DNA from: Nitratireductor basaltis | GTDB lineage: Bacteria > Pseudomonadota > Alphaproteobacteria > Rhizobiales > Rhizobiaceae | Reading direction: 5' to 3' | Assembly (NCBI RefSeq): GCF_000733725.1 | Contig: NZ_JMQM01000002.1 | Span: 1-64,000 of the forward strand | DNA length: 64,000 nucleotides | Part shown: positions 1 to 64,000 of the stretch, one piece after another | Layout of the letters: each line of letters starts with the position of its first letter | How positions within the stretch are numbered: position 1 is the stretch's first letter | Made by a program: the position numbers and the translations under genes | The notes under the pieces: model-generated | What the model was told of the DNA's origin: nothing | Databases searched by the model: none | What the model saw: only the letters and a program-made list of their open reading frames with translations

Positions 1-81
1 GCGCCGCTCTGAATTTGAAACCAACTCAGTGGCGAACCCCAGCACTCGCTGCTGGCGCCGCCCGCCTCGTTGGTGAGCGGT

Positions 82-143
82 GTATAGCCCCACCCAGCCG
101 AAACTGTCAACGACCAAATCCAACTTTTTTGAACTTTTTGCGA
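82..143 (-). promoter_or_regulatory. Strong promoter, probably of an rRNA operon reading out of the window
   Basis: On the minus strand there is a TTGACA -35 box (105-110), exactly 17 bases, and a CTATAC -10 box (82-87). Just upstream lie two A-runs (119-143) resembling an UP element, and a GC-rich stretch follows the -10 box. The combination of consensus boxes, UP element and a GC-rich leader is typical of alphaproteobacterial rrn promoters, and the leader sequence has the style I associate with rhizobial rrn leaders. The rRNA genes themselves would lie left of the window, so the assignment is inference; the promoter elements are seen directly. Confidence 0.6.
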
Positions 144-661
144 CGCGGAAATGCGACCTTCATGTTTACTACGCATTTGCGGCTTTTCTTCACGTAGCGA
201 CAGTACCAGGGAGTTCGGAAAATGAATCCGGATCAATGGGTTATGACCCATGATCGCTATGGCTCTGCTGCCGCAACCGGGGTTTGGCAACGGGTCAGAA
301 CACGATCTGACAGGGTCGCGGTTCTAAAGCTGCTTCTGAGGTCGATGACTTGAACCGTTGAACGGGTGGTCGGGAGAATGCAGCGGCTCATACAAGGTGC
401 GCGCATAACCCGGTGACGGTGCCGCAAGCCCATATCCGCTCCGGTGCAGTTTGGACACGGAGAGGAGTGCTGTCATGCCGGGAAGGAGAACGTCCACCGC
501 AAGCTTGCAAGCTTCCCCTGGCCCCGAATACCGAGGTGCAAAGCATCGGCGATGCGCCACGCGCGTGATCGGATCGGTGTAGAGTTCGCTTTGCAAATCG
601 AGGGGAGAAAACGCTGCCGCGGTAGCCGGCAGGTGCCACATGTTCTGATCAAGAGAAGATG
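144..661. other. Non-coding stretch, no gene supported
   Basis: Open frames here have no recognisable protein family and the longest one runs through the tRNA-Leu gene, so none is called. The only structure I see is an imperfect inverted repeat around 231-255 (ATGGGT and ACCCAT around TATG, flanked by GATC on both sides). It could be a hairpin or protein site upstream of the leftward rRNA-type promoter. No terminator with a T-run was found after tRNA-Leu. Confidence 0.4.
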
Positions 662-746
662 TGGTGCCCAGGAGAGGACTCGAACCTCCACGCCTCGCGG
701 CACACGGACCTGAACCGTGCGCGTCTACCAATTCCGCCACCTGGGC
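662..746 (-). tRNA. tRNA-Leu (anticodon CAG)
   Basis: The 85-base cloverleaf has acceptor arms GCCCAGG and CCTGGGC, D-loop GGAATTGGTAGACGC, anticodon stem CACGG/CCGTG around the loop TTCAGGT (anticodon CAG), a long variable arm typical of leucine tRNAs, and a T-loop GTTCGAGTCC. The 3' CCA is encoded. It decodes CUG, a dominant leucine codon in this high-GC genome. Confidence 0.97.
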
Positions 747-759
747 TAGGTGCGCAGCC

Positions 760-788
760 GATGTATGCGGACTGGCTGCTTCTGTCAA
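760..788 (-). promoter_or_regulatory. Promoter of tRNA-Leu
   Basis: On the minus strand a perfect TTGACA (783-788) is followed after 17 bases by TACATC (760-765), ending about 14 bases before the tRNA 5' end. Position and spacing fit a sigma-70 promoter for the tRNA. Confidence 0.6.
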
Positions 789-835
789 CGCGGGAAATCG
801 CAAAAAAGGAAGATTTGCCGCCTGTCGCCAGAGAT

Positions 836-868
836 GCCGGGCTTCCGGTTCAAACCATGAAGCCCGGC
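836..868 (-). terminator. Hairpin after gpmA
   Basis: A perfect 10-base inverted repeat (GCCGGGCTTC / GAAGCCCGGC, 13-base loop) begins 18 bases after the gpmA stop. There is no immediate T-run on the minus strand, so it may be a weak terminator or an RNA-stabilising hairpin separating gpmA from tRNA-Leu. Confidence 0.5.
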
Positions 869-885
869 ACGGGTTCGTCCGGCAA

Positions 886-1506
886 TCAGCCCTTGAGGAT
901 TTCCGAGCTTGCGACCGTCGCATCGGCATTGAGGCGGTAGATCGCCGGAACGCCCGTGGCGATCTCCTTCTTCACGATCTCTTCACCCGACAGATTGTCC
1001 AGCACCATGACCAGCGAACGCAGGGAATTGCCGTGAGCTGCGACCAGAACGGTCTGACCACGCAGCACGCGCGGCAGGATCTCGTTGATGTAGTAGGGCC
1101 AGACGCGCGCGCCGGTATCTTTCAGGCTTTCGCCTCCGGGCGGGGGCGTGTCATAGGAGCGGCGCCAGATATGGACCTGTTCCTCACCCCATTTCTCGCG
1201 CGCGTCATCCTTGTTGAGCCCGGCGAGATCGCCATAGTCGCGCTCGTTGAGTGCCTCGTCGCGGATCGTTTCCAGACCTTCTTGGCCGAGCTCCTTGAGG
1301 ATGTGGTCGCAGGTGACCTGCGCACGCGAGAGGACCGATGTGAAGGCGATGTCGGGCTTGAAGCCCTTTTCGCGCAGGAGGCGGCCGGCATTGCGTGCTT
1401 CCTCGTGGCCCTTCTCGGTCAGGCCCGGATCGCGCCAGCCGGTGAAAAGGTTCTTGAGGTTCCATTCGCTCTGGCCGTGACGGACCAGGATCAGCGTTCC
1501 CGACAT
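886..1506 (-). CDS. gpmA: 2,3-bisphosphoglycerate-dependent phosphoglycerate mutase
   Basis: Cytosolic glycolytic and gluconeogenic enzyme interconverting 3- and 2-phosphoglycerate through a phosphohistidine. The 206-residue protein carries the family signature RHGQSEWN near the N-terminus (phosphorylated His10), the [13 protein letters not shown] substrate loop, the acid-base region NERDYG and the second active-site histidine in AAHGNS. It is shorter than enterobacterial GpmA (about 250 residues), matching the short form usual in rhizobia. It follows dapB by about 36 bases and probably shares its transcript; a 10-base-pair hairpin lies just after the stop. Identification is by clear motif recognition. 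Confidence 0.95.
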
Positions 1507-1542
1507 CTATATTTCCCTTCCTTCGAATGAAATGACTCTGAG

Positions 1543-2358
1543 TTAAAGGCCAAGCACATCGCGCATCGTGTAAAGACCCGGCTTGCGGCCATGCGCCCAT
1601 ATGGCAGCCGCGACCGCGCCACGGGCGAAGATCGCGCGATCTTCGGCCTGATGAGAAAGCGTGATGCGTTCGCCCGTACCGGCGAGAATGACGGAATGCT
1701 CGCCCACGACCGAACCACCACGCAAGGTGGCAAAGCCGATGGAGCCGGTTTCCCGCGGCCCGGTCTGGCCGTCGCGCACGCGCACGGAATTGTCTTGAAG
1801 ATCAATGGCCCGCCCCCTGGCTGCTGCTTCACCCAGAAGCAAGGCGGTACCCGAGGGTGCATCAACCTTGTGACGGTGATGCATTTCCAGAACCTCGATA
1901 TCGAAATCTTCAGGCGAGAGTGCCTTCGCCGCCTGCTCGACCAGGATGGAGAGCAGGTTCACGCCGAGGCTCATATTGCCGGATTTCACGATGGTGGCGT
2001 GGCGCGCTGCCGTCTCGATGCGCGCGTCATCCTCCGCCGTGCAGCCGGTCGTGCCGATGACATGAGCAATGCGTGCCTGTGCGGCATAACCTGCAAAGGT
2101 GACGGTGGCTGCAGGCGAGGTGAAGTCGAGGACGCCGTCAGCCTTGGCAAAGGCTGCGAGCGGATCATCGGTGATGGCGACATCGAGGGGGCCGACGCCG
2201 GCCAGTTCACCAGCATCACGGCCGAGTGCCGGAGCGCCTTCGCGCTCTACCGCGGCCACAAGCCGAACGCCTCTGGTTTCGGCCACGGTGCGGATGAGGG
2301 TTTGGCCCATGCGTCCTGCGGCACCGACCACTACCAATCCCATATCGCTCACGGTCAT
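1543..2358 (-). CDS. dapB: 4-hydroxy-tetrahydrodipicolinate reductase
   Basis: NAD(P)H-dependent reductase of the diaminopimelate pathway, supplying lysine and peptidoglycan precursors. The N-terminal Rossmann motif reads [10 protein letters not shown], and the tetrahydrodipicolinate-binding signature [15 protein letters not shown] is intact, as is VIGTTG. I start at the ATG preceded by GGGGAG four bases upstream (271 residues, the normal length), rather than at an upstream start 15 codons earlier that would overlap the ABC exporter gene. It lies between the ABC exporter and gpmA on one strand with short gaps, so co-transcription is likely. Confidence 0.95.
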
Positions 2359-2399
2359 CTGTCTCCCCTTGCGAACCGCGACTTGCGGCTCAGCCTTGT

Positions 2400-4208
2400 T
2401 CAATCCTCAGGCGTCTTGTTGTCCAGCAGGTTCTCGCCGCGCTGGCGCTGCATTCGGTGGAAACGTGCGTACACACCATTTTCCTGCGCGACCAGATTGC
2501 CATGCGTACCCTCTTCCACCAGTCGCCCCTCTTCGAGCACGACTATATGATCCGCATTGACGACGGTGGACAGGCGGTGAGCGATGACGAGCGTGGTGCG
2601 CCCCTGCATCACGCGCTCAAGCGCCTCCTGCACCTTGGCTTCCGACTCGTTGTCGAGCGCAGATGTCGCCTCGTCCAGAAGCAGGATGGGCGCGTTGCGC
2701 ACGATGGCGCGAGCAATCGAGATGCGCTGGCGCTGGCCGCCGGAAAGATTGGCACCGTTCTCGCCAACAAGCGTGTCGTAGCCACCCTCTTGGGCGAGGA
2801 TAAATTCCTCGGCATTGGCAAGGCGTGCTGCATCCTCGATCTCGGCATCGCTCGCATCTACCCGTCCATAGCGGATATTGTCACGGATCGTGCCTTCGAA
2901 GAGATAGGGATGCTGCGAGACATAGGCGATCTGAGAGCGCAGCGAGTGCTTGGTGACGCCCGCGACATCCTGGCCATCAATCAGAATGCTACCCCGGTCG
3001 ACGTCGTAGAAGCGCTGCAGCAGCGCGAAGAGCGTCGACTTTCCCGCACCCGACGGGCCAACGATTGCGGTGGTGCGCCCTGCCTTCGCCTTGAAGCTCA
3101 CACCATTGAGGATGGGGCTCTCGGCTGAGTATGAAAAATGGACGTCCTCGAAGCTGACATCGCCTTCTCGCACTTCAAGGGCCACTGCATCCGCTGCGTC
3201 ACGCTGCTGCGGCTCCAGATCGAGCACTTCATAGATCATGCGTGCATTAACGAGTGAGCGTTCGATATTGACCTGCGTGCGGGACAGGCGGCGCACCGGG
3301 TCGTAGGCCAGAAGCAGGGCCGTGATGAAGGACATGACTGCACCGGGCGGCTCGGCGCTTTGTGCCGCACGCCAGGAGGCGTAGCCGATAACGGCCGCGA
3401 TGGCGATGCCGGCCAGCATCTCGGTGATCGGTGCCATGCGCTCGGAGACGCGGGCTATCTTGTTTGAACGGCCTTCCGCATCATGGACGAGCTGGGCGAT
3501 CTTGGCCGACAGGACGTTCTCCATGGTGAAGGCCTTGATGACAGCGATGCCCTGTACCGATTCCTGCATGGCGCCAAGCAGCCGGGAGTTGATCTCGACC
3601 GATTCACGCGTGACCCGGCGCAAGCGACGCATCAGGTAGTTCACCGCTATGCCGATGGGCGGCCCCATGACAAAGGCCATGAGTGAAAGCAGCGGGTCGG
3701 CCCAGACCATGACGGCAACAAGGCCGATCAGCGTGACGAGGTCGCGCCCGATGGCGGCAACCGTCAGATTGAGCAGGTCGCGAATGCCGGTCACGTTCTG
3801 GCTGATCTGGGCTGCCAACTGCCCCGAACGGGCGTTGGTAAAATAGGGCATGCCCAGCTTCATCAGGTGGTCGAACAGGCGCTGCTGGTAGCGGGCGACG
3901 ATATTGTTGCCGATACGGGCAAGGAACACGGCCTGGCCGTAGGTTGCAAATCCGCGCAGGGTAAAGGCGAAGACGATGCCGCCGCAGATCCAGGGCACGA
4001 GTTCCCAGCGCTGCTCGTAAAAGAGATCATCGATGATGTAGCGCATGATCCATGCGCTGAAGGCGGTCGTGCCGGCGAGGATGAGCATGCAGGCAATGGC
4101 CCAGCCGTACAGGCCGAAATAGTCACGGCCATTTTCCGACATGACCCGCCGGATGACCGCTACGACATCTCCGGGTTCGAAATCGTGCTTTCGCTTCCTG
4201 CCGAACAA
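2400..4208 (-). CDS. MsbA-like ABC exporter, fused permease-ATPase
   Basis: Half-transporter with an N-terminal six-helix exporter domain (hydrophobic segments spread over the first 300 residues) and a C-terminal ATPase. The nucleotide-binding domain shows Walker [11 protein letters not shown]-loop [11 protein letters not shown], signature LSGGQRQR, Walker [13 protein letters not shown] and the switch histidine in IAHRLS. It resembles MsbA-type lipid or multidrug exporters, acting as a homodimer in the inner membrane; the substrate cannot be told from sequence. The start is uncertain: no ATG exists near the expected N-terminus. I use a TTG preceded by GAGAG six bases upstream; another TTG lies 15 codons further up. 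It is between glk and dapB in a leftward run. Confidence 0.88.
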
Positions 4209-4336
4209 ATATCCGCTCTCATCGTGACGGCCCGTCAGGCCGCAAGGCTGCAATGCCAGCGCTATGCCCTATCGCGTTCGAGCTTGCAATGGGAGCCCTT
4301 GCGGCTCGCCAGCCTCCCTGCGCCGTCGCGGCAGGA

Positions 4337-5365
4337 TCAACCTGCCTTCCAGCGGCGTCCTGCCGTTTCCACGCCAAAGCGTGCCGGCGTTCTTGCATAG
4401 GCGGCAATGCCGGTGAGCGCTGCCAGTGGGTGGGTGATGACGAAGACCGGCATCTGTTCGACATATGCGCTGTGGGGCGCCTTGTCTTCGAATGCCGCAC
4501 GGAAATGCCCGTTCTTCAATGCAGGCACGATCTTCTGCGCGATTCCGCCGGTGAGGAAGACGCCGCCGCGACTCATGAATACAAGACCAAGATCGCCGGC
4601 AAGTCGTCCAAGATAGGTGCAGAAGAGATCGAGGGTCTCGGCGGCACCCGCATCCTGGCCGGAAAGGCCTGCCCCGGTTATCTCGGCCGGGTCGGAGAAT
4701 TTCGGTTCCTGTCCGTCTGCAGCGCAAAGTGCGCGATAGAGATTGACCAAGCCGCGTCCGCACAGGATCTGCTCGGCCGAAATCCGGCCCTCGATCTTCT
4801 CCAGATGCGGGAAAATCTGGTGGTCACGTTCCGTGCGCGGTCCGAGATCAACATGACCACCCTCGCCGGGGACGGGTATCCAGGTGCGACGCGCATGAAC
4901 AAGACCGGCAACGCCCAGCCCCGTGCCCGGCCCGAGCACGACGCGGCTTCCGGTGGTTTCCGCCTCGCCACCGCCGATCTGTTCGAGATGCTCTTCGCCG
5001 AGCGCCACAACAGCCAGCGCCTGAGCCTCGAAGTCGTTCAAGACGACGACGTCTCGAATACCCATCTTCTCCATCATCTGGCGCGGGCGAACGACCCAGT
5101 CGCAATTGGTCAGGTCGATCTCGTCGCCATCGACCGGGCCGGCCACGGCCAGAACGGCGGAGCGTGGCAGGATATTCGTGTGGTCGAGGATGGCCGTCTG
5201 GATGGCCTCGTCGATCGTTTCATAGTCCGCAGTCTGCACGACCGGGAACTCGCGAGGCTCGGCGTAGGAATCCACGACGATCGCAAAGCGGGCATTCGTG
5301 CCACCGATATCACCGATCAGGATCGGGAATTCCAGCACCATGTCTTGGTCATTGGGATAAGGCAT
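4337..5365 (-). CDS. glk: Glucokinase
   Basis: ATP-dependent phosphorylation of glucose to glucose 6-phosphate in the cytosol. The protein (342 residues) has the phosphate-1 motif [10 protein letters not shown] near residue 18, the catalytic region [10 protein letters not shown], and the second ATP motif [14 protein letters not shown], characteristic of the bacterial Glk (ROK-unrelated) family. The chosen ATG is 11 bases after the mgsA stop; a longer frame reaching into mgsA is possible but has no support. Coupling with mgsA, methylglyoxal synthase, is a conserved rhizobial arrangement and links sugar phosphate entry with the overflow bypass. Confidence 0.93.
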
Positions 5366-5375
5366 AGTCGCTCGA

Positions 5376-5792
5376 TCAGGCTCCCTCGTTCGAGTCTTTC
5401 CATCCGGCACCCGCCTCATCCAGATTGCGGACGAGGATTTGCGCGGTCTTTTCGTTCAGCGCCATCGGTACGTCATAGACGATGGCAAGGCGCATCAGGG
5501 CCTTGACGTCGACATCATGAGGCATCGCGGTCAGCGGGTCGACAAAGAAGATGACGAGGTCGACCTCGCGCTCGGCGATGAGTGCACCGATCTGCTGGTC
5601 GCCCCCGAGCGGACCGCTTTTCAGGCGCAGAATATCCAGCCCCGGACATGCCTCGGCAATTCGTCCGCCGGTTGTTCCGGTCGCAACAAGGTCGCAGGCA
5701 TTCAGGAATGTCCGATGCTTCACGGCGAAGGCAACAAGGTCGTCCTTCTTCTGGTCATGCGCGATCAATGCGATCCGGCGTTTCCTCGGCAT
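5376..5792 (-). CDS. mgsA: Methylglyoxal synthase
   Basis: Converts dihydroxyacetone phosphate to methylglyoxal and phosphate, a bypass used when phosphate is limiting or sugar phosphates accumulate. The 138-residue protein shows [17 protein letters not shown], the phosphate-binding [12 protein letters not shown] and the [18 protein letters not shown] region containing the catalytic aspartate. I start at the ATG with GAGGAAAG closely upstream; a frame open 38 codons further has no family similarity. First gene of the leftward run with glk. Confidence 0.95.
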
Positions 5793-5870
5793 GGCTTTCC
5801 TCGTTGCGGTATTAAATCGGTTGAAGTCTATAGAGGACGCTTGTGAATATGAAAAGACGGTCGGAAAATG

Positions 5871-5902
5871 AAAAAAGGGTACGGCCGTTGCCGCACCCTT
5901 TT
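5871..5902 (-). terminator. Intrinsic terminator of mepA
   Basis: On the minus strand AAAAGGGT-GCGGC pairs with GCCGT-ACCCTTTT around a short AAC-containing loop, followed by a T-run. It starts 23 bases after the mepA stop and separates mepA from mgsA; it may also work weakly in the other direction. Confidence 0.8.
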
Positions 5903-5925
5903 CCATCGGATCATGATGTTGCAGA

Positions 5926-6957
5926 TCACGGCCTGGGTGAGGGTATCGGAACCTCGCCCGAGCTCAACCTCCTTAGAACTTCCGACGGGTCGAACCGCTC
6001 GACTGCCGTTGCCCGCGCGGCATTTGCCGGGATGATGCCTGGGCGATCAACGGTCACGGCAGCTTCGGATGCTGGCGCAGGCGCACCGAGAACGATACGG
6101 CAGGCATTTGGCAGAGCGGCCATGGTCATGACATCGCGAGCCCGTGGCTTCTGCGGCTTGTCCTTCGGTGCCGGCTTCCATGGTTCATCCGTGAACCACC
6201 ATGCCAGAGACTGATCGCAGCCGGTACCGCGAGGCGGGGGAGACTGCGGTTTGCAATTGGGCGAATCTGCCGGGCAACCGATGCGGATATGCACATGGTA
6301 GTGATGACCCCAATAGGGGCGTACCTTGCGCAGCCAGGACCGGTCGCCGGTGACCGTATCGCAAAGCTTCTTCTTTATGCCCGGATGGACCAGAAGACGC
6401 TCGACATTGCCGTAGCTCGCAGCGTTACGCAGCAGCGCTTCATGAGCCTTGGTCCACTTCCTGTCATCGACATAAAGCGTTCCGTTCTTCAACATGGAGA
6501 TGGCGCTGACATTCTCCCGCTCGGCATCGGTGAAGCGGCGGTTCGGCATCGGGGTCAGCCAGATATCGGCATCAAGACCGATCTGGTGGGATGCATGACC
6601 GGTAAGCATGGGGCCACCGCGCGGCTGTGAGAGGTCGCCGACAAGAAGACCGTTCCAGCCGTCGCGATTGGCATCCTCCGACAGGCGTGTAAGCACCTTG
6701 ATCAATTCCGGATGGCCCCAGCGTCGATTTCGCGAAAGACGCATGGCCTGCCAATGCGGACCGTCCTTCGCCATGGCCAGACCGCCGGAAAAGCAGCCCT
6801 TGGAATAAAAGCCATGCGAAGCGGGTTCGATAGCGGCAGGCAGGTTCTTGGAGCCGAAAAGGTCCTTCGCCAATGGCTCTGCATTTGCGTTGAAAGAGAA
6901 TGCAACAGACGCGGCAACACTCGCGCCAAGTAAGGATTTACTCAAATATTTCCACAT
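5926..6957 (-). CDS. mepA: Penicillin-insensitive murein endopeptidase
   Basis: Periplasmic zinc peptidase cutting D-alanyl-meso-diaminopimelyl cross-links of peptidoglycan. The 343-residue protein has an N-terminal signal peptide ending NANA-E, then the MepA/LAS metallopeptidase domain with [11 protein letters not shown] (zinc histidine and aspartate) and the later metal/catalytic motif HHYHVHIR. Several cysteines are present as in family members. The C-terminal 70 residues after [10 protein letters not shown] are proline/alanine-rich and variable. Monocistronic: an intrinsic terminator follows and a TATACT -10-like box lies about 40 bases upstream. Confidence 0.93.
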
Positions 6958-7024
6958 CTTCCCACTCCGGGTTGTGGTGATTGAAAACGCCGCCAGTATA
7001 GCATGTTTCGTGGCAGATGCGTGA

Positions 7025-7891
7025 TCATGCGCCCTCTTCGGTAAACAGGGCTTTGAGGCCTGCGCGATAATCAGGATAGGCGAAGCGGTAGCCCGCGCCC
7101 TTCAGATGGCGGTTCGAGACGCGCTTGCACTCTCCATAAAAGGAGCGGCCCAACGGACTCAGCGGCGCCTCGTCAAAAGGTATTTCCGGGGGCGGAGCCA
7201 TGCCCAGAAGTGAAGCGGCAAAGGCAATCACGTCCTGCGGTGGCGCAGGCTCGTCATCTGCCACATTGAACACGCCGCTGGCGCGCATCTGCATCAGATG
7301 CAGCGCGGCCCCTGCGATATCTTCCACGTGAATGCGGTTGAAAACCTGCCCAGGCTTGATGATCCGCCGCGCCTTGCCGCTGCGCAGGCTGTCCAGCGCG
7401 CTGCGACCGGGGCCGTAGATGCCCGCGAGGCGCAATATGGCAAGCGGCAGCTTCTTCTGCATTGCATAGGTCTGCCAGGCCTGCTCCGCTGCAAGGCGCT
7501 GACGGGAGCGGTCGGAAACCGGACGGCACTCGGCATTCTCGTCGATCCACGCGCCAGCATGATCGCCATAAACCCCCACTGTTGAAAGATAACAAAGCCA
7601 GGAGGCTGCCTTCAATTGAACACTGGCAGCCTCGAGATCCTGCAGCAGCGGATCGCCTGAAGCGTTCGGAGCGACGGATACAAAAATGGCGTGCGCCGAT
7701 TCGAGCGCTGAGTGAAGGTCTTCCGACAGCCCCTGCCCTGCCTCGTGGAGGAGGGGTTCGATGCCCATGTCACGAAGCACTGCAGCCTTTTCCCGGCTGC
7801 GGGTCGTGCCCTGTATCGTCGTAACCGCGGGCAATGCGCGCGCAATGGCGCGGGCGGAATAGCCGGCGCCTAAAAGCAGGACGCGCTTCAT
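7025..7891 (-). CDS. NAD(P)-binding epimerase-like protein (extended SDR)
   Basis: Cytosolic nucleotide-sugar-epimerase-like protein of about 288 residues. The Rossmann motif [10 protein letters not shown] opens the chain; the STVGVYGD segment resembles the extended-SDR active-site region, but the usual YxxxK is not obvious ([13 protein letters not shown] contains a possible Tyr), so catalysis is uncertain. [14 protein letters not shown] and [10 protein letters not shown] are typical of this subfamily, often annotated YeeZ-like. I start at the ATG overlapping the queG stop by four bases (ATGA); this gives translational coupling and removes a 37-residue unmatched extension. Third gene of the GST-queG operon. 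Substrate unknown. Confidence 0.8.
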
Positions 7892-9024
7892 GCGGCAGCT
7901 CCAGCCATTTTCCATTCCTCCAGGACCATTGCGTCTTCCTCGTTCTGCATGGCGGCCAGGGCTCGAATATTCTCCGCCGAGATCAGGCGCGACAAGGCCC
8001 ATACCGCCGCACCGCGTATCTGCGCGTCTTCATCCTGCAACAGTGCCTCGCATTGCGGGACAAGGCGAGGATCCTCGGAATTGCCTGCCGCGATCAGAAC
8101 GTTGCGTACAAAGCGCCCGCGCCCGATGCGCTTTACCGGTGATCCTGAAAAGCGCATGCGGAATGCAGCGTCATCCAGCTCCAGCAACTCTGCCAGTGCC
8201 GGCGCCTTCAGGTCGTCTCTTGCCTGCAGCTTCGCCTCCGAGGCTTCCTGCGCGAACTTGTTCCACGGACAGACGGCCAGACAGTCATCACAGCCATAGA
8301 TCCGGTTGCCCATGGCGGCGCGGAACTCGTGCGGGATCGGACCCTTGTGCTCGATGGTGAGGTAGGAAATGCAGCGCCGGGCATCGATCTGGTACGGCGC
8401 GGGAAACGCATTGGTCGGGCAGATGTCGAGGCAGGCGCGGCAGGAGCCACAATGATCGCGCTCCGGCTGGTCGGGTGCAAGTTGCGCTGTCGTGAAAATC
8501 GAGCCGAGAAACAGCCAGGAACCGAATTCGCGGCTGACGAGATTGGTGTGCTTGCCCTGCCACCCAAGACCTGCGGCTGCCGCAAGCGGCTTTTCCATGA
8601 CCGGTGCGGTGTCGACGAAAACCTTCACGTCTTCGCCCGCATGGGCAGCGATCTGACCTGCCACCTGCTTAAGCTTGCCCTTGATGACATCATGATAGTC
8701 GCGATTGCGCGCATAGACGGAAATCGCCGCGCGATCCTTTTGCTCCAGAAGGTCGAGCGGATTCTCATCCGGCCCATAATTCATGCCGAGCATGATGATC
8801 GAGCGTACATCCTGCCAGAGATTGCGGGGGCGGGCCCGGCGCTCTTCCGTCTCCGCCATCCACTCCATCGTGCCGTGACGGCCTGCCTCGATGAAACGGC
8901 GCAGGCGCTCGGGCGTGTGGGGTGCGGCGTCGGGCGTGGTGAAGGCCACCACGTCGAAGCCCGCTGCACGCGCCTTCTCCTCTACGAAAGCACGAAGCCG
9001 GTCGGCTGGCGCCCCGGCACCCAT
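7888..9024 (-). CDS. queG: Epoxyqueuosine reductase
   Basis: Cobalamin-dependent iron-sulfur enzyme that reduces epoxyqueuosine to queuosine in tRNA anticodon 34. The 378-residue protein has the QueG N-terminal domain, [19 protein letters not shown], and two 4Fe-4S clusters: [12 protein letters not shown] and the later [14 protein letters not shown] with an intervening conserved Cys. A HEAT-like C-terminal part (residues about 320-375) follows. It starts two bases after the GST stop and overlaps the next gene by four bases. Confidence 0.95.
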
Positions 9025-9026
9025 GA

Positions 9027-9719
9027 TCAGAAATCCAGGTCTGCGTAGTGGGAGGCAGGCGCAAGGCCGCGCACGCGGTCGGCAAGTATCGCCCGGAAGG
9101 AGGGTCGCGACTTCATGCGGCTGTACCAGTCGCGCGCAGCCTCGTATTCGCCCCAGCGGATCTCGCCGAGATAGTCGAGGATCGACAACGATGCGGCAGC
9201 GGCGATGTCGGCGTAGCTCATGCGTGGCCCGGCCAGCCAGTCGCGCGAGGCGGCAAGCCAGTTGGTGTATTTCATGTGCTGGGCGATGTTCGCGCGTGCG
9301 GCACGAATGGCACCCGAATCCGGTGCTCCGCCGCCTTGCGCGCCCGCCATCATGGGCTTGAGTGCCCGTTCGCGCACCAGATGACGTGTCACATCTCCGT
9401 CAGTCTTGACGAGGTACCAGTCGACGAGGCGCCGGATTTCCGCACGCTGGATGGAATCCTCCGCCATGAGGCGCTTGTCCCGCTTGTAGGCCCCGCGGGT
9501 CTCGTCGAGATATTCGCCAATGACCGTGGCACCGACAATCGGATGATCGCCTTCGGCCAGGAGGACGGGAATGGTGCCTGCCGGATTGAGCGAGAGGAAC
9601 TCCCTGCGCCGCATCCAAGGGCGCTCCTCGATCAGTGCGAGTTCGTCTCCATATTCGCCGCAGGTAATGCGTACGAAACGGCACGAGGCATAAAGTGGAT
9701 GATGAAACAGCGTCAGCAT
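9027..9719 (-). CDS. Glutathione S-transferase family protein
   Basis: Soluble protein of 230 residues with an N-terminal thioredoxin-like domain ([18 protein letters not shown], cis-proline region NPAGTIPVL, then the [10 protein letters not shown] glutathione-contact region) and an alpha-helical C-terminal domain ending [11 protein letters not shown]. Substrate unknown. The start is taken at the ATG that begins the thioredoxin fold; no Shine-Dalgarno sequence is convincing and an ATG 12 codons earlier is also possible. First gene of an operon with queG. Confidence 0.85.
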
Positions 9720-9858
9720 GAGCGATGCACTATGGGAAACCTCTGGCCATTTCATGGCCTGATGGGTATTTCTCGAATCTTTCCCGTCCTGCGGGTGTCT
9801 CATCCGCTATAGGGGCAGTTTCCAACCCTGACAAGCAATCCGACATAAAGGATGTATC

Positions 9859-10665
9859 GTGGCCGACCAGACAATCGCTCAGGCGCTGGTGCTTGGAATT
9901 CTTGAAGGACTGACCGAGTTCATACCCGTATCCTCGACCGGCCACATCCTGCTGGCGGGACATTTTCTGGGCTTCGAGTCCACGGGGAAAGCCTTCGAGG
10001 TACTCATCCAGCTTGGTGCCATTCTGGCGATCCTGAGCGTTTATGCGGCGCGCCTGTGGCGCATTCTCATCGACTTTCCAAAAGATGAGAACACGCGGCG
10101 CTTCGTCTTCGGCGTGCTTCTGGCCTTCCTGCCTGCAGCCGTGATCGGCGTGCTTGCCTACAAGATCATCAAGACGGTGTTGTTCGAAACGCCGATGCTG
10201 ATCTGCATCATGCTGATCCTGGGCGGGTTCGTGCTGCTTTGGGTTGACCGCTGGGCACGCAGCCCTCGCTATCACGACATCACGAAATTCCCTCTGTCCA
10301 TGTATTTCAAGATCGGGCTTTTCCAGTGCCTCTCGATGATACCGGGGACATCGCGCTCCGGCTCGACCATAGTGGGCGGCCTTCTTCTGGGCGCGGACAA
10401 GCGAGCGGCGGCGGAATTTTCCTTCTTCCTGGCCATGCCAACAATGGCCGGCGCCTTCGTCTATGATCTCTACAAGAACCACGAGATCCTGAGTGCTGCT
10501 GACGTCAAGATCATCGGCGTGGGTTTCGTTGCGGCGTTCTTTGCAGCCGTGCTCGTGGTGCGCTGGTTGCTTGGCTATGTCTCGCGCCGCGGCTATTCGC
10601 TGTTTGGCTGGTGGCGCATCATTGTCGGCACGCTCGGCATGATCGGGCTTCTGGTGCTCGGCTAG
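9859..10665 (+). CDS. uppP: Undecaprenyl-diphosphate phosphatase
   Basis: Inner-membrane phosphatase recycling the lipid carrier for peptidoglycan synthesis; overexpression gives bacitracin resistance in other bacteria. The 268-residue polytopic protein has both family motifs, [15 protein letters not shown] near the start and PGTSRSGST about residue 170. It begins at GTG with AAAGGA seven bases upstream. Divergent from GST; its TAG stop shares a CTAG with the stop of the convergent TSUP permease. Confidence 0.95.
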
Positions 10666-11426
10666 AAGAAGCCCGTCAGGCCGCGGCGCAAAAGATCGAC
10701 TGCCAGGATCGTCAGCCCGATCCTGAACCAGCGGCGGAAGGTCTCTTCCGGCAGGCGGTGCAGAAGCCGTGTTCCATAGATCGTGCCGAGATAGCCCGAC
10801 AGGATCATGGCCGCCAGAAACGGTATCCATGAAAAGAAGGCGAAGCCCGCGGCGGCAAAAGCCAGTACCTTGAAACCGTGCTGCACGGTCATGCCGGCGG
10901 CATGGGTGGCCACGACGGCCTTGCGATCATCCGGAATGATCTGCGCGAAGACGGCGGCCAGAAGCGGGCCTGTTGCACCCACAAACATGCCGGCAAGGGC
11001 AACAAGCGTGCTGCCGATGGTCAGACCCGCATGGCCGAGTTGCGCCACGCCGGGGATCTTCGACCAGGTGACGACCAGCACGAACAGGCCGAGCACGACC
11101 TTCAGCACCGCGTCGGGCAGCTGCACCACGAACCAGGCCCCGATGGCAGCGCCCAGCAGGCTGCCGATCACGAAGGGCCGTGCAATGTCATAGCGGATAT
11201 TCTCCCGCTGATGCCAGGCGCGTCCGGTGTTGGAGCCGAGCTGAATGACGCCGTGCACGGGAATGAGCGCGGCAACGGGTATGAAAAGCCCCAGAAGCAC
11301 CAGCATGGAAACGCCGCCGCCGATGCCGAAGCTTGCCGTCAGTGCGGAAGTGAAGAAGCTGGCGAAAACCAGGATAGCTGCGGGCACAAGCCCCAGCCCG
11401 TCGGGCAGCAGCGCCAGCGCCTCCAA
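10662..11426 (-). CDS. TSUP (TauE/SafE) family permease
   Basis: Predicted inner-membrane transporter of 254 residues with about eight hydrophobic helices and the family's N-terminal [17 protein letters not shown] segment. The family moves sulfite, sulfoacetate and related organosulfonates or acts as anion exporters; nothing nearby fixes the substrate. Its stop codon is part of the palindrome CTAG that also stops uppP on the other strand. It follows the NDUFA9-like gene by nine bases and is probably co-transcribed with it. Confidence 0.85.
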
Positions 11427-11435
11427 AGGTCAGCC

Positions 11436-12407
11436 TCAGTATTGAGGCTGGGTGAACTGCCCCTGGGGGCGATAGCTCCACAGATAAGTCGGCAGGATCG
11501 CGCCGACGGAGTGCTGCGGAATGCCGAGCCCTTCCAGTGTCAGGCCCTTCTTGCGTGCTTCGTCGGAGACAATATTGTCGCTTTCGAGCAGCTTGACCTG
11601 ATCGAGTGTCAGAGGCGGCTTGGGCAGGATACCCAGAACTCGTCCCTGGACGCGAGCCAGTGACCACGGAATGCTGACCAGCACGCGCTTGCGGTTGATG
11701 ACCTCAAGCATCTCTTCCATGCAGTCGCGGAAAGTCAGGACCTGCGGCCCGCCAAGCTCATAGATCGCGCCTGGCTTCAACTGACCATCAACCGAACGGA
11801 CAAATGCCTCTGCCACATCGCCGACATAGACCGGCTGGAACCGGGTGTGTCCGCCGCCAATGAGCGGCAGGAATGGCGAGAAGCGCGCCATGTTGGCGAA
11901 ACGGTTGAAGAAACCGTCTTCCGGTCCGAACACGATGGACGGACGCAGGATGACCGCCTTCTTGTCCACTTCGAGAACGGCCCGCTCTCCTGCCGCTTTC
12001 GTGCGACCATATTCGGCCGGCGAATCCGCGTCCGCCCCGATGGCAGACATGTGGGTGATGCGCGCTCCAGCAGCTTTCGCAGCTTCGGCAACGGCGCGTG
12101 CGCCTTCCGCCTGCACGGACGAGAAGGTCTGGCGACCGCTTTCATGCAGGATGCCCACGAGATTGATGACGTGATCGGCGCCTTCCACCGCGCGGTCGAT
12201 GGACCAGCGCTTGCGCAGATTCGCCTGCATGGCGTGGACCTGCCCCACATTGCCGAGCGGCATCAGATGAATGGCCGTATGCGGATTGCGGCAGGCGACG
12301 CGCACGCGATAACCGCGTTTCGCCAATGCCTGCACGACATAGCGCCCGATAAAGCCAGACCCGCCGAAAACGGTGACAAGCTTGGGTTTTTCGCTAATGG
12401 TCGCCAT
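11436..12407 (-). CDS. NDUFA9-like NAD(P)-binding protein, complex I-associated type
   Basis: Atypical SDR of about 323 residues with Rossmann motif VFGGSGFIGRYV, the INLVGIL and HMSAIGAD strands, and RPSIVFGPEDGFFNRF, characteristic of the NDUFA9/39-kDa subunit family of respiratory complex I found in alphaproteobacteria. Likely a complex I assembly or accessory protein that binds NADPH without turnover. Two starts are possible, a GTG and an ATG four codons later; the ATG is used because the upstream AGAGG would sit too close to the GTG. Divergent from gyrB. Confidence 0.85.
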   Translation of the reverse strand: MATISEKPKLVTVFGGSGFIGRYVVQALAKRGYRVRVACRNPHTAIHLMPLGNVGQVHAMQANLRKRWSIDRAVEGADHVINLVGILHESGRQTFSSVQAEGARAVAEAAKAAGARITHMSAIGADADSPAEYGRTKAAGERAVLEVDKKAVILRPSIVFGPEDGFFNRFANMARFSPFLPLIGGGHTRFQPVYVGDVAEAFVRSVDGQLKPGAIYELGGPQVLTFRDCMEEMLEVINRKRVLVSIPWSLARVQGRVLGILPKPPLTLDQVKLLESDNIVSDEARKKGLTLEGLGIPQHSVGAILPTYLWSYRPQGQFTQPQY

Positions 12408-12534
12408 GTCGCTGAACACCTCTTCTACCAGTCTTGGGGCTACATAATCGCTTTCGCGCCAAAGGCAAAGGCTTCATCGACGCAAACGAGGCGCTGCAAG
12501 CCTGTTTCATCCCCAGCGCTGATGCCGGGAAAAC

Positions 12535-12563
12535 TTGGAAAAAGGGCGTCCAGCCCCTATATA
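12535..12563 (+). promoter_or_regulatory. Promoter of gyrB
   Basis: TTGGAA, exactly 17 bases, then TATATA, about 75 bases upstream of the gyrB ATG in the gap from the divergent NDUFA9-like gene. Boxes and spacing match a sigma-70 promoter well. gyrB promoters in many bacteria are supercoiling-sensitive, but that cannot be seen here. Confidence 0.65.
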
Positions 12564-12585
12564 TTTGACAGTTACGCTCTGCTGA

Positions 12586-15087
<2,502 letters not shown>

Positions 15088-15114
15088 GCGTCACTGACAT
15101 TGCTGAATGCACAG

Positions 15115-15147
15115 CGGGAGAGCCATCGGCTCTCCCGTTTCCGTTTC
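15115..15147 (+). terminator. Terminator of gyrB
   Basis: A perfect 10-base stem (CGGGAGAGCC / GGCTCTCCCG) with an ATC loop begins 27 bases after the gyrB stop and is followed by a T-rich TTTCCGTTT tail. Confidence 0.8.
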
Positions 15148-15219
15148 GCCTGCTGCGACCGGAACAAAGCTTCCGCGCTGCCCGTTGCGCAAGCAAGCTT
15201 TCCAAGACGGAGTAGGTTC

Positions 15220-15708
15220 ATGACTACGCACAAAGACATCGCCCATGTCTGGGACATGGTGGAGAATATCGGAATTTGCATGCTCGTCAGCCGTGAGGGC
15301 GAAGTCATGCGCTCTCGCCCCATGGCCGCTTATTTTGATCGGGAGGAGGAGATGCTCTACTTCCTCACCGATGTCGCAAGCCACAAGGACGAGGAAATCG
15401 CGCGCAATCCGCATGTGACGCTGGCCTTCGCGGACACATCCAAGCAGGATTATGTCTCGCTTACGGGGCTTGCCGAGATTTCCAATGACCGCGAGAAGAT
15501 CCGCGAGCTTTGGGCGACACCGGCCAAAGCCTGGTGGGACAGCCCTGACGATCCTTCAATCCGTGTGTTGAAGATCACGCCGCAGGACGCGCAATATTGG
15601 GACGGTCCGGGCACAGCCGTTGCCTATTTCAAGATGGCTGCCGCAGCCTTCACAAGCGCCAAACCCGATCTGGGCGAAAGCCGGAAGGTCGATTTCAAGG
15701 GCCACTAG
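15220..15708 (+). CDS. Pyridoxamine 5'-phosphate oxidase family protein (general stress protein 26-like)
   Basis: Small split-barrel flavoprotein of 162 residues, FMN-binding by family. Visible features are the N-terminal MVENIGICMLVSREG strand, RSRPMAAYF, VASHKDEEIARNP and the C-terminal VLKITPQDAQYWDGP region, matching general stress protein 26/YdaG-like members. The ATG has GGAG eight bases upstream; an upstream open frame of 40 codons overlaps the gyrB terminator and is rejected. Function is unknown beyond probable FMN or haem-related redox chemistry. Flanked by terminators on both sides, so likely monocistronic. Confidence 0.85.
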   Translation: MTTHKDIAHVWDMVENIGICMLVSREGEVMRSRPMAAYFDREEEMLYFLTDVASHKDEEIARNPHVTLAFADTSKQDYVSLTGLAEISNDREKIRELWATPAKAWWDSPDDPSIRVLKITPQDAQYWDGPGTAVAYFKMAAAAFTSAKPDLGESRKVDFKGH

Positions 15709-15733
15709 CCTCACGCAGTCAGTATCACGTCAG

Positions 15734-15770
15734 GAGTCGTTGCTGCTCCAAGCAGCGGCTCTTGTCGTTT
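15734..15770 (+). terminator. Terminator after the FMN stress protein
   Basis: An 11-pair RNA stem with G-U pairs (GAGTCGTTGCT with AGCAGCGGCTC, 6-base loop) followed by TTGTCGTTTT, about 25 bases after the stop. Confidence 0.6.
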
Positions 15771-15813
15771 TACGGGTCCGGGCAGACAATGCTGCCTCCT
15801 TCGGGAGGTACCG

Positions 15814-16323
15814 ATGCGCTGGAAGTGGACCGAATGGCATGTGCTGGGAGCGCTTGTTGCGATACTTGCCGCGCTCTTCGCTGCTGGATGGCTGACGCGC
15901 AACGATCCCGCGGACCAACCGCCCATTGCCATAGCCGGCGGCGGATTCGTCTTCAATTATCGTGAGGCCGAAGCATATTTCGGTTTTCAGGCGCAGGTCA
16001 TGCGGCCCTTGCCGGCTGGCTCCATACTGGAAGCCCGTTTCGAGGATCCGGCTGGCGGCGATGATCATGTCGTCTGGGAGCGGCTGAGTGCCAGAACGCG
16101 ACACTACGCCCTGCGGTCACCACCGCTCACCGGAATAAGGGCCCATCAGCCCTATCGGGTGGCGATACGGGTACTGGATCGCACCCGCAGCGACGTGGTT
16201 TTTGAGACCATGCGCAGCTATCAAAGCTCAATTCCGAGCGCGGCACTCCCCGAGCAACCGCTCACCATCGGGCCAGGCTATCATCGAAACCCGGCCGCCC
16301 GACAAAGCGGTCCTCAACGGTAG
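15814..16323 (+). CDS. Small membrane-anchored protein of unknown function
   Basis: 169 residues, not recognised. An N-terminal hydrophobic segment (residues about 8-26, VLGALVAILAALFAAGWL) suggests a single anchor with the rest in the periplasm, which appears beta-rich (FNYREAEAYFGFQAQVMRPLP and VAIRVLD segments). The ATG has GGGAGG five bases upstream, a strong ribosome site, which supports a real gene. Its last 10 bases overlap the convergent lytic transglycosylase gene. Confidence 0.7.
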   Translation: MRWKWTEWHVLGALVAILAALFAAGWLTRNDPADQPPIAIAGGGFVFNYREAEAYFGFQAQVMRPLPAGSILEARFEDPAGGDDHVVWERLSARTRHYALRSPPLTGIRAHQPYRVAIRVLDRTRSDVVFETMRSYQSSIPSAALPEQPLTIGPGYHRNPAARQSGPQR

Positions 16324-16892
16324 CCGCAGGAGGCCATCTGGGATGCATAGCGTTGTGCGACCGCAGCCATCTTTGCCGCTGAGTTCTTCATGCCCGCATT
16401 GCTTTGCCAGACACCGCGCGCATATCCGCCATGACCCGCATAATAAGCGAGGTAGAGGCTGTAGGCATCGTTGAGCGGAATACCGTTCTTGCGGTGGCTT
16501 TCGGAATGATACCAGCCGATGAAGCGGACTGCGTCACCGAAATCGCTGCGCCTTGCACCATAGCGTCCGGTCTTTCGGCGATATTCGTCCCAGGTGCCAT
16601 CCAGCGCCTGTGCATAGCCATAGGCCGTAGAAATCCTCTTGCCCGGTATGAAGCCCAGGATCTTGCGGCGCGGCGGACGCGCGCGGGCGCGGAAGGTCGA
16701 TTCCTTGTAGATGGTAGCCATCAGGATCGGCACCGGAACGCCATATTCGCGCTCGACGCTTTTGGCCTCACGATACCAGTTGTTGATCCATCCGCCCTTC
16801 TGGCTGAATACGGAACAGACATTGTCCGCACGCGTGGGCGCAGTGGCGCAACCCGCCAGCGCGAGGAGACAAGCCAGGATTAGGATACGCAT
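16314..16892 (-). CDS. Lytic transglycosylase lipoprotein (SLT domain)
   Basis: Predicted outer-membrane-anchored peptidoglycan lytic enzyme. A lipoprotein signal ends LALAGC with the lipidated Cys15. The SLT-type domain follows with VPVPILMATIYKES, whose glutamate in YKES is the likely catalytic acid, then AYGYAQALDGTWDEY and a late YYAGHGGYARG matching family motifs II-IV. At 192 residues it is a minimal transglycosylase. Convergent with the upstream small membrane protein, overlapping by 10 bases. Confidence 0.85.
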   Translation of the reverse strand: MRILILACLLALAGCATAPTRADNVCSVFSQKGGWINNWYREAKSVEREYGVPVPILMATIYKESTFRARARPPRRKILGFIPGKRISTAYGYAQALDGTWDEYRRKTGRYGARRSDFGDAVRFIGWYHSESHRKNGIPLNDAYSLYLAYYAGHGGYARGVWQSNAGMKNSAAKMAAVAQRYASQMASCGYR

Positions 16893-17179
16893 TACTCACC
16901 TGCCAAACAGAGACCCGACGCCTCCCGCCGCCCTAGCGCAGATTCCATGCGTATTTGATTTAGATTTTGCTAACGGTTGCATTATCCACAGGCGGAAAGC
17001 GCGTAGGTTTAACTAGCACTTAACCCTAATGAACCCATAGCCGTCGCGTTAAGCGAGTGACGGTTAGCGCGCCGGGAGACACCGAAAGAACTTGGTTCCA
17101 CAGCGGCAGGGACGTGTGAACCTAGGCGGTCAATAACAAGTCTTGCGCTTATGGTTTGCTACAACGGAGGTAGGTCATC

Positions 17180-18058
17180 ATGAGACGTAAAAACTTATCA
17201 GAGGCCGACAAGCGCTACATCATTGCTCAATCGGGGGGGTGCTGCAACAATTGCCGAAAGCGGCTCTTTCGCGAAAATTCTTTTGGAGAAAGGGTACGCC
17301 TTGGAGATGATGCTCATATAGTGGCTGCATCTGACGCGGGACCACGTGGAGCAAGTCATCTAGATGCGTCAGCAAGGTCTTCGTCGGAAAACATGCTGCT
17401 ACTTTGCAAGAACTGTCACGCAGAGATTGATCAACAGCCGCAACTATTCACCGTTGAACGGCTGCTGAAAATTCGAGAGCGGCACTATTCGTGGATTGAC
17501 CACTGTTTGGGTCAACCGCTAACGAAACGCCCGAAATTCCACTACTTATCCTATATCAATGTTCCGCGTGCTGATATGTACGCAGCTGCCCAGTCTTTGT
17601 CTCTACCCCAAGCTTCACTAAACGGGGCAGAAAGCATAAGCGATTTAGGTATTGACGCTGGACGCCTGATGTACCGCTATGTCAGCGTATTAAACCATGA
17701 CGTCCTATTCGCTAATGAACTTTCGCACGAAACATCTATAGAAGACATCGACGTCGGCCAGTACTGGTATACTCCGAATTCCGCATTCCGCAGCAAGAAT
17801 ATCTTAAGGCGGTATAGTGAGGCGGTTCCAACAGCTTGGAACCGACAAGAATGTGTCATCTATCGGAAGGTGAACGACTGGCGCCTCGTATGCTTGATCG
17901 ACCCGCGATGGATTACAACTACAACCGCTTGGGCTACACTAAGCTCTGGAAGCTTCCAATCCGCTGCGCTGGTACATGTAGCATCGATTGATGCCGCACA
18001 GAAAACGGTGCTGGCATCACCTATATTTCTTGGCGCACCTGAAGCCTTGAGGCTGTAA
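17180..18058 (+). CDS. HNH endonuclease
   Basis: 292 residues. The N-terminal 85 residues form an HNH nuclease with structural zinc: C22/C25 and C76/C79, the DDAHIVA motif giving the general base His46, Asn71 in ENMLLLC and the final His80 in NCHAEID. The remaining 200 residues (SYINVPRADMY onward) match nothing I recognise and may be a target-binding or sensor domain. Good ribosome site (GGAGG nine bases upstream). Base and codon use are clearly less GC-rich than neighbours (AT-rich third positions, many TTA/ATA/TCT), implying transfer. Translationally coupled (TAATG) to the zinc-ribbon gene and located just beyond the 3' end of tRNA-Ala, a common integration spot. Orphan defence or mobile nuclease are both possible. 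Confidence 0.85.
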   Translation: MRRKNLSEADKRYIIAQSGGCCNNCRKRLFRENSFGERVRLGDDAHIVAASDAGPRGASHLDASARSSSENMLLLCKNCHAEIDQQPQLFTVERLLKIRERHYSWIDHCLGQPLTKRPKFHYLSYINVPRADMYAAAQSLSLPQASLNGAESISDLGIDAGRLMYRYVSVLNHDVLFANELSHETSIEDIDVGQYWYTPNSAFRSKNILRRYSEAVPTAWNRQECVIYRKVNDWRLVCLIDPRWITTTTAWATLSSGSFQSAALVHVASIDAAQKTVLASPIFLGAPEALRL

Positions 18059-18363
18059 TGCGAAAGCGTGACAGAATCGCGTTGGCTTATTTCGAGGCTG
18101 TCGCAATCACTGAAGGGCAGACTTGGCCCAATCACTATTGGTATAGCTCGATCACCAACTGCGACGTCTGCTCAAAACCTATGGGAACCGAACGCTTCAT
18201 GATCGATGGCCCTGCGGAGAGCGGGCCAAATGCGCGTTGGGGCAACATGTGCGTAGTGTGCGCGCATCGCTATGCCCGTGTAATAGATTGGGGAAGGGCT
18301 CAACTATATGAAAAAGACGCAGCAGGGCACTGGAAACTAATATCAGGAGGGCCACCACAATAA
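18058..18363 (+). CDS. Small zinc-ribbon-like protein coupled to the HNH nuclease
   Basis: 101 residues with two CxxC pairs (C35/C38 and C65/C68) that could bind one zinc ion; no named family recognised. Its ATG overlaps the HNH stop codon (TAATG), so the two are almost certainly made together, suggesting a partner, immunity or specificity role. It has the same lower GC as the HNH gene. It ends 50 bases before the tRNA-Ala 3' end. Confidence 0.7.
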   Translation: MRKRDRIALAYFEAVAITEGQTWPNHYWYSSITNCDVCSKPMGTERFMIDGPAESGPNARWGNMCVVCAHRYARVIDWGRAQLYEKDAAGHWKLISGGPPQ

Positions 18364-18412
18364 GTTGGCCAATAACCGTAAACCCACCCACAATCTCAGA
18401 ATTAATTCGAAA

Positions 18413-18488
<76 letters not shown>

Positions 18489-18595
18489 ACGCGTGGCCCT
18501 TGCGGGCCTTAGAGGTCGCCGGACTTGCGCCCGGTTCGATGGCGGCTTCTAAACCCGCTTTCCGGTTAAATCAAGCGGGTTGGGAAGTTTTTTCA

Positions 18596-18624
18596 CCGAC
18601 CGCATCCGCCATGGCTGCGGTCGG
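18596..18624 (-). terminator. Terminator of the TIGR02300 gene
   Basis: On the minus strand CCGACCGCA and TGCGGTCGG form a 9-base stem nine bases after the stop codon, followed by TGAAAAAAC. The tail is A-rich rather than T-rich, so efficiency is unclear. A second hairpin (AACCCGCTT / AAGCGGGTT) lies just beyond, at 18552-18581. Confidence 0.5.
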
Positions 18625-18633
18625 CGCGGGAAA

Positions 18634-19020
18634 TCAGCTTTCCTCGTCGTCGTCGCCGACATTGATGATGCCGGAAACGTCGTCGTCGTCCTCTTCCTCG
18701 TCTTCGAGGAAGGCATCGTTGTCGTCGTCGCCGAGATCGACATCGTCGTCGTCATCGTCAAGGTCGGGCAGGTCGGTCGAGCCCTTGCTGCTCGCCTCCT
18801 CGTCGGCATCTTCCAGAGACACGACTTCCGCGCCTTCGGTCTCTGCTTCCTCGTCATCGACTTCCGGCTCGTCCTTGGACATATCGGAGACATCTTCGAA
18901 GAAGCTCAGCGGATAGCTCTTGCCCGTATAGGGAGAGACGATCGGATCCTTGTTCAGATCGTAAAACTTACGGCCCGTCTCTGGGCAAATGCGTTTTGTG
19001 CCAAGTTCAGCTTTAGCCAC
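18634..19020 (-). CDS. TIGR02300 family protein (FYDLN acid domain)
   Basis: 128-residue protein of unknown function restricted to alphaproteobacteria. The N-terminal 45 residues hold the family signature LGTKRICPETGRKFYDLNK and SPYTGKSYPLSFF; the C-terminal two-thirds is a highly acidic, low-complexity Asp/Glu tract that is probably disordered. The conserved RICPETGRKFYDLN resembles a zinc-ribbon start but only one Cys is present. Divergent from aroA. Confidence 0.92.
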   Translation of the reverse strand: MAKAELGTKRICPETGRKFYDLNKDPIVSPYTGKSYPLSFFEDVSDMSKDEPEVDDEEAETEGAEVVSLEDADEEASSKGSTDLPDLDDDDDDVDLGDDDNDAFLEDEEEDDDDVSGIINVGDDDEES

Positions 19021-19219
19021 CGTGCTGCCTCATCTTTTCCGCCAACAGGCCCGCCGCTTCTGCCAGTCTGTCTCTTGCAGAACAGCGGCAAGGCGGGAGA
19101 AATCTCGCTCTTCGCTTTTCGGTCCCATAACCACAGAAGCAGCGACTGTCAAAGCATAATGAGGTGCATTTGTCAGGCTTTTTGCCAAGCCTTTCTGCAG
19201 CGTCTGCTCCAAGGGATGA

Positions 19220-21336
<2,117 letters not shown>

Positions 21337-21338
21337 AG

Positions 21339-21995
21339 ATGGCGGGAGCAGAAAAGCCACTCGCCATTGCCATTGACGGGCCTGCGGCTTCCGGCAAGGG
21401 CACGCTTTCGCGAAGGCTTGCGGCGGAATTCGGCCTGCGGCATCTCGATACCGGGCTGACCTATCGCGGCGTTGCCAAGGCGCTCATCGACCAGGGCCTG
21501 CCGCTTGATGACGAGGACATTGCCGAGAAGGCCGCTCTTGAACTTGATCTGGGCGGGCTTGATCGCACCGTCCTTGCCGAGCACGGGATTGGCGAGGCGG
21601 CATCCAGGGTGGCAGTCATGCCGCGGGTGCGCCGGGCGCTGGTGGAGAAGCAGAAGCAGTTTGCCGCAGCCATGCCGGGCGCTGTTCTGGATGGGCGCGA
21701 CATCGGCACCGTGGTGTGCCCCGATGCGCCGGTGAAGCTTTACGTGACGGCCAGTGCCGAAGTGCGCGCCGAACGCCGTTTCAGGGAGATCGTCTCCAAT
21801 GGCGGTGAGGCGACCTATGAGCAGGTTCTGGAGGATGTGAAGCGGCGTGATGCGCGTGACATGGGGCGCGCGGACAGCCCTTTGCGGCCCGCACCCGACG
21901 CGCACTTGCTAGATACGAGCGAAATGGATATAGAAACGGCGTTTCTTGAAGCACGCGCATTCGTTGAGAAGGCACTGGCTGACGGAAACGACTGA
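21339..21995 (+). CDS. cmk: Cytidylate kinase
   Basis: Phosphorylates CMP and dCMP with ATP. The 218-residue protein starts with the P-loop [16 protein letters not shown], followed by the [12 protein letters not shown] nucleotide site, the DGRDIGTVV motif and the [17 protein letters not shown] lid with conserved arginines. TGL replaces the more usual TGA. The ATG is two bases after the SDR stop. Upstream of rpsA, the classic cmk-rpsA pairing. Confidence 0.95.
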
Positions 21996-22135
21996 AAACC
22001 GGCCTGCCCTTATCCTTCGCGCCGGAATTGCCGCCCTTGATGGACGGCCAGAGCAACAGCTCGGATGACCGGCAGGCCCCAACGCAACGCAAACCACCGG
22101 CGCAGCCCCGCAAATGGGGCATATCAGGAGCTTCA

Positions 22136-23842
<1,707 letters not shown>

Positions 23843-23872
23843 TCGTCAAGCTTCCATTGCTTTTGCAATCAG

Positions 23873-23904
23873 CCCCTGCGGGAGTAATCTCGCAGGGGTT
23901 TTTT
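23873..23904 (+). terminator. Terminator of rpsA
   Basis: CCCCTGCG and CGCAGGGG form an 8-base stem with a 10-base loop followed directly by TTTTTT, 30 bases after the rpsA stop. Confidence 0.93.
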
Positions 23905-23964
23905 CATGGCCGTTTTATTTTAAAGCGCCCGTTTCGGGCACGCATTTTCAGACTAAGGACATAG

Positions 23965-24330
23965 ATGATGAAACAGAAAGCCAATGGCATCGGCGGCATC
24001 TTCTTCCGCGCCCGCAACCCGCAGAAGCTTGGGGAGTGGTACCGCGAGCATCTGGGCGTCGGCGGCGAGTGCGAGGGCGTTTGGCAGCAGGAAAGCGGCT
24101 ACACCGTCTTCGCCCCCTTCCCCGCCGACACCGACTATTTCGGCCGCGACACCCAGCAATTCATGCTCAATTTCCGCGTGGGCGACCTCGATGCCATGAT
24201 CGCCCAGCTGAAAGCAGCCGGCATTGAAGTGGAAACGCGGGCGGAATGGGATTCAGAAGTCGGCCGCTTTGCACGCGTGGTAGACCCCGAGGGCAACCCG
24301 GTGGAGCTTTGGGAGCCTGCGGTGGGGTGA
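23965..24330 (+). CDS. VOC family protein (glyoxalase-like)
   Basis: 121-residue vicinal-oxygen-chelate protein of paired beta-alpha-beta-beta-beta modules: GIGGIFFRARNPQKLGEWYREHLG at the start and RFARVVDPEGNPVELWEP at the end, with the final Glu as a likely metal ligand. Most such single-copy proteins are uncharacterised; glyoxalase or bleomycin-type binding are the usual guesses. Two adjacent ATGs are possible; AAGGA lies about seven bases upstream. It sits after the rpsA terminator and ends three bases before the unknown membrane protein gene. Confidence 0.88.
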   Translation: MMKQKANGIGGIFFRARNPQKLGEWYREHLGVGGECEGVWQQESGYTVFAPFPADTDYFGRDTQQFMLNFRVGDLDAMIAQLKAAGIEVETRAEWDSEVGRFARVVDPEGNPVELWEPAVG

Positions 24331-24333
24331 GTA

Positions 24334-25485
24334 GTGGCGAGGCGAAGTAAACAGCCTATACGTGCCTTGACTTCCACAGCTTCAACCACAAGAAATAGCA
24401 ACCTAATACTGTTGGAGCTTCGGGGGACAGAGACTTTGGAGACGCACGAGGTAATCGATCTAGCACACTGGGTGTTCGATCACGTTAAGGTTGCAATGCC
24501 AGTTTACGAAGAGTTGGTGCGAGCAATGGAGCAAAACTCCCAAAATGGCACCAAAGTAGCTATTCGCGAGCATCTAAATGCTGTTGAGGCCGCTCTCAAA
24601 TCAATGCCTACCGAGCGGCTTTCTTCTCAACAGGTGCAATTGCTAGAAGGCATCGAAGCTTGGCAGTATATTGGCAAACGGGGTTTTAGTTTTATTGAAC
24701 GCGTTGTCAAAGAAGGAAATTACGACCCGGTTAGTTCTGCTAAAGATTTGCGCGCTGCGAAGCAGACTCTAGAGTCTGCGATTCAACTCATGTCCCAAGC
24801 CGAGTCATCTCTACATGAGCTCGGTATATTTTCCTCAGCAAGCCATGATCATCCAGCTCAACCGCTTATTCGCCTGCATTTCCGCGCCGACGCGTCCATC
24901 GACAACGTTGTCGAACTGAAGAAATGGGCTACCGAGTGGCATGAAATCTCGCGGGGCTTAGCGCTCGCCTCGGGTGAAAGTCCCGAAGATGTTCGGATAA
25001 GCTCGGCTACCACTGGTTCCATCATTATAACATTAGCCACCACCGCAACTATTACTTTGCTAATTGCGAAAATAATCAAGAACATTTCGGACATAGTGAG
25101 AAATACCATTGAAATAGATAACGCTCTGTCTGAATGGAGAACACGACGTTTAATAGATCGTAATATTGAGACCGCATTAAAAGAACGCAAGAAATCGCTA
25201 GCAACCGAAGGCTTAAAAAATACTCTGGATACTGCGAAAGAACAACTCGGAGAGTTAGACGGAGAGGCGTCCAACGCTCTCGAGAAAGCTCTCCAGAAAC
25301 TTTTCAGGTTTCACGAAAAGGGGGGAGAAGTCGATATACTTCTACCTCCAAAACCTGACGACGAAGAAGACACCGAGGCTCTGGAAGAAGATACAGCTTC
25401 ATTGCGCGAGGTGGTAAGCGAGGTTAGGAAACTTCGCAATGAGATTGCGCTGCTACTGGAAGATGGAACACAAGACGCGACTTGA
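24334..25485 (+). CDS. Membrane protein of unknown function, accessory
   Basis: 383 residues, not recognised. Residues 1-225 are soluble and mostly helical; RLHFRADASIDNVVELKKW begins a segment ending GLALASGESPEDVRISSATT that looks like a conserved domain. A single hydrophobic helix spans about 225-248 (TGSIIITLATTATITLLIAKII). The C-terminal 130 residues are charged with heptad-like coiled-coil character (KERKKSLATEGLKNTLDTAKEQL, later DDEEDTEALEEDTASLREV). The GTG start follows GGGGTGAG. Base composition is markedly lower in GC than the flanking VOC and rpsA genes, suggesting transfer. It neighbours a VapBC pair; membrane plus coiled-coil layout would fit an effector or sensor, but no function can be assigned. 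Confidence 0.75.
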   Translation: MARRSKQPIRALTSTASTTRNSNLILLELRGTETLETHEVIDLAHWVFDHVKVAMPVYEELVRAMEQNSQNGTKVAIREHLNAVEAALKSMPTERLSSQQVQLLEGIEAWQYIGKRGFSFIERVVKEGNYDPVSSAKDLRAAKQTLESAIQLMSQAESSLHELGIFSSASHDHPAQPLIRLHFRADASIDNVVELKKWATEWHEISRGLALASGESPEDVRISSATTGSIIITLATTATITLLIAKIIKNISDIVRNTIEIDNALSEWRTRRLIDRNIETALKERKKSLATEGLKNTLDTAKEQLGELDGEASNALEKALQKLFRFHEKGGEVDILLPPKPDDEEDTEALEEDTASLREVVSEVRKLRNEIALLLEDGTQDAT

Positions 25486-25523
25486 GTGCGATTATCTTGC
25501 AGGAGACTTGCTGATTTACCTGC

Positions 25524-25955
25524 TCACCACCCCAAATCCGTCTCAACAAAATCGTTTCCCTTGAAAGCCAGCCTCGCACCCAGTTCCTGCGCACAGGCAT
25601 AGGCCAGGCAGTCGCCGAGGTTCAGTTTCGCGGGATGATTGACGAGCTTGCCATAGCGCCCTGCGGCGGCGAGGGCTTTTCGACCTATCTCGGCAGTGAT
25701 TGCGATTTCGGTTAGTTCGAGGTCGGTGGTGAATTGATCGACCAGCGTAGTGGCAGTCTCTATGTCTTCCGGAGTCGCGGTCACGCGCTTTCTTGCCGTT
25801 GCGATCCGGCGGGCAAGCGAGAGGGTGGCTTCCATGCGCACGATGGGTGAGATGCCGAAGGGACCTTCTTCGCGCTCCAGCCGCGCCATAAGCGCCTCTG
25901 CATCATCTTCGCCAGCCAGAATGGCAACAACCACCGATGCGTCGATGAAGAGCAT
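25524..25955 (-). CDS. vapC: VapC-family PIN-domain toxin
   Basis: 143-residue PIN ribonuclease, the toxin of a type II toxin-antitoxin pair; family members cut tRNA or rRNA. The four acidic active-site positions are visible: Asp5 in FIDASVV, Glu42, Asp115 in LNLGDCLAYA and Asp135 in FKGNDF. It overlaps the antitoxin gene by one base (TGATG on the minus strand), the usual toxin-second arrangement. Confidence 0.9.
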   Translation of the reverse strand: MLFIDASVVVAILAGEDDAEALMARLEREEGPFGISPIVRMEATLSLARRIATARKRVTATPEDIETATTLVDQFTTDLELTEIAITAEIGRKALAAAGRYGKLVNHPAKLNLGDCLAYACAQELGARLAFKGNDFVETDLGW

Positions 25956-26197
25956 CAGTCAACGTCATCCCAAAGCTCATCCGTCTCCTGCGCATGATCA
26001 CCCGGCGCAAAAGGTCCCGCCTCCTGCGCCATTGCCAGTGATTTTGCCAGTCGCTCGCGCATGGGCAGGCGGCGTTTTTGCTGGCTGATTTCGTGTTTCA
26101 GCGCGCGCTTTACCGCTTCGGATTTGGTGGTCTTGGTCAGTCCAACCAGTTCTTCGGCGAGCTTGTCGACTTCCGGGTCCTTGATGTAGAGGGGCAT
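25955..26197 (-). CDS. vapB: VapB-family antitoxin
   Basis: 80-residue type II antitoxin. The N-terminal MPLYIKDPEVDKLAEELVGL with TKSEAVKRALKHEI forms the DNA-binding part of the PSK/VapB antitoxin family; the acidic C-terminus (ETDELWDDVD) should bind and neutralise VapC. Autoregulation of the pair is expected from the family. The start is an ATG with a GGATATCC-type sequence just upstream, which could be part of the operator. Confidence 0.88.
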   Translation of the reverse strand: MPLYIKDPEVDKLAEELVGLTKTTKSEAVKRALKHEISQQKRRLPMRERLAKSLAMAQEAGPFAPGDHAQETDELWDDVD

Positions 26198-26255
26198 CGG
26201 GATATCCTCATTTGCTCACAATATATCCCAATGCTGTCTCCAGCGCCAACGCCCA

Positions 26256-26459
26256 TCACCAATGCGGTGGCTTCGTCACGGGCACATCCGGCGCCACCTG
26301 TTCTTCCAGCGTCAGAAAGCGCTCGGTCAGGCGGTCGAGTTTCTTCTGCAGGGCGTCGATGGTTTTCCATTGCTCGGTGAGCTGGGTGGAAAGTTCCTCT
26401 ATGGTCTTTTCCTGCTCGGCGGCGAGCATTTCGAGTTGTTCGATACGGTCGGTGGTCAT
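26256..26459 (-). CDS. slyX: SlyX family protein
   Basis: 67-residue coiled-coil protein (IEQLEMLAAEQEKTIEELST, then WKTIDALQKKLDRLTERF) ending in the typical PPHW. The family is widespread and of unknown function, often beside slyD in enterobacteria. Overlaps the thioesterase stop by four bases. Confidence 0.88.
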   Translation of the reverse strand: MTTDRIEQLEMLAAEQEKTIEELSTQLTEQWKTIDALQKKLDRLTERFLTLEEQVAPDVPVTKPPHW

Positions 26460-26896
26460 TTTTGCAGGCTTTCGAGTGCTGCGCGCAGGGCCGGGCCCAT
26501 TGGTGCAGCCTTGCGGGTTTTTCGGTTCACATAGACATGGACGAAGAAGCCTTCGGCTGAGGCTTTTTTCTCCTCGTTGCGGAAGAGCGCGATTTCGTAG
26601 CGCACGGAGCTTTTGCCCAGATGTGCAACGCGCAGGCCAGCGGTGATGATGTCGGGAAAGGCCATTTCCGAGAAATAGCGGCAGCCTGTCTCGACCACCA
26701 GGCCGATCCCGGCGCTGTTGTTTATGTCGAGCAGGTTGTTTTCGATCAGCCAGCCATTCACCGCCGTGTCGAAGAGCGAATAGTGGACCACATTGTTCAT
26801 GTGGCCATAGGCGTCATTGTCCATCCAGCGCGTGGGGATGGTGCGAAAAGCGCGATATTCCGCGCGGGTGGAAGGCTCAGGGCGGCTTTCGCTCAT
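26456..26896 (-). CDS. Acyl-CoA thioesterase, hotdog fold (YbgC/4-HBT type)
   Basis: 146-residue single hotdog-domain enzyme hydrolysing acyl-CoA thioesters. Family marks are TRWMDNDAYGHMNNVVHYS, whose Asp and nearby His are the likely catalytic positions, and the LGKSSVRYEIALFR strand. The start is an ATG one base after the alcohol dehydrogenase stop; a frame open 11 codons further up is less likely. Operon with the dehydrogenase and slyX. Confidence 0.87.
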   Translation of the reverse strand: MSESRPEPSTRAEYRAFRTIPTRWMDNDAYGHMNNVVHYSLFDTAVNGWLIENNLLDINNSAGIGLVVETGCRYFSEMAFPDIITAGLRVAHLGKSSVRYEIALFRNEEKKASAEGFFVHVYVNRKTRKAAPMGPALRAALESLQK

Positions 26897-26897
26897 C

Positions 26898-28070
26898 TCA
26901 CCATGCCGCGCGGTATATGGCGGCCGCATCGTCCTCGCGCACCTCGCGCGGATTGTTGACGAGCAGGCGCTGCTGTTTCATCGCGTCGCTGGCAAGTTTT
27001 GGCAGATGCACCTCGCCAATGCCGACCTCGCGCAGGCGGGTTGGCATTTCCAGCCGTTTGGAGAGGGCCGCAAGCTCCTCGATGAAGGCGGAGCAGAGCG
27101 CCTGCGCGCCCTCGCCTTCGCCCAGATTAGGGAAGGCATCGCGGGCGATCTCGGCATAAAGATGCGCGGCATCGGGCGCGTTGAAGCGCAGCACATGAGG
27201 CAGCACAAGCGCATTCGACAATCCGTGGGGCACGTGGAATGTGCCGCCAATCGGATAGGCCAGCGCATGCACGGCGGCGACGGGCGAATTGGCAAAGGCC
27301 TGTCCGGCCAGCATGGAGCCGAGCAGCATCGCGCCGCGTGCTTCCTCATTGCCGCCGTCAAACACGGCCGTCTCGATATTCGCGCCCAGAAGCTGAAGCG
27401 CCTGGCGGGCGAGCATTTTCGACAGCGGATTGTTGTTGGCGGATTTCGAGGCATAGGCCTCGATGGCGTGCACCATGGCATCCACGCCCGTGGCCGCGGT
27501 GATTGCCGGCGGCAGGCCAAGGGTGAGGCGCGCATCGAGAATTGCGATATCCGGCAGGATCACGGGGCTTGAGACGCCGCGCTTTTCCTCCGCACCCACG
27601 GTGATGATGGAGACAGGTGTGACTTCCGAACCCGTTCCGGCGGTGGTGGGCACCAGAACCAGCGGCAGACGGGGGCCCCTGGCCTGTCCCACACCCCATG
27701 CGTCGTCGAGGTCTTCATTCGAGCCCAGAAGCAGGCTTGCAAGCTTTGCCACATCGAGCGATGAACCGCCGCCGAAGCCGACAACGCCGGTGACTTGGGC
27801 CTTTCGCCCGGCGTCCACCGCGCGCTCTAATGTTTCACGGGAGGGATCGGCCTCCACCTCGTCGAAAATGGTGACTTTTGCGCCCGCTTCTTCGAGCGAT
27901 TTGATCGCGGAATCGGCGAGACCCAGCTTTCGCAGGCCGGGATCCGTGACCAGAAGGACACGTGTGCCCAGCCGTGAAACACTTATCGCGCCAAGACGGG
28001 TTGCCGCGCCCGCCTCGAAGACGATAGAGGGCGTGGTATTGAAGACGAAGGGTGAGGACGAAATCTTCAT
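26898..28070 (-). CDS. Iron-containing (group III) alcohol dehydrogenase
   Basis: 390-residue NAD(P)-dependent dehydrogenase. The nucleotide motif GFGGGSSLDVAKL and the signature PTTAGTGSEVT are present, with metal ligands in DAMVHAIEAY (Asp and His), AAVHALAYPIGG and VPHGLSNAL. The substrate cannot be told; group III enzymes act on short alcohols, lactaldehyde or maleylacetate. A long upstream extension in frame crosses the divergent promoter region and is rejected. Divergent from the nucleoside importer, so a role in handling acetaldehyde from deoxyribose degradation is conceivable but is inference. Confidence 0.9.
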   Translation of the reverse strand: MKISSSPFVFNTTPSIVFEAGAATRLGAISVSRLGTRVLLVTDPGLRKLGLADSAIKSLEEAGAKVTIFDEVEADPSRETLERAVDAGRKAQVTGVVGFGGGSSLDVAKLASLLLGSNEDLDDAWGVGQARGPRLPLVLVPTTAGTGSEVTPVSIITVGAEEKRGVSSPVILPDIAILDARLTLGLPPAITAATGVDAMVHAIEAYASKSANNNPLSKMLARQALQLLGANIETAVFDGGNEEARGAMLLGSMLAGQAFANSPVAAVHALAYPIGGTFHVPHGLSNALVLPHVLRFNAPDAAHLYAEIARDAFPNLGEGEGAQALCSAFIEELAALSKRLEMPTRLREVGIGEVHLPKLASDAMKQQRLLVNNPREVREDDAAAIYRAAW

Positions 28071-28185
28071 GGTCAGGGAAATTGACAATTCCCTGAACCT
28101 TTGTCGAGTGTAGTATGCAATCAAGGGCGGCCCACAACGGGTATCCTTAAAGCAAACAAACGACAATAAACGGGGAAGAGCCCGC

Positions 28186-29718
28186 ATGGCGGAAGCCGCA
28201 ATCGAGCTCAAGGGCATTTCGAAGAGTTTCGGCGCCGTGCGCGCCAATCGCGACATCGACCTGAAGGTCGAGGCGGGAACGATCCACGGGATCATCGGCG
28301 AGAACGGCGCTGGCAAATCCACGCTGATGTCGATCCTCTACGGCTTCTACCAGGCCGATAGCGGGCGCATCTTCATCGGCGGGCGCGAGGTGAAGATCAC
28401 CTCCTCCTCCGACGCGATCCAGAAAGGCATCGGCATGGTGCATCAGCACTTCATGCTGGTGCACAATTTCACGGTTCTGGAAAACGTGATCCTGGGTGCC
28501 GAAGACGCGCCGCTTCTCAACCGCTCCATCGCCAATGCGCGCTCGGAGCTTGAACGGCTGGAGCGCGATTACGGGCTGGAAGTCGATCCCGACGCCATTG
28601 TCGAGGAACTGCCGGTCGGCCTTCAGCAGCGCGTGGAAATTCTCAAAGCGCTTTATCGCGGTGCGGATATTCTCATTCTCGACGAACCGACCGGCGTGCT
28701 GACGCCTGCGGAGGCCGATCACCTTTTCCGCATCCTGCGCCAGCTCAAGGACGAGGGCAAAACGGTCATCCTCATCACGCACAAGCTGCGCGAGATCATG
28801 GCCGTCACCGACAATGTCTCCGTCATGCGCCAGGGCCAGATGGTCGCCACACGCAAGACGCAGGAAACCAGCGTGGAGGAACTGGCCGAACTGATGGTCG
28901 GCCGCCGCGTGCTTCTGCAGGTGGAGAAAGGCGAGGCAAAGCCCGGCGAGGTTCTGCTTTCCGTCAAGAACCTGACGGTGAGGGATTCGCGCGGCGTGAC
29001 CATGGTGGAGAATGTCTCCTTCGATGTGCGCGCAGGCGAAATCGTGGGCATTGCAGGCGTGGCCGGCAACGGACAGACGGAACTTCTCGACACGATCACG
29101 GGTATCCGCAAGGCGGAAAACGGCACGGTGACGCTCGATGGCGCGCCGGTGGATCTGACGGGCGAAGCCGACCCTGCCGATCTGCGCCAGCGCGGGATGG
29201 CCCATGTCCCCGAAGACCGCCACCATGTCGGCCTCGTACTCGCCTTCGAGGAAAACGAGAACGCCATGCTCGGCTATCACGGGCAGGAGAAATACCGCAA
29301 AGGCATGCTGCTCGACATCAAGGCCATGCGCGAGGACGCGGTCGAGAAGATCGAGAAATACGACATCCGCCCACCCGATCCGCGCCTGAAGACGGCCAAT
29401 TTCTCCGGTGGCAACCAGCAGAAGATCGTGCTGGCCCGCGAGATCGAGCAGGACCCGAAGGTGCTGATCGTCGGCCAGCCCACCCGCGGCGTGGATGTCG
29501 GTGCCATCGAATTCATCCACAAACGCCTGATCGAGATGCGCGATGCGGGCAAGGCCGTGGTTCTTGTCTCCGTCGAACTCGACGAAATCCGCTCGCTCTC
29601 CGACCGTATCCTCGTCATGTTCGCCGGCCGAATAGTCGGCGAGCGCGGGCCGGAAGCCACCGAAGGCGAACTCGGCCTGCTGATGGCCGGCGTTGAAGAA
29701 AAGGAAGCGGCGGAATGA
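28186..29718 (+). CDS. Nucleoside ABC importer, ATP-binding protein
   Basis: 510-residue tandem ATPase of the BMP/nucleoside (YufO/NupO-like) importer class. First domain: Walker A GENGAGKST, signature LPVGLQQRVEI, Walker B ILILDEPTGVL. Second domain: degenerate P-loop GVAGNGQTELL, signature FSGGNQQKIVLARE and VGQPTRGVDVGA, the pattern usual for this subfamily, where the second site is non-canonical. Overlaps the first permease by ATGA. The expected BMP substrate-binding lipoprotein gene is not next to it. With cdd, PNP and deoA downstream, the importer very likely carries purine and pyrimidine nucleosides. Confidence 0.92.
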   Translation: MAEAAIELKGISKSFGAVRANRDIDLKVEAGTIHGIIGENGAGKSTLMSILYGFYQADSGRIFIGGREVKITSSSDAIQKGIGMVHQHFMLVHNFTVLENVILGAEDAPLLNRSIANARSELERLERDYGLEVDPDAIVEELPVGLQQRVEILKALYRGADILILDEPTGVLTPAEADHLFRILRQLKDEGKTVILITHKLREIMAVTDNVSVMRQGQMVATRKTQETSVEELAELMVGRRVLLQVEKGEAKPGEVLLSVKNLTVRDSRGVTMVENVSFDVRAGEIVGIAGVAGNGQTELLDTITGIRKAENGTVTLDGAPVDLTGEADPADLRQRGMAHVPEDRHHVGLVLAFEENENAMLGYHGQEKYRKGMLLDIKAMREDAVEKIEKYDIRPPDPRLKTANFSGGNQQKIVLAREIEQDPKVLIVGQPTRGVDVGAIEFIHKRLIEMRDAGKAVVLVSVELDEIRSLSDRILVMFAGRIVGERGPEATEGELGLLMAGVEEKEAAE

Positions 29719-30854
29719 GTGCGCCTTATGCGAAATTGCCCGCATGGGCCGATTACGGGCTGATCCCGCTCATCAATCTTCTGGTTGCCTTTTTCGTGGC
29801 GGGACTTGTGGTTCTGCTGGTGGGCGAGAACCCGTTTCGTGCGGCCATGATCCTCATCGACGGCGCATTGGGGCGGGGGCAGAACATTGCCTATACGCTC
29901 TATTACGCCACGAGCTTCATCTTCACCGGGCTTGCGGTAGCGGTGGCGTTCCACTGCAGCCTGTTCAATATCGGCGGTGAGGGACAGGCTTATGTGGGCG
30001 GGCTCGGCGTGGCGCTGGTCGCGCTTGCCTTCGACAATATCCTGCCCTGGTGGTTGACCTTCCCGCTGGCGATTGCGGGAGCTGCCGTCTTTGGTGCGGC
30101 ATGGGCCTTCATTCCCGCCTATTTCCAGGCCAAGCGCGGATCGCATATCGTCATCACGACGATCATGTTCAACTTCATCGCAGCCAGCCTGATGGTCTAT
30201 CTGCTGGTGAATGTGTTGAAGCCCGCGGGCCTGCAGGCGCCGCAGACGCGCACCTTTGCCGAAGGCGCACATCTGCCGAAACTCAACTTCATGCTGGAAT
30301 GGTTCGGCTTCACGATCCGTTCGGCTCCGTTCAACCTGTCCTTCCTGCTGGCACTGCTTTCTGCCTTCGGTGTCTGGGTTCTCATCTGGCGCACAAAGCT
30401 TGGCTACGAGATCCGCATGCGTGGCCACAGCCCCGAGGCTGCGCGCTATGCCGGTGTGAGCGAGACGCGCATCATCATCATCACCATGCTGATTTCCGGC
30501 GCTCTTGCTGGCATGATGGCGCTCAATCCGGTGATGGGCGACCAGCACCGGCTGCAGATCGACTTCGTGACCGGTGCCGGTTTCGTGGGAATTGCCGTGG
30601 CGCTGATGGGACGCTCGCATCCCGCAGGCATCGTGCCGGCGGCGATCCTGTTTGGCATGCTCTATCAGGGCGGGGCGGAGCTCGCCTTCGAAATGCCCGG
30701 CATCTCGCGCGACATGATCGTGATCATCCAGGGTCTCGTCATCCTGTTTGCCGGGGCGCTGGAGCACATGTTCCGCCCATCGGTGCAGGCGCTGTTTGCA
30801 GGGTTCAACGCGGCAGATCGCGACCGAAGCGACGCCCAAGGGGAGCGTGCCTGA
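29715..30854 (+). CDS. Nucleoside ABC importer, permease 1
   Basis: 379-residue inner-membrane permease of the BPD_transp_2 class (YufP-like) with about eight to ten hydrophobic segments; family marks include FNIGGEGQ, the ITTIMFNFIA stretch and the EIRMRGHSPEAARYAGV coupling loop that touches the ATPase. Overlaps the ATPase gene by four bases and ends one base before permease 2. Confidence 0.9.
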   Translation: MSAPYAKLPAWADYGLIPLINLLVAFFVAGLVVLLVGENPFRAAMILIDGALGRGQNIAYTLYYATSFIFTGLAVAVAFHCSLFNIGGEGQAYVGGLGVALVALAFDNILPWWLTFPLAIAGAAVFGAAWAFIPAYFQAKRGSHIVITTIMFNFIAASLMVYLLVNVLKPAGLQAPQTRTFAEGAHLPKLNFMLEWFGFTIRSAPFNLSFLLALLSAFGVWVLIWRTKLGYEIRMRGHSPEAARYAGVSETRIIIITMLISGALAGMMALNPVMGDQHRLQIDFVTGAGFVGIAVALMGRSHPAGIVPAAILFGMLYQGGAELAFEMPGISRDMIVIIQGLVILFAGALEHMFRPSVQALFAGFNAADRDRSDAQGERA

Positions 30855-30855
30855 C

Positions 30856-31827
30856 ATGGAATTCTTCGACACGCTGATTGCCGTTCTCGACTCCACCGTC
30901 CGCCTTTCCGTGCCGCTGCTGCTGGCCGCACTTGCGGGACTTTATTCGGAGCGTTCGGGCGTTTTCGATATTGGCCTTGAAGGCAAGATGCTGGCCGGCG
31001 CCTTTGCCGCCGGTGCTGCCGCTGCCGTGACCGCCAGCGCCTGGATCGGCCTTGCCGCTGCCGTCGTGGTCTCGGTATTCTTTGCGCTGGTGCATGGTTT
31101 TGCCTCCATCACGCATCGCGGCAACCAGATCGTTTCCGGCGTCGCCATCAACTTCATCGCGGCCGGCTCGACGATCATTCTGGGCCAGGCCTGGTTCAGC
31201 CAAGGCGGGCGCACACCGCTTCTGGGCGCGGAAGGCCGCTTCAACGCCATCCACCTGCCCTTCGCGGATGCGGTTCGTGACGTGCCGATCATCGGTCCGA
31301 TCTATGCCGAGCTGATCTCCGGTCACTCGCTTCTCGTCTATGTCGCTTTCCTGCTGGTGCCCTTCACATGGTGGGTGATGTTCCGCACGCGCTTTGGCCT
31401 TCGCCTGCGCGCGGTCGGTGAAAATCCGGCTGCCGTTGATACGGCGGGCATCTCTGTTGGCTGGCTGCGTTATCGCGCCGTCATGTGCACGGGCATCCTC
31501 ACCGGTCTTGCGGGCACCTATCTTGCGCTGGCGCAGAATGCGGGCTTCGTGAAGGACATGACGGCAGGGCGCGGCTTCATCGCGCTGGCCGCCCTCATCT
31601 TCGCCAAGTGGAAGCCGGTGCCGGTGATGTTCGCCTGCCTGCTGTTCGGTTTCCTCGATGCTTTCGCAATCCGCATTCAGGGCACGCCGCTGCCGCTGAT
31701 CGGGCGCGTCCCGGTTCAGTTCATGCAGGCACTGCCTTACATCCTGACCGTGATCCTGCTTGCCGGCTTCATCGGCAAGGCTGTGCCTCCACGTGCGGGT
31801 GGCACGCCTTATGTGAAGGAGCGCTAG
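30856..31827 (+). CDS. Nucleoside ABC importer, permease 2
   Basis: 323-residue second permease (YufQ-like), shorter than the first. SERSGVFDIGLEGKML is the hallmark N-terminal motif, and FGLRLRAVGENPAAVDTAGI is the coupling loop. Pairs with permease 1 to make the pore. The ATG is one base after the preceding stop; cdd starts three bases after its own stop. Confidence 0.9.
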   Translation: MEFFDTLIAVLDSTVRLSVPLLLAALAGLYSERSGVFDIGLEGKMLAGAFAAGAAAAVTASAWIGLAAAVVVSVFFALVHGFASITHRGNQIVSGVAINFIAAGSTIILGQAWFSQGGRTPLLGAEGRFNAIHLPFADAVRDVPIIGPIYAELISGHSLLVYVAFLLVPFTWWVMFRTRFGLRLRAVGENPAAVDTAGISVGWLRYRAVMCTGILTGLAGTYLALAQNAGFVKDMTAGRGFIALAALIFAKWKPVPVMFACLLFGFLDAFAIRIQGTPLPLIGRVPVQFMQALPYILTVILLAGFIGKAVPPRAGGTPYVKER

Positions 31828-31830
31828 GCG

Positions 31831-32223
31831 ATGGCAGAAGATCTGTTCGAGGCCGCGAAATCGGCCATGGCCAAGGCCTATGCGCCCTATTCGCGTTTTC
31901 CGGTCGGTGCAGCACTTCGCACCACCGATGGGGCCGTTCATGCCGGCTGCAATATCGAGAATGCATCCTATCCGGAAGGCTGGTGTGCCGAGACGACCGC
32001 GCTGGGGCACCTCATCATGGGCGGCGGCGGCAAGGTCGCGGAAGTGGCCGTGGTCGCAGAGAAGATGGAACGCATCATGCCCTGTGGCGGATGCCGCCAG
32101 CGGCTTTCCGAATTCGTGACGGAGGACGCGGTTCTGCATCTTTGCACCATGGAAGGCGTGGTTGAGAGCGTGCCTTTCTCGTCCATCTTTCCTCGTGGCT
32201 TTGATCTGGAGCAGAACCGGTGA
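31831..32223 (+). CDS. cdd: Cytidine deaminase
   Basis: 130-residue zinc enzyme converting cytidine and deoxycytidine to uridine and deoxyuridine. Substrate-site motif NIENASYPEGWCAETTA and the zinc ligands in CAE and PCGGCRQ are intact, matching the homotetrameric small form. In the canonical motif CAER the arginine is Thr here, a variant allowed in the family. Overlaps the PNP gene as GTGA. Confidence 0.94.
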   Translation: MAEDLFEAAKSAMAKAYAPYSRFPVGAALRTTDGAVHAGCNIENASYPEGWCAETTALGHLIMGGGGKVAEVAVVAEKMERIMPCGGCRQRLSEFVTEDAVLHLCTMEGVVESVPFSSIFPRGFDLEQNR

Positions 32224-33029
32224 AGGAAGCGGTTGATATTCTGACCGAACGGCTGGCCGGCCTGATGCCGCGGGTCGCAATCGTGCTCGGTTCGGGCCTT
32301 GGCGGCCTTGTCGACGAGGTCGAGAACGCCATCCACATTCCCTATGAGGAACTGCCCGGCTTTCCACAAAGCGGTGTCTCCGGCCATGCAGGCAAGATCG
32401 TCGCCGGCACCTTTCAGGGTGTTCCGGTGGTCATGCTTGCAGGGCGCGCGCATTATTACGAGCACGGCGATGCGGCAGCGATGCGCCCTGCGCTCGAGGT
32501 ACTGTGGGGCATTGGCGTGACGAGCCTTCTGCTTTCCAATGCGGCCGGTTCGCTGCACACGGAAATGCCGCCTGGATCGGTCATGTTGATCGACGACCAC
32601 ATCAACTATTCGGGCATGAACCCGCTGATCGGCGAGCAGAGCGACCGCCGCTTTACCGGCATGAGCGAGGCCTATGACCGCGACATGCGGGAGGCGCTGG
32701 CAAAGGCAGCGGAAACGGCCGAAGTCACGCTCCATCGCGGCGTCTATATGTGGTTTTCAGGCCCGTCCTTCGAGACGCCAGCTGAGATCCGCATGGCGCG
32801 GACACTTGGTGCCGATGCTGTCGGCATGTCCACCGTTCCCGAGGTCATTCTCGCGCGCTTCATCGGGCTGAAAGTGGCCGCCTGCTCCGTCATCACCAAT
32901 CTTGGTGCGGGCATGGCCGCAGGCGAGATGTCGCATCAGGAGACGAAGGACATGGCGCCGCTTGGCGGCCAGCGCCTGGCACAGGTTCTGCGCGCCTATT
33001 TCGCCTCCGGCATGCACCGCGATGACTAG
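32220..33029 (+). CDS. Purine-nucleoside phosphorylase (PNP-I)
   Basis: 269-residue enzyme of the trimeric PNP family, splitting purine (deoxy)ribonucleosides with phosphate. Visible are the phosphate motif [19 protein letters not shown], the LLSNAAGSL strand, the base site [11 protein letters not shown] with its glutamate and [11 protein letters not shown]. The start is a GTG overlapping the cdd stop; it overlaps deoA by eight bases. Gene name could be punA or deoD-like; trimeric PNP-I is better called punA, so I leave the symbol empty. Confidence 0.92.
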
Positions 33030-34341
33030 TCTCCTGCCGCAGGAGATCATCCGCCGCAAGCGTGATGGCAAGGCGCTCGGCCCGGATGAAATCGGCGATT
33101 TCGTGCAGGGCCTGAGCAATGATGGATGGAGCGAGGGCCAGGTTGCCGCTCTTGCCATGGCGATCTTTCTCAACGGCATGACGCGCGAGGAATCGGTTGC
33201 GCTGACGCTCGCCATGCGTGACAGCGGCGACGTGCTGGACTGGCAGGGCTTCGACCGCCCTGTCACCGACAAGCATTCGACCGGTGGCGTGGGCGACAAT
33301 GTCTCGCTAATGCTTGCGCCCATTATTGCAGCCTGTGGCGGTCTCGTGCCGATGATCTCGGGTCGCGGCCTTGGCCATACGGGCGGCACGCTGGACAAGA
33401 TGGATTCCATCCCCGGCTATCAGAGCCAGCCCGGGCTTGACCTCTTCCGCAAAACCGTCCACGAGGCGGGCTGCGCGATCATTGGGCAGACCTCCGATCT
33501 TGCGCCTGCCGACAAGCGCTTCTACGCGGTGCGCGACGTGACCGGCACGGTGGAATCCGTGCCGCTGATCACCGCCTCCATTCTGTCCAAGAAGCTTTCA
33601 GCGGGGCTGCAGAGCCTGGTGCTTGACGTAAAATGCGGTAATGGCGCTTTCATGAGCAGTCATGAAAAAGCGCAGGAACTGGCGCTCAGTCTCGTGCAGG
33701 TGGCCAATGGTGCGGGCCTCAAGACAACCGCACTTCTAACCGACATGAACGAACCACTGGCTGACGCCGCAGGCAATGCGGTGGAGGTTCAGGTTGCGGC
33801 TGACTTTTTGACCGGCGCGCGGCGCACCGACCGGCTGGAGCGCGTGACGCTGGCGCTTTGCGCGGAGATGCTGTTTTCCAGCGGGCTTGCCGCCTCGCCT
33901 GCGGAAGGTGAAACGATGGCGCGGGCTGCTCTGGATGATGGGAGGGCGGCTGAGCAATTTAACAGGATGGTGGCCGCACTGGGTGGGCCAGCCAACTTCC
34001 TTGATCGTGCCGAACATCATCTGCCCAAAGCACCGCTCGTTCTTGATGTTCCAGCGCCCGAAGCAGGATATATGGCGGCCATCGACTCCCGCGCCGTCGG
34101 CGTTGCCGTTATCGGCCTTGGCGGAGGGCGCAGGCGCGCGGAAGACAAGATCGATCACCGCGTGGGTATCGATCGCATCACGCCGGTTGGCACGGCCATC
34201 AGCAAGGGCGATCCGCTTGCGCGCATCCACGCTGCCCACCGGGAGGATGCACAGGCTGCGCAGGCAGCTTTGCTCAAGGCTTTCACGCTTGGCGAGAAGG
34301 TCGAGCGGATCAATCCCGTGCTCGAGCGCGTTGGCGGCTAA
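33022..34341 (+). CDS. deoA: Thymidine phosphorylase
   Basis: Phosphorolyses thymidine and deoxyuridine to base and deoxyribose 1-phosphate. The 439-residue protein has the family signature [20 protein letters not shown], the phosphate motif [10 protein letters not shown] and [12 protein letters not shown]. Length equals that of E. coli DeoA. It overlaps the PNP gene and ends with TAA directly abutting the TCA stop of the convergent protease gene. deoB and deoC, which process the sugar phosphate, are not in the window. Confidence 0.95.
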
Positions 34342-34911
34342 TCACTGCTCGAGGATGAGCGAACCGCGTTCGATCTGGAACCGCTTGAGTTCGCTGAGGA
34401 AGCTCATGCCCACCAGTGTATGGTCCAGTGCGTGATCGTCGAGAACGAGGACTTCCACATCTGGAACGTAGATCTTTCCGATCGCCATGCCTTCCAGCGT
34501 TGCCACGGCTGCTCGCGTCATGCCGTTGGCGGTGTTCACGCGCGCATTGAAATCCGATTCCTGAAGCCTGATGCCCACCTTGCGCGCTGTGCTGGTATTG
34601 ATCGCCACCATGGTCGCGCCCGTATCCACCATACCCGGAATGCGCGCTCCGTTCAGCTTGAACTCGGCAAAGAAATGACCCTTGGCGTCTGATGGTATGC
34701 GTATCTTGCGGCCGAGAAGATTTTCCTGCTCTCGCTCCAGTTCGGCACGGCTGAGGTGCACCGTCATACGGCTTTCCTCGCCCGTGGCCGAGCTCTTGTA
34801 GAAATGGCTCACGAGCTTGGAGAACAGCTCCGGATTGTCTCTGTGCACCATGGGCAGCGCCACGGCGACCCCGACTAGCGAACTCAGAAAGATGATCTTG
34901 CTCAAACGCAT
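34342..34911 (-). CDS. Retropepsin-like aspartic protease, membrane-anchored
   Basis: 189-residue protein with an N-terminal hydrophobic anchor (residues 5-20) and a single retropepsin-type domain carrying the active-site motif PGMVDTGATMVAINTSTA; the family (TIGR02281, clan AA) would act as a homodimer in the periplasm or at the membrane. The flap-like GMSFLSELKRFQI near the C-terminus is typical. Substrate unknown. Stop codon abuts that of deoA without a spacer. Confidence 0.87.
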   Translation of the reverse strand: MRLSKIIFLSSLVGVAVALPMVHRDNPELFSKLVSHFYKSSATGEESRMTVHLSRAELEREQENLLGRKIRIPSDAKGHFFAEFKLNGARIPGMVDTGATMVAINTSTARKVGIRLQESDFNARVNTANGMTRAAVATLEGMAIGKIYVPDVEVLVLDDHALDHTLVGMSFLSELKRFQIERGSLILEQ

Positions 34912-35010
34912 GGTCTGCCCCCATTCTGGCGTGCGCCAGCATGGAGGCAGACTATCACCGAGACCTTAAAAGCCACGTCCCGAAGACAGGCGTGGTTTCC
35001 GAATTGCTAA

Positions 35011-35640
35011 TCACTTGGTGCCGTAGAGACGATCACCCGCATCCCCGAGGCCAGGCACGATATATCCCTTTTCATTAAGCTTCTCGTCGATCGAGGCGGT
35101 AAAGACGGGCACATCGGGATGCGCGTTGCGGAAGCGCTCGACACCTTCAGGTGCTGCCAGAAGGCAGAGGAAGCGCAGATTGGTCGCGCCGCGGTCCTTC
35201 AGCTTCTGCACGGCGGCAACGGCGGAATTGGCAGTGGCAAGCATCGGGTCGACCACGATTACCAGCCGGTCTTCGAGATCGGATGGCGCCTTGAAGAAAT
35301 ATTCGACCGCTTCCAACGTCTCGTGGTCACGATAGAGACCGACATGGGCAACACGGGCGGACGGCACCAGATCGAGCATGCCGTCTAGCAGGCCATTGCC
35401 TGCACGCAGGACCGAGGCGAAGACCAGCTTCTTGCCCTCAAGCGTCGGCGCCTTCATCTCCTGGACAGGCGTCTCGATGACCCGCGTGGTAACTTCCAGA
35501 TCACGGGTCACCTCGTAGCAGAGCAGAAGCGAAATTTCGCGCAGCAGGCGGCGGAAGCTGCCGGTGGAGGTTTCCTTGTCCCGCATGATGGTCAGCTTGT
35601 GCTGTACAAGCGGATGATCGACGACGTTCACGCCCTGCAT
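35011..35640 (-). CDS. upp: Uracil phosphoribosyltransferase
   Basis: Converts uracil and PRPP to UMP. The 209-residue protein opens [16 protein letters not shown], has the [19 protein letters not shown] helix, the PRPP loop [13 protein letters not shown] and the uracil-site [13 protein letters not shown] at the C-terminus. I choose the ATG with GGAG six bases upstream (canonical length); another ATG four codons earlier and a longer frame are less likely. Downstream of add on the same strand. Confidence 0.95.
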
Positions 35641-35737
35641 GATTGGCTCCATGATCTTGCGCGCTGAGGGCGCGCATTCGTGCACCTGAAAACTCTTACC
35701 CTGTCGGAAACCAGATGCAGCGCGGCTGCGCAAGCCT

Positions 35738-36715
35738 TTATGCCTCTGACGCCCTGTTCAGGCGCTCCAGAAGCCGTGTGCGGGTTGCTTCATCCACAAA
35801 GGCAGCTTCGACCGAAGTGCGCGTGAGAGCGAGCAATTCCCCGTCATCAAAGCCGAAATGCTCTTTCGCCACGTCATATTCGTTCGAGAGCGAGGTGTGG
35901 AAATGCGGCGGATCGTCGGAACTGACCGTCACGCGGCAACCTGCCTCCTTCAGTGCGGGAAGCGGGTGGTTTTCGATGCGGTCATAGACACCGAGCACGA
36001 TGTTCGAGATCGGGCAGACCTCTAGCACGATACCTTCTTCTGCGATGCGCTGAACAAGCGCGTCATCCTCGATTGCGCGCACGCCGTGGCCGATGCGGGT
36101 CGGCGCAAAGGTATCCAGTGCGGATCGGACGCTTTCGGGGCCGCCGAATTCTCCAGCGTGAACCGTCAGGCCAAGGCCTGCCTCACGAGCAATGTCGAAG
36201 GCACGGGCAAAGTCACTTGCGGCGCCCATGCGTTCGTCTCCGGCCATGCCGAAGCCTGTCACCAGAGGATGGCCACAATTGGCGGCAAAATTTGCGGCTT
36301 TCACCACTGCTTCCGCTCCCACATGGCGAACGCCGGTGACCACCATGCGCGACTCGATACCGGTTTCGGACTTTGCGCGACGCATGCCTTCGGCCAGTGC
36401 TTCGGTGTAGGATTCGGGTGACAGCCCTACCCGTTCGGCGTGGTCGGGCGAGGTAAAGAACTCCGCATATATCGCGCCATCGCGCGCGATTTCGCGCAGA
36501 TAGTTTTCCGTCAGAAGGGCATAATCTTCGGGCGTGCGGAACAGCTCGGCAGCGCGATCATAGGCCTTGAGGAAGCTGGTGAAGTCATTCCAGTGATAGG
36601 CGTTATCGCGGATGAAGGACGAGACATCGACGCCGTATTTCTTCGCCTGGGCCATAACGAGTGCCGGCGACGCCGCGCCCTCAATGTGACAGTGCAATTC
36701 CGCTTTGGGTACCAA
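35738..36715 (-). CDS. add: Adenosine deaminase
   Basis: Zinc amidohydrolase converting adenosine to inosine. The 325-residue protein has the HxH metal motif [10 protein letters not shown], the catalytic [11 protein letters not shown] glutamate, the base histidine region RIGHGV and the metal aspartate in SSDDPPHF. No ATG suits the start: the TTG used here has GGAAG six bases upstream and begins directly at the conserved VPKAELH; an upstream GTG 15 codons away is the alternative. With upp and the importer it completes nucleoside salvage. Confidence 0.93.
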
Positions 36716-36796
36716 TTTTCGCTTCCATCCATCTGTAGCCGTTTGAGCGCAGCGGCGCACAATAACGCAGATGAAGGCAGAAGGAAGGTCAAGTCC

Positions 36797-37426
36797 TCAG
36801 ACGGTGTCGCAGACATCACTCCAGGCAGCAGCCCTGCGCAGAACCGCAAGAAACTTCTCGCCCGCCTGTTCCAACGGGCCCGAATTGTCGATCACGAGCG
36901 CCTGAGGCACCTGCAATTCACTGGAATGCGCGCGCTCCAGACGCTGCAACAGCTCGGCCCGGCTTTCGCGTCCACGGGCTGCCAACCGATCCGCCAGCAC
37001 TTCACGTGGTGCCGTGATGATAACTGGCTGGAAGTTGACATAGCGCTCGCCAAGCGCTGGGATGACCGCACGCGAGGCATTGGCCACCACCACCTGGCCG
37101 GCGCGGGCGATGTCATCGAGTTCGGCGGGAAGGCCGTAGCACAGGCCGTTTGCGCGCCAGGATGCCGCGAAGCAACCGTCACGCTCCGCACGTTCGAAAG
37201 CTTCCACTTCCAGGCTGTCATGCTCCTCGCTGTCGGCTTCCATCGGGCGCGTGATGACGCGCCGCGCGAAGACGACATCCCCAGCCAGGGCGCCAAGGCG
37301 CTCGCGTGCATATTGCATCACGGAGTCCTTGCCTGCCCCCGACGGCCCCGCCACGGCGACGAAAACGCCCTGTCGGATCGGGAAGGGTGTTTCGGCGCGG
37401 GCGCGTTCCATGCTGGCGGAGATCAT
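36797..37426 (-). CDS. phnN: Ribose 1,5-bisphosphate phosphokinase
   Basis: Makes PRPP from ribose 1,5-bisphosphate, the last step of the C-P lyase pathway. The 209-residue P-loop kinase has AGPSGAGKDSV, ARRVITRPMEADSEEHDS and the GLCYGLP segment typical of PhnN relatives of guanylate kinase. The ATG has GAGGAG eight bases upstream and follows phnM by 11 bases. Confidence 0.92.
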   Translation of the reverse strand: MISASMERARAETPFPIRQGVFVAVAGPSGAGKDSVMQYARERLGALAGDVVFARRVITRPMEADSEEHDSLEVEAFERAERDGCFAASWRANGLCYGLPAELDDIARAGQVVVANASRAVIPALGERYVNFQPVIITAPREVLADRLAARGRESRAELLQRLERAHSSELQVPQALVIDNSGPLEQAGEKFLAVLRRAAAWSDVCDTV

Positions 37427-37437
37427 CTTTCTGCTCC

Positions 37438-38580
37438 TCAGGCCACACGCTCGCCCGCGCGCCACACGGTGCGGATGACCGGCATGCCATCATCGAGACG
37501 CACGCGGACAAGATCGGCCCTGCGGCCAACCTCGATGGCACCGCGGTCGTTGAGGCCCACAGCGTCGGCGGGGTTCTTCGACACCTTGGCGATGGCTTCG
37601 GGCAGGCTGATACCGTTGACGACCTGCCCCAGCGAGAATGCAGCCTGCATCAGGCTGAAGGGGATATAGTCGGAAGACAGAATATCAAGATTGCCTTCGC
37701 GCGCCAGCTCGCGGGCGGAGACGTTGCCGGAATGCGAGCCGCCGCGGACGACATTCGGTGCGCCCATGAGCACGGCCATGCCCGAGCCCTTCGAGGCAGA
37801 AGCTGCGTCCAATGTGGTGGGAAACTCCGCAACGCGAACACCATCCCGCGCCGCTTCGGCGACATGGTCGGTGGTGGCGTCGTCATGGCTGGCGAGGATG
37901 ATGCCGCGCTGGCCGCAGATCTCAGCAACCTTGCGTCGGTTCGGGGCCGAATTTTTCGACGATTCCGCCATGCGCTTTTCGCAGAACCGGCGGAAGCCTT
38001 CATCATCCAGGCCCATCTTGGTCTTGTAGTAGAGCGCATAGGCATCGAGATTGGTGAACTGACGCTGCCCCGGCGAGTGGTCCATGAGCGAAGCAAGCTT
38101 CACGCGGTCATCATCAGCGAACAACGAGAAGCCATCATAGCAATCGGGTGCCGAAACCTCGCAGCGCAAATGCAGGAAATGCTCCGCACGCAGGCGCCCG
38201 GCCTCCTGACTTTCCTCGATAGCGTCACCCAGGTCCCGGGTGTCCTGCGCGCTGATGTCGCTGTCTTCGTCCAGACCAACGCGCAGTGCATCGAAGACGG
38301 TCGTGATACCGGATGCCGCGATCTGCGCGTCATGCGCCATGACGGCTGCGACCGGGTTCCAGCGCACCTTCGGACGCGGCGAATAATGGCGTTCGAGATG
38401 GTCGGTGTGAAGTTCCACCAGCCCCGGCACGAGGTAGTCGCCGTCGAGGTCTTCGCCTGCGCCACTAGCAGTGCCGGTTGAAATATCCGCAATCTGGCCA
38501 TCGCGGATGAGCAGGCTTCCACGCACCACCTCGTTCGGCAGCACGATATTCGCATTCTTGAACAGCAATTCCTTGGTCAT
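37438..38580 (-). CDS. phnM: Alpha-D-ribose 1-methylphosphonate 5-triphosphate diphosphatase
   Basis: Amidohydrolase-fold enzyme removing pyrophosphate from ribose 1-phosphonate 5-triphosphate in the C-P lyase pathway. The 380-residue protein has LVPGLVELHTDHLERH with the HxDH metal site, SGITTVFDALRVG, ILASHDDATTDH and the SDYIPFSLMQAA region. Immediately upstream of phnN and downstream of the 2H phosphoesterase. The core lyase genes phnG-L are not in this window. Confidence 0.94.
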   Translation of the reverse strand: MTKELLFKNANIVLPNEVVRGSLLIRDGQIADISTGTASGAGEDLDGDYLVPGLVELHTDHLERHYSPRPKVRWNPVAAVMAHDAQIAASGITTVFDALRVGLDEDSDISAQDTRDLGDAIEESQEAGRLRAEHFLHLRCEVSAPDCYDGFSLFADDDRVKLASLMDHSPGQRQFTNLDAYALYYKTKMGLDDEGFRRFCEKRMAESSKNSAPNRRKVAEICGQRGIILASHDDATTDHVAEAARDGVRVAEFPTTLDAASASKGSGMAVLMGAPNVVRGGSHSGNVSARELAREGNLDILSSDYIPFSLMQAAFSLGQVVNGISLPEAIAKVSKNPADAVGLNDRGAIEVGRRADLVRVRLDDGMPVIRTVWRAGERVA

Positions 38581-38589
38581 ATCGATCTT

Positions 38590-39297
38590 TCAGGCAGTTT
38601 TACGCGCTCTGCCGCCCTGGAGCGGGTGGAGAGACTTGATCTTGAATGGGGCACCGGGCTCCGGCTCTATGAACAGGGCAAGTGTACCAATGGTGAGAGG
38701 TTCCAGCAAAAGCGGGCCGAAATGGTCGCTGATTGCCTGTTCCATACGTTCTGCTTCCGCCGCAGGCACCCGTCCGGTGAGCGTCATGTGGAAGCGGAAT
38801 TCCTCGTGCACATAGGGGTAACCCCATTTGTGCAGGTTCTTCAGCTGAGCCGGCGAAAGATTGTCCGGGTTGCGGCGCTCGATCTCGGACGGCGAAAGCG
38901 GTGCGCGATAGGGCTCGAAGGCAGTCACAACGTCGCTTGCAAGCGCGTTGAGATCCGGTGACGGATCGGCGGGCACGAGTGCAAAGAAACTGTCGAGGCG
39001 AGCGAGCTTGATGCGTTCCAGGTGTACCGGTTCCTGCTGCAGCGTGTAGCGGTCGAGCGCGTCGCAGAGTTCGGTCTCCTTCAGTCCGTCCATCAGGCGG
39101 AAAGGCGCTTTCAAGGTCGCGTGGAAGCCATAGCGCCGCGCGGCGGCCGTATGAAATGCGATTTCTGCCGCCGAGAAGGAGCCGACAGCGACCGGGGGCA
39201 AGGTCTCACTGGTGAACGGGTCGCGCCCAAGCCAGCGCGCGGCGAATTTTGCCAGCGGGTCGTCACGCTCCGGCGTGAAGTAGATCGCATATCGCAT
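38590..39297 (-). CDS. DUF1045 / phosphonate-operon 2H phosphoesterase-like protein
   Basis: 235-residue protein of the family found inside rhizobial phn operons (TIGR03223). Two HxT motifs, FHATLKAPF (about residue 58) and FHMTLTG (about residue 167), mark the 2H phosphoesterase fold used on cyclic phosphodiesters. The C-P lyase pathway yields 5-phosphoribosyl 1,2-cyclic phosphate, normally opened by PhnP; PhnP is absent here, so this protein is a candidate replacement (inference). The start has GGAGG eight bases upstream and removes a 35-residue unmatched extension. Nine bases before phnM. Confidence 0.85.
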   Translation of the reverse strand: MRYAIYFTPERDDPLAKFAARWLGRDPFTSETLPPVAVGSFSAAEIAFHTAAARRYGFHATLKAPFRLMDGLKETELCDALDRYTLQQEPVHLERIKLARLDSFFALVPADPSPDLNALASDVVTAFEPYRAPLSPSEIERRNPDNLSPAQLKNLHKWGYPYVHEEFRFHMTLTGRVPAAEAERMEQAISDHFGPLLLEPLTIGTLALFIEPEPGAPFKIKSLHPLQGGRARKTA

Positions 39298-39436
39298 TTC
39301 CAGATCCTCCAGTCCTCTAGCCCGTCCGCCTCTCGGTGGATCGCCTGCTGCCCGGCTTAGGTGATTTGCATGACAGCACAACGAAAAATTCGGTAGCGTC
39401 AACGCACGCCAATGGCTTGGCCAGAGTTGCGAATTC

Positions 39437-40975
39437 CTAATTCAGTGCTGCACCCTCGGTTCCGATCAGCCGGCGGCGCAGCATGCTTGAAATATTGTCG
39501 AAGATGAACACCACCATCAGGATCAACAAGACCATATAGGCCACATTTTCCCAATCCTGGTTCGTGCGCATGGCTTCCCACAGCTTCAGGCCGATGCCAC
39601 CTGCACCCACAGCTCCGATAATGGTCGCTGAACGCGTGTTCGATTCCCAGAAATACAGTGCCTGGCCAAGGAAAACCGGAAGCACCTGCGGCAATACGCC
39701 GAAACGCTGAACCACGCTTGGCGAGGCACCGACCGAGCGAACACCTTCACGCTGCTTCTCGTCGATATTCTCCAGCGCCTCGGAGTAGAGCTTACCGAAT
39801 GTGCCGGTATCGGTGAAAAAGATGGCGGAAATGCCGGCCAGCGGCCCGGGCCCGAAGGCACGGGTGAAGAAAAGCGCCCAGATCAGCATGTCCACGCAGC
39901 GCAGGAAGTCGAAGAAACGCTTGAGGGCAAAATTGGCAACCCGCCGCGGATGGATGTTGCGGGCAGCAAGAAATGACAGCGGGAATGCTACGAGAACTGC
40001 AAGCACCGTGCCGACAAAGGCCATGACGATGGTCTGAAGCAGCTTGAGCCAGACATCGCCGTGCTGCCACTCGGCGTTGTTGGCGAAATTGTCGAAGGCG
40101 AGCGCGGCGTTGCTGCGGTCGGGCTCGATACGCGGGCCGAAGGCAATCAGGGAGATCACCTCCCCGGAAGACTTGCCCCAGAATGGTGAGCGCGTGTCGA
40201 AGAAGAAGTTCTCCCAGCCCAGGAAGCGGCGGCTGACCTTGACCTTGTTGTCGCGGATTTCCGCCCTGCCCTTCATGCCAAAGGAAAGGAGTATCTTCGC
40301 GCCTTCCGAGCGCTGGCTTGCCCAGTCGGGCAGCGGGTCGAGCGGCAGAACCCGCCCATCTTCAATGCGAATGTTCAGGACTTCGTCGCCGCGTGTGACA
40401 ACCACGCCGCCCGGCTGCACGTCGATGAACTGGTCCGCAGAGAGGTGGACGCGCGCTTCAACGACTGCCTCGATTTGCCGAGGTGCTTGCGGCGTGGGCT
40501 CGGCAGCAGCTTCACCGGATGCTTGCGGCAGGTTGCCGAGGAAACTGTTTTGGGCAGGGGAAGGCTCTGCCTGCAGATTTCCAAGGAAGCCGCTATTCGC
40601 GGTTTGCCCCGTTCCGGTGGCGGCTGAACCTGTACTGGCGGCGACGTGCACGGTGTCCTTGCGCAGCTCCAGCCACTCCGGTTTGGGATCACTGCCGAGG
40701 GGCGAGAAGCGGGGGAAGGAGACCGTGAGATGGTTTTCCTCAAGGTCGATATCCGGCTTGATCTCGTAGGAATACCAATCACTCAGATAGGTGCCCGCGA
40801 TGCCCCAATTGGCCCCGCCCAACACGCTGCCTATGGAGAAGAACCACCAGGCGAAGACGAGATAGGCAATTGCACCGAGGCCGATCAGCCAGCCGGTGCG
40901 CTGACGGCGGGCGCTGCTGGCGAATATTTCGGGATAGCGCGCCAGGATCGCGTCATTTGCGGATTGTGAAGCCAT
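39437..40975 (-). CDS. phnE: Phosphonate ABC transporter permease with large periplasmic domain
   Basis: 512-residue permease, twice the size of classical PhnE. A first transmembrane helix (about 29-53) is followed by a 250-residue extracytoplasmic region, then a normal binding-protein-dependent transport domain from about residue 310 with the EAA-type loop GVRSVGASPSVVQRF. The extra region includes a Gly/Ala/Thr/Pro-rich linker with two near-identical FLGNL repeats at about residues 130 and 145, then beta-rich sequence (VEARVHLSADQFIDVQPGGV). The ATG is preferred over a GTG two codons earlier because of GGGAG seven bases upstream. It overlaps or abuts the other phnE gene. Confidence 0.88.
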   Translation of the reverse strand: MASQSANDAILARYPEIFASSARRQRTGWLIGLGAIAYLVFAWWFFSIGSVLGGANWGIAGTYLSDWYSYEIKPDIDLEENHLTVSFPRFSPLGSDPKPEWLELRKDTVHVAASTGSAATGTGQTANSGFLGNLQAEPSPAQNSFLGNLPQASGEAAAEPTPQAPRQIEAVVEARVHLSADQFIDVQPGGVVVTRGDEVLNIRIEDGRVLPLDPLPDWASQRSEGAKILLSFGMKGRAEIRDNKVKVSRRFLGWENFFFDTRSPFWGKSSGEVISLIAFGPRIEPDRSNAALAFDNFANNAEWQHGDVWLKLLQTIVMAFVGTVLAVLVAFPLSFLAARNIHPRRVANFALKRFFDFLRCVDMLIWALFFTRAFGPGPLAGISAIFFTDTGTFGKLYSEALENIDEKQREGVRSVGASPSVVQRFGVLPQVLPVFLGQALYFWESNTRSATIIGAVGAGGIGLKLWEAMRTNQDWENVAYMVLLILMVVFIFDNISSMLRRRLIGTEGAALN

Positions 40976-40977
40976 GA

Positions 40978-41946
40978 TCACGCTCCCTGCGCGAGAGTGA
41001 AGCTTTGTTCACGCACAAGGCGCTTGCGCAGCCATGCGGAGAACTGGTCAACCGCAACGATTGTTGTGAACAGCAAAAGGATGATCGCGAGCGTCTTGGC
41101 CTCATGGCCGCGGCCAATCGACAGGCGCAAGGCCTCGCCAATGCCACCGCCGCCGACCGCACCGATGATGGTGGAGGCGCGCACGTTGATCTCGAGTCTC
41201 AGCAGCGTGTAGCTCAGGAAATTGGGCAGGACCTGCGGCACGACGCCGAACCAGACGCGCTCGACCCAGTTGCCACCAGCAGCACGCAAGCCCTCCTCGG
41301 CTTTCAGATCCGCATTTTCGACCACCTCGAAGAAGAGCTTGCCAAGCGCGCCGATGGTGTGGATCGCCACAGCTATGATGGCGGGAACCGCACCCAGCGA
41401 GAGGATGGCCAGGAAGAAGCCGGCGATCACGATCTCGGGGAAGGCGCGCAGCACTTCCATGAAGCGGCGCACGAAGAAGCGCAGCCAGCGCCGCGTCGTC
41501 AGATTGGCCGCAGCCAGAAAGCAAAGAATGAAGCCGAAGACAAAACCGATCAGTGTGGAAACCACCGCAATATTGATCGTCTCGAGCATCTTGTAGAAAT
41601 ATTCCGGCAGATACAGGCTCTCGGTGAGATAGATGCGCCCGTCCGGATAATTGTATTTCAGGCTGCCATCGTCATAGGGCGACGGCAGGTCGAACATTGC
41701 CCGCCATATCTCCATGCCGTCACGTGGCACGAGCTGACCCACGAAATCGAAGAGATAGGGCAGGCGGTCAAAGAATTTGCCGGCATTGGATTCGTTGGCA
41801 AACCAGAGCGAGCCGAACATTGCCAGCGCAAGAAATGCGATGCCGCCAAAGGTGTAGAGGCGGCGGCGGCCAGCCAGTTCCCGCCAATGACGTTCAACGG
41901 TTGCGCCGGCTTCTGTCAGAAGCGGTGTCTGTGTGGTCGCTGTCAT
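40978..41946 (-). CDS. phnE: Phosphonate ABC transporter permease
   Basis: 322-residue inner-membrane permease of the phosphonate/phosphite importer. About six hydrophobic helices; a periplasmic insert of some 80 residues between helix 1 and the core (PYLFDFVGQLVPRDGMEIW to DGRIYLTESL), then LETINIAVVSTLIGFVFGF and the EAA loop GLRAAGGNWVERVWFGVVPQV. A TTG six codons earlier is also possible. With its paralogue next to it, it forms a PhnE1-PhnE2 heterodimer as usual in rhizobia. Confidence 0.91.
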   Translation of the reverse strand: MTATTQTPLLTEAGATVERHWRELAGRRRLYTFGGIAFLALAMFGSLWFANESNAGKFFDRLPYLFDFVGQLVPRDGMEIWRAMFDLPSPYDDGSLKYNYPDGRIYLTESLYLPEYFYKMLETINIAVVSTLIGFVFGFILCFLAAANLTTRRWLRFFVRRFMEVLRAFPEIVIAGFFLAILSLGAVPAIIAVAIHTIGALGKLFFEVVENADLKAEEGLRAAGGNWVERVWFGVVPQVLPNFLSYTLLRLEINVRASTIIGAVGGGGIGEALRLSIGRGHEAKTLAIILLLFTTIVAVDQFSAWLRKRLVREQSFTLAQGA

Positions 41947-42024
41947 GATGTCCGGTCTGCTCAAGACATGAGGCAGCCCCTCCCCCTCGATCGAGGAGAA
42001 GGGGCCGGTCTCGGATTGGTCCTA

Positions 42025-42933
42025 TCAGGAACCGATCTGGGCGCGGCGCGCTTCGATGATCGGCGCGTAGAATTCCGGCGTTACTTCCGTGTAGCCGGTG
42101 TAATCGCCACCCTGGATCGCAGAGAAGCACTCGGCGTCGGTTTCGGGGAGCTGCATCATGAAGTCCTTGAAGGCCTGCTTCATGCTGTCGTCGAGCGAGG
42201 TGCGAACAACAACCGGGCCATTCGGGATGAGCGGCGACTTCCAGATTTCCACCAGATCATCCATGTCGAGAATGCCCTTCTCGACCATCTTGTGCAGATT
42301 GCCGGAGGTGTAGCCTTCAGAGAAATCACCCACGCCGGATGCCCAGGTGGTGCCTGCATCGAAGGTGCCCTTCACGACCTCGAGAACCAGGTTTTCGTGA
42401 CCGCCACCAAAGCCGGTCTCGGCGAAGAATTCGTCAACCGGAGCGCCGATGGCGGCAGGCAGCGTCACAGCCGGGACAAGGTAGCCGGAGGTGGAGTCCG
42501 GATCGGCGAAACCGAGCTTCTTGCCCTTGAGGTCTTCCAGGGTCTTGATGCCGGAATCGGCACGGGCAACCATGACGGAGTGGTAGCCGGTGGAGCCGTC
42601 GGTCTGAACCGTGGTCAGGATCGGCTCAACAGCGTTATCATCTTCGAGATAGACCTTGGCATAGCCGGAGGCGCCGAGCTCTGCATAGTCAAGCGTGCCA
42701 CCGAGCAGGCCCTGAACAACGCCATCGTAATCGGAAGCCGGGAAGAACTGGACCTCTTCAACGCCAAGTGCTTCGGGAAGCTTGTCTGCGAGGCACTGGA
42801 AATTGCGCAGACGGTCGGCTTCGTTCTCGCCGCCGAGAATGCCGACGCGGAATGTCTTCAGGTCTTCGGCCTGGGCAGAACCCATTGCAAGTGCTGCGAG
42901 CGCAACGGCGCTCAGAAGTGCTTTCTTCAGCAT
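42025..42933 (-). CDS. phnD: Phosphonate-binding periplasmic protein
   Basis: 302 residues with signal peptide ending GSAQA-E. The mature part starts TFRVGILGGENEADRLRN and contains the ligand-site stretch FADPDSTSGYLVPAV, in which the TSGY loop holds the phosphonate group in this family, plus WKSPLIPNGPVVVR. Second gene of phnC-D-E-E. Ligand range (alkylphosphonates, 2-aminoethylphosphonate, phosphite) cannot be told. Confidence 0.93.
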   Translation of the reverse strand: MLKKALLSAVALAALAMGSAQAEDLKTFRVGILGGENEADRLRNFQCLADKLPEALGVEEVQFFPASDYDGVVQGLLGGTLDYAELGASGYAKVYLEDDNAVEPILTTVQTDGSTGYHSVMVARADSGIKTLEDLKGKKLGFADPDSTSGYLVPAVTLPAAIGAPVDEFFAETGFGGGHENLVLEVVKGTFDAGTTWASGVGDFSEGYTSGNLHKMVEKGILDMDDLVEIWKSPLIPNGPVVVRTSLDDSMKQAFKDFMMQLPETDAECFSAIQGGDYTGYTEVTPEFYAPIIEARRAQIGS

Positions 42934-43013
42934 GTCGTCTCTCCTGTTGTTGCCGGAAGGCCCGGCGGTTTTTCATTGATGATCCATGGCCCGTGACGGG
43001 GGCAAAGCGCTGC

Positions 43014-43847
43014 CTATCCGGCGAGAACGGGCTCCAGACCGCGCGCTGCCACGGGCGGAGGCGGCGTCTTGATGGCGGTGGAGGTGATGTCTTCGCGCAC
43101 CGTCTCGCCTGTCGCATCGGCGCCGTAGATCTTGCGCACGGCATTGGCTGTCAGCGCGATGGGCGGACCGTCGAAGACGACTTCACCCTTGGCCATGCCG
43201 ATGATGCGCGAACAGTAGTGGCGGGCGGTATCCAGCGTGTGGAGATTGGTGATGACGGTGATGCCTTCGCGACGGTTGATGTCTGCCAGCGAGTCCATGA
43301 CCACCTTGGCATTGAGCGGGTCGAGCGAGGCGATCGGCTCATCGGCGAGGATAACCTTCGGCTCCTGCATCAGGGCGCGCGCAATGGCCACGCGCTGCTG
43401 CTGACCGCCGGATAGCGTGCCCGCCGGCTGGAGTGCTGTATGCGCGATGTCGAGCCGCTCAAGTGCCGCGATGGACCTGATGCGCTCCTCGCGGGAATAG
43501 ATGCCCAGCAGGTTCTTGACGGTTGAGCGATGATTGAGGCGACCGAGCAGCACATTAGTCAGAACATCAAGCCGCGGTACGAGATTGAACTGCTGGAAGA
43601 TCATCGCGCAATCGCGGTTCCAGCGGCGCAGCGCTGTTCCTTTCAGACCCGTCACCACGACATCATTGAAGGTGATGGCACCTTCGCTGGTATCGACGAG
43701 ACGGTTTATCATGCGCAGGAGCGTGGATTTGCCCGCGCCTGAGCGACCGATGACGCCAACCATCTCGCCTTCGGCGATCTGGAGGTTCACGGAATTGACG
43801 GCCACGGTTTTGCCGAAGCGTCGCGTAACGCCGTTTATCTCAAGCAT
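43014..43847 (-). CDS. phnC: Phosphonate ABC transporter ATPase
   Basis: 277-residue ATPase energising phosphonate import. Walker [11 protein letters not shown]-loop [13 protein letters not shown], signature [15 protein letters not shown], Walker [13 protein letters not shown] and switch TNLHTLD. First gene of the phn transcript; a Pho box lies 70 bases upstream of its ATG. Confidence 0.94.
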
Positions 43848-43916
43848 GACCTCTCCCTGGTCTCGAGCTTTTGCTCTTGTCGGGGAGGAGTCCTACTGCC
43901 GGTCCATGAACCCCCA

Positions 43917-43934
43917 ATGTCACTCAGATGTCAG
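43917..43934 (-). promoter_or_regulatory. Pho box (PhoB-binding site) of phnC
   Basis: On the minus strand the site reads CTGACAT-CTGA-GTGACAT: two TGACAT direct repeats 11 bases apart, the 7-4-7 layout of a PHO box (consensus CTGTCAT-N4-CTGTCAT). It lies 70 bases before the phnC start, which fits PhoB activation under phosphate starvation. Confidence 0.75.
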
Positions 43935-44094
43935 TTTTTTGACGCCCGGCTAACTGTCTGTTCCGGCTCGATTAAGGGTCGTGGAAAGCGGCATCCACAT
44001 AGCTAATCGTTTTGAGAATGGGAGCCTTCTCGACAAGTCAACGCTGGGCGGGTAGGTCCAATGCCAGGTTCAACACCGGCTTGCGAGACATCTC

Positions 44095-44757
44095 ATGACG
44101 CGCCCCATCCATATCGCACCCTCCATTCTTTCTGCGGATTTCTCACGTCTGGGAGACGAGGTGGAAAGCGTGGTGCGCGCGGGCGCCGACTGGGTGCATC
44201 TTGACGTCATGGACGGGCATTTCGTGCCGAACATCACTTTTGGGCCGCCGGTCATCAAGGCGCTGCGTGACCGCACGGACAAGGTGTTCGACTGCCATCT
44301 GATGATTGCGCCTGCAGACCCTTATCTGGAAGCCTTCGCGGATGCAGGTTGCGACATCATCACGGTTCATGCCGAGGCCGGCCCGCATCTCCACCGCTCG
44401 CTTCAGACCATTCGCAAGCTTGGCAAGAAGGCGGGTGTCTCGCTCAATCCCGGCACGCCGGAAAGCGTCATTGAATATGTGCTGGACGAAGTGGACCTCA
44501 TCCTCTTCATGACGGTCAATCCCGGCTTTGGCGGTCAAGCTTTCATCCCCGCGGTTGTCGAGAAGATCCGCCGCGTGAAGGCGATGGTCGGCGATCGTGA
44601 CATCGATATCGAGGTTGATGGTGGCGTGACACCTGAAACGGCGCCACTTGTCGTGGAAGCGGGTGCAAATGTGCTCGTGGCGGGCTCCGCCGTCTTCAAA
44701 GGCGGCAGCGAAGACGCCTATCGCCGTAACATCGAGGCGATCCGAAAGGCCGTCTGA
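44095..44757 (+). CDS. rpe: Ribulose-phosphate 3-epimerase
   Basis: Pentose phosphate enzyme interconverting ribulose 5-phosphate and xylulose 5-phosphate. The 220-residue TIM barrel has [30 protein letters not shown] with metal ligands, [16 protein letters not shown] and DIEVDGGV. The TGATCA hexamer at its end supplies its TGA stop and the stop of the convergent LysE gene. Confidence 0.96.
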
Positions 44758-45387
44758 TCAGCGGCCGGTCACCCAGCCAAACCATATTGCGACAGCAGCA
44801 AGCATCGCCGAAAGCACACGGCGTGCAACGAGTTCCCGGCGCGGATTGTTCAGGATTGGCTCAAGTGAGCCGGCAAGAATTACGATCGCAGCGTGAACGG
44901 CTGTCGCCACTCCTACATAGGCACCCGTCAGGATGATCGTCTGCTGGCTGGCGGGCAGGCCGGGCACAACGAAGCTTGGCAGCACAGTCACATAGAATGC
45001 ACCGGCCTTGGGATTGAGAAGGTTCGTGATAAAGCCGCGCATGAAATGCTGGCTATCCGGCTTGTCGGCGGATTTCACGATATCTGTTCCCATGCGCCAG
45101 CCATCCCATGCGAGATAGAGCAGGAACGCAATTCCAGCCCATCGAAGGGCCCCATACAACAAGGGTGAAGCCAGGATGAGCTGGGCCACCCCGAGCGCTG
45201 CTATGATGCCAATGACAGCCAAGCCCAAGGCAACACCTGCGACTGTCGCAGCCCCGGCCCGCCGACCTTCTGACGCCGAAACCAGCGCCAGATAGGCCAT
45301 GTTCGGCCCTGGCGTCAGCTCGATCAGAAATGAAGCCAGCAGGAATGGAAGAAGGCTTTGCAGCGGCGTGGCTGAAAGCCATTCCAT
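44758..45387 (-). CDS. LysE family translocator
   Basis: 209-residue inner-membrane exporter of the LysE/RhtB family with about six helices and the N-terminal signature ELTPGPNMAYLALVSAS; amino acids or derivatives are the usual cargo. The ATG is used one base after the polA stop; an in-frame extension into polA is rejected. Probably co-transcribed with polA. Confidence 0.9.
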   Translation of the reverse strand: MEWLSATPLQSLLPFLLASFLIELTPGPNMAYLALVSASEGRRAGAATVAGVALGLAVIGIIAALGVAQLILASPLLYGALRWAGIAFLLYLAWDGWRMGTDIVKSADKPDSQHFMRGFITNLLNPKAGAFYVTVLPSFVVPGLPASQQTIILTGAYVGVATAVHAAIVILAGSLEPILNNPRRELVARRVLSAMLAAVAIWFGWVTGR

Positions 45388-45388
45388 A

Positions 45389-48334
45389 TCAATGCGCCTC
45401 GTCCCAATTGTCAGCCGCGCGCGCATCCACCTGTAGCGGAACCGAAAGGTTGCGCGCCGGAAAGGCTGCGCTTTCCATGGTCTCGCGGATCACGGGGATG
45501 GCCTTCTCCACCAGATCGACGGGCGCTTCGAAGATCAGTTCGTCGTGCACCTGGAGAAGCATCTTCACCTCACCCAGCCCCGCATCTGCCAATGCGCCTT
45601 CCATGCGTATCATAGCGCGGCGGATGATATCAGCCGCCGAGCCCTGGATGGGAGCGTTTATGGCGGCACGCTCGTTGAAGGCGCGCACGGACGGATTGGA
45701 CGAGCGGATTTCAGGATAATGGGCACGGCGACCGAAGATCGTCTCCACATAGCCGTTTTGTCGGGCGAAGGCCTTCGTCTCTTCCATATAGTCCTTTATG
45801 CCGGGGAAACGCTCGAAATAGCGCTTGATATAGGCGCTGGCTTCCTCGCGCGGGATGGCAAGCTGGTTGGCAAGGCCAAAGGCGGAAATGCCGTAGATGA
45901 TGCCGAAATTGATTGCCTTGGCGCGGCGGCGCACCTCGCCCGGCATGCCTTCAACCGGCACGCCGAACATTTCCGATGCGGTCATGGCGTGAATGTCCAG
46001 CCCATCGGCGAAAGCCTGGCGCAGCTGCGGGATTTCCGCCACATGTGCCAGCACGCGCAGTTCGATTTGGCTGTAGTCGGCCGAGATCAGTCTGCAGCCC
46101 TCCGGCGCCACGAAAGCGCGCCTGATCTTGCGGCCTTCCGTTGTTCGGATCGGGATGTTCTGCAGGTTCGGCTCCGACGAGGACAGTCGCCCTGTCGTGG
46201 TCGATGCCAGCGAATAGGATGTGTGAACGCGCCCCGTCTCCGGGTGAATGTAGCCGGGCAGGGCGTCCGTATAGGTCGATTTCAGCTTCGTGACCTGTCG
46301 CCAGTCCACGATGCGGCGCGGCAGGGCGTGACCGGCGGCTGCGAGCTCCTCGAGCACCTGGGCCGAAGTCGACCACTGTCCGGATTTGGTCTTGGCTCCA
46401 CCCGGCAACCCCATCCTGCCGAAGAGGATTTCGCCAAGCTGCTTTGGCGAACCGATGGTGAAGCGGTCGCCGGCCAGCTCGTAGATTTCCTCTTCCATGC
46501 CGGCAGCCGTCTGCGCGAAGTCACCGGACATGCGCGAGAGGATCTGACGGTCCACCTGAATGCCGCGATGCTCCATGCGGCCCACCACCGAAATCATCGG
46601 ACGTTCAAGGCGTTCATAGACGGTGGTCAGACCGTTGGCGACGAGGCGGGGCTTGAGTACATGCCACAGGCGCAGCGTGATATCGGCATCTTCCGCCGCA
46701 TAGGCCGTGGCTTTCTCGATCTCAACCATGTCGAAAGTGATCTGGTTGCGGCCCGTCCCCGTCAGTTCCTTGTAAGGGATCGGCACATGGCCGAGCCAGC
46801 GCTCCGACAGCGAATCCATGCCGTGGCCACCGCCCGCATGCCCCGCTCCCGCCTCGAGCGCGTAGGAGATGAGCATGGTGTCGTCATAAGGCGCGACTTC
46901 GATGCCCTTGCGATAGAGCAACAGCCAATCGAATTTCAGGTTCTGCCCGATCTTGAGGACGGAAGCGTCCTCAAGAAGCGGCTTCAACAGCGTGAGTGCT
47001 TCCTCTTCCGCGATCTGATCCTCAATGAGGCCACCCCCCAAGAGATCGCCGGAACCGTCCTTGTGGGACAGGGGAACATAGGCTGCGCGACCGGGCGCAA
47101 CAGCCAGCGAAACGCCACACAGGCCAGCCTGCATGGGGTCGAGCGATGTGGTCTCCGTGTCGAAAGCGACAATGCCTGCTTCACGCGCTTCGCCAATCCA
47201 ATGCTCCAGCCGCTCGGTCGTGCGGATGCACTCATAGGCCGTGCGGTCTATTGCGGTGGTCGCCGCTTGATCTGCAAGGTTCTTTGCAAGCTGGTGCGGT
47301 GTCTCACCCCGAGGACCGGCTGGCGCGACCTCCCCTTCCGCCCCTGCTTCACCCGTACCAGATGATGGCACGGTAAGATCGGGACCATGGGCTGCAGCCC
47401 CTTCGGCGACCTCTACCGTTGCGGCTTCGATCTCGGCAGCATCAGCACCGGTTGCCTCTGCCACGCGGCGCGTGAGCGTGGTGAATTCCATCGCCTTGAG
47501 GAAACCGATGAGCTTGGGACCGTCCGGCGGGTTGAGCTGAAACGCGTCGATGCCCTCATCCACCGGCACATCGGTGCGCAGACGCACGAGCTCGCGCGAA
47601 AGGCGCGCATTGTCGGCATGAGCGATCAGGTTTTCGCGGCGCTTGTTCTGCTTTATCTCGGAGGCGCGGTCGAGCAGCGTGTCGAGATCGCCGTATTCTT
47701 CCAGCAATTGCGCGGCGGTCTTCGGGCCGATGCCCGGCACCCCGGGAACATTATCGATGGAATCGCCCGTGAGTGCCTGCAGGTCGATCATCTTCTCAGG
47801 CGGCACGCCCCATTTTTCGATCACCTCCGGCACGCGGATCTCGCGGTCCTTCATCGGGTCGTACATGGAGACGCATGGTCCGACGAGCTGCATCAGGTCC
47901 TTGTCGGAGGATATAATCGTGGCATCACCGCCCGCTTCCACGGCATGCCTTGCATAGGTGGCGATGAGATCGTCGGCCTCAAAGCCTTCCTTTTCGATAC
48001 AGGGCAGATCGAAAGCGCGGGTGGCTTCGCGGATCAGGCCGAATTGGGGCACGAGGTCCTCCGGCGGCTCCGTGCGGTTGGCCTTGTATTCCGAGTAAAG
48101 CTCGTTGCGGAAGGTCTTGGACGAGTAATCGAAGATCACCGCAAAATGCGTGGGCGTGACACCGACATTCGTGTCGCGCGCATTCTGCAGGAGCTTCCAG
48201 AGCATGTTGCAGAAGCCCGAAACCGCGCCAACAGGCAAACCGTCGGATTTGCGCGTCAGCGGAGGCAGTGCGTGGTAAGCCCGGAAAATGTAGCCCGAAC
48301 CGTCGACAAGGAAGAGATGATCGCCTTTTTTCAT
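45389..48334 (-). CDS. polA: DNA polymerase I
   Basis: Gap filling and Okazaki primer removal. 981 residues with the three usual domains: 5'-3' exonuclease (about 1-320; FLVDGSGYIFRAYHAL, SDKDLMQLV, GDSIDNVPGV), proofreading 3'-5' exonuclease (about 380-580; intact FDTETTSLDP and KIGQNLKFDW) and polymerase (about 590-981; motif A SADYSQIELRVLAH, motif B RRAKAINFGIIYG, motif C VHDELIFE). A linker rich in Ala and Pro near residue 330-360 is longer than in E. coli. The start is an ATG at the conserved KKGDHLFLVDG; a 14-codon extension is possible. Confidence 0.96.
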   Translation of the reverse strand: MKKGDHLFLVDGSGYIFRAYHALPPLTRKSDGLPVGAVSGFCNMLWKLLQNARDTNVGVTPTHFAVIFDYSSKTFRNELYSEYKANRTEPPEDLVPQFGLIREATRAFDLPCIEKEGFEADDLIATYARHAVEAGGDATIISSDKDLMQLVGPCVSMYDPMKDREIRVPEVIEKWGVPPEKMIDLQALTGDSIDNVPGVPGIGPKTAAQLLEEYGDLDTLLDRASEIKQNKRRENLIAHADNARLSRELVRLRTDVPVDEGIDAFQLNPPDGPKLIGFLKAMEFTTLTRRVAEATGADAAEIEAATVEVAEGAAAHGPDLTVPSSGTGEAGAEGEVAPAGPRGETPHQLAKNLADQAATTAIDRTAYECIRTTERLEHWIGEAREAGIVAFDTETTSLDPMQAGLCGVSLAVAPGRAAYVPLSHKDGSGDLLGGGLIEDQIAEEEALTLLKPLLEDASVLKIGQNLKFDWLLLYRKGIEVAPYDDTMLISYALEAGAGHAGGGHGMDSLSERWLGHVPIPYKELTGTGRNQITFDMVEIEKATAYAAEDADITLRLWHVLKPRLVANGLTTVYERLERPMISVVGRMEHRGIQVDRQILSRMSGDFAQTAAGMEEEIYELAGDRFTIGSPKQLGEILFGRMGLPGGAKTKSGQWSTSAQVLEELAAAGHALPRRIVDWRQVTKLKSTYTDALPGYIHPETGRVHTSYSLASTTTGRLSSSEPNLQNIPIRTTEGRKIRRAFVAPEGCRLISADYSQIELRVLAHVAEIPQLRQAFADGLDIHAMTASEMFGVPVEGMPGEVRRRAKAINFGIIYGISAFGLANQLAIPREEASAYIKRYFERFPGIKDYMEETKAFARQNGYVETIFGRRAHYPEIRSSNPSVRAFNERAAINAPIQGSAADIIRRAMIRMEGALADAGLGEVKMLLQVHDELIFEAPVDLVEKAIPVIRETMESAAFPARNLSVPLQVDARAADNWDEAH

Positions 48335-48509
48335 GGGATGAACGGGTAGCGCGAAGGCCACGCGCTGTCCATGCAAAAGCCACCTGCCGGGGTGTCACTC
48401 TTGCCAAACGCCCTGGGACTGGGAGCGCGAACAAAACGATAACGCGAACGTTACGAAGATGTAATTTCGCCGCCCTTGAATAGCCATGTTGAGCGCACGA
48501 AATAACAGT

Positions 48510-48532
48510 TGTCAGCAATATTATCGCTGACA
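48510..48532. promoter_or_regulatory. Operator-like palindrome upstream of polA
   Basis: A perfect inverted repeat TGTCAGC, nine AT-rich bases, GCTGACA. Arm and spacer lengths suit a dimeric repressor rather than a terminator, as no T-run follows. It lies about 180 bases upstream of polA and 460 bases upstream of the TIM-barrel gene; its regulator is unknown. Confidence 0.5.
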
Positions 48533-48617
48533 GTCCGGTTCAGGCCTGTCCCCCGCCATTCCGGACATGCACACGGCAGCCTCACCCCCCTCTCCGGGCT
48601 GTCGTGAATGATAAAAG

Positions 48618-48655
48618 GCCGCCGTGGCTTCCCTCCGCCACGGCGGCACTTTTTT
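48618..48655. terminator. Strong bidirectional terminator with no clear gene
   Basis: GCCGCCGTGG and CCACGGCGGC make a perfect 10-base stem (10-base loop) with AC then six T on the right and an A-run on the left, so it can act on both strands. No gene ends here on either strand. It may close an unannotated small RNA or be left over from a gene lost at the junction with the catabolic block to the right. Confidence 0.8.
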
Positions 48656-48991
48656 ATCTCAAGCCCAGTTGCCGTGATGCGCGCCCGGTGCGTCAAAACG
48701 GACGAAGCTGTGGGCTCCGACGACAATTGCCGGCCTCCCTGTCCGTGCGCCAGCGCCATACAGGTTAGCTATGGCGACATGCCGGGATTGTATTTTCAAA
48801 ACCTACAACGACCCACCATGATCCGGCAGGCAAGGTACGCATTCTGTTTGCGCCCCGCCGGACGTCCGCTCCGGCCCTCTCACAATCGGGATGCTCACCA
48901 TCTCCAAATCTGTGCCGCTGCGCCTTGTGCGTGGTTTGAACCCTTGCCGCACAGCTGTCGCGGCACCTAAACCAGAAAGCCAATCCGCCTC
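48656..48991. other. Non-coding junction region
   Basis: Open frames here carry no recognisable family and show no ribosome sites, so none is called. The stretch lies between the orphan terminator and the TIM-barrel gene and should contain the promoter of the latter; I could not pick out a convincing -35/-10 pair. The gap from polA as a whole is about 650 bases, unusually long for this compact window. Confidence 0.4.
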
Positions 48992-49798
48992 ATGAAACTT
49001 GCTGCAGTTACCAACGAAGTTGCTCCGCTGACCGGGGCGGGCACGCTCGATACAATACTGAGAACCGCTGTTGATCACGGCATAACCCTGTTTGAGGCCC
49101 GAACCGTTGAGTCCAAGCGTTTTCCACTGCTGACCGGGCACGCTTGGGAAGTATTGAAGGGCGCACAACGAAAATACGGCATAACCTATACTGCGGCCTC
49201 TGCCGGCAATTTCATCGGCATGGATGTATTCAGCGACATGGTGGCCCTGCATAAGGGTGGCTTGTGGCAGATGAGCATGGACATGGCTGAAAAGATGTCC
49301 ACTGACACTCTGATTACCTTTGCCCCCCAACGCAGCGGGACAGCGGACAAGGCGGAATTCGAGCAGGTGGTCAATCTGCTGGGCGATGTCGTGGACAGCG
49401 CCGCCACGCGCGGCATCAAGGTACAACTGGAAAACCTACCCGGCACCTGGGCCGATACCAGCGATTCCTGCCTTGCCCTGTTGGCTGCCGTGAACAGGGA
49501 CACGTTTGGCTATGTCTGGGACACCGGCAACCTCTACGAGGCTGAACAGGAAACCTTCGAGGCCGGCTTCGAAAAGCTCAAGCCTTACATCCGCAATGTG
49601 CATCTGAAAGACGGTCAGTTCATCGACGGAAAGATGACATGGCAGCACTACGGCACCGGCATGACGAACGTTAAGGGACAGATCGATGCGCTAAAGTCGA
49701 TTGGATACACAGGCACGCTTGCCCTGGAGGCCGCACGGATACCGCATATCGAGGGCGATTTCGAGGCGTCGCTGGGGTATCTGCGCACCATTCTGTAA
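48992..49798 (+). CDS. Sugar phosphate isomerase/epimerase family protein (AP endonuclease 2-like TIM barrel)
   Basis: 268-residue TIM barrel of the xylose-isomerase-like superfamily, relatives of which include IolE, hydroxypyruvate isomerase and 3-dehydroshikimate dehydratase. Metal-site residues are visible as a glutamate in VQLENLPGTW, GYVWDTGNLY, VHLKDG and the last LALEAARIPH. The substrate is unknown; it lacks extra domains. It sits first in the catabolic block and has its own terminator, so it is transcribed apart from the ABC importer. Codon use is less extreme in third-position GC than the core genes to the left. Confidence 0.82.
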   Translation: MKLAAVTNEVAPLTGAGTLDTILRTAVDHGITLFEARTVESKRFPLLTGHAWEVLKGAQRKYGITYTAASAGNFIGMDVFSDMVALHKGGLWQMSMDMAEKMSTDTLITFAPQRSGTADKAEFEQVVNLLGDVVDSAATRGIKVQLENLPGTWADTSDSCLALLAAVNRDTFGYVWDTGNLYEAEQETFEAGFEKLKPYIRNVHLKDGQFIDGKMTWQHYGTGMTNVKGQIDALKSIGYTGTLALEAARIPHIEGDFEASLGYLRTIL

Positions 49799-49837
49799 CG
49801 CGCGTTGCGACCCGCATAAATGGCTGGCTGACAGGGC

Positions 49838-49868
49838 AAAGTGGCGGGGGAAACTCTGCCACTTTTTT
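49838..49868 (+). terminator. Terminator of the TIM-barrel gene
   Basis: AAAGTGGC and GCCACTTT enclose a 12-base loop and merge into a T-run of six, 40 bases after the stop. Confidence 0.85.
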
Positions 49869-50181
49869 GGAACTAGAGGGAGAGGCAGCAGTGATGGATG
49901 CGTTTGCGACCTCGCACCGCAGCCCGAATGCCAAGGTCAGTGGCTGCAAGGCTGTCGCGGCGTACAGGGTTCAGGCGGCAGCCCCTTGTCGCGTCGCCCC
50001 ACTTCAGCTCATCAAGTTTCCGATCAAAGCGATAGCACGATGGACATTGCCATTGGCTATGCCATCAGTTGGCTTTGCTATTATACAAATCCATCCCACC
50101 CCCTGCACAGTGATCCCACAATAATTCGAACCCCGGCACCACCGGGGCCAAAGCAAAACGGCGACACGAGAGGGGACGCTT
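49869..50181. other. Leader region of the ABC importer operon
   Basis: No supported gene; an 85-codon open frame here has no ribosome site or recognisable similarity. The region should hold the importer promoter: an AT-rich TATTATAC box occurs near 50080 with no good -35 partner. GAGAGGGGA just before the binding-protein ATG is a usable ribosome site. Confidence 0.4.
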
Positions 50182-51807
50182 ATGACCTATACTTTCAATA
50201 CCTTCATCCGGCGTACCAGCAGGGCGGTCACGGTCGCATCGCTGGCCGGTACCATTCTTGGCAGCGCGATGACCGGCGCGGCGCAAGCACAAGAAACCGT
50301 TGTGGTGGCCGTCAGCCCACTTGGTGCCGATTCCAACCTTTACTGGACCACCACCGGTGCGTTCATACTGCCGTCACTGCAAACGCTCGTCGGACAGGAC
50401 CCAGAAACGGGTAAGTACGACAACAGCCAACTGGCCGAAAGCTGGGAGCACAACGAAGATTTCACTTCCTGGACCTTCCGCCTGCATCCCGAAGCGCGGT
50501 TCAACGACGACTGGGGCCCGGTCACATCGGCAGACGTGGTGCACAGCTTCAATCTTCATATCGGCGACGATGCCAAGCTGAGCGGCATCAGCAATTTCCG
50601 AGAGATCGAGGTCACAGCGGTCGACGAACATACCGTGCGCTTCGACATGCCTTCGCCAGAGCCGAACTTCCTGTTCTCGCACGCCGGGCGCGGGTCGCTT
50701 GCGATCTACAGCAAGGCGCAATTCGATGCCGAGGGGATCGAAGGCTATGAAACCGCCCCTGCTGGGTCAGGGCCGTTCAAGTATGTAGGCCGCGAAACCG
50801 GCCAGTCGATCACCTTCAGCACCATTGCCGATCACTGGAGCGGTGTCGCGCCAGAGTTTGACGCTATCGAGTTTCGCTGGGTGAGCGAACCATCCACGCG
50901 TCTCGCGATGCTCTCGGCAGGAGAAGCCCATGCAGTGACCCTGCCGCGCGATCTGCAGGACGATGCGGTCGAGGCCGGCCAGACAGTGCTGGTGTCGAGT
51001 GAGGGCGCGATGCAAACCACGATGCTCTTTACCGGCCAGTTCCTGAACCCCGAAGCCGAAGAAAATCGTGATGCTCGCACCTACGCCTGGGCCGACAAGC
51101 GCATTCGCGAAGCGATGAACCGCGCGCTCGACCGCGACGCCATCCTCGAGGCGCTTTACGGAGAGGGGGTGCGCAAGCTGCCCGTCTACACCATGGACCC
51201 GCGCTTTCCGGGGTATTCCGAAGAACTCGAAGCCCGCTTCGAAGAGGCCTATGGTTACGATCCGGAGCGTGTAGCGGAACTGCTTGAAGAAGCCGGCTAT
51301 CCCGACAATTTCGAGAACCCCAAGATCCCGCTGGTAGTAACGAGCCTTGCCGGCAACCCGGAATTCGCCCAGATGGCCGAACTGGTGCAGGCCTATTTCG
51401 ATGTCGCCGGTATCCAGACCGAAATGCGCGAGCAGGACTGGGCCACGGGCAACACCGCGATCCGTGGATTCTCGGCAGACTTCGTTACGCCAATGCGCAA
51501 CGCTCCGGTCCGGCCAAGTGCCCTTGGCGTGCAGATCTTCTTTACGTCCGAGGCAAGTCCGCACCTCGATGTGGGTGATCCCGAGCTGAACAGGCTGGGT
51601 GCCGCGCTGGTAGCTGAAACCGATCCGCAAAAGCGCGACGCGACGCTCGAACATATGTTTACCCGCATCTTCGACAGCTATGCACATCTGCCGATGGCCA
51701 CCGTGCCAGCCTCGGTCGTGGTCAACAGCGATCTGGTCGAAGGCTGGACGTTTCCCGGGTCAACCTCATCAGGCCTCAGCCATTTTGAGCTGATTGACCT
51801 GAAGTAA
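50182..51807 (+). CDS. ABC transporter substrate-binding protein, family 5 (peptide/opine type)
   Basis: 541-residue periplasmic binding protein. A long signal peptide (through about residue 36) ends GAAQA-QE. The mature protein opens with VVAVSPLGAD and has the family 5 layout: LAESWEHNEDFTSWTFRLHPEARFNDD with the conserved WTF.LR.G-type motif, the TSADVVHSF strand and IREAMNRALDRDAILEALYGE in the middle. Family members bind oligopeptides, opines, glutathione or nickel; here, next to PxpABC genes, a lactam- or pyroglutamyl-containing ligand is plausible (inference). Confidence 0.9.
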   Translation: MTYTFNTFIRRTSRAVTVASLAGTILGSAMTGAAQAQETVVVAVSPLGADSNLYWTTTGAFILPSLQTLVGQDPETGKYDNSQLAESWEHNEDFTSWTFRLHPEARFNDDWGPVTSADVVHSFNLHIGDDAKLSGISNFREIEVTAVDEHTVRFDMPSPEPNFLFSHAGRGSLAIYSKAQFDAEGIEGYETAPAGSGPFKYVGRETGQSITFSTIADHWSGVAPEFDAIEFRWVSEPSTRLAMLSAGEAHAVTLPRDLQDDAVEAGQTVLVSSEGAMQTTMLFTGQFLNPEAEENRDARTYAWADKRIREAMNRALDRDAILEALYGEGVRKLPVYTMDPRFPGYSEELEARFEEAYGYDPERVAELLEEAGYPDNFENPKIPLVVTSLAGNPEFAQMAELVQAYFDVAGIQTEMREQDWATGNTAIRGFSADFVTPMRNAPVRPSALGVQIFFTSEASPHLDVGDPELNRLGAALVAETDPQKRDATLEHMFTRIFDSYAHLPMATVPASVVVNSDLVEGWTFPGSTSSGLSHFELIDLK

Positions 51808-51878
51808 CGCTCGCAGGCACGTCGGCGCAGGGCCTTTCACCCGGGCCTCGCGCCGACGGCATTGCAAGGAACCTCACA

Positions 51879-52799
51879 ATGCTGCGCTATCTTTCGCTGA
51901 GAGTTGCCTCCAGCCTCTTTGCGCTCCTCATCATCTCGATGATCGTCTTTTCCCTCTCACAGCTTTCGGGCAGCCCGGTGGATGCGCTTCTACCGGATGA
52001 CGCCACACATGAGCAGATCGAGAACTTCGTCCGCGAATGGGGCCTGGATCAGCCGCTCTGGAAGCAGTACCTCACCTTTCTTGGCAATGCCGTGCAGGGA
52101 GATTTCGGGGTCTCACTGAAATGGCCCGGCGAGAATGCCATGGGCTTCGTGATGGACCGGATGTCCGCAACGCTGAAGCTGGGGGGCCTGTCGATCCTGA
52201 TCACGGTTCTGGTGGCCATGCCCCTCGGCATTGCCTCAGCGGTTTACAAGGGCTCCATGATCGACAAGACCACGCAGGGCTTTGCACTGCTGGGGCAATC
52301 CATGCCGAACTTCTGGCTTGGTATTGTCCTGATCTGGGTCTTTTCGGTCTGGCTCGGTTGGCTTCCGACCTCGGGGATGGGCAGCATCGCCCACCTGGTC
52401 CTGCCTGCCGTCGCCATCGCCTGGTTCCAGATCTCGGCGTTGGCACGGCTGACCCGGTCCTCGATGCTCGAGGTTCTCGACGCGGAATATATCAAGCTAG
52501 CGCGCGTGAAAGGAGCATCGGAATGGGCAGTCGTGTTCAAACACGCGCTGCGAAACGCGGCGGTGGTGCCGCTGACCTATTTCGGCATTCTGGCAGCCTC
52601 GATCCTGACTGGATCCGTGGTAATTGAATCGGTCTATTCCTATCCCGGTATGGGTTGGGTCGCGATTGAGGCGATCCGCGGGCGCGACTTCCCCGTCGTG
52701 CAGGCCGTCATCATCGCATACGCCGTGATTTACATGCTCTCTAACCTTTTCGTTGACCTGCTTTACGTCGTCGTCAACCCGAGGATCCGTCATGGTTGA
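51879..52799 (+). CDS. Peptide-type ABC transporter permease (DppB/OppB)
   Basis: 306-residue inner-membrane permease with six helices. N-terminal RVASSLFALLIISMIVFSL, the LLPDDATHEQIENFVREWGLD periplasmic segment and the coupling loop DAEYIKLARVKGASEWAVV are typical of OppB/DppB. Its stop overlaps the start of the second permease by eight bases. Confidence 0.91.
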   Translation: MLRYLSLRVASSLFALLIISMIVFSLSQLSGSPVDALLPDDATHEQIENFVREWGLDQPLWKQYLTFLGNAVQGDFGVSLKWPGENAMGFVMDRMSATLKLGGLSILITVLVAMPLGIASAVYKGSMIDKTTQGFALLGQSMPNFWLGIVLIWVFSVWLGWLPTSGMGSIAHLVLPAVAIAWFQISALARLTRSSMLEVLDAEYIKLARVKGASEWAVVFKHALRNAAVVPLTYFGILAASILTGSVVIESVYSYPGMGWVAIEAIRGRDFPVVQAVIIAYAVIYMLSNLFVDLLYVVVNPRIRHG

Positions 52800-53667
52800 G
52801 CTATCATCCCCCACGATTACCGGTCCAAACCTTTGGCGGAGGCTGCGCGATCTGCCCTTGCTGGCCATGGTCGTCTTGCTGACCGTGTTCATCATCCCGG
52901 CCTTCTTCGCGGACTGGATCGCCCTGCATGATCCCTATACGCCAAACCTGAAGGCGCGCTTGCAACCGCCGGTCGGTTTCGGCGGCACCTGGGAATTCCC
53001 GATGGGAACAGACCGACTTGGCCGCGATATCTTTAGCCGGATCGTGCACGGCGCGTGGTACGTCCTTGCGGTTTCGATGATCGGGATTGCAGTAGGTGTC
53101 GTCGTCGGCACGACACTCGGCCTGATCGCCGGGTATGTGCGCGGCTGGTTCGACGGGCTGGTGATGCGTCTGGTCGACATTTCGCTGGCGCTGCCTGCCA
53201 TGCTTCTGGCCCTTGCCCTTGCTGCTGCGATCGGCGCAAGTTTCCTGTCCGTCGTGATCGTCGTTGGCTTTGCGCTCTGGGCCTATTTCGCTCGACAGGT
53301 GCGGGCCGAGGTGCTGTTGCTGCGCAATGCAGATTTCGTGGCACGGTCCATGGTGGCGGGGTCGTCACACACCCGCATACTGTTCCGGCACATCCTGCCA
53401 AACGTTACCAACACCATCGTGGTGCTCGCCACGTTGCAAGTGGGTATCGCAATCATGCTGGACGCTTCGCTCAGCTTTCTCGGGATCGGCATTCCACGGC
53501 CCACGCCAACCTGGGGGCTGCTGGTCTCCGATGGTCGGGATTTCATCGCAACCGACTGGTGGATCGCCTTCTTTCCCGGCCTCGCAATCATGCTGACCGT
53601 GCTCTCGGTGAACATGATCGGCGACTGGCTCCGCGACATGCTCGACCCGAGACTAAGGCAGGTTTGA
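52792..53667 (+). CDS. Peptide-type ABC transporter permease (DppC/OppC)
   Basis: 291-residue partner permease. The class marker GTDRLGRDIFSRIVHGAW is present, as is the coupling loop RNADFVARSMVAGSSHTRI and the C-terminal NMIGDWLRDMLDPRLRQ. The ATG with GAGGATCC upstream is preferred to a start 13 codons earlier inside the dppB frame. Confidence 0.91.
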   Translation: MVELSSPTITGPNLWRRLRDLPLLAMVVLLTVFIIPAFFADWIALHDPYTPNLKARLQPPVGFGGTWEFPMGTDRLGRDIFSRIVHGAWYVLAVSMIGIAVGVVVGTTLGLIAGYVRGWFDGLVMRLVDISLALPAMLLALALAAAIGASFLSVVIVVGFALWAYFARQVRAEVLLLRNADFVARSMVAGSSHTRILFRHILPNVTNTIVVLATLQVGIAIMLDASLSFLGIGIPRPTPTWGLLVSDGRDFIATDWWIAFFPGLAIMLTVLSVNMIGDWLRDMLDPRLRQV

Positions 53668-53668
53668 A

Positions 53669-54661
53669 ATGAACACCTCTGATACGGGCGCCCTGCTGGA
53701 AGTCAGGAACCTTAAAGTCGAAGTAACGACCAGGGCGGGCAGCTTCTTTCCCGTCAATGACCACAGCTTTTCCGTACGGGCCGGTGAAACCCTGGGAATC
53801 GTGGGTGAATCCGGATCTGGCAAGTCAATGACGGCGATGTCGCTGATGCGACTGCTTCCCAAGCACGCCGCAAAGATCCGGGGCGGCAGCGTCAAGCTGG
53901 ATGGGCGCGAGCTCCTGACGCTCAGCGAACAGGAGATGCGGCAGGTGCGCGGCGCGGATATCTCAATGATCCTGCAAGATCCGCAAACCTCGCTGAACCC
54001 CGCGTTTACCGTTGGCAGCCAGATCGGTGAGGCACTGAAACTACACAGCCCCGGTCCCCGCAAGACGCTGCGCGACCGCATCATCGGTGCACTTCGCCGG
54101 GTCAAGGTCGCAGCGCCCGAACACCGGATCGACAACTATCCCGGCGAAATGAGCGGCGGGATGCGTCAGCGCGTGGTCGGGGCAATAGCTATTTCCTGCC
54201 GCCCCAAGGTCATCATCGCGGATGAACCCACAACCTCTCTGGATGTGACGGTCCAGGCGCAATATCTGCGGCTTCTCAAGCAGCTGCAGGAAGAAACGGG
54301 CATGGCGATCCTGTTCATCACCCATGATTTCGGCATCGTCGCCAATTTGTGCCATCGGGTGATCGTGATGTATTCCGGCCGGATCGTCGAGTCCGGACCG
54401 GTGGCCAAGATCTTTGCAAATCCGGCCCATCCCTATACCGAGGCGCTAATCGCAGCGGTGCCAAGCCTGCACGGCCACGAAGGGCGATTGACCACAATTC
54501 CCGGGCAACCCCCGGCCCCGACCGACAAGATCACCGGCTGCCCCTTCGCGCCACGATGCGCCTATGCGGATGACCGTTGTCGCGCCGAAGCGCCACCAAC
54601 CGTTGCCGCCGATTCCTCCGGTGACCACACAACCAGCTGCTGGAGAGCCGTGGACGAATGA
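53669..54661 (+). CDS. Peptide-type ABC transporter ATPase (DppD/OppD)
   Basis: 330-residue ATPase: Walker A GESGSGKSM (Met instead of Thr after the Ser), Q-loop MILQDPQTSLNP, signature MSGGMRQRV, Walker B VIIADEPTTSLDVT, switch FITHDFG, and the C-terminal Cys-rich GCPFAPRCAYADDRC characteristic of OppD/DppD. Begins one base after the permease stop and overlaps the next ATPase gene as ATGA. Confidence 0.91.
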   Translation: MNTSDTGALLEVRNLKVEVTTRAGSFFPVNDHSFSVRAGETLGIVGESGSGKSMTAMSLMRLLPKHAAKIRGGSVKLDGRELLTLSEQEMRQVRGADISMILQDPQTSLNPAFTVGSQIGEALKLHSPGPRKTLRDRIIGALRRVKVAAPEHRIDNYPGEMSGGMRQRVVGAIAISCRPKVIIADEPTTSLDVTVQAQYLRLLKQLQEETGMAILFITHDFGIVANLCHRVIVMYSGRIVESGPVAKIFANPAHPYTEALIAAVPSLHGHEGRLTTIPGQPPAPTDKITGCPFAPRCAYADDRCRAEAPPTVAADSSGDHTTSCWRAVDE

Positions 54662-55629
54662 TAGATACACCCATTCTAGAAGCCCGCGCTGTGTCGAAAC
54701 ACTATTCTGTGCGCGCCGGCATGTTCACCAACAAGAGCCTGACCGTGCGGGCAGTCGAACGCCTGAACTTCCACATCTCCAAAGGCGAGACGCTTGCGCT
54801 GGTTGGTGAATCGGGCTGTGGAAAGACCACGACGACGCGGCTTCTGCTGCGGCTTCAAGACCCGACCACAGGAACCATCCGGTTCCACGGCGAAGACATT
54901 CACAGCCTTTCGGGTGCCGGACTGCGCAACTACCGGTCCCGTGTGCAAGCGGTATTCCAGGACCCTTGGTCCTCGATCAATCCGCGCGTGCGCATCCGCG
55001 ATTTCGTCGCAGAGCCGCTGGTGGTCAACGAGAATCTGACGACCGGTGAAATCGACCGTCGTGTGCACGAGGCGCTTGAAGCAGTGGGAATGGGGCCTGC
55101 CCATGCGCACAAGTTCCCGCATGAATTCTCCGGTGGGCAACGACAGCGGATCGCCATTGCCAGCGCGATGGTCTCGCGCCCCGAGCTTGTGGTGCTGGAC
55201 GAACCTGTTTCGGGGCTGGATGTGTCGATCCGATCGCAGATCATCAACCTGTTGAAAGACATGCAAGCCGAGTACGGTGTCAGCTTTCTGCTCGTGGCGC
55301 ATGATCTGGCGACGACGCGTTACCTGGCGGACCGGGTCGCGGTAATGTACTTGGGTTCCATTGTTGAGATGGGCGCGACAGACGACGTGTTCGACAGGCC
55401 GAAGAATCCTTATACAGAGGCGCTCTTGTCAGCTGCGCTGCCAAGCACGCCTGGTGTCAAACGAGATGAGATCATTCTGGGCGGCGAAGTGCCGTCACCG
55501 CTTTCACCTCCCGCGGGCTGCACCTTCCATCCGCGTTGTCACCGCAAGATCGGCGAGATCTGCCAGACGGTCGCCCCTGCACTACGTGATCGCCCTGAAG
55601 GCGGCTGCGTCGGCTGTCATCTGTACTGA
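54658..55629 (+). CDS. Peptide-type ABC transporter ATPase (DppF/OppF)
   Basis: 323-residue second ATPase: GESGCGKTT, QAVFQDPWSSINPRVRI, signature [12 protein letters not shown], Walker B LVVLDEPVSGLDVS, switch LVAHDLATT and the C-terminal AGCTFHPRCHRKIGEICQT cluster. Closes a complete five-gene importer; a terminator follows. Confidence 0.91.
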   Translation: MIDTPILEARAVSKHYSVRAGMFTNKSLTVRAVERLNFHISKGETLALVGESGCGKTTTTRLLLRLQDPTTGTIRFHGEDIHSLSGAGLRNYRSRVQAVFQDPWSSINPRVRIRDFVAEPLVVNENLTTGEIDRRVHEALEAVGMGPAHAHKFPHEFSGGQRQRIAIASAMVSRPELVVLDEPVSGLDVSIRSQIINLLKDMQAEYGVSFLLVAHDLATTRYLADRVAVMYLGSIVEMGATDDVFDRPKNPYTEALLSAALPSTPGVKRDEIILGGEVPSPLSPPAGCTFHPRCHRKIGEICQTVAPALRDRPEGGCVGCHLY

Positions 55630-55651
55630 AACAACGATCACGGTGAACCAC

Positions 55652-55677
55652 GGGCGGACCCAACGGGCCCGCCTTTT
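55652..55677 (+). terminator. Terminator of the ABC importer operon
   Basis: GGGCGGACCC-AAC-GGGCCCGCC forms a nine-pair stem with one mismatch followed by TTTT, 23 bases after the last ATPase stop. Confidence 0.7.
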
Positions 55678-55706
55678 CCGTGCCTCATCCAGTGAATGCA
55701 CCCGAC

Positions 55707-55745
55707 AAAAAAGGCGTCGGAACTGGAATTCGCTCCCGACGCCTT
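55707..55745 (-). terminator. Terminator of the aminotransferase / Pxp operon
   Basis: On the minus strand AAGGCGTCGG pairs perfectly with CCGACGCCTT across a 15-base loop and runs into a T-tract, 31 bases after the aminotransferase stop. It marks the end of the leftward catabolic operon. Confidence 0.88.
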
Positions 55746-55775
55746 CAGCCTAGTTGGACCTGGTTCGCAACCAGA

Positions 55776-56984
55776 TCAGGTCAGTTCGGCCACGGCTTCT
55801 GCAATCTTGGCGCAGGCCGCTTCGATTATGTCCATCGATGTGGCAGTGGAGATCCGGAAATACGGCTCAAGCCCGTATGCCCCGCCATGCACCGAAGCAA
55901 CGCCAGCCTGCTCCAGAAGATACAGCACGAAGTCGAGATCGTTTTCGATCCGTTTCCCCTGCGGCGTGGTCTTGCCGATAACGCCCGCACAGCTGGGATA
56001 GAGGTAGAACGCGCCATCCGGCAGGGTGCAGCTGAGGCCCGGAATGTCATTGATCAGAGCATGGGCGCGGTCGCGGCGCTCTTTGTAGACCTTGACAGTC
56101 TTGTCCACGGCACCCTGCGGTCCCGTGAGCGCGGCAGCGGCGGCGGCCTGACTGACCGACGACGGGCATGATGACATCTGAGATTGCAGCTTGTTTATCG
56201 CGTCGATCAGAAACTTCGGCCCGACCGCATAACCGATCCGCCAACCGGTCATCGCGTAGGATTTCGACACACCGTTGACGACCAGCGCTTGCTCGGCCAG
56301 TTCGGGAGCCACACCAAGGATACTTTCTGCCTTAAAATCCGCAAACCATATGCGGTCATAGATTTCGTCACACATCACCAGCACATGTGGGTGACGTTTC
56401 ACAACCGCAGCCAGCGCACGCAGTTCTTCGCCGCTATAGGCCGCGCCTGTGGGGTTGGATGGAGAATTCAGAATCACCCAGCGCGTCTTGGGCGTGATCG
56501 CTGCCTCAAGCGCCTCCGGCGTCAATTTGAATCCGACGTCTTCGCCGCATTCCACGATGACGGGCGTGCCGCCATTTGCGACAACCATATCGGGATAGGA
56601 TACCCAGTAGGGTGCCGGCACGATGACTTCGGTGCCCTCTTCCACCGTCGCCATCATAGAAACGAAGAGGATCTGCTTGGCACCGCCACCAACGCAGATC
56701 TGGTCCAGTTCGCACTTGATCCCAAGACGCGTTGCGAAGTCATGCTGGATACCTTCGCGCAGGGCTTCAGTCCCGTTGACGGCAGTGTATTTTGTATCTC
56801 CGCCCTCGATGGCCTGAATGCCTGCCCGTTTGATGTCTTCGGGGGTATCGAAATCCGGTTCTCCCACGGTCAGGTTCAGGATCTCGCGGCCCTGGGCCTT
56901 AAGGTCGCGTACCTTCTGGGCGGCGGCCACGCTGGGCGAAACGCGGATCGACGTTACGCGATTGGCTAATTTCTGACTTGTCAC
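55776..56984 (-). CDS. Class I pyridoxal-phosphate aminotransferase (aspartate-type)
   Basis: 402-residue PLP enzyme of the AspC/PatA subgroup (type I beta). Recognised by NLTVGEPDFDTPEDIK, the NSPSNPTGAAYS loop, DEIYDRIWF and the PLP lysine Lys241 in NGVSKSYAMTGWRIGY, plus the carboxylate arginine in EPYFRIS. The GTG start has AGGAGA seven bases upstream. It closes the operon that includes PxpA-C, so it could transaminate the glutamate derivative released from a 5-oxoproline-like lactam (inference); ordinary aspartate or aromatic specificity is the alternative. Confidence 0.9.
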   Translation of the reverse strand: MTSQKLANRVTSIRVSPSVAAAQKVRDLKAQGREILNLTVGEPDFDTPEDIKRAGIQAIEGGDTKYTAVNGTEALREGIQHDFATRLGIKCELDQICVGGGAKQILFVSMMATVEEGTEVIVPAPYWVSYPDMVVANGGTPVIVECGEDVGFKLTPEALEAAITPKTRWVILNSPSNPTGAAYSGEELRALAAVVKRHPHVLVMCDEIYDRIWFADFKAESILGVAPELAEQALVVNGVSKSYAMTGWRIGYAVGPKFLIDAINKLQSQMSSCPSSVSQAAAAAALTGPQGAVDKTVKVYKERRDRAHALINDIPGLSCTLPDGAFYLYPSCAGVIGKTTPQGKRIENDLDFVLYLLEQAGVASVHGGAYGLEPYFRISTATSMDIIEAACAKIAEAVAELT

Positions 56985-57062
56985 GGTCTTGTCTCCTGAG
57001 ACGTCGCTATTCTATCGCGGCCCTGCCGGCGGAGCAGTCAGGGCCGAAAGGCAGGACAGGGC

Positions 57063-57839
57063 CTATTTGTTTCCGGTCAGAATCACTTCGTCCCCGACAC
57101 GCTTTCCCGTGCGCAGACCACCGGGAACCTGAAGGATCGGAAGCAGCTCGATCATGCCGATGTTCACGTATTTCGGCGTACCGATGGCATATTCGACGGC
57201 ATCGGCAATGTCGGACACCTGCGGCATCTCAAAGCCTTCAAAGTACTTCGCCTTGGCCTCTTCGGGGCTGATCTTTTCGACATGGGCGAAGATGTCGGTT
57301 TCGACCCGTCCGGGGCTGATTTCAGTCACACGCACGCGACGGCCGAAGGCATCGACCCGCAGCTGGCGGGATACGGTGTGCATTGCAGCCTTGGTGGCGT
57401 GGTAGGCAATATGCCCCCCGAACTCGTAATGCGCGGCCATTGATGTGATGTTCAGAATATGTCCGTTGTCCCGCTCCATCATGCCGGGCAGCAACAGCCG
57501 CGCCAGATGCAGACAGGCCCGTAGATTAACGTCTATCTGTTCGTCGATGTCGAAAGCCTCGGACTGCAGCAAGCTGCCGGGGCGCGACACACCGGCACAG
57601 TTGACCAGAACGTCTATCTCGAGCGGCGCAAGTGCGGCCGTGACCGCATCAAGATCGGTCACATCGATCGCATGCGGGACTATGTTATCGTGTTCGGCGG
57701 CCAGAGCTTCCAGCTTTTCCGCACTGCGCGCGAAGGCATGGACAGTCAGTCCCTTTTGGGCAAGGCGTTGGGCGATACCCCGCCCCATACCGCCAGATGC
57801 ACCAGTCACGAGTGCCGTTTTGTAGTCAGAGAAAGGCAT
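57063..57839 (-). CDS. SDR family oxidoreductase
   Basis: 258-residue classical short-chain dehydrogenase with TGASGGMGRGIA, NCAG, catalytic Ser in ITSMA and the intact YHATK (Tyr and Lys present). Closest in style to YdfG-like 3-hydroxy acid dehydrogenases that oxidise serine or related beta-hydroxy acids. Located between pxpA and the aminotransferase, 61 bases after pxpA; it may oxidise or reduce a hydroxyl of the pathway substrate. Confidence 0.9.
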   Translation of the reverse strand: MPFSDYKTALVTGASGGMGRGIAQRLAQKGLTVHAFARSAEKLEALAAEHDNIVPHAIDVTDLDAVTAALAPLEIDVLVNCAGVSRPGSLLQSEAFDIDEQIDVNLRACLHLARLLLPGMMERDNGHILNITSMAAHYEFGGHIAYHATKAAMHTVSRQLRVDAFGRRVRVTEISPGRVETDIFAHVEKISPEEAKAKYFEGFEMPQVSDIADAVEYAIGTPKYVNIGMIELLPILQVPGGLRTGKRVGDEVILTGNK

Positions 57840-57899
57840 GATTGGTTCCTGTCCTTTTGCGTGGGATCAACCCGACCGAATTGGCGGGCCTGTCGTTCT

Positions 57900-58673
57900 C
57901 TATTTCGTGTCGAGTTGCGCGGTCAGCGGTATGATTTCTCCGCCGGATTCGATGATCTCCTGGCGTAGGCGTTGTGCGAGGGCCACAGCGCCGGGCGTGT
58001 CCGAATGCACGAGAACCGATTGTACGGGCATCGCAATTTCTTCACCGGTGACGCAGGTCAGCTTCTGATCGCGCAGCACGCCCAAAACTCGCGCCACGAC
58101 TTCACCTTCGTCCTTGATCACCGCGCCGGGTTCGCCGCGCGGTGCCAGTTGGCCGTTCGGCATGTATCCGCGGTCTGCAAGGAACAGCCGCACGACCTTG
58201 CCGCCCCGCGCGATCGCCGCGACTTCCAACGCACTGCTTGGCAAAACAAGGAAGGCAATGTCGGGATCGAAACTCATGGTGGCATTCACCACGGCCTCCG
58301 CAATCGCCGGGTCGGTGCTTGCCAGATTTCCGAGCGCGCCATGCGGGTTCATATGGGTGATGCGGTGCCCCGCCCGTCTGGTAAACGCCTCAAGCGCTCC
58401 GATCTGATACAGCACGTGCGCTTCCAGCTCGACCAGAGGGATATCCATCTTGCGACGGCCAAATCCCATGCGGTCGGGGAAGCTGACATGCGCGCCTAGA
58501 TCGACACCGTGGTCGAGGGCCAGCCCAACTGTGCGGTCCATGATCACCGGGTCACCCGCGTGATAGCCGCATGCGACGTTGGCCGAGCTGATCTGCGCCA
58601 TCAGCGCCTCGTCATCAGCCAGCGTATAGGGACCGAAGCCTTCGCCCATATCGGAATTTATGTCGATCTTCAT
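57900..58673 (-). CDS. pxpA: 5-oxoprolinase subunit PxpA (LamB/YcsF family)
   Basis: 257-residue protein of the LamB/YcsF family; with PxpB and PxpC it forms the prokaryotic ATP-dependent 5-oxoprolinase. Signature KIDINSDMGEGFG at the start, SSANVACGYHAGDP, GAHVSFPDRMGFGRR and HMNPHGALGN with the conserved histidines. I start at the ATG that overlaps the preceding stop (ATGA). Slightly longer than E. coli PxpA. The related enzyme could also act on other lactams. Confidence 0.92.
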   Translation of the reverse strand: MKIDINSDMGEGFGPYTLADDEALMAQISSANVACGYHAGDPVIMDRTVGLALDHGVDLGAHVSFPDRMGFGRRKMDIPLVELEAHVLYQIGALEAFTRRAGHRITHMNPHGALGNLASTDPAIAEAVVNATMSFDPDIAFLVLPSSALEVAAIARGGKVVRLFLADRGYMPNGQLAPRGEPGAVIKDEGEVVARVLGVLRDQKLTCVTGEEIAMPVQSVLVHSDTPGAVALAQRLRQEIIESGGEIIPLTAQLDTK

Positions 58674-59065
58674 GTGTCGGGCTCCAGAAGAAACAGCGGG
58701 TCGCCGAAACCGACTACCTGGTCGTTTTGCGGACATTCACCCACCACCACGCCGCACTTCGGGGCAGAAACCTGCACCCGTGCGCCATCCAGCCCCACAT
58801 AGCCCAGCACCTGCCCGGCAATGACCCGGTCCCCTGGAGACACCACCGTCAGCCCATCATCGCCGCCGCAGGCGACAAAACGGCCCAATGCGGGGCTGTT
58901 GACGATCGCAGGCGGAGCGGTTTCGACAGGTGCGGTAGCCTCAGGGTGCGCGGACAACGCCAGACCAAGTGTCAGGACATCCGCGCCACATTCGATTTCA
59001 AGGCGCGTCGTTCCGGTTCGGCGCATCGCTTGGATCAGGCGCGATTTCTCTGGGTCGCTGAACAT
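58670..59065 (-). CDS. Biotin-carboxyl-carrier-like protein lacking the biotinyl lysine
   Basis: 131 residues with the same plan as the operon's true carrier: a short N-terminal helical part, a Pro/Ala-rich linker (residues 40-58) and a C-terminal lipoyl/biotinyl-type barrel (VVSPGDRVIAGQVLGYVG to DPLFLLEPD). Where carriers have EAMKM the aligned sequence is GLDGARV, so the lysine is Gly94 and the protein cannot be biotinylated. It may be a structural or regulatory subunit that holds the carboxyltransferase. Start is one base after the pxpC stop; it overlaps pxpA by four bases, so it is under translation coupling and not a decayed gene. Confidence 0.8.
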   Translation of the reverse strand: MFSDPEKSRLIQAMRRTGTTRLEIECGADVLTLGLALSAHPEATAPVETAPPAIVNSPALGRFVACGGDDGLTVVSPGDRVIAGQVLGYVGLDGARVQVSAPKCGVVVGECPQNDQVVGFGDPLFLLEPDT

Positions 59066-59066
59066 G

Positions 59067-60035
59067 TCAATTCCACGTATTCTGAAGTCGGCGGACCTGG
59101 GCAATGCTTTGGCGCATGGCATCCAACATGGCGGTTTCAGCAAATTCCGCCTCCCGAGCCTGCGCCAGATCGACGGGCTGAAATCGAAGGGTGTCTCCGG
59201 GCCGCGCTTGTCCGATGCGCCACAAGTCCGGTTCAATGACGCAAGCAATCTTCGGATATCCTCCCATTGTCGCGGAATCGGCCAGCTGGATGATGGGCTG
59301 CCCCCCACCGGGCACTTGAACAATACCGGGTGCGATCCCGTGCGAGCGCAATTCACCTTTGGCGTCACGGTCAAGCTCTGGTCCCTCCAGGCGGTACCCC
59401 TGACGGTTGCTGGCCGGGGTCACCTTGTAGGGCTGGCCATAGAAGGCGGCACGCGAAGCGGGTGAAAATTCCTTAGTTTCGCTGGATGGCAAAACCCGCA
59501 GGACAATATCCGTTGCGTCACCCTCTCGGGGCGTCGGCAGGGCATAGCTGATCGGCATGACACGGGGGCAAGATGCCGTGCCCTTCAGCCGGTCGCCAGG
59601 AGCAAGAACGCGACCTTCGTGACCGCCGAATCCTTCTCGCAACTGGGTGCTGCGCGAGCCCAGAATCTCGGGCACATCGATGCCGCCGGGAAGGCCAAGA
59701 TACACCCGCGCACCGTCGCGCATTGCGCCGAGAGACAATTCTTGTCCCGTCTTGGCGGATCCGGCCCAACATCGCGGCAACGCGATACCGTCCAACGTCG
59801 CGCCGCAAGCAGCACCGACCAGAGAGAATGCTGTATCCTGCGTGAACACAAAGCGGGCGGGGCTCAGCGGGATTTCCAGCCCAGCTGCGCCTTCATCATT
59901 GCCAAGCAACAGGTTTGCCATCCGCAGTGCTAGCGGGTCCATGGCCCCAGCGCGCCCAAGCCCCTGCCGCCAGTGGCCCACGCGACCCAAATCCTGTACC
60001 GTTGCAAGCGGTGGTATCGACAATATCTCGATCAT
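59067..60035 (-). CDS. pxpC: 5-oxoprolinase subunit PxpC / biotin-dependent carboxyltransferase (KipA family)
   Basis: 322 residues. The family opening IEILSIPPLATVQDLGRVGH and GRAGAMDPLALRMANLLLGN are plain, as are GLPGGIDVP and the late PGGGQPIIQLADSATMGGYPKIA. Homologous to half of the carboxyltransferase domain of urea carboxylase. Overlaps pxpB by four bases. Confidence 0.93.
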   Translation of the reverse strand: MIEILSIPPLATVQDLGRVGHWRQGLGRAGAMDPLALRMANLLLGNDEGAAGLEIPLSPARFVFTQDTAFSLVGAACGATLDGIALPRCWAGSAKTGQELSLGAMRDGARVYLGLPGGIDVPEILGSRSTQLREGFGGHEGRVLAPGDRLKGTASCPRVMPISYALPTPREGDATDIVLRVLPSSETKEFSPASRAAFYGQPYKVTPASNRQGYRLEGPELDRDAKGELRSHGIAPGIVQVPGGGQPIIQLADSATMGGYPKIACVIEPDLWRIGQARPGDTLRFQPVDLAQAREAEFAETAMLDAMRQSIAQVRRLQNTWN

Positions 60036-60685
60036 GCGATCACCTCCGCAGGAACGAAGCGAATGGCGTCACCCGGCTGCAACAGGGCGGCCGGCTGCTT
60101 GGCTGGATCGAAAAAGCTGATCTCGGCCGATCCGATGGTGTTCCACCCACTTGGCCCGGCCGACGCCGAGACGCCCGTCTGCAAGCCTGCAAGCGAAAGC
60201 GAACCGCCCGGCAGGCTCTGCAAGGGGACCTTGCGACGCGGTGTTTCAAGCCGTGGATCAAGTCCGCCGAGGTAGCAATACCCGGCATGGCTGCCGACCG
60301 CGAATACGGTGTAATCAGGCGCCGTGTGACGGCGCACCACCTCATCCACACTCAGGCCTGTCAGCTCGCAGACCTCTTGCAGATGTGGACCTCCCGCCCC
60401 TCCGTAAACAATATCAATCTCAACGATCTTGCCGGTGAGGTCTTTCCGGCGGCCTTCGGCCCACAGGGCGTCCAATTGGCGGGCCAGATCGTCCAGATCC
60501 GTCGGGACACTATCAAACCGCAATGTCAGGTTGGTCATGCCCGGCACCGCTTCTACAACATCATCCCGTGCGCTTGCGGCGTCGGCCAAAGCCCAGAACC
60601 GCCGCTGGTGATCGAGATCGAACGGACAATCAACCTGATAAATGAAGGTGCGGCTACCGATTGGAAAGAGACCTTGTTCAGGCAT
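60032..60685 (-). CDS. pxpB: 5-oxoprolinase subunit PxpB / carboxyltransferase (KipI family)
   Basis: 217 residues, the length of E. coli PxpB. The family has SVP/LTLRFD near residue 60, then VYGGAGGPHLQEVCELTGLS, the AVGSHAGYCYLGGLDPRLETPRR signature and PSGWNTIG near the C-terminus. It overlaps the end of the biotin carboxylase gene by eight bases; a longer reading frame extends into that gene. PxpB and PxpC bind each other. Confidence 0.93.
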   Translation of the reverse strand: MPEQGLFPIGSRTFIYQVDCPFDLDHQRRFWALADAASARDDVVEAVPGMTNLTLRFDSVPTDLDDLARQLDALWAEGRRKDLTGKIVEIDIVYGGAGGPHLQEVCELTGLSVDEVVRRHTAPDYTVFAVGSHAGYCYLGGLDPRLETPRRKVPLQSLPGGSLSLAGLQTGVSASAGPSGWNTIGSAEISFFDPAKQPAALLQPGDAIRFVPAEVIA

Positions 60686-62051
60686 TTGCGGTCTCCCTGG
60701 CAGCAAGCCACTGTTCAAAATGGTGGATTGATACACCTCCGGCGACAAATCCCGGCTCGGACAGCAATTGATCATGCAGGGCGGCGTTGGATTTCACGCC
60801 TGCGATGCGCAATTCTGCCAGAGCGGTCTGCGCCCTCGACAGGGCCTCGGTCCGGGTGGCGCCAAATGCGATCACCTTGGCGATCATCGAGTCGTAGTGG
60901 GCCGGCACCTCTGCCCCTGCGACCATATGCGTATCAACCCGAATACCTGGGCCGCCTGGCAGATGCATCGACGTGATTCGTCCGGGGCTTGGCGCAAAGG
61001 TTTCCGGATCTTCGGCGTTGATCCGGCATTCGATCGCGTGACCCGTGGTGGTAATCTGGTCTTGTGTCACGGGCAATCGACCACCGCGTGCCACGTCAAT
61101 CTGCATGGCAACGATATCAAGCCCCGTCACCAGTTCGGTTACAGGATGTTCGACCTGGATACGGGTGTTCATCTCGATGAAATAGAACTGCCCGTCCTCG
61201 TAGAGAAATTCGAAGGTGCCTGCGCCCACATACCCTATCTCGCGGCACGAGGCGGCACAGCGTTCGCCGACTTCGGCGATCAACGAGCGGTCAATTTCCG
61301 GGGCGGGCGCCTCTTCGATCAGTTTCTGGTGACGCCGCTGCATCGAGCAGTCGCGGTCACCCAGCCAGATGGCGTGGCCGTGGCTGTCTGCAATGATCTG
61401 GATTTCGACATGGCGGGGCCGTTCCAGGAATTTCTCCATGTAGATGTCCGGATTGCCGAAGAAGCGCGTCGCCTCCTGTGCGGTCAACATGGCTGCCTCG
61501 GCCAAGTCGTCCGGTGTGCGCACGATCCGCATTCCGCGACCGCCACCACCGCCCGCAGCCTTCAAGATCACTGGATAGCCGATGTCATCAGCGATCGCCT
61601 TGACCGCCTCGAGGTCATCGGGAAGGGTGCTGTCAGGTCCGGGAACACAGGGGACACCGGCGGCGATCATCGCTGCCTTGGCCCGGACCTTGCCCCCCAT
61701 ACGACGCATGACATCGGCCTTCGGTCCGATCAGGACCATGCCCGCATTTGCCACCGCTTCGGCGAAGGCGGCGTTTTCAGAGAGGAATCCGTAGCCTGGA
61801 TGCACAAGGTCGGCGTTCAGTATCTGCGCGGCCTGAATGACTGCCGGGATATTAAGGTAGCTCTTGCTCGCCGCGGCGGGACCGATGCATATCGCATCAT
61901 CTGCCAGGTCCAGATAGGGCGCGCCGCGGTCGGCCTCTGAAAACCCGCATACGACACGCAGACCCAGCCTACGGCAGGCGCGAATGATCCGCAGGGCAAT
62001 TTCGCCCCGGTTGGCAACAAAAACGGTCTGGATGGACTGCTGGTCGTTCAC
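60678..62051 (-). CDS. accC: Biotin carboxylase (AccC-like)
   Basis: 457 residues. Carboxylates the biotin of a carrier protein using ATP and bicarbonate. VFVANRGEIALRIIRA opens the domain; the glycine-rich lid KAAGGGGGRGM, the EMNTRIQVEHPVTE catalytic stretch and the metal/ATP ECRINAEDP are all intact. Shorter than housekeeping AccC only in the C-terminus. The GTG start overlaps the accB stop (GTGA). Given its location with PxpB and PxpC it is probably a dedicated paralogue, not the fatty acid enzyme; symbol used in the structural sense. Confidence 0.91.
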   Translation of the reverse strand: MNDQQSIQTVFVANRGEIALRIIRACRRLGLRVVCGFSEADRGAPYLDLADDAICIGPAAASKSYLNIPAVIQAAQILNADLVHPGYGFLSENAAFAEAVANAGMVLIGPKADVMRRMGGKVRAKAAMIAAGVPCVPGPDSTLPDDLEAVKAIADDIGYPVILKAAGGGGGRGMRIVRTPDDLAEAAMLTAQEATRFFGNPDIYMEKFLERPRHVEIQIIADSHGHAIWLGDRDCSMQRRHQKLIEEAPAPEIDRSLIAEVGERCAASCREIGYVGAGTFEFLYEDGQFYFIEMNTRIQVEHPVTELVTGLDIVAMQIDVARGGRLPVTQDQITTTGHAIECRINAEDPETFAPSPGRITSMHLPGGPGIRVDTHMVAGAEVPAHYDSMIAKVIAFGATRTEALSRAQTALAELRIAGVKSNAALHDQLLSEPGFVAGGVSIHHFEQWLAARETANA

Positions 62052-62494
62052 GCGCGCACCTTCACAAGGCATTGCCCCGCCTCAACCGAGGAGCCGTCTT
62101 CGATACAGATTTCGCTCACAGTCCCCTCGGAGTCCGCGACGATGGCGGTCATGACTTTCATCGCCTCGATCACACAAAGCGTCTGGCCCCTGGTGACCGG
62201 CGTCCCGACTTCGACGAACGGCTTTGATGTGGGATCTTCTGCCAGATAGCAGAGCCCTGCGAGCGGTGCCGCAACCACGACAACACGCTCGCTGTCAGTC
62301 ACTGCCCCACCGTCTGCCGGCGTCTCGTCCATGGTTGGTCCGGCCACGCCTGCAGGCGCCGCCTGACCTCGCCCCGCCGCCACTCCACGCCGCAGCGTGA
62401 TCCGATGACCATTCTGAACACAGGCGTATTCGTCCAATGCGTTCTGAGCAGCCCATTCCATGCAGGAAATCAGGGATTCGACTGTTAACGACAT
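62048..62494 (-). CDS. accB: Biotin carboxyl carrier protein (AccB-like)
   Basis: 148 residues. An N-terminal helical part (VESLISCMEWAAQNALDEYA) and an Ala/Gly-rich linker lead to the biotinyl barrel with CVIEAMKVM; Lys113 is the biotin site. A typical 'thumb' segment is present (YLAEDPTSKPFVEVG), as in AccB-type carriers. First gene of the leftward operon; the promoter should be in the gap to the divergent RraA gene. Confidence 0.9.
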   Translation of the reverse strand: MSLTVESLISCMEWAAQNALDEYACVQNGHRITLRRGVAAGRGQAAPAGVAGPTMDETPADGGAVTDSERVVVVAAPLAGLCYLAEDPTSKPFVEVGTPVTRGQTLCVIEAMKVMTAIVADSEGTVSEICIEDGSSVEAGQCLVKVRA

Positions 62495-62692
62495 CTGCGA
62501 ACCGGGACCTCTTCGCTGGGATCGACTGTGTTTGGTCGAAGTTACCATCGGTCCGGCGCAATGATGTCAGAGCGGTTTGAAATGCCCCCCAGACATTCAT
62601 ATCAATCCGCGATCATGTCAGACCCAACGGATGTTATCCGCCGTCTAACCGCCTTGGTATCCTGCGCGTATCCGGGTTCATACCCGCCGAAG

Positions 62693-63385
62693 ATGCCGGA
62701 GGAGCACACATTGCCGCACATCATCACCAAATTCGAACGGGCCAAACCCGAAGACGTTAAGGCACTGTCCAAATTCGGTAGCGCCACCATCCATGAGGCG
62801 CAGGGCCGTCTCGGCGCGCTAAGCCCCCGCCTAAAGCCGATTGATCGCAACATGACCGTTTGCGGTCCCGCATTCACAGTTCTGGGCGCCCCGCGCGACA
62901 ACCTGATGCTGCAGCTTGCGATCGAATACGCCCAAGCAGGTGATGTCATCATTATGTCCGCGGGTGAATACGAAGACGCCGGTTGCTTCGGCGATGTGCT
63001 TGGAAATGCTTGTGTCGCCAAGGGGATCGCGGGTGTTATTGTCGATACCGGCGTGCGTGACACCCAAATGCTGATCGAACTGGGTCTGCCGGTTTTCTCA
63101 CTGAGCGTCTGCATCAAGGGTACGGTCAAGGAGACGCTGGGCCAGACCGGATGTGACATAGTGATCGGTGGGCAGTTGATCCACCCCGGCGATGTGATCT
63201 GCGGTGATGCCGACGGCTTGGTCGTTGTGCGCCGCGAAAACGCGGCAGAGGTGGCGCGCCTGTCGCAGGAGCGTGAAGATGTCGAAGCAGATCTGATCGA
63301 GAAATACAAGGCAGGCCGCACTGTAATCGACCTTTGCAAACTCGAACCGGTTCTCAAAGCCAAGGGACTGACCACCGACCTTTGA
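62693..63385 (+). CDS. RraA / 4-hydroxy-4-methyl-2-oxoglutarate aldolase family protein
   Basis: 230 residues. The family includes HMG/CHA aldolases that split 4-hydroxy-4-methyl- or 4-carboxy-4-hydroxy-2-oxo acids to pyruvate, and the RNase E regulator RraA. Marks: FGSATIHEAQGRLGALSP, AGDVIIMSAGEYEDAGCFGDVLGN and DTGVRDTQ with Arg122-Asp123, which match the catalytic pair of the Pseudomonas aldolase. The start is uncertain: an ATG at PEEHTLPHI gives the family's usual length; ATGs 26 and 55 codons upstream are in frame. Divergent from the Pxp/Acc operon, suggesting shared control, and convergent with the LacI gene. Confidence 0.85.
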   Translation: MPEEHTLPHIITKFERAKPEDVKALSKFGSATIHEAQGRLGALSPRLKPIDRNMTVCGPAFTVLGAPRDNLMLQLAIEYAQAGDVIIMSAGEYEDAGCFGDVLGNACVAKGIAGVIVDTGVRDTQMLIELGLPVFSLSVCIKGTVKETLGQTGCDIVIGGQLIHPGDVICGDADGLVVVRRENAAEVARLSQEREDVEADLIEKYKAGRTVIDLCKLEPVLKAKGLTTDL

Positions 63386-63410
63386 GTTGATCTGCGCCGC
63401 TTGTGGCCCT

Positions 63411-64000
63411 TCAGGGTGTCGAGCGGCGCAATATCAGGTCGGGCTGGATAATGTGTTTCTGCGCGACGCCCTGTACGGATGCTTCCAGCAACTCCACCAC
63501 CAGATCGGCTGTACGGGCACCGATCCGACCGGCGTAAACGTCAATCGTTGTCAGAGGCGGTTCGCACACTCGGCCGATTTCGTAGTTGCCATACCCTGCC
63601 ACCGCGAGGTCCTCTGGGACACGAACACCGCGTCGCGCACATTGCGCCAGCACGCCGAAGGCAACCAGATCTGACACACACAATACCCCGTCCGTATCGG
63701 GGAAATGATCCAGCAATAGATCAAGCCCCGACGCACCCTCTGTCATTCCGACGGGTGCGGCACCTGCAGGTACCAGTCTGCTGGCCTCAAGACCGTGAGA
63801 TTCCATAGCCTCGACGAATCCTGCGCGTCGCTGGACACCGCGCTGATCGGCGTCGGTTTCCCCACCCAGAAATGCCAGCCGATTGCGACCGGATTTGATC
63901 ATGTGATCGACCAGGGTCTTCATTGAGGTTCGGTTGGAAAAACCGACGACGTGACCAATCGGTTTCACGGGCATGTCCCAGATTTCGACGACGGGAATAG
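63411..64000 (-). CDS. LacI family transcriptional regulator, C-terminal part (cut by window edge)
   Basis: The visible 196 residues are the sugar-binding-like effector domain of a LacI/GntR(gluconate)-type repressor: IPVVEIWDMP at the edge, GHVVGFSNRTSMKTLVDHMI, GRNRLAFLGGETDADQRGVQRR, VLCVSDLVAFGVLAQCARRG and VPEDLAVAGYGNYEIG. The N-terminal helix-turn-helix lies beyond the window, so this is an incomplete view and not a broken gene. Probably controls the catabolic block; the ligand would be its substrate or an intermediate. Confidence 0.85.
   Translation of the reverse strand, partial: IPVVEIWDMPVKPIGHVVGFSNRTSMKTLVDHMIKSGRNRLAFLGGETDADQRGVQRRAGFVEAMESHGLEASRLVPAGAAPVGMTEGASGLDLLLDHFPDTDGVLCVSDLVAFGVLAQCARRGVRVPEDLAVAGYGNYEIGRVCEPPLTTIDVYAGRIGARTADLVVELLEASVQGVAQKHIIQPDLILRRSTP

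Follow-up and report, generated by a model that had tools for sequence, protein, structure and literature searches.

A conserved lysine-less paralogue of the biotin carrier protein in proteobacterial pxp/acc clusters, a candidate assembly subunit

What can a biotin carrier protein that has lost its biotinyl lysine do in the operon of a biotin-dependent enzyme? The question is raised by a gene of Nitratireductor basaltis, here called X, at positions 58670-59065 on the minus strand of the window, that is, of the whole stretch of 64,000 nucleotides that was analysed, itself part of a 717-kb contig. X translates without stops into 131 amino acids, with an N-terminal domain (residues ~1-36), a linker and a barrel domain (residues 54-128). 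Residues 55-126 belong to the Pfam family Biotin_lipoyl (PF00364; 33 bits, cut-off 22.1). The biotin carboxyl carrier protein (BCCP) profile TIGR00531 gives X 20 bits, far under the equivalog cut-off of 115.2, which the other X proteins described below do not reach either. When 128 carrier-like proteins are aligned, Gly94 of X occupies the biotinyl-lysine column, just as the sequence-only reading had it, and no lysine of X lies within four columns of that site, which reads GLDGA in X versus EAMKV in the operon's own carrier. X therefore lacks the biotinyl lysine in (A/V)MKM by which AccB/BCCP is recognised. A structure model of X built with AlphaFold2 from two sequences had a pLDDT of 36 and was discarded.

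The operon runs on the minus strand in the order accB-accC-pxpB-pxpC-X-pxpA, followed by genes for an SDR-like oxidoreductase and an aminotransferase. The lysine-bearing accB-type carrier (62048-62548) was assigned by profile match and alignment; its longest reading frame probably begins too early, and a start at 62494 (MSLTVES) fits the Paracoccus carrier better. The biotin carboxylase gene accC (60678-62072) scores above the TIGR00514 cut-off. Profile matches identify pxpB (60032-60685) as carboxyltransferase subdomain C/D (CT_C_D), pxpC (59067-60035, 322 amino acids) as subdomain A/B (CT_A_B) and pxpA (57900-58673, 257 amino acids) as a member of the LamB/YcsF family. The frame of pxpB is open to 60775; the start at 60685 (MPEQGLF), chosen by eye, is likelier and gives an 8-base overlap with accC. 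A single base, 59066, separates the stop of pxpC from the ATG of X, and the stop of X shares an ATGA (58670-58673) with the start of pxpA; the one-base gap and the overlap, both pointed out earlier, are present in the sequence. Downstream, the genes for the SDR-like oxidoreductase (57063-57839) and the aminotransferase (55776-56984), also on the minus strand, stand in the same order in Paracoccus and, by this synteny, probably belong to the same pathway. The gene order of the cluster as a whole (55776-63385) is that of Paracoccus plasmids, with PxpC 64.5% identical, and the X of the window shares just 29% identity with the X of a congeneric genome; together, these observations suggest horizontal transfer.

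The sequence-only reading had proposed a search for the same lysine-less protein beside pxpABC/accBC, and 51 such proteins were found, each aligned with the carrier from its own locus, in pxp/acc clusters of alpha-, beta- and gammaproteobacteria. X-type genes occur among relatives in the window's family and in other families of its order, on plasmids of Paracoccus, Rhizobium, Agrobacterium, Bradyrhizobium, Paraburkholderia and Pseudomonas, and in Burkholderia, Rahnella and further members of the phylum. None of the 51 X proteins has a lysine at the biotinyl-lysine column, which is lysine in all 51 companion carriers and in 22 of 22 housekeeping AccBs. The column is filled in X by proline (15), glycine (8), glutamate (6), leucine (6), alanine (4), histidine (4), asparagine, serine and aspartate (2 each), tyrosine (1) and glutamine (1). 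Four of the 51 have a lysine within four columns, in each case at a distance of three. The motif is likewise missing from three more X proteins, those of Rahnella, B. cenocepacia and R. etli CFN 42. The R. etli cluster is locus L226 on plasmid p42c (RHE_RS23810 to RHE_RS23785). Lysine-bearing homologues at the same place in the cluster, or an alignment with a shifted, modifiable lysine, had been named beforehand as observations that would refute the loss of the site. The nearest to such an exception is the second carrier-like reading frame of locus L189, with a lysine one column on, in VLSKLM instead of (A/V)MKM; it scores higher with the carrier profile than with the X profile and was counted as equivocal. 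Because lysine-less X genes recur in dozens of related clusters, X is a conserved and widespread protein family and not a decaying copy. Weak matches of the first search for relatives (for example, L004) were unrelated proteins or housekeeping carriers and were dropped; an extra match from a class-wide search with the X of the window alone (L162) is a housekeeping AccB with EAMKT. A scan of genome contigs with three sequences returned one locus.

In the phylogenetic tree, all 51 X proteins fall on one side of a single branch (support 98/96; 96% of bootstrap trees), and the split persists when the nine motif columns are removed (SH-aLRT 83). X thus forms one group, so that nothing indicates that the lysine was lost repeatedly in recent times; the inner details of the tree are unsure because several rows have long branches. 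The sequence-only reading had taken the uninterrupted frame of X as an argument for selection and had suggested dN/dS as a check. The frame is also open upstream of the ATG, as part of a 234-amino-acid reading frame with a TTG start, so that openness alone is weak evidence; selection itself is borne out by the homologues. Among 38 X pairs that are at least 60% identical, dN/dS is 0.11-0.43, well below 1 and much like the values of the carriers, and the Paracoccus X proteins nearest to the window give 0.33 and 0.36, one further pair being too close to count. The X of the window, about 38% identical to the nearest sequence found, is too distant for a dN/dS value of its own; the evidence of purifying selection comes from its relatives and not from the window itself.

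Across the 51 X loci, a lysine-bearing carrier is nearby in all 51, accC in 39, and pxpA, pxpB and pxpC in 48 each. In a sample drawn independently of X, comprising 60 loci picked by pxpC across the phylum and five top matches already found (L183, L186, L197 and L198 were set aside as ending at a contig end or holding an unrelated carrier-like protein), X accompanies the long carrier in 6 of 6 loci (five clear, L189 equivocal), the short carrier of about 80 amino acids without an N-terminal domain in 0 of 8, and no carrier in 2 of 47. Hand-picked plasmid loci from a spread list give 6 of 6, 0 of 4 and 0 of 2, respectively. Fisher p values for X with the long carrier versus the rest are 5e-7 (genomes) and 5e-12 (all), and are only indicative because the loci are related. 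The short-carrier loci (L155, L156, L157, L158, L194, L200, L205, L206, L210, L222, L223 and L224) represent a second type of pxp+acc cluster, always without X and, where annotated, with a long 'allophanate hydrolase subunit 1'. PxpB and PxpC of the clusters studied here are homologues of the carboxyltransferase portion of urea carboxylase, and PxpA is of the LamB/YcsF family; compared to plain pxpABC 5-oxoprolinase loci, 45 of the 47 sampled having no carrier, accC or X, these clusters add a full biotin module and X.

The closest known parallel is BADC of plants, lysine-less BCCP-like proteins that help the assembly of biotin carboxylase with BCCP, although inhibition had been proposed earlier (PMC11926652). 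By its published description, BADC is BCCP-like, has no biotinylation motif, is 25-30% identical to the carrier, is encoded beside the true carrier and is non-catalytic (PMC11926652). X resembles it in that its sequence is BCCP-like and free of the biotinylation motif and that a true carrier is encoded beside it. However, BADC belongs to the plastid heteromeric acetyl-CoA carboxylase, whereas X is bacterial and lies in a pxpABC operon, and the carboxyltransferase encoded with X is of the Pxp type, not CT-alpha/beta of acetyl-CoA carboxylase. Another parallel is found in actinobacterial acyl-CoA carboxylases, whose AccE/PccE-type subunits have been compared with BADC (PMC7835884); they are small and non-catalytic, and assemble and activate a biotin-dependent carboxylase. 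Unlike X, these are not described as carrier paralogues, and they bind the carboxyltransferase subunit.

By analogy with BADC, we propose, with a probability of roughly one half, that X is a non-catalytic assembly or docking subunit of a Pxp-type biotin-dependent enzyme. In this enzyme, AccC would load CO2 onto the biotin of the long carrier AccB, and PxpB/C, a carboxyltransferase of the urea-carboxylase type, would take the CO2 over, with PxpA working alongside. X, bearing no CO2 on biotin, would hold the modules together through its carrier-like surfaces, sitting with the carrier and AccC and tying that module to PxpC; it has retained the parts by which carriers contact their partners, the N-terminal domain and the barrel fold. 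We infer that X binds PxpC as well as AccC/carrier and thereby aids assembly. Among the three functions suggested in the sequence-only reading, an active-site plug, an assembly subunit and a sensor of the true carrier, the second is the best fit, and a plug or a sensor is possible.

The first alternative makes X an inhibitor or a regulator: as a dummy, it would occupy the site of the true carrier in the complex with AccC or plug the active site of AccC or PxpB/C, and activity would fall. X is carrier-like in both domains and lacks the reactive arm, as a competitor would, and the residue where the lysine used to be varies freely; inhibition was also once proposed for BADC in vivo, but NMR and reconstitution experiments on BADC favour glue (PMC11926652). 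Translational coupling within the enzyme's own operon and the near-universal company of long carriers make a stoichiometric part likelier. We consider inhibition unlikely, although glue and inhibitor cannot be told apart by sequence alone.

Similarly improbable is a second alternative, in which X works chiefly with PxpB/PxpC, perhaps as a structural part of the carboxyltransferase, makes no contact with AccC or the carrier, and resembles carriers by ancestry only. The exceptional clusters bear directly on this alternative. Three enterobacterial loci (L165:10868-11345, L172:2144-2669 and, in Rahnella, L225:6480-6920) hold X with pxpABC and no local carrier or accC, as a PxpB/C partner would allow, and an AccB/AccC pair is encoded elsewhere in both genomes of this kind that were searched. 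Pairing of X with a carrier is thus not obligatory in gene content. The neighbours of X in these three loci are pxpABC and genes for an aminotransferase, a regulator, an SDR and ABC transporters; the X gene of Rahnella overlaps with pxpA, and its product bears the annotation of a biotin carboxyl carrier subunit. X directly follows pxpC in several loci, including the window. Against a role with PxpB/C only, X is absent from nearly all carrier-less pxp loci (45 of the 47 noted above), retains the N-terminal domain of the carrier and, in L117 and L139, accompanies accC and the carrier with no local pxpB/C.

Further exceptions concern accC. In G141 and G523, X and the carrier lack a cluster accC, and another accC, presumably the housekeeping one, lies elsewhere in the genome. 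Two Agrobacterium vitis plasmids (L055 and L152) carry the same cluster, and that of strain CG678 (L152) has kept the carrier and X and lost the accC between them. On a Bradyrhizobium plasmid (L056:4389-5378), an intact carrier and X flank a 57-amino-acid remnant of accC, and the fetched stretch holds no pxp genes. A dedicated carrier or accC beside X is therefore not required. Such clusters would be explained by an adaptor that recruits the housekeeping pair or by a role confined to PxpB/C; the retention of X where accC was lost (L152), or where only housekeeping AccB/AccC exist, is what could be expected of an adaptor. Co-divergence bears on the same choice. The distances among X proteins and among carriers correlate at 0.85, and the residual correlation of X, calculated over six genes in 35 loci, is 0.25 with the carrier, 0.25 with accC and 0.23 with pxpC, the 5-95% resampling ranges excluding zero in all three cases, with none for pxpA and pxpB. 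The value for pxpC fits a PxpB/C partner, but those for the carrier and accC are equally large, and the co-divergence in these related loci weakly suggests that X is in contact with PxpC as well as with the carboxylase side.

As a third alternative, X might carry a group other than biotin or react through another residue, given that the barrel fold of biotin/lipoyl carriers is retained. The whole carrier layout is indeed preserved, as had been proposed, including the N-terminal domain: a profile of the X family aligns end to end with E. coli BCCP (4hr7_B; E 6e-23), and an hhalign comparison of the N-terminal domain profile of X with that of the carrier gives a probability of 97.1% (E 7e-11; control 0.6%). 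X thus shares with AccB/BCCP the N-terminal domain, the Ala/Pro-rich linker and the barrel; it differs in the absent biotinyl lysine and EAMKM, the score below the TIGR00531 cut-off and the separate tree group. The marks specific to X are a glycine (80%) one column before the old lysine, a leucine two columns after it and VGYGxPLF near the C-terminal end. Most members have a His-Pro pair in a loop that we take to correspond to the thumb of AccB in the E. coli structure; the copy in the window and its Paracoccus relatives lack it. With 11 different residues at the old lysine column, no conserved nucleophile nearby, conserved X-specific positions that are mostly Gly, Pro and Leu, and no His-Pro pair in the window, a carrier of another group is very improbable. 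Finally, although the rate of evolution of X is slightly above that of the carrier (mean distance 0.71 versus 0.64), the idea of a functionless, decaying duplicate or pseudogene can practically be dismissed, given that 51 copies without the lysine are intact and form a single old group, that dN/dS is low and that the place in the cluster is conserved.

The names given to X homologues are hypothetical protein, biotin/lipoyl-containing protein, acetyl-CoA carboxylase, and acetyl-CoA carboxylase biotin carboxyl carrier protein subunit; the Pfam and NCBIfam profile searches showed no family specific to X. Proteins without a biotinylation site are thus systematically misannotated as biotin carboxyl carrier subunits. 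Our literature search, which covered few subscription journals and so does not prove priority, found no bacterial counterpart of BADC and nothing on the function of pxp+accBC clusters. In L152, L153, L154, L160, L225 and L226, a gene annotated as nac (nitrogen assimilation regulator), an SDR oxidoreductase gene and amino-acid ABC transporter genes recur alongside, which hints at a nitrogen-containing substrate.

Returning to the assembly subunit, we tentatively suggest that a BADC-like bacterial adaptor joins a biotin carboxylase/carrier module, either dedicated or taken from fatty-acid synthesis, to a Pxp-type carboxyltransferase, which may constitute a new class of biotin-dependent enzymes acting on lactams or related amides. 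The pxpABC-accBC-X clusters represent a distinct, uncharacterised enzyme type. BADC was called unique to plants as recently as 2025 (PMC11926652); if our proposal is true, lysine-less carrier subunits would no longer be so, and the many bacterial examples, including that on plasmid p42c of the well-known laboratory strain Rhizobium etli CFN 42, would open the dispute between glue and inhibitor to simple genetics.
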